Position numbers and translations under genes: made by a program. The notes under the pieces were generated by a model. That model worked only from the letters and a program-made list of their open reading frames with translations. It did not search any database and was not told the DNA's origin. From positions 1 to 36,509 of the forward strand of contig JAAZOM010000025.1 in assembly GCA_012797775.1 (NCBI GenBank): a DNA stretch of 36,509 nt. The letters are read 5' to 3'. The first letter of the stretch is position 1. Every line of letters starts with the position of its first letter. Shown piece by piece: positions 1 through 36,509 of this stretch. The stretch comes from Candidatus Kuenenbacteria bacterium. GTDB taxonomy: Bacteria > Patescibacteriota > Patescibacteriia > UBA2196 > GWA2-42-15.

Positions 1-516
1 ACTTTATCGGCACCGGTAAGCTACACCGTTCAGACCAAGTCGGAGTATTCATTATCCGACAGCGGCCAGACCGTCTTACTGACCCGGGGTGAACTCACTG
101 ATTACCCCGGCAGATTGGCCATCTCGGTGATCGCACGCTTTGAAGGAGAAGGCCCATTTATGAGCGGGGTCACTTCTGTCGAAAGCCCTAAAATTTGGGC
201 ACTCTCCGTCGCGCAGATTGCTGGTGTGGATTCACGCGCCACTTCGCCGGACCAATTCACCCTGTCGCAGAACTATCCCAATCCCTTCAACCCTTCAACC
301 AATATCACCTACACCCTAGCCAAGAAGTGCCAGGTTAAACTAGGCATCTATAATCTACGTGGTGAGTTGGTCGAGACGTTAGTCGACACCGAGCAACATG
401 CCGGTAATTACACCTTCACCTGGAACGCGATCAATGCTCCGAGCGGAGTTTATATCTGCCGTTTAATCGCCGAGGGTGGGGGAGTTTTGACCAGGAAAAT
501 GACCCTGATGAAGTAG
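1..516 (+). CDS. C-terminal end of a secreted protein with T9SS/FlgD-like sorting domain (5'-truncated)
   Basis: The reading frame is open from base 1, so the start lies outside the window; the stop is TAG at 514-516. The last ~85 residues are a typical Por-secretion/FlgD-Ig-like tail: NYPNPFNP, then an alternating beta pattern with KLGIYNLRGE, GNYTFTWNA, SGVYICRL and a terminal RKMTLMK. In the families I know, this tail targets proteins to the type IX secretion system of Bacteroidota, Ignavibacteria, Zixibacteria and relatives. Nothing else in the window suggests such an organism. Three lines counted by hand are about 55-60% G+C, clearly above the roughly 40% of the genes further on. It is therefore either recently acquired or part of a chimeric contig. 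The protein's main domain is not visible. Confidence 0.8.
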   Translation, partial: TLSAPVSYTVQTKSEYSLSDSGQTVLLTRGELTDYPGRLAISVIARFEGEGPFMSGVTSVESPKIWALSVAQIAGVDSRATSPDQFTLSQNYPNPFNPSTNITYTLAKKCQVKLGIYNLRGELVETLVDTEQHAGNYTFTWNAINAPSGVYICRLIAEGGGVLTRKMTLMK

Positions 517-567
517 GGATGACGGGAGGAGCTTTTCATGGAGCTGGGTTCTTCAGGAGGAAATCTA

Positions 568-609
568 GGCCGACAAGTTGAGTTATTAAAACAACTTGCC
601 GGCCTTTTT
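568..609 (+). terminator. Rho-independent terminator
   Basis: Arms GGCCG-a-CAAGTTG (568-580) and CAACTTG-c-CGGCC (592-604) pair over 12 base pairs with one A/C mismatch around an 11-nt loop, followed by five T. It closes whatever is transcribed before rpsU. The 517-567 stretch in front of it holds no convincing gene. Confidence 0.85.
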
Positions 610-629
610 ATTTTTATCAAAATAAATCT

Positions 630-658
630 TTGACGAAATAAACTTTCTTTGATATATT
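630..658 (+). promoter_or_regulatory. Sigma-70-type promoter of the rpsU transcription unit
   Basis: TTGACG (630-635) and TATATT (653-658) are separated by exactly 17 nt, each one base from consensus. Transcription would start near 665, giving a leader of about 113 nt before rpsU. No other comparable promoter is seen before 13365, so this one may drive the whole run of genes that follows. Confidence 0.75.
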
Positions 659-699
659 TAAATCAGTATTTTGTCCCCAAAGTAGGGGATAATTTAACC

Positions 700-753
700 A
701 AAATCCAAATTCATTTTTTGAGTTTTTATCCGCCATCTGGCTGATTGGATTTT
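700..753 (+). promoter_or_regulatory. Structured rpsU leader with unusually strong Shine-Dalgarno downstream
   Basis: AAAATCCAA (700-708) pairs perfectly with TTGGATTTT (745-753), enclosing a small GCCA/TGGC hairpin. A second hairpin, TCCCC/GGGGA (673-688), lies upstream. The stem ends 10 nt before AAGGGGGTG (764-772), which can pair with the 16S rRNA tail over nine bases with one G-U wobble and lies 5 nt from the ATG at 778. The structure is seen; its role in controlling rpsU is inferred. Confidence 0.45.
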
Positions 754-777
754 GACCTTTTGAAAGGGGGTGTTTTT

Positions 778-1038
778 ATGGCCGTTGAAGTAAAAAGAAA
801 ACAAAACGAATCGACCGAAGGGTTGCTTCGCCGTTTTTCCCAGCGCGTTTTACAGAGCCGGGTTGTTTTTCGTGCCAAAGCTGGACGTTATAGAACAAAG
901 CCAAAAACCAAACGTCAGGTAAAAGAATCGGCTTTGCGTCGCAAATATCTGCGTGAAAAAAGAGATTATCTCCAAAAAATCGGACAACTACCAGAAGAGA
1001 CAACTGGCAATTTTGGTAAATCATCTTTTAAAAGATAA
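778..1038 (+). CDS. rpsU: 30S ribosomal protein bS21
   Basis: The 86-residue product begins MAVEVKRKQNES and continues with the basic helical body of bS21, including the RYRTKPKTKRQVKESALRRK stretch. bS21 sits on the 30S platform beside the 16S rRNA 3' end and the anti-Shine-Dalgarno sequence. The common form has about 60-70 residues; the extra C-terminal residues here are a modest extension. An upstream in-frame TTG at 745 is rejected because the ATG at 778 has the strong site AAGGGGGTG at 5 nt and starts at the conserved N-terminus. The yqeY gene follows after 5 nt, the classic rpsU-yqeY pairing. This is one of very few genes in the window with a clear ribosome binding site. Confidence 0.96.
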   Translation: MAVEVKRKQNESTEGLLRRFSQRVLQSRVVFRAKAGRYRTKPKTKRQVKESALRRKYLREKRDYLQKIGQLPEETTGNFGKSSFKR

Positions 1039-1043
1039 TTTTT

Positions 1044-1490
1044 ATGAGTTTGCTCTCGCAGCTGGACAATGATCTCAAGTCCGCCATGATCGCTCGCAAT
1101 AGTGAGTTGACTGATTTGTTGCGCCTCCTGAAAGCCGCTCTCAAAAATGAAATGATTGGTCTCAAAAAACAAGATTTGACCGATGAAGAAGTTTTCAAAG
1201 TCCTCAAGCGCGAAGCCAAAAAGCGTGAAGACTCTATCCCCCTTTTCACTTCTGGTAATCGCCCAGAGTTAGCCGCAAAAGAACAAGCAGAATTAGCTCT
1301 GATCAAAAAATATCTGCCCGCAGAATTGAGCGAAGACAAAATCAGAGAAATTGTTGAATCCGTTATTGCCGAGCTCGGCGCTTCTTCTCCGAGTCAATTT
1401 GGCCTCGTCATGAAAGCCGCCATGGCCAAAGCCGGCGGCCAAGCTGATGGCGGCGTTGTTAGTAGGGTGGTCAAAGAAATTTTAAAGTAA
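1044..1490 (+). CDS. yqeY: GatB/YqeY domain protein
   Basis: The 148-residue product has the length and sequence pattern of stand-alone YqeY: an N-terminal helix (LLSQLDNDLKSAMIARNS), the LRLLKAALKNEMI helix, a KREDSIPLF linker, the KYLPAELSEDKIREIV segment and a C-terminal MAKAGGQADGGVVSRVVKEIL. The family resembles the tRNA-binding tail of GatB, the amidotransferase subunit that makes Gln-tRNA(Gln) and Asn-tRNA(Asn), but free-standing YqeY has no firmly known function. It sits 5 nt after rpsU, as in many bacteria, so the two are co-transcribed. There is no clear ribosome binding site, only an AT-rich stretch before the ATG. Confidence 0.93.
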   Translation: MSLLSQLDNDLKSAMIARNSELTDLLRLLKAALKNEMIGLKKQDLTDEEVFKVLKREAKKREDSIPLFTSGNRPELAAKEQAELALIKKYLPAELSEDKIREIVESVIAELGASSPSQFGLVMKAAMAKAGGQADGGVVSRVVKEILK

Positions 1491-1505
1491 AACTAAAAAA
1501 TAAAT

Positions 1506-3677
1506 ATGAAAAAAATATTTTTTCCTCTTTTTATTATTTTGGCGATTTTTCTTTTGGCCGAGCCCGCTTCCGCCGCCAGTAGCCTCACCACTCGCCTCAA
1601 GGGCCGACTGCTCCTCCAAGTAGAGGATCGCGGTCGTATCTGGTATGTGGATCCAGTTGGCTCACAAAAGCACGAGGTCACCTTTGCCAATGCTTTGGAA
1701 TTATTCAAAAAATTATCCCTAGGTATTACCAATAGTGATCTCAATAAAATTCCCATTGACCCCGAGGCTGTCTCTGATCAGCTGGACACTGATAATGACG
1801 GTTTTTCTGATAAAAGTGAAGTGCAGAATGGTTATCATCCCGAAGTTGCCTCCAATCCAGACAAGCGCGGCAATGACAAGGTTTCGCCTTACCCGGCTCT
1901 TATGAATCGCCTCAAAGGCCGACTACTTCTCCAAGTCGAGGATCGTGGCCGTATCTGGTATGTGGATCTGGATGGCAAGAGATGGGAAGTTACTTGGGGT
2001 AATCTGATGAGCTTGTTTACCAAGCTGGCGCTGGGTATCAAAAATACTGATTTGGATGAAGTAGGCGAGTGGCAGACGTATCATAGCAATAGTTATGGCT
2101 TTGAATTTCAATTTCCGACCAGCTATTCTATCAAGCCGTCAAGTGAATATGCCCTCTATTTAATCAATGCTTCTGACAACGCCTCAATTTTCCTTCGCAT
2201 TGATGGCCAATTTAATCTAGAAATAATTAAAAACAATTATGCGCCCACGGGTTTGGCTGACCCGCCAAAGAAGGTTATCTTGGGGAAAAATACTTTTTAT
2301 TATTACGGACCGGGTGGCGGTGGCGTAAATTATCCCGACCAATATTTCTATAATCTGAATGGGCAACTGCTTATTATTAGTTTTGATGGTCCTTATGACA
2401 ATAGTAAGACGCCTACCGACCGAACCAAAAAAATGGAAAGTAAATTATTGAGCACCTTTAAAATCTTCAAAGCAGTTGACCCCACCGCTGGCTGGCAGAC
2501 ATATCACTTTGAGGGAGTAGTTTACAAAAAGGGAGACAGTTTAATCTCTCTTGACTTTAAGACTGGGGAAAAGACAAATATGATATTAAATAATCCAGAT
2601 CTAATAGATTTTGATTTATCGGAAGACAATAATTGGGTGGCAAGATCTTTTAAGGAATCTGGCTTTGATGGCAATTCGGATATAACTTTATACAACATGG
2701 AATCAAGCGGTGTAAAGAGATTAACCCAGAAAAACGACATTGCCTCATTCAACCCCAAGGTTTCCTCGGCCAATAACAAGGTTTTATATGTGAGGCGGAC
2801 ATATGATTCTGTCACCAGCCAGTTATCTGATGGGGAAATATGGTCAATCAACCTTGATGGCGACATTGACAGTTCAAAAAAATTATTTTCCGCGGACATA
2901 ATAAGTAATTTGGCGACAGAAACTTGTGTCAGCGAGGAGGAAAAAAAGAGCGTCAAAATTGGTATTTATGATGTCAGCCCAGATGGCAAAAGTGTCGCTT
3001 ATTGGAAAAAAGGCATCGGTGCCGAGTGCAGTGGTCTCTGGCAGTATCCATATTATTCAAATATTGATGGCACAGATTTTCTGACAGAAAAATTTAAACA
3101 ACAAAATATTTTTGTTTATGAAAATAAGAATTATAATTGGGACATATATAAAATAAACTGGCAAAGCGATGGAAGTTTCGTGGTCGGCAACCAAGGCCCC
3201 ATCCCATTCTCTAGTGAATCAATCTACTATTATGATGCAAGCCAGAATAAAAAATGGGGCATAATAGATGCTTACAAAAAAGACTATCGCGATTATTTTA
3301 GCCAGGTCTTTTTATTAGACGCCCACAAGCTAAAAGATGATACAATTTTATTAGTTTATAAATTATATTTCAATCAGTGGGATAATAGCTATTATGAACA
3401 AGGAAAATTTGTTGGGGAAAAATATTTATGGAAAAAAATAAAAATAGGCACCGATCTTGTCCCAAATGATTTAATGACCGGTAAGCTTATTTTTGCTTCC
3501 GAAGGAATGGATCAACTAGACAGGATAAGTGATATAAAAATATCAGATGATGATTCTTCATTGTTATATGTTAGAAAGATAAGTGATAGTCAATATGGTT
3601 TTTATAAATTTGATATTGCCAGTGGTATAGATGAGAAAATTGATGAATTCAACGAACAAATAGTTTTTGATTTGTAA
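1506..3677 (+). CDS. Exported surface protein: duplicated RLKGR module, PsbP-like domain and C-terminal beta-propeller-like region
   Basis: The 723-residue product starts with a signal peptide (about residues 1-23, hydrophobic core then PASA|A). Two copies of a ~55-residue module follow, near residues 29-84 and 134-187, each with RLKGRLLLQVEDRGRIWYVD and ending LGI-N-DL. Between them is a calcium-type loop, DTDNDGFSDKSE, of the thrombospondin-3 kind. A PsbP-like segment begins at the second WQTYHS (about 190-330). The remaining ~380 residues have repeated sheet-forming segments such as DLSEDNNWVARSF and DVSPDGKSVAYWKK, typical of TolB/DPP-like propellers. The RLKGR module is familiar to me from CPR surface proteins but has no known function. 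It lies in the rpsU run, 33 nt before the giant protein. It is probably secreted or cell-wall associated, since it has no membrane anchor after the signal. Confidence 0.75.
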   Translation: MKKIFFPLFIILAIFLLAEPASAASSLTTRLKGRLLLQVEDRGRIWYVDPVGSQKHEVTFANALELFKKLSLGITNSDLNKIPIDPEAVSDQLDTDNDGFSDKSEVQNGYHPEVASNPDKRGNDKVSPYPALMNRLKGRLLLQVEDRGRIWYVDLDGKRWEVTWGNLMSLFTKLALGIKNTDLDEVGEWQTYHSNSYGFEFQFPTSYSIKPSSEYALYLINASDNASIFLRIDGQFNLEIIKNNYAPTGLADPPKKVILGKNTFYYYGPGGGGVNYPDQYFYNLNGQLLIISFDGPYDNSKTPTDRTKKMESKLLSTFKIFKAVDPTAGWQTYHFEGVVYKKGDSLISLDFKTGEKTNMILNNPDLIDFDLSEDNNWVARSFKESGFDGNSDITLYNMESSGVKRLTQKNDIASFNPKVSSANNKVLYVRRTYDSVTSQLSDGEIWSINLDGDIDSSKKLFSADIISNLATETCVSEEEKKSVKIGIYDVSPDGKSVAYWKKGIGAECSGLWQYPYYSNIDGTDFLTEKFKQQNIFVYENKNYNWDIYKINWQSDGSFVVGNQGPIPFSSESIYYYDASQNKKWGIIDAYKKDYRDYFSQVFLLDAHKLKDDTILLVYKLYFNQWDNSYYEQGKFVGEKYLWKKIKIGTDLVPNDLMTGKLIFASEGMDQLDRISDIKISDDDSSLLYVRKISDSQYGFYKFDIASGIDEKIDEFNEQIVFDL
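1593..1967 (+). repeat. Intragenic duplication of a 60-nt unit (1593-1652 and 1908-1967)
   Basis: The two 60-nt copies differ at six positions, all in third codon positions (AAG/AAA, CTG/CTA, CTC/CTT, GTA/GTC, CGC/CGT, GGT/GGC), so the encoded 20 residues are identical. The sequence after each copy diverges much more. Confidence 0.9.
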
Positions 3678-3710
3678 TATCAACTAATTACTTTGTAGAT
3701 TTTAAACCCC

Positions 3711-6700
3711 ATGCGCAAAAAATCTCCAAAATATTATTTTCTTTTGGCAACGGTTTTAATCGTGCTCGTCTTGGGCGCCGTTGCTTTTTTATTGCCGGAA
3801 AGTATTAATGCCGCTGATGATATATATGGCGTAAACTATGGCGCCGCCACTGGTCTGTCAGGAGAGGATATCCGTATCACCGTAATCAAAGTTATCCGGG
3901 CGATTCTTGGCACTCTTGGCGTTATCGCTTTAGTTATTATTCTCTATGCCGGTTTCCTATGGATGACCTCGGCTGGTAGTGAAGAAAAAATAGCTAAAGC
4001 CAAAAAAATAATTTTAAACGCGGTAATTGGCCTCGTGATTATAATGATGGCTTTTGCCATAGTCCAGTATATCTTTAAAGTTTTGAGCGGCGAAGGTAAT
4101 GGCGGAGGGGGCGGCGGCTTTTGTAATATTGGCGAGTGCTCTGGCTGTCTGCGTTGCGTAGACGGACAAAATTATCGTTATGATGTATCCTGTGATCCTA
4201 GCTGCAACAATGGCGGCGGTGGCGCTGACTCCTTTAAAATTGAAGAAGTGCAGACTGCCCATGGTGCAGTTCTAGCTACTTCGCCTTTCAAAAATCCTCA
4301 AAAAAGCAATGTTTTTTGGTGTAGTAAAGTTCAGACAGTTTTTAATCACAATATTGATAATAATACCGTCACCGGCGCTTTTTCCTCACCAGCTGTCACG
4401 ACCGACAAATTGCGCATTGCCGCCCTGACCAATCCTGAATCAGTGGCCGATGGCAGTTGGAATACTTTTGGCAATGTCTTGGTCTTCACGCCCAAGAACA
4501 ATTCTTATGACAACAGGAAAACAACACACGCGAGCCACCTGCCGACAGTTTTAAAAGATTTGAGCAAGCGCAATTTATCACAATGTGCCAATGTGGCTGA
4601 TTGTAATAGTTCTCCACCGCCCGATTTCACCTGGAATTTCTATGTGGGCGAAGAAGGGGACTCAGTGAATCCAACCATTGTCAGGACTTATCCCAGAAAA
4701 GATATCCCTTATGACGCCAATGTTTCTCGCGATCCGATTATTGAGGTATATTTTTCAGAAAACATTGATGCCACCAGTTTGTTTGGCGGTACCGGCAACT
4801 CTACCCCCAGTCCGGCTCATTTTACCCTTGAAGAGTTGGACAAAAATGGCAACCCCGTTGGCACCGTCGACAATAATATTTTTTCTGCCAACATGGACGG
4901 GCAGGGCTTTCGGGTAAATCTCATTTCTCCCAATTTATTAAAATCATTCACTACCTATCGGGCGACAGTCAAAGATATCTCTGATCTCTGCGGCAACAAG
5001 ATGGACCCCGCTTCTTTTTCGTGGCAATTTACTACCAATGACAAAGCTCCGGGCGTGGAAAATTTTTATCCCACCGGCGACAGTAATTGCCCCAATATCC
5101 GGCCAGCTATCACTTTCAATACCACCATGTATGAGCAGGAAATACAATTTACCATCAGCGAATACGTGGTTGTCAACAACCAAAATCAAATAGTCCAGCA
5201 GTTCAACTACATTCTCGCCCCGCACCAGACCATGGCCAACAATTCCGCCGGCGTATTCCAAGTGACTGACGCGGGTGACCCCAGTGACCCAAATTATAAT
5301 ATCAATGAGCATTTCCGTTCTTATGAATTTATTCCGAGCGGCGACCTAAAAGATAATTCCAAATACCATATCAGCGTGGTGACTGATAAAATTTTAGATG
5401 CCAATCGCACCGTATTGACCAAGTCCTGGGATTTTGGCGTCTCTGATCTTTCCAGATGCGTCTGCTCTCCGTATATCTCGGGTTTGAGTAAGGAAAATGG
5501 TCCGGTTGGGGAGTGCCTCACCATCTCTGGCCAGTGTTTCAAGGGCACAGCCGCCAATCCGGCCACAGTCGCTGAAATAAAATTTGGTTCAAAAACTGCC
5601 TTTATTCCCAACACTGCTGATTATGGTGATAATTATATTGCTACTACTGTACCAGATGGTTTGAGTGCCGGTGACCGCCCCAAGGTGGTCATGAGCATAA
5701 AATACCAGGGCGCTAATCAGAATATTCTACCGAGCAACCAAAAAGATTTTTATATTTTGAGTGGCAAGGCCGAGGGCCCATGTCTCTGGTCTGTGCGCCC
5801 CAATAGCGGTGATCGAGGATCAAGAGTAGAATTATCCGGTATTCGTTTTGGCGCTTTTGGTACTATCCATGAAGCTCATTTTACGCCCTTTGCCACCGCC
5901 GTTTATCAGATACCAAACACCGCGGACTGGACTGATACTTTGATAAAAAATATCATAGTACCAGCCACCGCTCTTGATGGTGATGTCAAATTAAAAAATG
6001 ATAAGGGTGAAAGCAATGGTGTGCCCTTTAATGTCAATTTTTGCGGTGACAACAGCCTTGACCCAGGCGAAGAGTGTGATGGCGCCAACCTGAACGGCAA
6101 GACCTGTGCTGATATGGGCTTTGTCGGAGGAGACCTCACTTGCGACTCAAGCTGCAAATTCAAAAAAGATAAATGTTCCAATGCCCCAGGCATTGTCATT
6201 AATGGTGTTTGTGCCCTGGTGTGCCTTGGCGGTAGTAATGACGGCAAGAGCTGCACGAGCGATACAGATTGTCCTAGTGGTTTCTGTCAGATAAAAAATG
6301 ATGGTCTACCCAGTCCCAGCCCACGCCCCAATGCCAGCAATGTTTGTATTAATACCGCCATCTCCGCCTTATTTACTACAGACATTCAGCTCACCACTAT
6401 CAATACCACCAATATTTATCTACAAAAATGTAACACCAATAATTGCCAAGATGATAATTCTGACCCGGCTAATCCCAAGCCAGGTGTCAACCCAACACGT
6501 ATCACCGCCTCTGTGGTCGCCGCAGGCAACAGGAGTTTTGTTCTGACTCCCACCAGCAACCTGGATACTTCCACCACCTATCAGGCGACTATAAAGAAAG
6601 ATATAAAAAACACATCCGGCGTTAACATGCCAAATGATTATATCTGGCGCTTCCAGACCAAAAGTTCCGGCACCCTTTGCCCCATTGATAAAGTTTATGT

Positions 6701-9700
6701 AGAGCCACGAGATATTACTGTCAATGGTAATATTGCCACCCCCTACAACGCCAAAGCAATAGCTCCTTTTATTTCTACCAATTGTTCGTTGATCAACGCC
6801 AATGCTTACAACTGGCAATGGAAAGTGGAAGACAACAATAATCCGACCATAGGCGTTAGTATCTCTGGCGGCGGGCCTTCAGTTACTGCTACCTCTGGTA
6901 CAAAGTCAGGCACCGTTTATGTCTCTGCCGAAACAGAGAATAAAAAAGACCAAGGCAAACTAAATGTTTTTGTGGACACTTGCTCCAGCGATATTGATTG
7001 TGCCGTTAATCCAAACTGTGTTAGCACCTGCGATATCCCGACCAAGCGTTGCAAACCGGTTGTTAAATCTCTCAACCCGTCTTCTGGCCCAAATGGTCGC
7101 TGGGTAACAATTACTGGTTGCTATTTCAAGTCAAACCGTGGCAGCGGCAAAGTAGAGGTTGGTCCAGACTCAGTTAATATTTACCCTTGCAGTGAAAGAT
7201 GGAGTGATACAGAAATTATTATTTCCATACCGTCGAGTCTCGTTAGCGCCCCCGTTGATTTGCCGGTCATAGTTACAGACCAATATGGTTTATCCAGTAA
7301 TAAAAATATTAAATTTAAATACATAGAGGATTGCATCCTTGGTGTTAGTGCCCCAGCCGGTGGTCTACCGGGTCTTTGTTCTCTCAACCCCAATATGGGG
7401 AAATGGGGAGATGCTATTAGTTTGGCTGGAGAAAAGCTTGGCACCACTCAAAAATTGGTAAAATTTAATGGTTCTAGCGGTGCTATCGATGGCGCAATCA
7501 ATAATTGGTCCAACACAGGTATCAGCGCCAAAGTACCACCCAATACTATTACCGGTCCTGTTTATGTTGAAATTGATGGTTGTCCGAGCAACAGTCTAAA
7601 TTTTAATTTGGCCACTGGCGGCGCTGGTTCTGATTGTGATAAAAATAAGACCACCGCCACCTGCGATGCTGATAATAATCTTTGTTGGAGTGGTCTGATT
7701 TGTGATCGGGTGTCTTGTAAATGCCAAGCGCCCCCCAAGGCCAGCATCATTTCATCCTCGCTTTCACCGGTTGCCACAAATGCCTGTCGCAATAGTATTG
7801 TCCAGGCGACCTTTGATCAAAAGATGGACCAGGCAACTATCAATGGTAATACTGTTCTAGTTTTTAATAAGTCAGCTGACGACGTAGGTAAGAAATGTTA
7901 TGACGAAACCGAGATTGCCCTTGGCCCCGACAACCAAAAGATGGGCTTGTTGTCCGTGGTTTTTGAAAAAATAAAGAACTTCTTCCGTCCCAGTAAGGCC
8001 AAAGCCGCTGGCGGCGACTGGTATTGCCCGGTATCCGGCAACTTGAGCTCTTTCGAAGTCGCCAAGGGGGGAGAGGGCTGTACCAACGATGATGGTTGTA
8101 CTGTTATTAGATTTACTCCAGATAGAGGATTGTTTGCTGGTAACACCAAATATTTAGTTTATTATCTTGGTGGAGCAAATGGCCTCAAGACATCTTTTGG
8201 GGCAGAAATAAATACCAACGCTTCCTCCAAAAAATACAAAGATATTTGGTCCCAATCTTTTACCACCAAAAATGAGATTTGTAAAATTGCCAAGGTCTCG
8301 GTCAATATTGAATATAAAGGTGTTCAAAAGGAAAAAGTCTCACGAGATTACTTTACCTGCGCTGACCGTGATATTTGCCCCGATGATGTTGATGCCTCTG
8401 CCGCTGGCAATCAACACAAATATACTGCCATCGCCCTAGACAAAGACAACCAAAGGTTATCCGCCGCTTATCAGTGGAAACAAAATACCAATGAATTTTT
8501 AATTATTAATTCTGCTAACCAGCAAGTGACCAACATTACTTCTCAGAAAAAGAGTGGGGAAACGACCGTCAGCGCCACGGCTTCTGATCCTGATCCGGCA
8601 GTTGGTTTAGCCACTGGCTCAGTTATCGTTACCAATTTTATTTGCGAGAATCCTTGGCCCACCTTTAGCCAAGGTTTCCCTTATTCCGACAAAGCCAACA
8701 ACTGTAACGTTTCCGGCAGCACCGCTGATTGTTATGACATGACCTTTACGACTTTTTATTGCCGCGATTATGGTCAGATGAATAAATTTTGCAAAGATGG
8801 GGTTAACGCTGCCAAGGCTTGTATAAATGACACAGGTTGCCCCAGCAGCAAATGTCTTGAGCCCACTGCCGACGATTTACCAGCCCTCAACATACCCGGC
8901 AAGATAAAGGGCAGAGAAAAGGGTTATTGCGTCGGTGGCGATCGCAATGGTGCTGAGTGCTCGACAGACACCACTTGCGCGCCAACTGGCCATTGCTACA
9001 ATTCAGTCAAAGAATTTTTATTTCTTATCGAAAATGACAACAAAAAAAGATGTTCCGCCAGCAACATTGATTGCTCCACAGAGACCTGTCCGGTCGGGGA
9101 GACTTGTGATACTCTAAATGATTCTATCGGCATTAGAATATACAACAACGGTGAGCATCTCTCGCCTTCTGCCTGGGCTCAAAAATATGAAAACAAACCC
9201 GCCAGCGGTACCACTGGTAAAATTGACGGCTATGAATCAATGGCTGCCGGACGCACTTCTTATGTCAATATGGCCGTAGATCAGGACCCCGCCGGCACAC
9301 ACAATATTTTTACCAATATATTCTTGGTGTCACACACCGACAATCCAAAGATTACCACCACAGAAACCTACAATCAGATCACCCAAAACCTTGTTTTTAA
9401 TAGCAATAGCATCACCAACAATCGTATCTGCGTTGGCGGCACAGCCCCAGGAACATATTGTCTCAAAGATAGTGACTGTGGAGCTGGTGGTACCTGTGAT
9501 GCGAAAAAGGACAAATTAGCCAGAGATGTCATCCGCATGGGGCACCTCAAACAAATGATTTATTTTTTGGACAAATATCGAGGCACTTGTAGCAAGCATG
9601 TCAATCTTGCCTGTGTCTCTGATTCTGATTGCCCCGGGACTAGCACTGGCGAGACTTGTAATATCTCTCACGGCAGCTACCCGACCTTGTCAGCTGGCAC

Positions 9701-10031
9701 TTACAAGGCAGGGGAGAGCGTTTCAATTTGGGACTCTTGGAGCAATACCTTTGCCAGCCTTATAAATTCCGGCTCTTTACGCGACCCTCTCAATAAAGCT
9801 GTTGATTGCCCAGAAGGCTATAACACGGAATGTTGGAGCAGTCTTGCCAAGGACTTCAAATGCCCGGCTGGCTCACATATGTATCACTATCAATCGATTA
9901 ATAGTGGTGACTCTTATAAATTTTATCTCAATATGGAATATAGCCCGAGCGGTTGGGGAGTTGGCAGTACGACTATTGGTAGCGAGCCCTGTTCACCCGG
10001 TACCTACAATTTACTTTTTCAAAGAAAATAA
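3711..10031 (+). CDS. Giant surface protein: T4SS-pilin-like N-terminus, Ig-like/IPT domains, Cys-rich repeats, pilin-like C-terminal domain
   Basis: The product has 2106 residues. Residues 1-35 form a signal sequence (SINA|ADD), and 62-86 and 101-125 two membrane helices around a short polar loop, the pattern of the VirB2/TrbC-like T4SS pilin family common in CPR. A glycine run (131-136) leads outward. Ig-like SbsA/Big_5 domains are seen near 320-444, 864-984 and 1344-1520, and IPT/TIG-like domains near 581, 690, 1112 and 1220. A Myxococcus-type Cys repeat (CGDNSLDPGEECDG) lies near 778-825. At least five degenerate GG-x-GxxC-DxDC-C repeats are scattered from 837 to 1986. The last ~180 residues (HLKQMIYFLDKYRGTC, GSYPTL, SIWDSWSNTF, YHYQSINSGDSYKFYLNMEY) resemble the globular part of a type IV pilin/pseudopilin with a Cys repeat inserted. 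It is probably a membrane-anchored adhesin or envelope fibre; its partner is unknown. Confidence 0.72.
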   Translation: MRKKSPKYYFLLATVLIVLVLGAVAFLLPESINAADDIYGVNYGAATGLSGEDIRITVIKVIRAILGTLGVIALVIILYAGFLWMTSAGSEEKIAKAKKIILNAVIGLVIIMMAFAIVQYIFKVLSGEGNGGGGGGFCNIGECSGCLRCVDGQNYRYDVSCDPSCNNGGGGADSFKIEEVQTAHGAVLATSPFKNPQKSNVFWCSKVQTVFNHNIDNNTVTGAFSSPAVTTDKLRIAALTNPESVADGSWNTFGNVLVFTPKNNSYDNRKTTHASHLPTVLKDLSKRNLSQCANVADCNSSPPPDFTWNFYVGEEGDSVNPTIVRTYPRKDIPYDANVSRDPIIEVYFSENIDATSLFGGTGNSTPSPAHFTLEELDKNGNPVGTVDNNIFSANMDGQGFRVNLISPNLLKSFTTYRATVKDISDLCGNKMDPASFSWQFTTNDKAPGVENFYPTGDSNCPNIRPAITFNTTMYEQEIQFTISEYVVVNNQNQIVQQFNYILAPHQTMANNSAGVFQVTDAGDPSDPNYNINEHFRSYEFIPSGDLKDNSKYHISVVTDKILDANRTVLTKSWDFGVSDLSRCVCSPYISGLSKENGPVGECLTISGQCFKGTAANPATVAEIKFGSKTAFIPNTADYGDNYIATTVPDGLSAGDRPKVVMSIKYQGANQNILPSNQKDFYILSGKAEGPCLWSVRPNSGDRGSRVELSGIRFGAFGTIHEAHFTPFATAVYQIPNTADWTDTLIKNIIVPATALDGDVKLKNDKGESNGVPFNVNFCGDNSLDPGEECDGANLNGKTCADMGFVGGDLTCDSSCKFKKDKCSNAPGIVINGVCALVCLGGSNDGKSCTSDTDCPSGFCQIKNDGLPSPSPRPNASNVCINTAISALFTTDIQLTTINTTNIYLQKCNTNNCQDDNSDPANPKPGVNPTRITASVVAAGNRSFVLTPTSNLDTSTTYQATIKKDIKNTSGVNMPNDYIWRFQTKSSGTLCPIDKVYVEPRDITVNGNIATPYNAKAIAPFISTNCSLINANAYNWQWKVEDNNNPTIGVSISGGGPSVTATSGTKSGTVYVSAETENKKDQGKLNVFVDTCSSDIDCAVNPNCVSTCDIPTKRCKPVVKSLNPSSGPNGRWVTITGCYFKSNRGSGKVEVGPDSVNIYPCSERWSDTEIIISIPSSLVSAPVDLPVIVTDQYGLSSNKNIKFKYIEDCILGVSAPAGGLPGLCSLNPNMGKWGDAISLAGEKLGTTQKLVKFNGSSGAIDGAINNWSNTGISAKVPPNTITGPVYVEIDGCPSNSLNFNLATGGAGSDCDKNKTTATCDADNNLCWSGLICDRVSCKCQAPPKASIISSSLSPVATNACRNSIVQATFDQKMDQATINGNTVLVFNKSADDVGKKCYDETEIALGPDNQKMGLLSVVFEKIKNFFRPSKAKAAGGDWYCPVSGNLSSFEVAKGGEGCTNDDGCTVIRFTPDRGLFAGNTKYLVYYLGGANGLKTSFGAEINTNASSKKYKDIWSQSFTTKNEICKIAKVSVNIEYKGVQKEKVSRDYFTCADRDICPDDVDASAAGNQHKYTAIALDKDNQRLSAAYQWKQNTNEFLIINSANQQVTNITSQKKSGETTVSATASDPDPAVGLATGSVIVTNFICENPWPTFSQGFPYSDKANNCNVSGSTADCYDMTFTTFYCRDYGQMNKFCKDGVNAAKACINDTGCPSSKCLEPTADDLPALNIPGKIKGREKGYCVGGDRNGAECSTDTTCAPTGHCYNSVKEFLFLIENDNKKRCSASNIDCSTETCPVGETCDTLNDSIGIRIYNNGEHLSPSAWAQKYENKPASGTTGKIDGYESMAAGRTSYVNMAVDQDPAGTHNIFTNIFLVSHTDNPKITTTETYNQITQNLVFNSNSITNNRICVGGTAPGTYCLKDSDCGAGGTCDAKKDKLARDVIRMGHLKQMIYFLDKYRGTCSKHVNLACVSDSDCPGTSTGETCNISHGSYPTLSAGTYKAGESVSIWDSWSNTFASLINSGSLRDPLNKAVDCPEGYNTECWSSLAKDFKCPAGSHMYHYQSINSGDSYKFYLNMEYSPSGWGVGSTTIGSEPCSPGTYNLLFQRK

Positions 10032-10047
10032 TTAATAGTATTATTTT

Positions 10048-11187
10048 ATGTTTGATAATAATCAGCCCAACCCCCTTGTCCCTCAAAACAATCTTCCACC
10101 TCAGAACAGCACAACCCCTCCGCCATCCCCACAGCCAATTTCGCAGCCAAGTACTGTTGAGCCGGAGGATATCTTTAGCAAGGTTGATCCAGTACCAGTG
10201 GCACCGCCGTCAGAGCCGATTATAAAAAGTGCCCCTTCTGTCTTTACCGCACCCCTTAACCCAAAAGTCGAGTCAAGTCCTCAACTAAACATCGCCGACA
10301 TTACTGCTCCACCCAAAACGCTTGATACCAAAAGTATCATATTATTAGTCGCTATCGGGGCCATTATTATCGGGACAGCCGCTGTTGCTTTCTGGTGGTT
10401 TACCAAAAATAAAAATAATAATATTAATAACTCCCCAGCAGTTAATCTTTTTGATAATTTGAACAACACAAATAATAATCAACCACCCATCAACAATACC
10501 ACCGATAATAACAACGGCAATCTTCAAAACAACAACCCCGCAAACCAACCGATCAATAATGGCTTGCCAACCACGACCAATAATGATGGTGACAGTGACG
10601 GGCTGACCGATGAAGAGGAAGCCTCTCTTGGCACTAGCCCTGATGCCGTAGACACCGACAATGATAGTTTGTCAGACCGAGAGGAGGTAAAGGTTTACAA
10701 AACTGATCCACTCAAATCCGACACTGATAGCGATGGCCTAAGTGATGGTGATGAAATAAAAAACAAAAAAGATCCACTCAAGGCAGATGCTATTACCGAC
10801 GATGGTTTGTACCTCAATAGTTCTTATAAATTTTCTTTTGTCCCCCTTTCTGGCATGGTTTTGGTTTCCTCAAATGATGATTTGGTGCTTTTCAATGATG
10901 ACGTGAATCAGATAAAAGTTTATATTTATCTAAATAATAGCCAACCAGAAGATTTGCAAGCGCCTGATTGGCTTTATACCATCGGCCTCAACAGTGAAAA
11001 TGGTGTTATGACCAAAAACAAAGAGAACTTAGCCGACAAAACCCCAGTCTCTAGTGAGTATAGTACCCAAAACTATGAAGCACCAAATGGTTTTTCTTAT
11101 ACTATTCGCTATGTTGCCACCAAAAAAGGGCCAGATCATCAGGCCAATTTTGAATCCCTACTGAGCTCATTTAAATTTTTAAAATAA
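10048..11187 (+). CDS. Single-pass membrane protein: Pro-rich cytoplasmic tail, TSP3 calcium repeats, PsbP-like domain
   Basis: The 379-residue product has a Pro/Gln/Ser-rich N-terminus without a signal peptide (1-92), one membrane helix (about 94-117, IILLVAIGAIIIGTAAVAFWWF), an Asn-rich linker (119-175), and three thrombospondin-3-type calcium loops (DGDSDGLTDEEE, DTDNDSLSDREE, DTDSDGLSDGDE; about 178-245). The C-terminal ~130 residues are PsbP-like (YLNSSYKFSFVP ... FESLLSSFKFL). The topology is cytoplasmic N-terminus and outside C-terminus. It lies 16 nt after the giant protein and 13 nt before a protein of the same design, so the three are probably assembled or displayed together. No enzymatic motif is visible. 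Confidence 0.72.
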   Translation: MFDNNQPNPLVPQNNLPPQNSTTPPPSPQPISQPSTVEPEDIFSKVDPVPVAPPSEPIIKSAPSVFTAPLNPKVESSPQLNIADITAPPKTLDTKSIILLVAIGAIIIGTAAVAFWWFTKNKNNNINNSPAVNLFDNLNNTNNNQPPINNTTDNNNGNLQNNNPANQPINNGLPTTTNNDGDSDGLTDEEEASLGTSPDAVDTDNDSLSDREEVKVYKTDPLKSDTDSDGLSDGDEIKNKKDPLKADAITDDGLYLNSSYKFSFVPLSGMVLVSSNDDLVLFNDDVNQIKVYIYLNNSQPEDLQAPDWLYTIGLNSENGVMTKNKENLADKTPVSSEYSTQNYEAPNGFSYTIRYVATKKGPDHQANFESLLSSFKFLK

Positions 11188-11200
11188 TAAAATAAATTAC

Positions 11201-12586
11201 ATGTTTGATCCAAAACAAATAACTGACCCAAAAACATTAACTCCCCAAAAATCATTGCCGGCGGAGACCAGCTTTGAGGTTCGCACCATACCCTCGAAGT
11301 TTTTATCTATTCGCCCCTCTTTGGGCTCTTCTGGCGCCAAAGGAGGCCTAAAGAAGAATATTTTACTAGGGCTTGTCATAGTTCTTTTGGTCGGAGGCGC
11401 TATGGCCGTAGCCGCTTGGCTTTTTTTAAAAAGCGTCAAAAAAGAAAATCCCTTGCCCGCAGCACCAGTAGTCAACCAGCCATCTGGGCCAAGCAATCTC
11501 GGTGGAGAAGCACCAATACCGCCAACCCCGACCACTACTGACCCAGTTTTACCAGAAGAAGAATTAAGAGATATAAATACATGGCAAACATATGAAGATA
11601 TTGCTTATAATTATTCTTTCAGATATCCAAGTATCTGGACAGCCGCAGTAGCCGGCCAGGACTCTTCTGCCAAGTACAACAAGCAGGTTTTACTTTCTGG
11701 TGATAATATCGACGCCGGCAGGGCAGAAATAAATATTTATAATTACAATGAGGAAGATCTAGAAAACATTTTGGGTTGGTTATCCAGCAACTTTGGGCTC
11801 TCCGAAGTTGATTTGGAGGCTTATAAATTAAACAACAAAGACGCCTATCGTTACGACGACATCGCTGGCAACACCTATTCTATTTTTAGTCTTTATGAGG
11901 GCAATATTTATCAGTTACATTTTTATAAAAGCGACAAAAATATTATCAATGAGGTTTATAACCAATTTATTATCAATTGGGAATTTTCAGCTCCGCCAGA
12001 AGACGAGACAGGAGATGAAATTGATTACGAACCGGCAGTAGATTCTGATACCGATGGCCTTACTAATATTGAGGAGGCTCTATATGGCACCAATCCAGAA
12101 AATCCAGACACCGATGGGGACACCTATCAGGATGGCAATGAGCTATCCAATCTATACAATCCCTTAATCGCTGGTAGCGCAAAAATATATGATTCTGATC
12201 TTGTGAAGACTTATGTCAACAACGACGCCCGCTACAATTTGGTATACCCATCTTCTTGGGAGGCCAAAGAAAGCTCCGGTACGGTTATTTTTCAGTCAAA
12301 TACAGGTGAGTTCGTCCAAATTTCAATAGAGCCGAACTCTGATGATTACCAAGACATAAAAGCTTGGTATAAAAATTATTTGGAGCTTGATTCCGAGGGC
12401 GTAACTAATATCAAAGTTTCTGGCGTGGAATCAGCTATTTTATCGACCGACAGGCTAAAGGTTTATTTTATGCTTGGTGATAATATCTATAGTATTATTT
12501 ATAATATTAATCTCAGGAAGGATGGCAACTTTATGTCTACCTTTAATATGGTTCTCAAGAGCTTCAAAATAATGAGAACTGAATAA
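11201..12586 (+). CDS. Single-pass membrane protein with two PsbP-like domains separated by TSP3 repeats
   Basis: The 461-residue product has a cytoplasmic N-terminus (1-47), a membrane helix (about 50-75, ILLGLVIVLLVGGAMAVAAWLF), a Pro-rich linker, a PsbP-like domain starting at INTWQTYEDIAYNYSFRYPS (about 126-265), two calcium-type loops (DSDTDGLTNIEE, DTDGDTYQDGNE; about 284-320) and a second PsbP-like domain (NDARYNLVYPSSWE ... MVLKSFKIM, about 335-458). It looks like the preceding gene with one more PsbP-like module, suggesting duplication and module shuffling. ybeY starts 5 nt downstream, so a housekeeping RNase gene is coupled to surface genes. Confidence 0.72.
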   Translation: MFDPKQITDPKTLTPQKSLPAETSFEVRTIPSKFLSIRPSLGSSGAKGGLKKNILLGLVIVLLVGGAMAVAAWLFLKSVKKENPLPAAPVVNQPSGPSNLGGEAPIPPTPTTTDPVLPEEELRDINTWQTYEDIAYNYSFRYPSIWTAAVAGQDSSAKYNKQVLLSGDNIDAGRAEINIYNYNEEDLENILGWLSSNFGLSEVDLEAYKLNNKDAYRYDDIAGNTYSIFSLYEGNIYQLHFYKSDKNIINEVYNQFIINWEFSAPPEDETGDEIDYEPAVDSDTDGLTNIEEALYGTNPENPDTDGDTYQDGNELSNLYNPLIAGSAKIYDSDLVKTYVNNDARYNLVYPSSWEAKESSGTVIFQSNTGEFVQISIEPNSDDYQDIKAWYKNYLELDSEGVTNIKVSGVESAILSTDRLKVYFMLGDNIYSIIYNINLRKDGNFMSTFNMVLKSFKIMRTE

Positions 12587-12591
12587 ATATT

Positions 12592-12993
12592 ATGATTGAG
12601 ATATCCGGCCTGGCCAAAACCACATTATCAAAAAAAGGTATTTTAAAATTTATCAATAGTACCACCCGGCGGCTTAAGATAAAAAAAATAGAACTTTCAC
12701 TCGCCTTTGTTGATAAAAAAAGTATAAAAAAATTAAACAACACTTACCGCGGTTTAGCCAAAGCCACTGATGTTTTAAGCTTTTGTTATTTTTGGCACCG
12801 AGGATCTTTGAATGGCGAAATTATTATTTGCTACAACATCGCCCAAAAACAAGCCCACGACTCACACCACTCGATCGAGCGAGAAATAAAAAAACTTTTG
12901 GTTCATGGTATCTTACACCTGATCGGTCATGATCATACCAAACCCAGAGAGGCGGAAGCGATGGAAAAACTAGAAGAAAAGCTGCTAAAATAA
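12592..12993 (+). CDS. ybeY: Endoribonuclease YbeY, rRNA maturation factor
   Basis: The 133-residue product contains the UPF0054 metal site HGILHLIGHDH (His105, His109, His115), which binds the catalytic zinc, and the upstream LNNTYRGLAKATDVLSF block that matches the family's LN-xYR-xDxxTDVLSFP. YbeY matures the 16S rRNA 3' end and takes part in 70S quality control in model bacteria. The protein is slightly shorter than the common 150-155 residues. It lies 5 nt after a surface protein gene and 15 nt before dgkA; the ybeY-dgkA pairing is widespread. There is no clear ribosome binding site. Confidence 0.95.
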   Translation: MIEISGLAKTTLSKKGILKFINSTTRRLKIKKIELSLAFVDKKSIKKLNNTYRGLAKATDVLSFCYFWHRGSLNGEIIICYNIAQKQAHDSHHSIEREIKKLLVHGILHLIGHDHTKPREAEAMEKLEEKLLK

Positions 12994-13008
12994 CTTATTT
13001 GTTTTTTT

Positions 13009-13365
13009 ATGTTTAGTTTCCGAGATTTTTTTCGTAGTCTGCGCTATGCCCTTATGGGCTTACGTTTTGTTTGGCGTGAAAATAATTTTAAAATACAAGT
13101 ATTCTGCGCTTTGCTAGTTGTTTTTCTGATGTTTTTTCTGGGCCTGTCTCGCCTGGAAAAGGTAGCGCTCTTGATCTGTATAATAGCCGTTTTAGTTTTA
13201 GAATCACTCAATACAATTTTTGAACACTTATCTGACATCCTTAAGCCGCGGTTACACGATTATGTAAAAATAATAAAAGACATCATGGCCGCTTCCGTCC
13301 TTATTACTTCCCTTGGGGCAGTCGTGATTGGCCTGATTATTTTTTGGCCCTATTTTTTCAATTAG
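13009..13365 (+). CDS. dgkA: Diacylglycerol/undecaprenol kinase, DgkA family
   Basis: The 118-residue product has the small three-helix membrane design of DgkA, with hydrophobic helices near 31-46, 51-70 and 94-115. The catalytic signature is kept: Glu65, Asn68, Glu72 and Asp76 in ESLNTIFEHLSD, and Lys90-Asp91 in KIIKD, matching the E-xx-N-xxx-E-xxx-D and KD residues of the family. In Gram-positive-like lineages this enzyme mainly phosphorylates undecaprenol to recycle the cell-wall lipid carrier; in E. coli it uses diacylglycerol. Which lipid is used here cannot be told from the sequence. It is the last gene of the rpsU run. A perfect 7-bp GGGCCGT/ACGGCCC stem (13378-13404) follows but without a T tract. 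Confidence 0.9.
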   Translation: MFSFRDFFRSLRYALMGLRFVWRENNFKIQVFCALLVVFLMFFLGLSRLEKVALLICIIAVLVLESLNTIFEHLSDILKPRLHDYVKIIKDIMAASVLITSLGAVVIGLIIFWPYFFN

Positions 13366-13430
13366 CCATTTACTTTTGGGCCGTATAACAAAATTGAACG
13401 GCCCCTGCGCATAAGTGGATAAGTTATTAT

Positions 13431-13459
13431 TTGTTTTATTTGCTATTTTATTTTATAAT
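13431..13459 (+). promoter_or_regulatory. Promoter of ftsA
   Basis: TTGTTT (13431-13436), 17 nt, and a consensus TATAAT (13454-13459). The predicted start is near 13466, leaving a ~50-nt leader with a GGGG-CTG-CCCC hairpin (13481-13491) before the ATG at 13518. Confidence 0.65.
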
Positions 13460-13517
13460 AATAAGTACAGCAATCGGGTTGGGGCTGCCCCGCCTTGCTT
13501 CTAAATTTTATTAAATT

Positions 13518-14765
13518 ATGAAAGATCAGTTTATCACCGGCTTGGATATTGGCACTTCCTATATCCGCGTTGCCACTGGACAATTCAACCCTCAGGATGG
13601 CAATTTTTATATTGTCGGTTGCGGTGAGGTAGCGTCTAGCGGCATTAGCAAGGGTGTTATAGTCAGCATCGAAGATGCCGTGTCTTCGATTACTAGTTGT
13701 TTAGAACAGTCAGAGCGCATGATCGGTTCTCCTATTGAAAAGGTTTTTGTTGGTATCTCCGGCTCGCATATTATTACCCAGGAATCAAAGGGAGTTATCA
13801 CCGTTTCTCGGGCCAATGGAGAGATACGCGAGGACGACGTTGATCGCGCTATCCAAGCTGCTCAAACTGTCGCCACTCCTCCCAACTATGAAATCCTGCA
13901 TGTTATTCCAAAAAGTTTTACCATTGATAATCAAACCGGCATCAAGGATCCTGTTGGCATGACGGGTATCAGACTGGAGGTTTCCACCCAGATTATTTTA
14001 GGTCTCTCTTCCCAAATAAAAAACCTTACCAAGGCTGTTTATCGTACCGGGGTAGAAATTGATGATTTGGTTTTGTCTATCTTGGCCAATGCAGAAAGCG
14101 TTCTGACAAAAAGGCAAAAAGAGCTTGGCGTCGCCCTAGTCAATATTGGTGAATCGTCTACTTCAGTTGCTGTTTTTGAGGATGGAGATTTGCTTAATAC
14201 TTTTTTCGTACCGCTTGGTTCCAATCATATTACTTCAGACATTGCTATTGGGCTACGCACGTCTCTTGATGTGGCCGAAAATATCAAACTAGAAAATGGA
14301 CAGGCAGTTTCTGATATAGTTGGCAAGAAAGAGGAAATAAACCTTGCAGATTTTTCTGAAAATGAAAGTGAGAAAGTTTCCCTCAAGTATATTTCCGAAA
14401 TTATCGAAGCGCGGGTGGAAGAAATTTTTGATATGATTGATAAAGAATTAATAAAAATTGATCGCTCTGGCCTTTTGCCAGCTGGAGTCGTTTTGACTGG
14501 CGGCGGCGCAGAACTCCCGGGCATTGTTGAGGTTGCCAAGAAAAGATTTCGTCTCCCTGCTTCTCTTGGCTCGCCTCTAAATATTAATACGGCTATCGAC
14601 AAAATAAATAATTTGTCTTTTACTACCGCGATTGGTTTGGCTTATTGGGGAGCCGAAGCTCTAGGGGGCGAATCATCAAAGATATTTAGTTTGCCCTCCA
14701 TTAAGTCTCTGGGTGAGCTTAGTGCGAAGGCTAGAAAGTGGTTCAAAAATCTAATCAATTTTTAG
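13518..14765 (+). CDS. ftsA: Cell division protein FtsA
   Basis: The 415-residue product is an actin-like ATPase. It starts with the phosphate-1 motif FITGLDIGTSYIRVATGQ, has the family-specific SHIITQESKGVI and IHVIPKSFTID-type blocks (the 1C subdomain region), VNIGESSTSVAVFEDG as the phosphate-2 region and VVLTGGGAELPGI as the adenosine motif. The C-terminus, KARKWFKNLI, can form the amphipathic membrane-targeting helix. FtsA tethers FtsZ filaments to the inner membrane and recruits later divisome proteins. ftsZ follows after 65 nt and also has its own promoter. Confidence 0.97.
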   Translation: MKDQFITGLDIGTSYIRVATGQFNPQDGNFYIVGCGEVASSGISKGVIVSIEDAVSSITSCLEQSERMIGSPIEKVFVGISGSHIITQESKGVITVSRANGEIREDDVDRAIQAAQTVATPPNYEILHVIPKSFTIDNQTGIKDPVGMTGIRLEVSTQIILGLSSQIKNLTKAVYRTGVEIDDLVLSILANAESVLTKRQKELGVALVNIGESSTSVAVFEDGDLLNTFFVPLGSNHITSDIAIGLRTSLDVAENIKLENGQAVSDIVGKKEEINLADFSENESEKVSLKYISEIIEARVEEIFDMIDKELIKIDRSGLLPAGVVLTGGGAELPGIVEVAKKRFRLPASLGSPLNINTAIDKINNLSFTTAIGLAYWGAEALGGESSKIFSLPSIKSLGELSAKARKWFKNLINF

Positions 14766-14768
14766 CCC

Positions 14769-14797
14769 TTGACTAATTCCCATTAACCTTTAATATT
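14769..14797 (+). promoter_or_regulatory. Promoter of ftsZ
   Basis: TTGACT (14769-14774) starts 3 nt after the ftsA stop. TAATAT (14791-14796, 16-nt spacer) or AATATT (14792-14797, 17-nt spacer) serves as the -10. This would allow ftsZ to be expressed above ftsA. Confidence 0.55.
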
Positions 14798-14830
14798 AAC
14801 GGCATAAATTTTAAATATAAATCTAAGGCT

Positions 14831-16057
14831 ATGGTTACCACCAAACAAAGTAAAATCAAGAAAAAAACAATCGAAGTCAAGCCAGATATAGAGACCTTTG
14901 CCAAAATCAAGGTTGTTGGCGTCGGTGGTGGGGGCAATTCTGCTGTCAATCGCATGGTGACAAGTGATATTAGTGGGGTTGACTTTGTTAGTGTAAATAC
15001 CGACGCGCAGGCTTTGCACCAAAATCTTGCCAAACACAAACTTCATATTGGTCGCACCGTAACTCGGGGGCTTGGCGCCGGCATGAACCCAGAGCTTGGC
15101 ATGAAATCAGCCGAGGAGTCATCTAGCGAAATCAGGGAGGTTCTGAAGGGTTCTGATATGGTTTTTATTACTTGTGGCTTGGGTGGTGGCACTGGCACTG
15201 GGGCAGCGCCAGTTATTGCCGAAATCGCCAGAGACATTGGTGCCCTAACCGTCGCTGTTGTGACTCGTCCATTTTCCTTTGAAGGAGCTCAAAGGCGCAC
15301 TATCGCCGACAAAGGGCTGGAGGAGTTGGGTGCCAAAGTTGATACCATTATTAGCATACCCAATGATCGCATTCTCCAAATCATAGACAAAAAAACCTCA
15401 CTTCTTGACGCCTTTGCTATTGTTGATGATGTTTTAAAGCAGGGCGTAAAGGGCATTTCTGATTTGATCACCAAGCCTGGTTTGATTAATGTCGACTTTG
15501 CCGACGTCAAAGCTATTATGAAAGAATCTGGCTCAGCCCTTATGGGAATTGGTCAGGGCAGTGGAGAGAACAGGGCTGTTGACGCCGCCAAATCAGCCAT
15601 TGATTCTCCTTTGCTGGAATTATCTATAGAGGGAGCTAAGGGGGTTCTCTTTACTATTACTGGACCTAGTGACCTGACAATGAACGAAGTCAATGAGGCG
15701 GCTCGTCTTATAACCGCTTCGGTTGACTCTGGTGCCAAGATAATTTTTGGTACCACCATTGACAACAATCTCAAGGGCGAGGTTTCCGTAACAGTTATCG
15801 CTACTGGATTTGGCGAAGATGCCGGCAAAAGAGATTCCAAATTTGGGGTACCCAATACTTTTATCAATCCACTACAAACATCAAGCCCTGTTTTTATTGC
15901 CAAAATAAACAAAGATTTAACCAGCCCCGCAAAAACAGCAAGTGATAATACTTCTGAACCAAAAGAGAGGCCAACTAGGCCCTCACCCAAAGACATTACC
16001 GAAGACGATGGTGATGAGTTTGGTATACCCACCTTTATTCGTCGCAAGATGAAATAG
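14831..16057 (+). CDS. ftsZ: Cell division protein FtsZ
   Basis: The 408-residue tubulin-like GTPase has the N-terminal KVVGVGGGGNSAVNRM loop, the GTP signature GGGTGTGAAPVIAEIA (about residues 118-133), the NDRIL and FAIVDDVLKQGVKGISDLI helices, and the T7 synergy loop NVDFADVKAIM that completes GTP hydrolysis in the neighbouring subunit. A charged linker of ~70 residues leads to the conserved tail peptide GIPTFIRRKMK, the site that binds FtsA. The protein forms the Z-ring. A terminator follows 14 nt after the stop, so the division genes form a closed unit. Confidence 0.98.
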   Translation: MVTTKQSKIKKKTIEVKPDIETFAKIKVVGVGGGGNSAVNRMVTSDISGVDFVSVNTDAQALHQNLAKHKLHIGRTVTRGLGAGMNPELGMKSAEESSSEIREVLKGSDMVFITCGLGGGTGTGAAPVIAEIARDIGALTVAVVTRPFSFEGAQRRTIADKGLEELGAKVDTIISIPNDRILQIIDKKTSLLDAFAIVDDVLKQGVKGISDLITKPGLINVDFADVKAIMKESGSALMGIGQGSGENRAVDAAKSAIDSPLLELSIEGAKGVLFTITGPSDLTMNEVNEAARLITASVDSGAKIIFGTTIDNNLKGEVSVTVIATGFGEDAGKRDSKFGVPNTFINPLQTSSPVFIAKINKDLTSPAKTASDNTSEPKERPTRPSPKDITEDDGDEFGIPTFIRRKMK

Positions 16058-16070
16058 TCAATATTTATAG

Positions 16071-16109
16071 AAAAGCTCCCCATTTGAATGAGGAGCTTTT
16101 TATTTTTTT
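16071..16109 (+). terminator. Rho-independent terminator after ftsZ
   Basis: AAAAGCTCC (16071-16079) pairs with GGAGCTTTT (16092-16100), with an inner CAT/ATG extension across one mismatch; TTATTTTTTT follows. Confidence 0.9.
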
Positions 16110-16115
16110 ATTTTG

Positions 16116-16124
16116 TGTTATAAT
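16116..16124 (+). promoter_or_regulatory. Extended -10 promoter of the pilus/two-component operon
   Basis: TGTTATAAT is a perfect extended -10 (TGnTATAAT). No good -35 is visible 17 nt upstream, where the ftsZ terminator stem ends. Predicted start near 16131, leader about 36 nt. Confidence 0.6.
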
Positions 16125-16166
16125 TAATTAATAAAATATAGCTTATTTTCACATACTTTTTATTAT

Positions 16167-16550
16167 ATGGCTCCAAAATCAAGCCCCAAAAATATTTTAA
16201 TAGTTGACGATGAAAAGCCCATTGCCAATGCTTTGTGTATAAAGCTTAAAAAGGAGGGTTTTAATGCCGAAGTGGTTTCCAACGGTGAGGAAGCTCTTAG
16301 TAAAATTACAACCGGTCATTTTGATTTGATTTTTTTAGACCTCATGATGCCAAAAGTTTCTGGCTTTGAGGTCCTAGAAGTCCTGAAATCTAGGAAAAAT
16401 AAAATTCCGGTCATCGTTTCCTCCAACCTTAGCCAGGCGGAAGATATTGGCAAAGCAAAAAGTCTGGGGGCCGTAGACTATTTTGTAAAATCAGATACCA
16501 CGCTGAGTGAGGCGGTCGCAAAAGTCAAAAAGTTTTTAGACAATAAATAA
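16167..16550 (+). CDS. Single-domain response regulator (CheY-like), pilus operon
   Basis: The 127-residue product is one receiver domain with nothing attached. Asp14-Asp15 form the acidic pocket, Asp58 (IFLDLMMPK) is the phosphorylation site, Ser85/86 (VIVSSNLS) is the switch residue and Lys108 (YFVKSD) the conserved lysine. With no output domain it must act by protein contact, as CheY does at the flagellar motor. It is the first gene of the operon, 18 nt ahead of PilB, so an effect on pilus extension is a reasonable inference. Its kinase may be the histidine kinase at the end of the same operon. Confidence 0.93.
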   Translation: MAPKSSPKNILIVDDEKPIANALCIKLKKEGFNAEVVSNGEEALSKITTGHFDLIFLDLMMPKVSGFEVLEVLKSRKNKIPVIVSSNLSQAEDIGKAKSLGAVDYFVKSDTTLSEAVAKVKKFLDNK

Positions 16551-16568
16551 AAATAAATAAAATTTAAT

Positions 16569-18215
16569 ATGGCGGCAAAAACGAAACTCGATATCAGGAG
16601 TATTCTTCTGAAAGGCAATTATATTTCACTAGAGGAGGCTGAAAATGCCGAGTCTGCGAGCAAAAAGAAAAAAATTCCCCTCCTTGATTACTTGTTTTCA
16701 GAAGGACTTATAAATAAAGATATCCTTGGTCAGGCTATTGCTGAACACTATGGTGTTCCCTATGCTGATTTGAATACCCAAGTGCCCAGCAAAGAGCAGG
16801 TTTTGATGTTGCCAGAAGTCTTGGCCAAAAAATACAATCTCATTTTGTTTCGTGTTGAAAAAAATAAAATTATTGTCGCCACCGACAATCCCGACAACAA
16901 GGCTGCGGTCGTCGAGCTGCAGGCATTGTTTAAGGACAAAAAGGTTAATCTCGCTTATTCTCTGACTGATGATATCAGGCAGATTTTTAATTTTTATCAC
17001 AAAACCCTAGATACACGTTTTGGCAAAATAATAAAAGAAGAAAATAAAGTCGCTCCAGAAATTATAGAAGAAATATTGGCCGATGCTATTAGCTACAATT
17101 GTTCTGACGTACATTTTGAGCCGCAAGAAAACGGAGTTGTTATTCGTTTCCGAATCGATGGTATTTTGCAGGAAGCTGGTAGTGTTGACTATAAGTATTA
17201 TGAAAATATTATAAATCGCTTCAAGGTTTTGTCACTTTTGAGAATTGACGAACACCACACTACCCAAGATGGTGCTTTCCGCATTAATTCAGAGTGGGGG
17301 ATGGTTGACGTGCGCCTCTCTATTGCCCCCACTTTTTATGGCGAAAAAGTAGTTTTACGCCTTTTGGCCAAGCATGTAGATATTTTAAATTTAGACAACC
17401 TGGGGCTTTCTGAAAAAACACAAAAAATTATTAGCGATGTTCTCAAGAAGCCTTTTGGCATGGTTTTGTCTGCTGGCCCAACCGGCTCTGGTAAGAGCAC
17501 TACTCTTTATGCTCTTTTAAAAAGGCTAAGCAGCGCGGAAAAAAACATTACCACCATTGAAGATCCCATAGAATATATTCTCAACGGCGCCAACCAAATC
17601 CAAGTGAGCCAAGAAAAAAATATTACTTTTGCCAAGGGTTTGCGTTCTATTGTCCGCCAGGACCCAGATATTATTCTGGTGGGTGAGATACGCGACAAGG
17701 AAACCGCGGAAATTTCTGTTAATGCCGCCCTGACTGGACATCTTTTATTCTCTACTTTCCATGCCAATAATGCCGCTGCTGTGATTCCGCGGCTTATCGA
17801 TATGGGCGTTGAGCCATTTTTGTTGGCCTCAACCCTTGAATTAGTTATTGCGCAGCGTCTGGTTAGAAAGATTTGTGATAATTGCCGTTTCAGTTATTCT
17901 CTCGACCACAAAGAATTAAGTGCTTTATCACCCGCCATCGCCACCAACCTTAAAAAAACAAAAATCCTTTACAAGGGCAAAGGCTGTTCTGTTTGCAACA
18001 ACACCGGCTATAAAGGGCGAACAGCTATTTTTGAATTATTAAAAACCAGCCCAGAGATTCAGGATTTGATTAACAATAAGGCTCAAGCCAAGGATCTTTG
18101 GCTTTTGGCCAAGCGCCAAGGTTCCCAATCGTTATTTGAGGATGGGTTGGAAAAAGTCAAGCTTGGCATTACTACCTTGGAAGAACTTTTCCGCGTTGCT
18201 CCAATTGATTTATAA
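16569..18215 (+). CDS. pilB: Type IV pilus assembly ATPase PilB (GspE family)
   Basis: The 548-residue product has an N-terminal MshEN/GspE-N region (about 1-150), then the secretion ATPase core: Walker A GPTGSGKST (303-311, Lys309), Asp box TTIEDPIEY, Walker B IILVGEIRD and His box GHLLFSTFHAN. The zinc-binding knuckle of PilB/GspE is present as CDNC and CSVC. It powers the addition of pilin subunits to the pilus base on the cytoplasmic side of the membrane. pilC follows after 5 nt. No PilT retraction ATPase is in the window, so whether the pilus retracts is not known from here. Confidence 0.95.
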   Translation: MAAKTKLDIRSILLKGNYISLEEAENAESASKKKKIPLLDYLFSEGLINKDILGQAIAEHYGVPYADLNTQVPSKEQVLMLPEVLAKKYNLILFRVEKNKIIVATDNPDNKAAVVELQALFKDKKVNLAYSLTDDIRQIFNFYHKTLDTRFGKIIKEENKVAPEIIEEILADAISYNCSDVHFEPQENGVVIRFRIDGILQEAGSVDYKYYENIINRFKVLSLLRIDEHHTTQDGAFRINSEWGMVDVRLSIAPTFYGEKVVLRLLAKHVDILNLDNLGLSEKTQKIISDVLKKPFGMVLSAGPTGSGKSTTLYALLKRLSSAEKNITTIEDPIEYILNGANQIQVSQEKNITFAKGLRSIVRQDPDIILVGEIRDKETAEISVNAALTGHLLFSTFHANNAAAVIPRLIDMGVEPFLLASTLELVIAQRLVRKICDNCRFSYSLDHKELSALSPAIATNLKKTKILYKGKGCSVCNNTGYKGRTAIFELLKTSPEIQDLINNKAQAKDLWLLAKRQGSQSLFEDGLEKVKLGITTLEELFRVAPIDL

Positions 18216-18220
18216 AAATT

Positions 18221-19309
18221 ATGCCCGCTCCCCGCAAAAAACAAAAGAGATATCGTTTTGCTTATTTTGGCTTAAAAAATAAAGCCTATGGATTGATTGA
18301 AAATCTCTCCAATTTTATCGGGGCTGGTCTTGATATTAAAACAGCGCTCAGCTCTATGCGTGAAGAGGAACCGAATACCCGCATTAATAATTTACTAAAA
18401 CGCATAAGTGATGATATAGATGAGGGCCTCTCTTTGGCCGATTCACTAGAAAAACAAAATTTTTTAGACCAATATACAATATCTTTTATCCGCCTAGGCG
18501 AGAAATCCGGCAAGCTGGTGGACAATCTAAAACTAATTGTTTTGCAGCGCGAAAAAGAAAGGATTTTTCGCTCAAAACTCAACTCTTCTCTCTTGTATAT
18601 TGTTATAATTTTTCTTCTAACAATTTTTGTAGGCGTTGGTACGGCTTGGTATACTTTACCCAAGGTAGCCGGTGTTTACAAAGATTTGGGAGCAAACTTA
18701 CCACTCCTTACCATTATGATTATTAAGGTGGGTATGTTTTTTTCCGATTATGGTTATTTCATAGTACCTGTATTCATGCTTCTTATTTTGGCTACTTTTT
18801 ATTTTCTTTTTAGTTTCCCCAAAACAAAATTTATCGGCCACCTTATTCTTTTTCGGATTCCTTTTATCAGCAAGCTCATTAAATATGTGGAGATTTCCCG
18901 CTCCAGTTATCTTTTGGGTTATATGTTATCAGCCGGCTTGACTATTTCTTCGTCCCTAGAATCCATGCCTGGCACTACTACCTTTAATAATTATAAAAAA
19001 TTTTATGCTTTCCTAGGCGCCAAGGTAGAGGAGGGCAATTCTTTGCAAAAAAGCATCAGCTCTTATCCTAAGGTGAAAAAATTACTCACCCCCGATGTGC
19101 GCCAAATGCTTTACGCTGCAGAAAAATCTGGCACACTCGCCGATACCCTGCTCAAGATAGGTGTTATCTATGAGAATCGAGCCGAAACCGTAGCTAAAAA
19201 TTTACCCATTATTTTAGAGCCCTTGTTTTTGATTTTGGTAGGTTTTGGGGTTTTGCTCTTCGTTTTGGGTACCATGGTGCCGATCTATAATTTTTCTTCT
19301 ATTATTTAA
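18221..19309 (+). CDS. pilC: Type IV pilus inner-membrane platform protein PilC (GspF family)
   Basis: The 362-residue product has two T2SSF repeats. The first carries LIENLSNFIGAGLDIKTALSSM and DGLSLADSLEK; the second SRSSYLLGYMLSAGLTISSSLE and GNSLQKSISS. Membrane helices lie near 124-147, 168-203 and 328-358. PilC is the platform in the inner membrane that couples the PilB motor to pilin insertion. It is 5 nt after pilB and 15 nt before the first minor pilin. The length is slightly below the usual 400 because the N-terminal cytoplasmic tail is short. Confidence 0.94.
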   Translation: MPAPRKKQKRYRFAYFGLKNKAYGLIENLSNFIGAGLDIKTALSSMREEEPNTRINNLLKRISDDIDEGLSLADSLEKQNFLDQYTISFIRLGEKSGKLVDNLKLIVLQREKERIFRSKLNSSLLYIVIIFLLTIFVGVGTAWYTLPKVAGVYKDLGANLPLLTIMIIKVGMFFSDYGYFIVPVFMLLILATFYFLFSFPKTKFIGHLILFRIPFISKLIKYVEISRSSYLLGYMLSAGLTISSSLESMPGTTTFNNYKKFYAFLGAKVEEGNSLQKSISSYPKVKKLLTPDVRQMLYAAEKSGTLADTLLKIGVIYENRAETVAKNLPIILEPLFLILVGFGVLLFVLGTMVPIYNFSSII

Positions 19310-19324
19310 AGGTTTGGTGATATT

Positions 19325-19771
19325 ATGGAGGAACAGAAAAAAAATAAATCCGGGTTTAGTTTGATAGAGGCGGTGGTCGTTCTTTTTTTATTTGGCTTCA
19401 TCGGCGTCATGACGCTGGAATCATATACTGCTTTTCGGACAAACAATAATATTTATCTTGCTAGATTTGAAATTATTTCTACCCTACGTCGAGCCGCTAC
19501 CAAGTCAATGGCTGTGTCTGAAGACAGTGCTTGGGGAGTCAACCTTGCCAATGACAGATTGATCATCTTTAAGGGTAGTAATTTCAACCTTCGTGATATT
19601 AATTTTGATGAAGTCCATCCACTACCCTCTCAAATTACCATTAGTCCGGGCGGTGACATTATTTTCAATAAATTTACCGGCCAGCCGTCAAGTCCGGTAA
19701 GCATTACTCTATCTTCCAATAATTCCCATGCTGAAATCCAAATCAACCAAAAAGGCTTTATTGCTTATTAA
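19325..19771 (+). CDS. Minor pilin, FimT/GspH-like
   Basis: The 148-residue product has a charged 10-residue leader ending in Gly10, then the prepilin site G|FSLIEA with Glu15 as the +5 glutamate, and a ~22-residue hydrophobic helix. The globular part (RRAATKSMAVSEDSAWGVNL ... GDIIFNKFTGQPS) fits the FimT/GspH group of tip-initiating minor pilins. Cleavage and methylation would need a PilD peptidase, which is not in the window. Its end overlaps the next gene by 44 nt (or 11 nt with the alternative start there). Confidence 0.85.
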   Translation: MEEQKKNKSGFSLIEAVVVLFLFGFIGVMTLESYTAFRTNNNIYLARFEIISTLRRAATKSMAVSEDSAWGVNLANDRLIIFKGSNFNLRDINFDEVHPLPSQITISPGGDIIFNKFTGQPSSPVSITLSSNNSHAEIQINQKGFIAY

Positions 19772-21158
19772 TAATTATTTTGGTTTCTCTGTGGCCGAAG
19801 CCGTTATTGCCGCAGCCTTTTTTGCTATTATTGCCACTTCCCTTATTAGCGCCCTTATTTATTTCAACGCCCTTCCTGCGCTTATCGGATTGAAGACCAG
19901 GGCAATTTTTTTGGCCGAACAGGGAATTGAGGCCTCGAGAAATCTTCGCGATAATAACTTCATCAACCTGGTCGATGGTACTCATGGTCTTAATAAAAGC
20001 TCCGGCCAATGGTCTTTTGCTGGCAGCCTAGACACCGCAGACGGTTTTGCTAGGCAAATAGTAGTTTCTTCTTTGGATTCAGATACTAAAAAAATTATTA
20101 GCCAGGTAAGTTGGTCTAGCCGCGGCAATGATTATAATACCTCTCTTATCGGTCGGCTTACTAATTGGCAAAAAATTATTACCTCCATCGGTGACTGGTC
20201 TACTACTACCATAGAATCAAGGCTTGATCTCCCGGGTATTAATGATGGTCGGAAAATTCAAGTTATTGGTGATTATGCCTACATTGTCAGAGCTGATGGT
20301 TCCCCAGATTTTGTTATTGCGGATATTAGTGATACCTCCAGTCCTTTTGTGGTTGGTTCATTGTCACTCACCGGCGGCCCCACCAATATTTTTGTCACCG
20401 GTAATTACGCCTATGTTTCTTCCGACGATGATAATGGGGAATTAAAAATTATTAATATTTCCAACCCCTCATCGCCAAGCCTGGTCGGAACATACAATGC
20501 CGCTGGCGCCGGCAATGGCAACGGTCTTTATGTGATTGGCAACAATGTTTATCTGGGTCGTACCAATTCCGGCTCCAATCCGGGTTTTCTCATTATAAAT
20601 GTTACCAACCCAGCCAGTCCCGCGCTACTCGGCTCCATGAATGTCGGGCAGGTCGTCTATGAGGTTGTTGTTTCTGGCAATTATGCCTATCTGGCTACTG
20701 GTGATAATAATTTCGAATTAAGGGTAGTCAACATCAGTAACCCAGCCGCATTATCCTACGCTGGCTCTTTGAATTTATCTGGCACCACTGATTCTATTAC
20801 TATTGCTTTGGCTGGTAATAAATTGTTTATGGGCCAAGGCAGCAGCCTCCATGTTATTAATATTTCCAACCCTCCTACGCCGTCGCTACTCGGATCTTTG
20901 GCGGTTGGTGGTACGCTAAACGATATCGCCCTCAATCTCGGCAATTCTGATAATTATCTTTTTATTACCACCAGTGACGCGGCTAGTGAGTTTAAAGTTA
21001 TAAATCTAAGTACTCCAGCCAGCCCGGCCATATTGGGCCAAGAAGATATCCCTGGAGCCAGCCCTCTTTTGGGTATCGCCTATGATTCTAGTCTTGACAG
21101 GGCTTTTGCTGTTGGCCAATCAAACTTGGAGGAGTTGGTTATTATTGCGCCAAACTAA
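19728..21158 (+). CDS. PilV-like minor pilin fused to a LVIVD beta-propeller
   Basis: The 476-residue product has a 19-residue basic leader, the cleavage site G19|FSVAEA with Glu24 as +5, and a hydrophobic helix. The segment AEQGIEASRNLRDNNF is typical of PilV/GspI-like minor pilins. From about residue 160 come six repeats of ~45 residues, with cores such as IINISNPSSPSLVG, LIINVTNPASPALLG and HVINISNPPTPSLLG, each preceded by GNYAYV/GNNVYL: the LVIVD type of propeller blade. The propeller would sit at the pilus tip and could bind a surface or host. The ATG at 19728 is chosen because it supplies the basic leader; an in-frame TTG at 19761 would also keep the cleavage site. No ribosome binding site helps decide. 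Confidence 0.82.
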   Translation: MLKSKSTKKALLLINNYFGFSVAEAVIAAAFFAIIATSLISALIYFNALPALIGLKTRAIFLAEQGIEASRNLRDNNFINLVDGTHGLNKSSGQWSFAGSLDTADGFARQIVVSSLDSDTKKIISQVSWSSRGNDYNTSLIGRLTNWQKIITSIGDWSTTTIESRLDLPGINDGRKIQVIGDYAYIVRADGSPDFVIADISDTSSPFVVGSLSLTGGPTNIFVTGNYAYVSSDDDNGELKIINISNPSSPSLVGTYNAAGAGNGNGLYVIGNNVYLGRTNSGSNPGFLIINVTNPASPALLGSMNVGQVVYEVVVSGNYAYLATGDNNFELRVVNISNPAALSYAGSLNLSGTTDSITIALAGNKLFMGQGSSLHVINISNPPTPSLLGSLAVGGTLNDIALNLGNSDNYLFITTSDAASEFKVINLSTPASPAILGQEDIPGASPLLGIAYDSSLDRAFAVGQSNLEELVIIAPN

Positions 21159-21167
21159 ATTAAAATT

Positions 21168-21659
21168 ATGAGAGAAAAGTTGGGGTTTACTTTAATAGAA
21201 TTGGTTTTTTATCTCGCCATTGCTTCGATTATTCTTTTAAGCGTCGGCAGTTTGTTCCGCACTATGTCTGAGCTGCGCCTCAAAAATCAGGTTATCATTA
21301 CCGTAGAGGAGGAGGGGCGGCAGGCTATGGATTATATTCTAAAAAGCATTAGAAGCGCGACCAGTGTTTCTAGCCCAATACCCAACAACAACTCGCCCAG
21401 TCTCACTTTAAATATCAATGGCGTCATTAATATATTTGACATTAGCACCAATCGTCTGCGTCTGACCGAGGGCGCTAGTCAGCCAATATTTATCACTTCT
21501 GATAAAACAACCGTCTCTGATCTGACTTTTCAAAATCTGGCCAATACCAGCACCAAAGACAACATCGGCGTTCAATTTACTCTGACTTATATCAACAACA
21601 CCTCCCGCCCTGAGTATAATTATGCTAAAATTTTTAATGGGGCTAGCGGGAGAAGATAA
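21168..21659 (+). CDS. Minor pilin, PilW/GspJ-like
   Basis: The 163-residue product has the short leader MREKLG, then G6|FTLIELVFYLAIASIILLSV with Glu11 as +5. The segment after the helix, EEEGRQAMDYILKSIRSATSV, matches the PilW/GspJ pattern (a Q-AM-I-IR-A helix). The globular part is short and beta-rich. It lies 9 nt after the propeller pilin and 4 nt before the PilX-like gene. Its place in the FimT-PilV-PilW-PilX order supports the assignment. Confidence 0.82.
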   Translation: MREKLGFTLIELVFYLAIASIILLSVGSLFRTMSELRLKNQVIITVEEEGRQAMDYILKSIRSATSVSSPIPNNNSPSLTLNINGVINIFDISTNRLRLTEGASQPIFITSDKTTVSDLTFQNLANTSTKDNIGVQFTLTYINNTSRPEYNYAKIFNGASGRR

Positions 21660-21663
21660 TTTT

Positions 21664-22059
21664 ATGGAAAAAAAATCATCAGGCTACATTATTCTCTACA
21701 GTATTGTTGTCCTCGGCTCCATCGCCCTTGCTTTGGTGATTTATTTGTCGTCTTTTGTCGTTAGCGATAGCCGCACCAACACTGATTATCAAAAGTCTCT
21801 TCAGGCTCGCTCTCTGGCTGATTCTTGCGTCGAGTTGGGGTTGATGGCTATCCGCAATAATACCAATTTTTCTGGCACTAATAATTTTACCCTCGAGCAG
21901 GGCAATTGTACTTACACCGTTATCAATTCTGGCGGCTCTATTCGTGAAGTCAGGTCCACCGGCTCAGTAGGGGCCATTATTAGAAAGGTAAAAGTTATTA
22001 CCAGCCAGTTAAACCCCCAGATCCAACTATCTTCTTGGACCGAAGTTGCTGATTTTTAA
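21664..22059 (+). CDS. Minor pilin, PilX/GspK-like, without the +5 glutamate
   Basis: The 131-residue product begins MEKKSSG|YIILYSIVVLGSIALALVI. The residue at +5 is Tyr12, not glutamate, as in GspK-type tip pilins and some PilX proteins. QARSLADSCVELGLMAIRNN resembles the PilX post-helix segment, and GNCTYTVIN carries a cysteine that could pair with Cys59 (ADSC). The ATG at 21664 is chosen over an upstream frame opening at 21622 because GGGAGAAG lies just before it, it follows the previous stop by 4 nt, and it gives a proper leader. Confidence 0.8.
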   Translation: MEKKSSGYIILYSIVVLGSIALALVIYLSSFVVSDSRTNTDYQKSLQARSLADSCVELGLMAIRNNTNFSGTNNFTLEQGNCTYTVINSGGSIREVRSTGSVGAIIRKVKVITSQLNPQIQLSSWTEVADF

Positions 22060-22065
22060 ACTAAT

Positions 22066-23235
22066 ATGAAAAATAGAAATTATTATAATTTTTTTTGGTT
22101 ATTATTAGGTCTGGGTGTTATTTTTATTTTGGGTGCTCATTTTACCAAATTTGTTGCCAACGATGCGGCCGCTGAGTTCAACGCCAGTTTTATATCGTTA
22201 TCTGAGACCTATCTGGCCGGGGTCAATCCAGTCAGATTCCAAAACCTTTCCGGCTCTCTTGCTGATTTGGGAAATCCGGACTATATCCGCCTCAGAGAAC
22301 AGCTTGCCAAGATGGATATGGCTGGCAAAAATCAGGGTATTCGCTGGATTTATACTATGCGCCCAGTCGATGATAATATCGTATTTTTGGTTGATTCTGT
22401 CGCTACTGGCCAATTCGGTCACAGTGAGCCTGGTGATCTATACCAAAATATTCCCAGTGATATGCTCTCGGCCATCAACGCTGCTTGGGCTGGAGAATCG
22501 ACAGTTGTAGTTGGGCCCTACACTGACGATTGGGGCACATTCTTGTCGTTTTTGTCTCCCATTAAAGACTTTGAGACTGGACAAAAATATGCCATTCTTG
22601 GCACAGATGTAGATTACAAATATTTCAAAAGAGCAGTCTATGCACGCTCTTTGCCCCCAATTTTGGGCACTATTTTGGTTGCCGTATTTTATATTTTTTT
22701 ATTTTTATATTTTAATAGATTGAGATCGGCCCATCTCTCTATTAAAGAGGAAAAAGAAAAATTTAGAGCCATTACCGAGTCGGCCAAGGATGCCATCGTG
22801 GTTATGGACAATATGGGCTTGGTTGTTTTTTGGAACCTCGGCGCTGTCAATATGTTTGGCTACAAAGAATCAGAAGTTTTGGGTAAAAATTTGCACAATA
22901 TTATTACCGCCAAAAAAGAGCATCGAGACAAAAAGAATATTATAAAATTCGGGCAAAGCGGGGAGTCAGCTGTTTTGGGCAAGAACATAGAATTGCCGGT
23001 CAAAAGAAAAGATGGTGGTAGTTTTTATGTGGAATTAACAGTCGCACGAGTCAAGCTTGGCGGCTTGTGGCACGCCGTCGGCGTTATGCGCGATATTACA
23101 GACAAAAGAAAATCAACAGAAGAATTAAAATCTCATGCTGCGGAACTGGAAAGGATCAACCGCCTGATGGTTGACCGAGAATTAAAAATGGTTGAACTCA
23201 AAAAAGAAATTAATAAATTCAAAGATATCAAATAA
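22066..23235 (+). CDS. Membrane sensor with extracytoplasmic Cache-like domain and PAS domain, no kinase
   Basis: The 389-residue product has a membrane helix at about 9-25, an outside domain of ~170 residues with IRWIYTMRP and VVGPYTDDWGTFLSFLSPIKD (a Cache-type ligand-binding pattern), a second helix near 197-218, a cytoplasmic PAS domain at about 228-350 (FRAITESAKDAIVVMDN ... GVMRDITDKRKS), and a C-terminal coiled coil. It ends where a histidine kinase would continue with HisKA; both the phosphorylated helix and the ATPase domain are missing. The next gene starts at the base after its stop, and that gene does have the kinase part. It probably works as a separate sensory subunit that pairs with the neighbouring kinase. 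Confidence 0.82.
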   Translation: MKNRNYYNFFWLLLGLGVIFILGAHFTKFVANDAAAEFNASFISLSETYLAGVNPVRFQNLSGSLADLGNPDYIRLREQLAKMDMAGKNQGIRWIYTMRPVDDNIVFLVDSVATGQFGHSEPGDLYQNIPSDMLSAINAAWAGESTVVVGPYTDDWGTFLSFLSPIKDFETGQKYAILGTDVDYKYFKRAVYARSLPPILGTILVAVFYIFLFLYFNRLRSAHLSIKEEKEKFRAITESAKDAIVVMDNMGLVVFWNLGAVNMFGYKESEVLGKNLHNIITAKKEHRDKKNIIKFGQSGESAVLGKNIELPVKRKDGGSFYVELTVARVKLGGLWHAVGVMRDITDKRKSTEELKSHAAELERINRLMVDRELKMVELKKEINKFKDIK

Positions 23236-25254
23236 ATGTCCATCAAATTAAAAATATTTGTATATTTTCTTTTTATATTCATAACCGTCTCTCTGGTTGG
23301 CGCCTATACATTTTTTGTTTCCCAAAAAATAAACGACTATCTAGAAAATGATCTGCCAGCGGATATTTCTGCTGTCCAAATAACTTCCAAGCTTGATACC
23401 CTTGCTCAGATAATTCGCTATGAAGATGAGGTGTTGACGCAATCAGCCAGAAATTATGCTTTTACCGGTGACAAAAAATGGAAAGATCGCTATGAAGAGT
23501 CTGCTATCAAGCTCGACCAAAGAATTAATGAAGCTATCGCCGCGGGTGACAATTTTGATAAAGAGGTTTTTTCTAGTATTAATGAAGCCAATTTGGCCTT
23601 GGTTGATATGGAGGTCAAATCAATGGCCCATGTGGATAATAATGATTTGGATTTGGCCCAAGAAATTTTAAACAGCGAAGAATACGCCGTCCAAAATGGT
23701 ATTTATAAATCAGGGATTGACAAATATCTTTCTCGCCGTGGAGCTGATTTTGATTCCGCTACGGAGGTTTCTACAAAACGCTTGGAGGAGAGCAAGGTGG
23801 AGCTTAGTAAATTGATCAATAGGCAGGGCCTTTCAGTGCTCATATTTTTAATCTTATCGATTTTTGTTTTATTATTTATAATTTATTTCATTTTCAAAAC
23901 ATTCATGCTCCCACTGGGCATCTTTAAGGCAACAGCCAAAGAAGTCGTCAAGGGCAACCTCAAAGCAGAAGTCAGGGTTAAGAACAAAGACGAAATTGGT
24001 GATTTCGCCAAAGATTTTAACAAAATGACCTCCACCCTGAGAGAAACCATTGAAAGCGTCAACCAAAAAGTGGCCGAGCAAACCAAGGATTTGGCCAAAA
24101 AATCAGCCGACCTCGCCAAGCAACAAAAGGCCATTTTAAATATTCTTGAAGACGTTCAGGAGGAAAAACAAAAAGCCGAGAGCCTGGCTGCCATTGTCCG
24201 TGATGCCGAGGAGCCGATAATCGGCAAAAAACTCGATGGCACCATTATCAGCTGGAATCATGGAGCCGAAAATTTATATGGTTATACCACAAATGAAATA
24301 GTCGGCAAATCAATAAAGACTATTATTCCCAGAGACAGGTGGAAAGAGGTTGACCGTATATTAAAAACAATAAAAGAAGGTAAGTTGGTAGAACATGAAC
24401 AAACAATTAGACAAAAAAAGGATGGCACCCTGGTTGATGTTTCTATCTCTGTCTCTCCCATAAAAGATTTTACTGGCCAGATTATTGGCGCTTCTTCTAT
24501 TGCCCTAGACATCACCAAAGAAAAACAAATTGACCGCGCCAAAACAGAGTTTGTCTCTCTAGCCAGTCACCAATTACGCACCCCGCTCTCGGCTATCAAT
24601 TGGTATGCCGAAATGCTTCTGGCCGGTGACGCTGGCAAGATAAACGAGGAGCAAAAACAATATTTGGAAGAAATTTATCGCGGCAACCAGCGCATGGTAG
24701 AGCTTGTAAACGCCCTCTTAAATGTTTCTCGCCTGGAGCTTGGTACTTTTATGGTCGAACCGGAGTCATTATTAATCACCGATTTGGCCGCTGAAGTTAT
24801 CAAAGAATTAAAGCCGCTTTTGGATAAGAAAAAGGTCACCTTAAAAACGCAATTTGAAACAAAGCTGCCCAAATTGATGCTCGATCGCAAGCTTACCACT
24901 ATTATCCTCCAGAATCTTCTCTCCAACTCGATCAAATACAATAAAGATAACGGCAGGGTTGATTTTTCTATTTCCACCAAAGACAAATTTTTAGAGATCA
25001 AGGTTAAGGATACTGGACTTGGCGTCCCCAAAAAGCAGCAAGAAAAAATATTTGAAAAATTATTTCGGGCCGACAATGTTCGCTCTACTGATACCGAAGG
25101 CACTGGGCTTGGTTTATACATAGTCAAGTCAATTGTAGGCAATTCTGGCGGCAAAATTTGGCTAGAATCAGAAGAGAATAAAGGCAGCACCTTTTATGTC
25201 CACTTGCCGCTTAGCGGGATGAAAGCCAAAAAGGGGGACAAAAAATTATCCTAA
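23236..25254 (+). CDS. Hybrid-free sensor histidine kinase (TM-HAMP-PAS-HisKA-HATPase)
   Basis: The 672-residue product has a membrane helix at 7-27, an outside helical domain to about 195, a second helix near 199-222, a HAMP domain (222-275), a coiled coil, PAS (about 313-432, IISWNHGAENLYGYTTNEIVG), HisKA with His445 in SLASHQLRTPLSAINWY, and HATPase_c with N box LLSNSIKYN, G1 KDTGLGVP and G2 GTGLGLYIVKSI. All catalytic motifs are intact. It has no receiver domain of its own. It begins on the base after the PAS sensor's stop codon and is followed 22 nt later by a receiver gene, so the three genes form one signalling unit at the end of the pilus operon. The outside domain resembles a four-helix sensor; its ligand is unknown. 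Confidence 0.95.
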   Translation: MSIKLKIFVYFLFIFITVSLVGAYTFFVSQKINDYLENDLPADISAVQITSKLDTLAQIIRYEDEVLTQSARNYAFTGDKKWKDRYEESAIKLDQRINEAIAAGDNFDKEVFSSINEANLALVDMEVKSMAHVDNNDLDLAQEILNSEEYAVQNGIYKSGIDKYLSRRGADFDSATEVSTKRLEESKVELSKLINRQGLSVLIFLILSIFVLLFIIYFIFKTFMLPLGIFKATAKEVVKGNLKAEVRVKNKDEIGDFAKDFNKMTSTLRETIESVNQKVAEQTKDLAKKSADLAKQQKAILNILEDVQEEKQKAESLAAIVRDAEEPIIGKKLDGTIISWNHGAENLYGYTTNEIVGKSIKTIIPRDRWKEVDRILKTIKEGKLVEHEQTIRQKKDGTLVDVSISVSPIKDFTGQIIGASSIALDITKEKQIDRAKTEFVSLASHQLRTPLSAINWYAEMLLAGDAGKINEEQKQYLEEIYRGNQRMVELVNALLNVSRLELGTFMVEPESLLITDLAAEVIKELKPLLDKKKVTLKTQFETKLPKLMLDRKLTTIILQNLLSNSIKYNKDNGRVDFSISTKDKFLEIKVKDTGLGVPKKQQEKIFEKLFRADNVRSTDTEGTGLGLYIVKSIVGNSGGKIWLESEENKGSTFYVHLPLSGMKAKKGDKKLS

Positions 25255-25276
25255 ATTTATAAGTTAAAAATATTTT

Positions 25277-25684
25277 ATGCCCAAAAATATAAAGCCAACC
25301 AGGAAGAAAAATATTTTAGTTGTTGAAGACGAAAAACCGCTACAAGACGCTATACGTATCAAGTTGGAAAAAAGCGGCTTTGCTGTGGTTACTGCGAGAA
25401 CAGTAGAACAAGCTCTCAACTATCTGAAAGACATCAAAGAAATAGATGTTATTTGGCTTGACCACTATCTTTTGGGCAAAGAGGACGGCCTAGATTTTGT
25501 GGCAGAGGCCAAAAATAGATCTCAATGGAAAGACATTCCAATTTTTGTGGTTTCCAATACCGCTTCGGCCGATAAAGTACGCTCATACCTCGAGCTGGGA
25601 ATAAATAAATATTATATCAAGTCGGAGAAACGCCTAGACGAAATAATAAGTGATATTAATGATTATTTGGCCAATAAAAAGTAA
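25277..25684 (+). CDS. Single-domain response regulator following the histidine kinase
   Basis: The 135-residue receiver has acidic residues Glu17-Asp18, phosphorylation site Asp62 (VIWLDHYLLGKEDG), switch residue Ser93 (FVVSNTAS) and Lys115 (YYIKSEKR). There is no DNA-binding or enzymatic output domain. It is the last gene of the operon, 22 nt after the kinase, and a terminator follows 18 nt after its stop. It is the natural first phosphate acceptor; how it passes the signal on is not visible. Confidence 0.92.
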   Translation: MPKNIKPTRKKNILVVEDEKPLQDAIRIKLEKSGFAVVTARTVEQALNYLKDIKEIDVIWLDHYLLGKEDGLDFVAEAKNRSQWKDIPIFVVSNTASADKVRSYLELGINKYYIKSEKRLDEIISDINDYLANKK

Positions 25685-25702
25685 TTTTTGGAGCATTGAG
25701 AA

Positions 25703-25728
25703 GAGGGGAAAACACCCCTTGCTTTTTT
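25703..25728 (+). terminator. Terminator of the pilus/two-component operon
   Basis: GAGGGG (25703-25708) pairs with CCCCTT (25715-25720; five Watson-Crick pairs plus one G-U), a 6-nt loop between, then GC and six T. Confidence 0.8.
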
Positions 25729-25783
25729 GTTTTATTTTGCTAAATTAAAGTAAAGCCTCCCTTACTCGTTTTTGTAAAATCCT

Positions 25784-26425
25784 ATGAAAAACCAACTAGA
25801 TAAAATAATATATTTTGTCAAAAATACAGGCGACAAGGTTATCGTACTGAAGGATGATAGTGAATTTGTGGTCATGCCCCTAGATGAATACGAGGGTCTT
25901 TTCCGCCACAAAAAAGCCGTTTCCGAGATGACCGAAGAAGAGATATTGTCGCGTGTTAATAGAGAGATAGCCCTTTGGCGCGAATCACAGAAAAACATTA
26001 GCGAAGCAGAGGACAAGGACTATTTCAAAAGAAAGCAGCTCGCTGATGATGATTTTTATTATCGCGGCACCAAAGATTTTGAAACTGATGATAACTGGGT
26101 AGAGCCAGACTGGCAGGACGACGAGCTCGAAGATTTAAAAGACGATAGTTCACCCCTATATCCGGTTGAAGAAGACGATTTTGATTTTCAAGAAGATGAA
26201 AATTTTGACCCCGGCGTAGATTACCCAGAAAACAAAAAGGGAGCTGAGGATGTTAGTTTGCCGCTAAATAATCGTCCAGAAAATTTTGTACCCAAATCAG
26301 AACCCATAACTAGGCCAAAGACCAAAATAAATAATTTTGGCTATTCCAACCCGATTGATACTGGGGAGGTGTCAGGCACCTATGGGGACAACTTTGAACA
26401 TATTCCTCCTCCGCCAAATCGTTGA
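25784..26425 (+). CDS. Acidic hypothetical protein with antitoxin-like N-terminal strand
   Basis: The 213-residue product is not recognised with confidence. Residues 1-60 look folded: KIIYFVKNTGDKVIVLKDDSEFVVMPLDEYEGLF recalls the start of Phd/YefM-type antitoxins or a small regulatory domain. Residues 60-100 are helical and charged (MTEEEILSRVNREIALWRE). The rest is low-complexity, strongly acidic and rich in Asp, Glu and Pro, so probably disordered (DDSSPLYPVEEDDFDF), ending in PPPPNR. There is no signal peptide or membrane helix, so it is likely cytoplasmic. It stands alone between two terminators (25703-25728 and 26440-26465) and so has its own promoter, which I cannot fix; TGCTAAATT near 25738 is a weak candidate. 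No toxin gene is adjacent. Confidence 0.7.
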   Translation: MKNQLDKIIYFVKNTGDKVIVLKDDSEFVVMPLDEYEGLFRHKKAVSEMTEEEILSRVNREIALWRESQKNISEAEDKDYFKRKQLADDDFYYRGTKDFETDDNWVEPDWQDDELEDLKDDSSPLYPVEEDDFDFQEDENFDPGVDYPENKKGAEDVSLPLNNRPENFVPKSEPITRPKTKINNFGYSNPIDTGEVSGTYGDNFEHIPPPPNR

Positions 26426-26439
26426 TTTTATTCTCAAAC

Positions 26440-26465
26440 AAAACACCCCCAATCAGGGTGTTTTT
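26440..26465 (+). terminator. Rho-independent terminator
   Basis: AAAACACCC (26440-26448) pairs perfectly with GGGTGTTTT (26456-26464) around a 7-nt loop, running directly into T. It lies 15 nt after the acidic hypothetical gene. Confidence 0.88.
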
Positions 26466-26469
26466 ATTA

Positions 26470-26498
26470 TTGACCTTTTTATTTATCTATGCTATTAA
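26470..26498 (+). promoter_or_regulatory. Promoter of the structured leader / zinc-finger minigene
   Basis: TTGACC (26470-26475), 17 nt, TATTAA (26493-26498). Predicted start near 26505, immediately after the preceding terminator. Confidence 0.55.
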
Positions 26499-26503
26499 TT
26501 ATA

Positions 26504-26817
26504 TGAAATCCTGGAAGAGTTTATGCTTTGCTCCCCGGATTTCCACTTTTCGTTTCTGGCCAAAATTAAAACAGACCGGCGCCAGACCGTGCCTTGAAAA
26601 ACCAAAATAACCCACAATGTACTGCATCAAATTATAGCCCAGTGGTGATTATTATGGCGCAATAGACAGACAGAGGAAGGGTGGTTGCCACTGCTTCGCG
26701 CGGTGACTTCATACGAAAACATAGCATTTCAAAATAAGGAGGCCAAGAGCCAACACAATACACCTGTATATACCCCCCAGTGGGTTGAAGGGTAAAAGAA
26801 GGCTTTTGGACAAGCCT
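26504..26817 (+). ncRNA. Candidate structured RNA or long 5' leader
   Basis: This ~310-nt stretch has no convincing gene but lies between a promoter and a small zinc-finger ORF. It starts with GAAATCC (26505-26511) able to pair with GGATTTC near 26538-26544. Near 26690 CACTGC and GCGGTG form a 6-bp hairpin with loop TTCGC. A perfect TAAGGAGG (26735-26742) has no start codon within the normal distance. AGGCTT/AAGCCT (26800-26817) forms a hairpin ending exactly at the ATG at 26818. I could not match it to RNase P RNA, tmRNA, SRP RNA or a riboswitch I know. A basic 35-codon frame starting at 26503 is possible but unsupported. Confidence 0.35.
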
Positions 26818-26955
26818 ATGAAAGTTCAAAGAACCTGTCCCAACTGCGGCGGGAAGGGCTACCGCATGGTGTACAATTCGAAGGGAAAGCGGGTGAAAGA
26901 ACCCTGCTCAAGATGCGGTGGAAAGGGCAGCATAAGGGAGGAGCTGCCCAAATAA
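26818..26955 (+). CDS. 45-residue DnaJ-type zinc-finger minigene
   Basis: The frame encodes 45 residues: MKVQRTCPNCGGKGYR, a short basic linker with NSKGKRVK, then PCSRCGGKGSIREELPK. CPNCGGKG and CSRCGGKG are the paired CxxCxGxG motifs that in DnaJ/Hsp40 form one zinc site. Here the module stands alone without a J domain or substrate-binding domain. It probably binds zinc and could act as a small adaptor or RNA/protein-binding peptide; the partner is unknown. An in-frame TTG at 26806 is an alternative start. AAGAAGG (26797-26803) is the only purine-rich site and is too far from the ATG and too close to the TTG to decide. Transcription would end at the terminator at 26976-27003. Confidence 0.72.
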   Translation: MKVQRTCPNCGGKGYRMVYNSKGKRVKEPCSRCGGKGSIREELPK

Positions 26956-26975
26956 GAGGTTCCGGATAAAAATAA

Positions 26976-27003
26976 AAACCCCAGTCAATTACGGCTGGGG
27001 TTT
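26976..27003. terminator. Bidirectional terminator between the zinc-finger minigene and thrS
   Basis: AAACCCCAG (26976-26984) pairs perfectly with CTGGGGTTT (26995-27003). On the minus strand the stem runs into a long T-rich tract, so it mainly serves thrS; on the plus strand the T tract is only three bases. Confidence 0.85.
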
Positions 27004-27018
27004 AAAATTTGCATTCCT

Positions 27019-28866
27019 TTACAGCTCAACTGTTTTATCACCAACTACCTTTCTGATATACGCCACAAACTCTTCTTTTGAAAATTCCAATGTTTCTCTT
27101 TCTCCTCGTTTTCTAACTTGGAGTTTTTTCGAGCCCATCTCTTTATCACCAATCACCAGCATATAAGGGATTTTTTGCGCTACTGCCCGGCGTATTTTAT
27201 TACCTACTGTTTCGTTGCTTTCATCTATCTCCACCCTTATGTTCTCTTCTGCAAATTCCCGAGCCAGCTCCTGGCAATGTTTGATGTGTTTTTCTCCCAC
27301 TGAAATAATTGACACTTGGACAGGCGATAACCAGAGAGGAAAGGCCCCGGCATAATGTTCTATCAAAAGACCAATAAACCTCTCATAAGAGCCAAAAAGT
27401 GCTCGGTGTAGCATATAAGGGGTTTCTTCTTCTCCTTTGGCGTTGGTAAAACCCATAGCAAATCTTTCTGGCAGATTGAAATCAAACTGCAAAGTGGAGC
27501 ACTGCCACTCCCGCCCTAGGGCATCCTTAATTTTAAAATCCAACTTTGGCCCGTAAAAAACCGCTCCGCCCACTTCTTTCTCATAGTTCAGATCTTTTTC
27601 TTTTGCCACCTTTTCCAATACTTTCTCAGTGAAAGACCAACCCTCGTCTGTACCAGCGTATTTTTTATTATTTGGGTCGCGGACCGAGAGGTATACATGG
27701 ATATCTTCTATTTTAAACCCAAAAGATTTATAGATAAATAAAATAAAATCAATTACCTTTTTTAACTCATCCTCGACCTGATCAGCTCGACAGATTATGT
27801 GAGCATCATCCTGGGTAAAGCCGCGAACTCTGGTGAGTCCCGATAGTTCTCCCTTTTTCTCAAAACGATATACCGTGCCGCATTCTGCCCAGCGGAATGG
27901 TAGTTCTCTATAAGAGTGTAGATTATTTTTATAAATTCTGACATGAAAAGGGCAGTTCATCGGCTTCAAAAGGTAGGTTTCTGGTTCTTTTATCTTTTCT
28001 TTGTTTTGGCTCTCTAAAAGACTTTGTCCGGCTTCGATTGGTGAATACATACTTTCATTATAAAAACCCCAATGACCAGACGTCTCCCATAGGGCCTTGT
28101 TGCCGATGTGTGGTGTGCGTACCAGCTCATAGCCATTTTTTAGGTGTTCTCGGTACCAAAAATCCTCAACTATTCTCCACAAAAGAGCCCCTTTTGGGTG
28201 CCACAAAGGCAAGCCCAAGCCAACCATTTCGTCCACATGAAACAGCCCCATCTCTTTCCCTAATTTTCGGTGATCTCTTTTTTCCGCCTCTTCGAGCAAG
28301 TGAAGGTATTCTGCCAACTCATTTTCTTTTTCAAAAGCTGTGCCATAAATTCTTGTCAACATTTTATTTTTTTCATCACCATGCCAATAAGCCCCGGCGA
28401 TTTTCATCAGTTTAAAAGATTTAATCTCCCCAGTTGATTTTGCATGTGGTCCGGAGCAAATATCTACAAAAGTTTCCGGTATATCTTTTCCTTTTTCTCC
28501 CATCCAATAGACGCTCACTTTTTCGCCGCGCTCTTCTATCTCATCCAGCCACTCATGTTTATATTCATTCCCTTTATAAATATTGTTATTAAAAAATTTT
28601 CTTGCCTCTTTCACTGCCATCTCCTCTTTGGTTATAGGTAGGTTTTCTTTTATAATTTTGGCCATTTCTTCTTCGATTTTGGGGAAATCGTCTTCTGATA
28701 TTTTTATCTCCGAGTCAAAATCAAAATAAAAACCTTCATCAGTTGCTGGCCCCATCGCCGCCTTTATTTTATTGCCCCACAGCCGATACATGGCCATAGT
28801 CAAAACATGCTCGGCACTGTGTCTGAGCGCCCAAAGCTTTTCATTTTTGTGTTCTTTGTTCGACAT
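27019..28866 (-). CDS. thrS: Threonyl-tRNA synthetase, lacking the TGS domain
   Basis: The 615-residue class II synthetase joins threonine to tRNA(Thr). The editing domain is present from the N-terminus: His16-xxx-His20 (HSAEH) and CSGPH (Cys137, His141). The catalytic core has class II motif 2 (FRWAECGTVYRFEKKGEL ... RVRGFTQDDAHI) and motif 3 (MLHRALFGSYERFIGLLIEH). The C-terminal anticodon-binding domain starts at PVQVSIISVGEKH. The first ~60 residues of the usual protein, the ubiquitin-like TGS domain, are absent: the editing domain starts only ~14 residues in. It reads toward the terminator at 26976-27003. There is no clear ribosome binding site, and the promoter is unclear; TTGTCA overlaps the divergent promoter on the other strand. 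Confidence 0.97.
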   Translation of the reverse strand: MSNKEHKNEKLWALRHSAEHVLTMAMYRLWGNKIKAAMGPATDEGFYFDFDSEIKISEDDFPKIEEEMAKIIKENLPITKEEMAVKEARKFFNNNIYKGNEYKHEWLDEIEERGEKVSVYWMGEKGKDIPETFVDICSGPHAKSTGEIKSFKLMKIAGAYWHGDEKNKMLTRIYGTAFEKENELAEYLHLLEEAEKRDHRKLGKEMGLFHVDEMVGLGLPLWHPKGALLWRIVEDFWYREHLKNGYELVRTPHIGNKALWETSGHWGFYNESMYSPIEAGQSLLESQNKEKIKEPETYLLKPMNCPFHVRIYKNNLHSYRELPFRWAECGTVYRFEKKGELSGLTRVRGFTQDDAHIICRADQVEDELKKVIDFILFIYKSFGFKIEDIHVYLSVRDPNNKKYAGTDEGWSFTEKVLEKVAKEKDLNYEKEVGGAVFYGPKLDFKIKDALGREWQCSTLQFDFNLPERFAMGFTNAKGEEETPYMLHRALFGSYERFIGLLIEHYAGAFPLWLSPVQVSIISVGEKHIKHCQELAREFAEENIRVEIDESNETVGNKIRRAVAQKIPYMLVIGDKEMGSKKLQVRKRGERETLEFSKEEFVAYIRKVVGDKTVEL

Positions 28867-28907
28867 ATTGTTGCAAATTTAATTTTGTAAAAATTTAATA
28901 TTAGTAT

Positions 28908-28936
28908 TTGACAATGGTTAGCTGTTTTATTAGACT
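28908..28936 (+). promoter_or_regulatory. Strong promoter of the orphan 65-residue gene
   Basis: Perfect TTGACA (28908-28913), 17 nt, TAGACT (28931-28936). Predicted start near 28943, so the leader is about 36 nt and contains the Shine-Dalgarno at 28963-28970. It is divergent from thrS. Confidence 0.75.
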
Positions 28937-28978
28937 AAAATAAAAAGCACGCATAAATACAGAAAGGAGGATTATACC

Positions 28979-29176
28979 ATGGTGGCAACAGAGTGCCAGA
29001 CATTTTGGGAGGTAAGATTCTTCAGCTCTTCGCCCATAGCGGTTTTGATTCAAAGCTTTAGTGAGTTGGGTTTACCGGAGAGGTCCTTTATTATTTTTTC
29101 TCATCCCCAGCTCACTGGCAAAGTAGCGGTTTTTTTAAAGAGAATCTTCCAGGACTATCCATCCAGAGCCTCCTAA
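28979..29176 (+). CDS. Orphan 65-residue protein with full expression signals
   Basis: The product is not recognised. It begins MVATECQTFWEVRFFSSS, continues with an amphipathic PIAVLIQSFSELGL helix, a hydrophobic SFIIFSHPQL strand, a GKVAVFLKRIFQDY helix and ends PSRAS. It has no signal peptide; one cysteine is present. What supports it as a real gene is the complete expression unit: consensus promoter at 28908, a full AAAGGAGG Shine-Dalgarno 8 nt before the ATG, and a strong terminator 21 nt after the stop. Such a Shine-Dalgarno is exceptional in this window. It could also be an RNA gene with an incidental frame, but the spacing of the ribosome site argues for translation. No function is proposed. 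Confidence 0.68.
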   Translation: MVATECQTFWEVRFFSSSPIAVLIQSFSELGLPERSFIIFSHPQLTGKVAVFLKRIFQDYPSRAS

Positions 29177-29197
29177 ATATCCTTGGCCAAATAATCT

Positions 29198-29255
29198 AAA
29201 AAGCCTTTCATCCTAACGTTAAAAATAACATTTGGGACGAAAGGCTTTTTCTTTT
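29198..29255. terminator. Large bidirectional terminator
   Basis: AAAAAGCCTTTC (29198-29209) pairs perfectly with GAAAGGCTTTTT (29239-29250). The hairpin continues inward through TCC/GGA and a GTTA/TAAC stem. T tracts lie on both sides (TTTTTCTTTT on plus, TTTTTAGATT on minus), so it can stop transcription from both directions. Confidence 0.88.
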
Positions 29256-29416
29256 GTAGAGTCTTCCGTGGTTCCACCCATTTTCCTTTCACGCATTTTC
29301 CCCGATCATGGGCAAAATATATGAAGGGCACTTTCGGTAAATTGTCTTCAAGGCTTGAGGCTTTTGGCCATTCCCAGTTTGAGAATGCCGGATTGGTACT
29401 CCGGCCGATCGCCTTG
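29198..29416 (-). ncRNA. Candidate ~220-nt minus-strand RNA
   Basis: A near-consensus minus-strand promoter (29423-29452) points into a stretch with no annotated gene, and a bidirectional terminator lies ~200 nt on. Soon after the predicted start the RNA can form GCCGGA-7 nt-TCCGGC, then CATTC/GAATG. A GTG-started frame of 52 codons (29331 to 29173) runs through the terminator and is not considered convincing. It is either a small RNA or a short, weakly started gene. Confidence 0.35.
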
Positions 29417-29422
29417 TTTTTT

Positions 29423-29452
29423 ATTATATCTTTATTACTATCAACATGTCAA
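29423..29452 (-). promoter_or_regulatory. Consensus minus-strand promoter downstream of the baseplate-J-like gene
   Basis: On the minus strand: perfect TTGACA (29452-29447), 18 nt, perfect TATAAT (29428-29423). It begins only 10 nt after the stop of the gene at 29462-30634. Confidence 0.65.
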
Positions 29453-29461
29453 ACAGGTATT

Positions 29462-30634
29462 TTATTTATCGAGCATTTTTATTATAATATGGTCTTTAAA
29501 AATAGGCACCTTTTTCACCCAAAATGGAGAAAACTCGACCCTTATATCGCGAACCGTATTAAATTGGGAAAAATAAAGCCTTAGGTCGCTCTCCGTAAAA
29601 CCCACCAGCATGTTTTTGTCAAAAATATTTTTATTTTCATCAGCTTTGGTGAGGCCAGAGATCTCAATTTTTGCCGTCGCTTCTTTTTTTTCAACATCTG
29701 TCTGCAGCAATTCGTATTTTAGAGTACTTTCATCGACGTCCAGCATCTCATTTTTATTATTCATTATCTCCTTTATTTTATCCAATATATCTTGTTTTTG
29801 GACAAAAACCGCAATGACAGTCATTTCTCCTTTTAATTTGAATCCATCGACCTCATCTCCCACTTTTTTATCGTAAGAAAAATTTTGTCCTTCTGGCACT
29901 ATACCGCCGCCGACCAGCAACCATTTTTCTGTTTCCAAGCCAGTTGTCAGCTTGGCCATAGTTTTTTCTAGTTGTGTCTTTTTAAAATCAGCGCTTGCCT
30001 TTTCTATATCTGCCTCTGACAATATGCCTATTTGCTTCTCACCGCCCACTGTTGCCTCTCTTGATTCTGCGTATATTAGCGTCTGGAGATCAGCGGATAG
30101 TCCGGGTATAGTAAAAGTTGTTGGGCCTATTTCTCCGGATTTTCCTGGTTTGTCGGCATAAATATTAACCTCAATCTCACCACTTGCTGGCACCGTGACC
30201 TTGTCTTTAAGGCGGAAAAGGACGTTTTCTTTAGATATCAATCTCGTCGTCGCCACCAAAGTCTGAGCTTGGTCTCTTGTGTTGTAAATAGTTGCTTTAC
30301 CGGTCGCCTGGGCTTCCACCTTTTTCTGACTTTCACTGACCTGATATTCTTGTTCTGTGCTTACTTTTTCTACATACACCTTCCCGCCGATGATGGGATT
30401 TGTGCTAGTGCTGTTTTCCGGTGATTCGGCTATTGACATCTCAAAGCTTTTTATCACCGGTTCATTGGCTGGAGTTACGGTAATAGTCACTTTGGCCAAA
30501 ACCAGATAAAAAATAGCCACCAATAAAATTATAGCTATAAGGAAAAAAATAGTAGCCATAAATTTATAAGATCTGCGTGGTTGAGGCGCCTCCATTGGTA
30601 TCGGCTCTATAAAATCATTTTCTTTTTTGGGCAT
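29462..30634 (-). CDS. Membrane-anchored baseplate J-like protein
   Basis: The 390-residue product has a cytoplasmic N-terminus rich in Pro, one membrane helix (about 24-47, FMATIFFLIAIILLVAIFYLVL) and an outside part. Residues ~105-200 follow the baseplate J/gp47 pattern: ATGKATIYNTRDQAQTLVATT, then LFRLKDKVTVPASGEIEVNIYADKPGKSGEIGP, with IPGL. This pattern is common in CPR membrane proteins; in phages baseplate J links the baseplate wedge. No other phage or contractile-injection gene is nearby, so a phage origin is not supported here. It lies 60 nt after dnaE on the same strand, with its own promoter between. It is probably an envelope structural protein. Confidence 0.75.
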   Translation of the reverse strand: MPKKENDFIEPIPMEAPQPRRSYKFMATIFFLIAIILLVAIFYLVLAKVTITVTPANEPVIKSFEMSIAESPENSTSTNPIIGGKVYVEKVSTEQEYQVSESQKKVEAQATGKATIYNTRDQAQTLVATTRLISKENVLFRLKDKVTVPASGEIEVNIYADKPGKSGEIGPTTFTIPGLSADLQTLIYAESREATVGGEKQIGILSEADIEKASADFKKTQLEKTMAKLTTGLETEKWLLVGGGIVPEGQNFSYDKKVGDEVDGFKLKGEMTVIAVFVQKQDILDKIKEIMNNKNEMLDVDESTLKYELLQTDVEKKEATAKIEISGLTKADENKNIFDKNMLVGFTESDLRLYFSQFNTVRDIRVEFSPFWVKKVPIFKDHIIIKMLDK

Positions 30635-30661
30635 ATTTTTCTAAAGTTAATTTCTATCTTT

Positions 30662-30690
30662 ATTATAAACCCAAACAAGCTCAACCGCAA
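30662..30690 (-). promoter_or_regulatory. Promoter of the baseplate-J-like gene
   Basis: On the minus strand TTGCGG (30690-30685), 17 nt, consensus TATAAT (30667-30662), in the dnaE to baseplate-J-like gap. The -35 is weak. Confidence 0.5.
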
Positions 30691-30693
30691 TAC

Positions 30694-33600
30694 CTATTGT
30701 TCTACTGACCTGGTCTCCACACTACCTTGACCAGTGATACTCTCAATTCTTTCCCTTGTCTCGGAATCAAAATTTATAAAAAAGTTTGTGGCGATTGTCC
30801 GGGTATTTTCCCCTTGCTTGACCACGATAAAAACCCTGTTTTTGCCGTGGCTCTCGCTGAAGATATCTTTCAATTTATTATGCGCTTCATAATTAAAATC
30901 CTTGCTCAAAATATTTATTATAATGCTTACCGGTTTTCTTAGGCCAGCCACATCAAAACCGTTATGCTCTTTTAGGGATTCTTCTGGGTTCAGACTGTCT
31001 ATTTCCACTACTTTTTCCACCAATATTTTTGGCACATCATCTTTGTCTGATAATCTGCCGGTAATCAAAACCGCCCTGTCTTCCTCCCAGATCGCCGAAT
31101 TTCTTTGGATTAATTTTGGGAAAACTATCACCTCGACAGACCCTGTCGTATCTTCTACCCCCGCAAAAAGCATCAACTCATTTTTTTTGGTAAATATTTT
31201 TTTAATATTTGTTATTATGCCAGCTACAGATATCATACTGCCAGACGCATACTGCTGATTATTTATATCTCTCATAGCTGCGGTCTTTTTCTCAAAATAT
31301 TTAGCCAATTCTTTGAAGGGGTGCGAGGAAACATATAAGCCCAAGAGTTCTTTTTCCCATATCAATTTGTACTTATTTTCCGCCGGTTCTGATGGGTCCA
31401 AAACCAGTCGAGGCTTGTCTTTGTCTGTTTTTCCACCAAAAAGAGAAAACTGGCCGGTATTTATTTCCCGCTCGTTACTTTTCACAAAGGCCAGTATTTT
31501 CTCCATATTGTTGAGCATCTGATTTCTTTCTCCGAGCTCATCCATCGCCCCTGCTTTGATGAGAGATTCTAGCGATTTTTTGTTTAGATTGCGAGAATGA
31601 ATTCTGACCAAAAAATCTGCCAAGGATTCAAATTTTCCATTTTTCTTTCTTTCTTTGATTATTGTCTCAATAATATCTTCTCCCAGATTTTTTATTGCCA
31701 TGAGTCCAAATCTTATCTCCCTGTCAGATATATAGGTAAAATTAGACAGAGATTGATTAATGTCCGGCGGCAAGACCTTAATACCCATTTTTTCACATTC
31801 CGCAACAGCCTCGGCTATTTTTTCGGCATTACCCGATTCGGCTGTCATAAGAGCCGCCATAAATTCTGACGGGTAATTGGCTTTCATATAAGCAGTTTGG
31901 TAAGCCACCACCGCGTAGGAAGCGCTATGGGCTTTATTGAACCCATAACCAGCGAATGGCTCGATGTAACTCCAGATTTCTTTGGCCTTGCCGTCTGTTA
32001 ATCCATTTTTTTTGCAACCTTCAATAAACTTTTCTTTTTGTTCAGCCATCAACTCTTTTATCTTTTTGCCCATGGCTTTTCTAAATTTATCGGCCTCTTC
32101 CGCATCGTAGCCAGCCAAGACCATCGCTGTCAACATGACATCATCTTGATAAATTAAAAGCCCAAAAGTTCTCTCCAAAATATCTTTCAACTTTGGATGC
32201 GGATAAGTGACGGCTGAAGGATTCTTTTTTCTCTTTATATATTCAGGTATTATTTCCATTGGCCCTGGTCTATAAAGAGCCACCATAGCCATAATATCAT
32301 AGATGTTGTCCGGTTCCAGCTCCTTCAAATTTTTTGTCATTCCACTACTTGATAACTGGAAGACTCCCATTGTCCGGCCGTCAGCCAAAAGCTTGAAAGT
32401 CTTTTTGTCATCCCAGGGTATTTTTTCCAGATCAATATTTATATTTTTAGTATGCTCGACAATAGTCACTGCTATGCCCAAAATAGAAAGATTCCTTATT
32501 CCCAAAAAGTCAGCTTTGAGCAACCCAACAGTTTCCTTTTCCACGTTCGGATCAATAGAGTGCATATCATATTGAGTGATGATTGCTTCACCCTGCGGCT
32601 CTCTTTGTAGTGGCAGAAAATTTGTCAGTTTATCCGGAGCAATGACCACCCCGGCCGCATGGACCGAAACATGCCTGGCGCAACCCTCTATCCTCGAGGC
32701 CAGATCCAAAACTTTTTTTGCTTGCGGGTCGACTCTATAAAGATCTTTTAGCTCGTGGTTTATCTCCATAGCTTCTTTTATACCGATATGCGTACCCTGT
32801 GGTCCGTGAGGTATCATCTTGGCTATTTTATCACCAAAAGAATAGGGGAGTCCGAGTACCCTAGTAACATCTCGAACCGACGCTCTGGCCTGCATTGTTC
32901 CGAATGTTCCGATGTTGGCCACTCGATCTTCACCATATTTCTTGCGTACATAATCGATCACCTCGTCACGTCTTGAATCTTGGATATCGCAATCTACATC
33001 TGGTGGGGTCGGTCTTTTCTTTGTTAAAAATCTCTCAAAGGGCAGCTGGAAGCGCAAAGGGTTGACCGAAGTTATGCCCATAGCATAAGACACCAAAGAA
33101 CCAGAAGCCGAGCCTCTGGTAGTCGCAATTATATCTTGGCTTCTGGCCCAGTTCATAAAATCAGCCACAATCAAAAAATAGTGGTCATAGCCTTTTGATA
33201 TTATAATATCCAACTCATAATCCAGCCGCTCCTTATCTTCTTTTGTTATTTTGCCTTCTCTTTTTTGCAACCCTTCATATGTTAGCTTGGTCAAATATTC
33301 GGAGGCACTTGTGCCTTCAGGCGTGGGATATTTTGGGAAGTGCCAACTAGTCAGATCCAGTTCTAGATTACATTCGTCTGCTATTTTTTGGGTATTATCA
33401 AATGCTTCTGGACAGCCGAGCTCCCGACAATATTCAAACAGCACTTCCGGCGCCACAAAAGAGGCATCAAAGCTCGTCATGTCTAGCCTGTTTTTGTCGT
33501 TAACAGTTTTGCCGGTCTGAATACACACCAGGGCATCTTGAGCTTCATTGTCGCTCGGGTCAATATAATGAGAATCTTTGGTTATTATTAATGGCAGGCC

Positions 33601-34194
33601 AGTCTCCTTGGCCAGCTTTATGATCAGATGGTTTACTTCTATTTGTTTTCGGAGCTCTGGGTGGTGTTCAATCTCCAAATAAAAATTACCACTCCCAAAC
33701 ATTTCTTCATAAAATTTGGCTGCCTCTTTTGCTTCCTCATATTTATTATCCAAGAGCAACTGAGGTATTTTACCCTTGAGACAGGCACTCGAAGCAATTA
33801 GTCCCTCAGCATGTTCTCTCAAAATATAATTATCAATCCTGGGTTTATAATAAAAACCTTCGAGATGCGCTACCGTCGTCAAGTATATGAGATTTTTATA
33901 ACCAGTCTCATTTTTGGCAAAAAGTAAAAGATGATTGTATTTCGTATCAGTACCCGGGGTTTTGTCTGTCAGTCTTCTCGGTGCAATATAAACCTCCATG
34001 CCCATAATAGGTTTTATGCCCTGTTTGCGGCATTCCTTGTAAAATTCCAAAGAACCATACATGACCCCATGGTCAGTCAAGGCCAAAGCCGACATGTCAT
34101 ACTCCTTTGCCTTTGATACCAAATCGGGTATTTTTGATAGCCCATCCAAAAGAGAATAGTGGCTATGGGTATGTAGATGGACAAAATCTTTCAT
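30694..34194 (-). CDS. dnaE: DNA polymerase III subunit alpha
   Basis: The 1166-residue product is a full-length DnaE-type replicative polymerase. The PHP domain is at the N-terminus (FVHLHTHSHYSLLDGLSK, ALTDHGVMYG), with several metal-binding histidines kept, so it may bind metal. The catalytic palm has PDVDCD (about residues 398-403) and LLKADFLGIRNLSIL, followed by FQLSSSGM, the ALYRPGPME block and FNKAHSASYAVVAYQTAYMK. The helix-hairpin-helix region and a C-terminal OB domain (SVAGIITNIKKIFTKKNELM) follow. It makes the chromosome's leading and lagging strands in complex with the clamp and clamp loader. It has its own promoter and is divergent from the glycosidase gene. Confidence 0.98.
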   Translation of the reverse strand: MKDFVHLHTHSHYSLLDGLSKIPDLVSKAKEYDMSALALTDHGVMYGSLEFYKECRKQGIKPIMGMEVYIAPRRLTDKTPGTDTKYNHLLLFAKNETGYKNLIYLTTVAHLEGFYYKPRIDNYILREHAEGLIASSACLKGKIPQLLLDNKYEEAKEAAKFYEEMFGSGNFYLEIEHHPELRKQIEVNHLIIKLAKETGLPLIITKDSHYIDPSDNEAQDALVCIQTGKTVNDKNRLDMTSFDASFVAPEVLFEYCRELGCPEAFDNTQKIADECNLELDLTSWHFPKYPTPEGTSASEYLTKLTYEGLQKREGKITKEDKERLDYELDIIISKGYDHYFLIVADFMNWARSQDIIATTRGSASGSLVSYAMGITSVNPLRFQLPFERFLTKKRPTPPDVDCDIQDSRRDEVIDYVRKKYGEDRVANIGTFGTMQARASVRDVTRVLGLPYSFGDKIAKMIPHGPQGTHIGIKEAMEINHELKDLYRVDPQAKKVLDLASRIEGCARHVSVHAAGVVIAPDKLTNFLPLQREPQGEAIITQYDMHSIDPNVEKETVGLLKADFLGIRNLSILGIAVTIVEHTKNINIDLEKIPWDDKKTFKLLADGRTMGVFQLSSSGMTKNLKELEPDNIYDIMAMVALYRPGPMEIIPEYIKRKKNPSAVTYPHPKLKDILERTFGLLIYQDDVMLTAMVLAGYDAEEADKFRKAMGKKIKELMAEQKEKFIEGCKKNGLTDGKAKEIWSYIEPFAGYGFNKAHSASYAVVAYQTAYMKANYPSEFMAALMTAESGNAEKIAEAVAECEKMGIKVLPPDINQSLSNFTYISDREIRFGLMAIKNLGEDIIETIIKERKKNGKFESLADFLVRIHSRNLNKKSLESLIKAGAMDELGERNQMLNNMEKILAFVKSNEREINTGQFSLFGGKTDKDKPRLVLDPSEPAENKYKLIWEKELLGLYVSSHPFKELAKYFEKKTAAMRDINNQQYASGSMISVAGIITNIKKIFTKKNELMLFAGVEDTTGSVEVIVFPKLIQRNSAIWEEDRAVLITGRLSDKDDVPKILVEKVVEIDSLNPEESLKEHNGFDVAGLRKPVSIIINILSKDFNYEAHNKLKDIFSESHGKNRVFIVVKQGENTRTIATNFFINFDSETRERIESITGQGSVETRSVEQ

Positions 34195-34220
34195 AAATAC
34201 ATTTATCTGATAATTACTTC

Positions 34221-34249
34221 ATTATAACCCCTCTATTTTTTCTTGCCAA
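34221..34249 (-). promoter_or_regulatory. Promoter of dnaE
   Basis: On the minus strand TTGGCA (34249-34244), 17 nt, consensus TATAAT (34226-34221). The leader would be about 20 nt. Confidence 0.7.
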
Positions 34250-34275
34250 ATCTTTTATTATTTCTTAGGATTTTG

Positions 34276-34281
34276 TATAAT
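34276..34281 (+). promoter_or_regulatory. -10 element placing the glycosidase mRNA start at its ATG
   Basis: A consensus TATAAT ends 8 nt before the ATG at 34290, so the predicted start falls within one or two bases of the start codon: a leaderless mRNA. No good -35 is seen. Confidence 0.5.
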
Positions 34282-34289
34282 TAATTTAT

Positions 34290-35318
34290 ATGAGGAGAAG
34301 AAAAAAGCTTTCTTATTATTTAGTCTCAATTTTTGTCGCCGGGTTGCTTCTGGCCGCTTTTATCTGGGCTATTTTCAATGTGCTTGATTTTAGCAGTAGC
34401 GCTGGTGAAGCCCGTTTTGGTGTTACCTTCAGCCACAAATACACTTCCGAGAATCTCGGGCTTGATTGGAAAAAAGTATATCTGGCCATTGTTGATGATT
34501 TGGGGGTCAAAGACATACGCCTTGTTTCTCCTTGGGACTGGACGGAAAAAGAAGAGGGGCAATACAATTTTGCTGATCTAGACTGGATGATTCAAGAAGC
34601 CGGTAAAAGAAACATCAATATTGTCCTGGCTATTGGCCGGCGCACGCCTCGCTGGCCAGAGTGCCATGACCCCCTCTGGCTCAAGGAGCTCACCAAAGAA
34701 GAACAAGAAAAAAAATTATTAGCGCTGATAGAGAGAACCATCAATCATTTTCAGAAATACAAAAATATAAAAATTTGGCAGGTGGAAAATGAACCGTTTT
34801 TAGAATTCTTTGGCCAATGCCCCAAGCCAGATCAGGAGCTAATCGCCAAAGAGGTGAAATTAGTAAAACTATTGGATGCTCGCCCGATTATGGTGACTGA
34901 TACTGGTGAGCTCTCTAATTGGCAAAGGGCAGGGTCTCTGGCCGATATCTTGGGCGTGACAATGTACAAGACTGTTTGGAATGATTTTATGGGCATCTGG
35001 CGCTATCCTTGGCCGCCGGCCTACTATTATTACAAAGCCCAAAGTATCAAAAAAAATTACCCCTCTGTCAATCAAGTTATTGTTTCGGAGCTGCAAGCCG
35101 AACCTTGGAGCATCCATGGTAAAAACATAAAACTCTTTGATATTGATGACCAGTTTGACTTATTTAGCTTGGGTGACTTCAAACGCAATCTGAAATATGT
35201 AAAAAAAGCCGGTTTCCCAGAATCATATCTTTGGGGCGTCGAATGGTGGTATTGGCTGAAAACAGAGAAAAACCACCCAGAATTTTGGAATACGGCCCAA
35301 AAAATTTGGCAAAAATAG
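34290..35318 (+). CDS. Membrane-anchored or secreted glycoside hydrolase, clan A-like (beta/alpha)8 barrel
   Basis: The 342-residue product has an N-terminal hydrophobic helix (about 7-30, YYLVSIFVAGLLLAAFIWAIF), a signal anchor. The rest follows a TIM barrel: FGVTFSHKY (strand 1), DLGVKDIRLVSPWDWTEKEEG (strand 2, a typical GH-A entry), NINIVLAIGRRTPRWPE (strand 3), IKIWQVENEP with Glu168 as probable acid/base (strand 4), and QVIVSELQAEPW with Glu267 as probable nucleophile (strand 7), then YLWGVEWWYWL. The two glutamates on strands 4 and 7 are the retaining clan A arrangement (GH5, GH39, GH42 and relatives). The substrate cannot be told. It would act outside the membrane, on its own or a host's glycans. 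Confidence 0.82.
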   Translation: MRRRKKLSYYLVSIFVAGLLLAAFIWAIFNVLDFSSSAGEARFGVTFSHKYTSENLGLDWKKVYLAIVDDLGVKDIRLVSPWDWTEKEEGQYNFADLDWMIQEAGKRNINIVLAIGRRTPRWPECHDPLWLKELTKEEQEKKLLALIERTINHFQKYKNIKIWQVENEPFLEFFGQCPKPDQELIAKEVKLVKLLDARPIMVTDTGELSNWQRAGSLADILGVTMYKTVWNDFMGIWRYPWPPAYYYYKAQSIKKNYPSVNQVIVSELQAEPWSIHGKNIKLFDIDDQFDLFSLGDFKRNLKYVKKAGFPESYLWGVEWWYWLKTEKNHPEFWNTAQKIWQK

Positions 35319-35334
35319 GGTCGTTTGGTATAAT
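35306..35334 (+). promoter_or_regulatory. Promoter of the tandem receiver genes
   Basis: TTGGCA (35306-35311), 17 nt, consensus TATAAT (35329-35334), overlapping the last codons of the glycosidase gene. Same -35/-10 pattern as the dnaE promoter. Confidence 0.7.
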
Positions 35335-35370
35335 AAAGTCATTATTAGGCCCTTTAAAATTTGTAATTAT

Positions 35371-35733
35371 ATGGCCAAAAAAGTATTAATAATTGAAGAC
35401 GAGCAAACACTAGTCAAGGCATTGGAGCAGGTGCTGAAAGAGAAAGGTTATGATATTGAAGTCGCCATTGACGGCGAGGAAGGTTTTAAAAAAATCGTTT
35501 CTTTCGAGCCCGATTTAGTTCTCCTTGATCTTATTTTGCCAAAACTTGATGGCTTTTCTGTTCTTGCCAAGATGAAAGAAGCCGGCCTGACAGGCAAGAT
35601 CCCTGTTGTTGTTATGACCAATCTTTCTGATGTCGGTGACAAAGTACTTTCTCTCGGGGCTGATAAATGCTTGATAAAATCTGACTTATCGGTTGATGAG
35701 ATACAGGACGTAGTCCACGAAAAATTGCAATAA
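35371..35733 (+). CDS. Single-domain response regulator (tandem copy 1)
   Basis: The 120-residue receiver has acidic pocket Glu9-Asp10-Glu11, phosphorylation site Asp53 (LVLLDLILPKLDG), Thr83 (VVMTNLSD) and Lys103 (CLIKSD). No output domain. It lies 14 nt before a second receiver with the same N-terminus (MAKK-LIIEDE), which indicates tandem duplication followed by divergence. No histidine kinase is beside the pair, so the phosphate donor must be elsewhere, possibly the kinase at 23236. Confidence 0.93.
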   Translation: MAKKVLIIEDEQTLVKALEQVLKEKGYDIEVAIDGEEGFKKIVSFEPDLVLLDLILPKLDGFSVLAKMKEAGLTGKIPVVVMTNLSDVGDKVLSLGADKCLIKSDLSVDEIQDVVHEKLQ

Positions 35734-35747
35734 TTTATTTTTATTAT

Positions 35748-36119
35748 ATGGCAAAAAAAATTCTAATCATCGAGGATGAGGTGGCTTTGGCCGATGCTAT
35801 GAAGGTTGGTCTTACGGATGCTGGTTATGAGGCCGATACCGCCTATGACGGCGAAGATGGCATGGTCAAGGTCAAAAGCCTTACTCCCGATCTTGTTTTG
35901 TTGGACCTGATGCTACCCAAAAAAGATGGCATGACTATTTTGAAAGAGATGCGCGCTGATTCTGCTACCGCCGACATCCCCGTCATGATCCTATCTCAGC
36001 TCTCTGACACAGAAAAGATTAGTGAGGGCGTTTCCCTTGGGGTGGTTGGTTATTTGGTAAAGGTTGACTTTAGCTTGGCCGAGGTGGTTGAAAAAGTAAA
36101 AAAAGCCCTAGGTGATTAA
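35748..36119 (+). CDS. Single-domain response regulator (tandem copy 2)
   Basis: The 123-residue receiver has Glu9-Asp10-Glu11, phosphorylation site Asp53 (LVLLDLMLPKKDG), Ser83 (MILSQLSD) and Lys105 (YLVKVD). No output domain. It is closely related to the gene 14 nt upstream and shares its promoter. A terminator follows 21 nt after its stop. Confidence 0.93.
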   Translation: MAKKILIIEDEVALADAMKVGLTDAGYEADTAYDGEDGMVKVKSLTPDLVLLDLMLPKKDGMTILKEMRADSATADIPVMILSQLSDTEKISEGVSLGVVGYLVKVDFSLAEVVEKVKKALGD

Positions 36120-36140
36120 TGCTAATAAATAGCTACAATA

Positions 36141-36164
36141 GGCGGGTATTTTCCCGCCTTTTTT
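36141..36164 (+). terminator. Rho-independent terminator after the tandem receivers
   Basis: GGCGGG (36141-36146) pairs with CCCGCC (36153-36158) around TATTTT, then six T. Confidence 0.92.
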
Positions 36165-36177
36165 ATTGAACACTTGT

Positions 36178-36206
36178 TTGTTTTTAGTAATTAATGATAC
36201 TATATT
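36178..36206 (+). promoter_or_regulatory. Promoter of the tRNA-Pro region
   Basis: TTGTTT (36178-36183), 17 nt, TATATT (36201-36206). The predicted start falls near 36213, exactly the first base of the tRNA-like fragment. Confidence 0.55.
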
Positions 36207-36212
36207 TTATAT

Positions 36213-36281
36213 CGGGCTGTGGTAGTTTAAGGGCCACGGTGTGGCGCTTAAACGGATTACGCACGTTTCGGTGCGTTGCCC
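36213..36281 (+). pseudogene. Truncated, re-folded tRNA-Pro 5'-half copy
   Basis: It shares with the intact tRNA-Pro at 36301 the first 12 bases (CGGGCTGTGGTA), then ACGG-ATTACGCACG and TTCGG-TGCGT of the anticodon arm. About 24 extra bases sit in the D loop, forming a long hairpin GTTTAAG/CTTAAAC (36225-36231, 36247-36253) with inner GCCAC/GTGGC. The anticodon loop has lost one G, and the variable region, T arm and 3' acceptor strand are missing. GCCC (36278-36281) instead pairs with GGGC (36214-36217), giving a closed three-arm fold. It cannot be a normal tRNA. Confidence 0.6.
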
Positions 36282-36300
36282 AATATTTATTAATTTTTTC

Positions 36301-36374
36301 CGGGCTGTGGTATAACGGTATTACGCACGCTTCGGGTGCGTGTAATGGCGGTTCAATTCCGCCCAGCCCGACCA
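36301..36374 (+). tRNA. tRNA-Pro, anticodon CGG
   Basis: A complete cloverleaf: acceptor CGGGCTG/CAGCCCG (36301-36307, 36364-36370), anticodon stem CACGC/GCGTG with loop TTCGGGT and anticodon CGG at 36333-36335, T arm GGCGG-TTCAATT-CCGCC (36347-36363), discriminator A and encoded CCA (36372-36374). The C1-G72 pair and A73 are bacterial tRNA-Pro identity elements. It reads CCG codons. Confidence 0.95.
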
Positions 36375-36398
36375 GATTAAACTTTTTTCAAATTCAGA

Positions 36399-36453
36399 GG
36401 CGTTTTGTTGCTCGCTCGCCCCGCCTTCGGCGGGTCTCGCTTCGCAAAAAGCC
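36399..36453. repeat. Imperfect palindromic repeat element
   Basis: CCCGCC-TTC-GGCGGG (36420-36434) is a perfect hairpin. Outer arms GGC-g-TTTTG (36399-36407) and CAAAA-a-GCC (36445-36453) also pair. Between them are CTCGCTCG and CTCGCTTCG, near-direct repeats that do not pair. The type (GCGAAGCGAG next to a CCGCC hairpin) is familiar from CPR intergenic regions. The rest of 36375-36509 holds no gene I can support. Confidence 0.6.
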
Positions 36454-36509
36454 CTGTATTTCGGAATTAAATCGTAAGGTCGGACAAATTCAAATTCAGC
36501 TTTTCGGGA

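Follow-up and report, generated by a model that had tools for sequence, protein, structure and literature searches.

In the Candidatus Kuenenbacteria genome analysed here (G000; 930 kb, 31 contigs), an intact tRNA-Pro gene is directly preceded by a second, incomplete tRNA-Pro sequence. The question is what this partial copy represents: an RNA with a role of its own, a duplicate in decay, or the trace of a process that acts on tRNA genes. The window, i.e., the whole stretch of DNA that was analysed, is an entire 36.5-kb contig that ends 135 nt past the intact gene, and all features described below lie on its forward strand. Upstream of the tRNA sequences, the ORF list contains a tandem pair of response-regulator-like genes. 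The first (35371–35733), whose homologue at the same locus of the sister species G001 is 82% identical, serves as a synteny marker. The second (35748–36119) has counterparts ahead of tRNA-Pro(CGG) or its copy at the loci of G001, G003, and G036, with tblastn identities of 89%, 71%, and 39%, respectively. The closest relatives of the response-regulator gene are CPR/Patescibacteria entries (Paceibacterota, Terrybacteria, and Nealsonbacteria), in line with a patescibacterial genome. An intrinsic-terminator-like hairpin (36140–36159) lies 3′ of it; the scan found one such hairpin versus 1.2 expected by chance. The intact tRNA-Pro(CGG) gene (36301–36374) has an encoded CCA and was identified by ARAGORN, by Rfam (60.2 bits), and in a tRNA census. 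This census covered 51 tRNAs with 47 anticodons in G000, and just one tRNA-Pro with a CGG anticodon was present among them.

As originally predicted, a 5′ copy of tRNA-Pro that contains a hairpin in its D loop and lacks the T arm abuts the intact gene, as both the spliced alignment (score 20, 39 aligned positions) and the fold confirm. Positions 1–12 of this outer, displaced copy (36213–36224) match the intact gene at 12 of 12 positions. They are followed, in the D loop, by a 29-nt hairpin insert (36225–36253) of the palindrome family GTT...C(A/G)GTG...AAC. The copy continues with the 3′ side of the D stem and the anticodon arm (36254–36277, corresponding to tRNA positions ~17–41), where 25 of 27 aligned positions agree with the intact tRNA; the anticodon loop is one base shorter and re-registered. 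It ends with GCCC (36278–36281), and an AT-rich spacer of 19 nt (36282–36300) leads to the intact tRNA, with which the copy shares the same acceptor 5′ strand. The copy was found once in G000, and an Rfam search on it returned only the intact tRNA above threshold. Covariance models of group I and II introns gave no match at gathering score in the window. No GIY-YIG gene lies at the locus, nor is the 3′ part of an old tRNA visible up to the contig end.

The predicted fold of 36213–36281 consists of three arms, as had been proposed, with −31.9 kcal/mol versus −22.0 kcal/mol for shuffled sequences (z = −3.4); for the hairpin alone, z is −4.2. In this fold, GCCC pairs with 36214–36217, as expected for the re-closed stem of the original prediction, but the novelty of the closure is doubtful. 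When the copy's 3′ TTGCCCA is compared with the native acceptor 3′ strand CAGCCCG, five of seven pairs are left. GCCC is plausibly the native acceptor 3′ strand from which the T arm was deleted, so that the closure may be inherited and not new. The GGGC/GCCC closing stem was sought in the available relatives and was not found there. The claim that the copy is driven by a promoter with its start at 36213 is weak: no site passed the sigma-70 scan, and the possible extended −10 element TGATACTAT (36195–36203) was picked by eye and is absent from the consensus matches of that scan. The terminator scan detected none between the copy and the intact tRNA; thus, the copy would belong to the 5′ leader of the tRNA.

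When 56 related genomes were searched, the sister species G001 proved to have this copy too, again beside the response-regulator gene. In addition, tRNA-Pro(GGG) and tRNA-Pro(TGG) of G001 and tRNA-Pro(GGG) of G008 are preceded by related copies whose D-loop hairpins are homologous, and each Pro copy of G001 matches its own isoacceptor. Between G000 and G001, the copy is identical at 53 of 58 positions, whereas the four-fold sites of the adjacent gene are identical at 20 of 44, i.e., near saturation. The hairpin, which is absent from the intact tRNA, is itself identical at 25 of 29 positions. Compensatory changes were found in this hairpin: across five D-loop hairpins and two other family members, 8 of 13 pairs changed on both sides, while none of 500 shuffles was as good and slid registers failed. 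This conservation, together with the covariation, argues that the window copy is not freely decaying and thus runs counter to the dead duplicate that had been suggested as one option. Besides selection, the same effect could arise if the copy was recently acquired by horizontal copying or if the intact tRNA homogenised its tRNA-derived parts, and two genomes do not separate selection from repeated copying. Just past the tRNA-Pro(CGG) copy of G001, at the end of contig C21 (L003/L115), the sequence is GC-rich and different-looking, possibly a chimeric end.

The hairpin family also occurs elsewhere. It is present in the variable region of a tRNA-Lys copy of G000 and, inverted, in the apparent anticodon loop of a tRNA-Met copy; G001 has it in a T-arm context, and G003 outside any tRNA. 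Such a spread over various loops and both orientations is more easily reconciled with mobile palindromic DNA than with a dedicated part of an RNA. Two further ideas about the hairpins were rejected. The apex CACRGTGTG is not a high-copy repeat, as its four matches in G000 do not exceed those of a control pattern and the other three are non-palindromic. Y1 transposases, the movers of REP-type palindromes, number three in G001 and none in G000, and their absence from the latter argues against them as movers of these hairpins. A double-hairpin sequence like TCTCTACGAGACATTCCTCAAAGAGGGACA repeats in the anticodon and T loops of unrelated tRNA copies (L113, L114, L164, and L171).

Interrupted copies are present at many other tRNA genes. 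Each surveyed tRNA was aligned to its own flanks with long inserts allowed, and a same-strand copy with a score of at least 14 was taken as positive. By this measure, 49 of 138 loci were positive, versus 0 of 138 in the reverse-strand control. G000 and G001, which belong to the same genus and were sampled at nearly all tRNA loci, account for 38 positives among 89 loci; the other genomes of the set were picked via tRNA-Pro and are biased. Positive loci numbered 11 of 31 when fetched via GIY-YIG genes (partly overlapping the first set), two of six among named CPR loci, and none of 47 in Firmicutes. The tRNA-derived parts of the copies are 94.2% identical to the intact tRNA. The inserts fold significantly in 26 of 34 cases (p ≤ 0.05), mostly as hairpins, and show a modest preference for loops (30 of 49 versus 19.9 expected, p = 0.002 by a rough test). 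Some loci have complementary flanks on both sides of the intact tRNA, but this is not general (10 of 49 versus 4 of 81 loci), and none of 15 interrupted loci showed a group I or II intron. A duplication of another kind lies downstream of tRNA-Asp (L165 in G000 and L172 in G001), where the tRNA 3′ end and its tail recur 142–224 nt downstream and enclose GC-rich sequence that is seemingly conserved between the two genomes.

At several loci, an intact tRNA is nested inside a broken one: tRNA-Arg in G046, tRNA-Ile in G027, tRNA-Ile and tRNA-Thr in G001, tRNA-Pro in G017, and tRNA-Ile in Ca. Nomurabacteria. The clearest case, the tRNA-Arg locus of G046 on a 744-kb contig, reads in order positions 1–36, half a palindrome, the intact tRNA, the other half of the palindrome, and positions 37–74. 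Here and at tRNA-Pro of G007, all pairs of the outer acceptor stem are formed although both of its strands have changes relative to the inner stem, indicating that the inner tRNA at these two loci is not a simple tandem copy. Frequently, the inner tRNA is exactly identical to the outer copy. In G041 (L016/L136), three tRNAs are apparently nested: a tRNA-Pro on the outside, another tRNA (CGGGGAT...ATCCCCGA) in the middle, and an intact tRNA-Pro within; long inverted repeats separate the layers.

Clean sites were found in relatives. A cluster of tRNA-Ile, tRNA-Phe, and tRNA-Pro is compact in G000; in G001, it is interrupted: the gene order is unchanged, and each of the three genes has a copy or remnant. 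In G036, the two response-regulator genes are followed by tRNA-Pro(CGG) without a copy. The clean cluster of G000 and the G036 locus indicate that the insertions have been gained or lost within the genus. The other two tRNA-Pro genes of G000 have no copy either. Most of these genomes are metagenome bins; the number of independent bins and the long contigs argue against assembly error.

At a number of loci, the old 5′ part and the intact tRNA are separated by a PF01541 (GIY-YIG) gene of about 70–130 codons, and four of these genes were confirmed with Pfam. G000 and G001 gave 15 matches, two UvrC-size ORFs (445 and 448 aa) being left out. For 13 of these 15 small genes, a tRNA on the same strand is no more than 150 nt away, and 12 of the 13 are directly upstream of it. 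Class-wide, 10 of 28 best-match GIY-YIG loci are within 150 nt of a tRNA. Binomial p values are about 1e-15 for the two genomes and 1e-9 class-wide, with background rates assumed from about 45–50 tRNAs/Mb.

The explanation that we favour, with a little more than even confidence, is that 36213–36281 represents the 5′ part of the resident tRNA-Pro(CGG) gene, displaced when a homing-like insertion brought in a replacement tRNA. Insertion elements would repeatedly break tRNA genes in this lineage and leave a complete replacement tRNA each time. Full versions of such an element consist of the old tRNA 5′ part, a small GIY-YIG gene, a complete tRNA, and, in some cases, the old tRNA 3′ part, with palindromic hairpins in the old loops. 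The endonuclease would cut an uninterrupted tRNA gene, repair would then copy the element into the cut site, and the replacement tRNA, transcribed from the promoter of the old gene, would keep the cell alive. The window copy may be an endonuclease-less, one-sided version, with a D-loop hairpin and a T-arm deletion, that ended up in the 5′ leader of the tRNA; an endonuclease gene may formerly have been present at this locus, and the copy would now be without function. That the event was one-sided is suggested by the apparently native 3′ flank of the intact tRNA. Copies at many isotypes, often with a GIY-YIG gene, point to an insertion process on tRNA genes generally and not to a Pro-specific regulator, and the same observation speaks against an aid in processing this tRNA, which the original prediction had considered. 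Several points count against the favoured explanation, among them the one-sidedness of the event and the lack of a GIY-YIG gene and an old 3′ part at the window locus. With the inner tRNA often identical to the outer copy, the resistance of the element to its own endonuclease is unexplained. In addition, the conservation of the window copy relative to four-fold sites exceeds that expected of a relic, unless the copy was recently copied or homogenised.

This excess conservation also supports an alternative that we regard as unlikely, in which the copy is a maintained, tRNA-like, cis-acting leader RNA. Folding together with the downstream tRNA or in competition with it, the leader would govern how that tRNA is processed or how abundant it is. 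The covarying hairpin pairs and the lack of a terminator before the tRNA fit such a leader. So does the minimum-energy fold of a longer transcript, in which acceptor strands are swapped and the first seven bases of the copy pair with the 3′ acceptor strand of the intact tRNA. Yet, such a leader is missing at the other two tRNA-Pro genes of G000 and in G036, its closing stem is unseen in relatives, and hairpins of this family occupy different loops in the copies of other tRNAs, once reversed.

Somewhat less probable still is that part of tRNA-Pro was simply duplicated in tandem and that the upstream copy is decaying. Since the window has neither a GIY-YIG gene nor a 3′ part, such a duplication would look alike at this locus, and the one-sided arrangement with its apparently native 3′ flank, the deleted T arm, and the altered anticodon loop are all compatible with it. 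However, conservation in the sister species with compensatory changes is at odds with decay, and a tandem duplication leaves the nested loci, the non-identical inner tRNAs, and the GIY-YIG association elsewhere unexplained.

An integration scar at tRNA-Pro, left by a genomic island or phage, is improbable. The 3′ flank TTAAACTTTTTTCAAATTCAGAGGCG (36377–36402) recurs right after tRNA-Pro in G002, G008, G010, G013, and G045, and the tRNA 3′ end may be the target of some element too. Integrases normally duplicate the tRNA 3′ end, whereas the copy is a 5′ part, lies upstream, and carries a hairpin insert; no duplicated 3′ end was seen here, and 50,697 phage records gave no match. As separate observations, tRNA-Pro genes with different anticodons in several genomes (L264, L266, L267, L268, and L265) have TTAAACTTTTTTCAAATTCAGAGGCG or a close variant of it immediately after their CCA; it also follows the outer 3′ half in G045, and the same sequence stands after GCGACCA without a tRNA in G002:C8 (L269), maybe the end of an integrating element. 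Least credible is the decoy RNA of the original prediction, acting in trans on prolyl-tRNA synthetase or RNase P, because the compact predicted fold and acceptor-like closing stem that recommend it come with no T arm, an altered anticodon loop, and no terminator of its own, while the closing stem is missing in relatives and similar copies occur at many isotypes.

Tentatively, and at slightly below an even chance, the insertion reading may extend to a widespread class of minimal homing elements in Patescibacteria. These would target many tRNA isotypes, carry their own replacement tRNA and a single-domain GIY-YIG protein, and leave nested tRNAs and conserved tRNA-like relics, some of which, e.g., the window copy, may be kept as leaders. 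Although tRNA genes are indispensable and, in these reduced genomes, mostly present in a single copy, they are apparently favoured by mobile DNA. If true, the proposal would extend a break-and-replace strategy of fungal mitochondria to bacterial tRNAs, assign a role to many small GIY-YIG genes of Patescibacteria, and offer a tractable system for hairpin invasion of structured RNA genes. For annotators, tRNA fragments in these genomes are not random pseudogenes.

The open-access library that was searched yielded no report of interrupted or nested tRNAs, or of GIY-YIG genes linked to tRNAs, in CPR/Patescibacteria; this is no proof of novelty. Within the same bacterial radiation, CPR rRNA genes are known to contain many inserts, mostly at the top or base of stem-loops, some with GIY-YIG genes and resembling neither group I nor group II introns (PMC11270868). 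The loci studied here are alike in that structural RNA genes are hit and GIY-YIG genes occur in the inserts; they differ in that the main text of that report is without tRNA and its available part describes no replacement gene copy. Mitochondrial repetitive hairpin-forming or double-hairpin elements are short, structurally diverse palindromes that lie between genes and insert into them (e.g., PMC2800124), whereas the present hairpins reside in tRNA-derived copies in bacteria. As in the tRNA introns and split tRNAs of archaea and eukaryotes, the anticodon, D, and T arms are interrupted; in contrast to those cases, each locus also has a full tRNA without interruption, which makes splicing unnecessary.

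A further comparison is with the mORFs of fungal mitochondria (Allomyces atp6; Glomus atp6, atp9, cox2, and nad3), in which an endonuclease gene and a replacement gene end are inserted together; the native gene end is left as a relic, and the Glomus atp9 case uses a GIY-YIG enzyme (PMC3630166). In the present case, bacterial tRNA genes are hit, often a whole tRNA serves as the replacement, and the relic, which contains hairpin inserts, often lies upstream. A foreign, diverged replacement piece of the mORF type fits tRNA-Arg of G046 and tRNA-Pro of G007, whereas at the window the two copies share their acceptor 5′ strand. The window locus, where the endonuclease is absent, is not claimed to be of the mORF kind. 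Other tRNA loci do combine an endonuclease gene with a replacement piece, and, as with mORFs, the native piece is kept as a relic and uninterrupted alleles exist in relatives.
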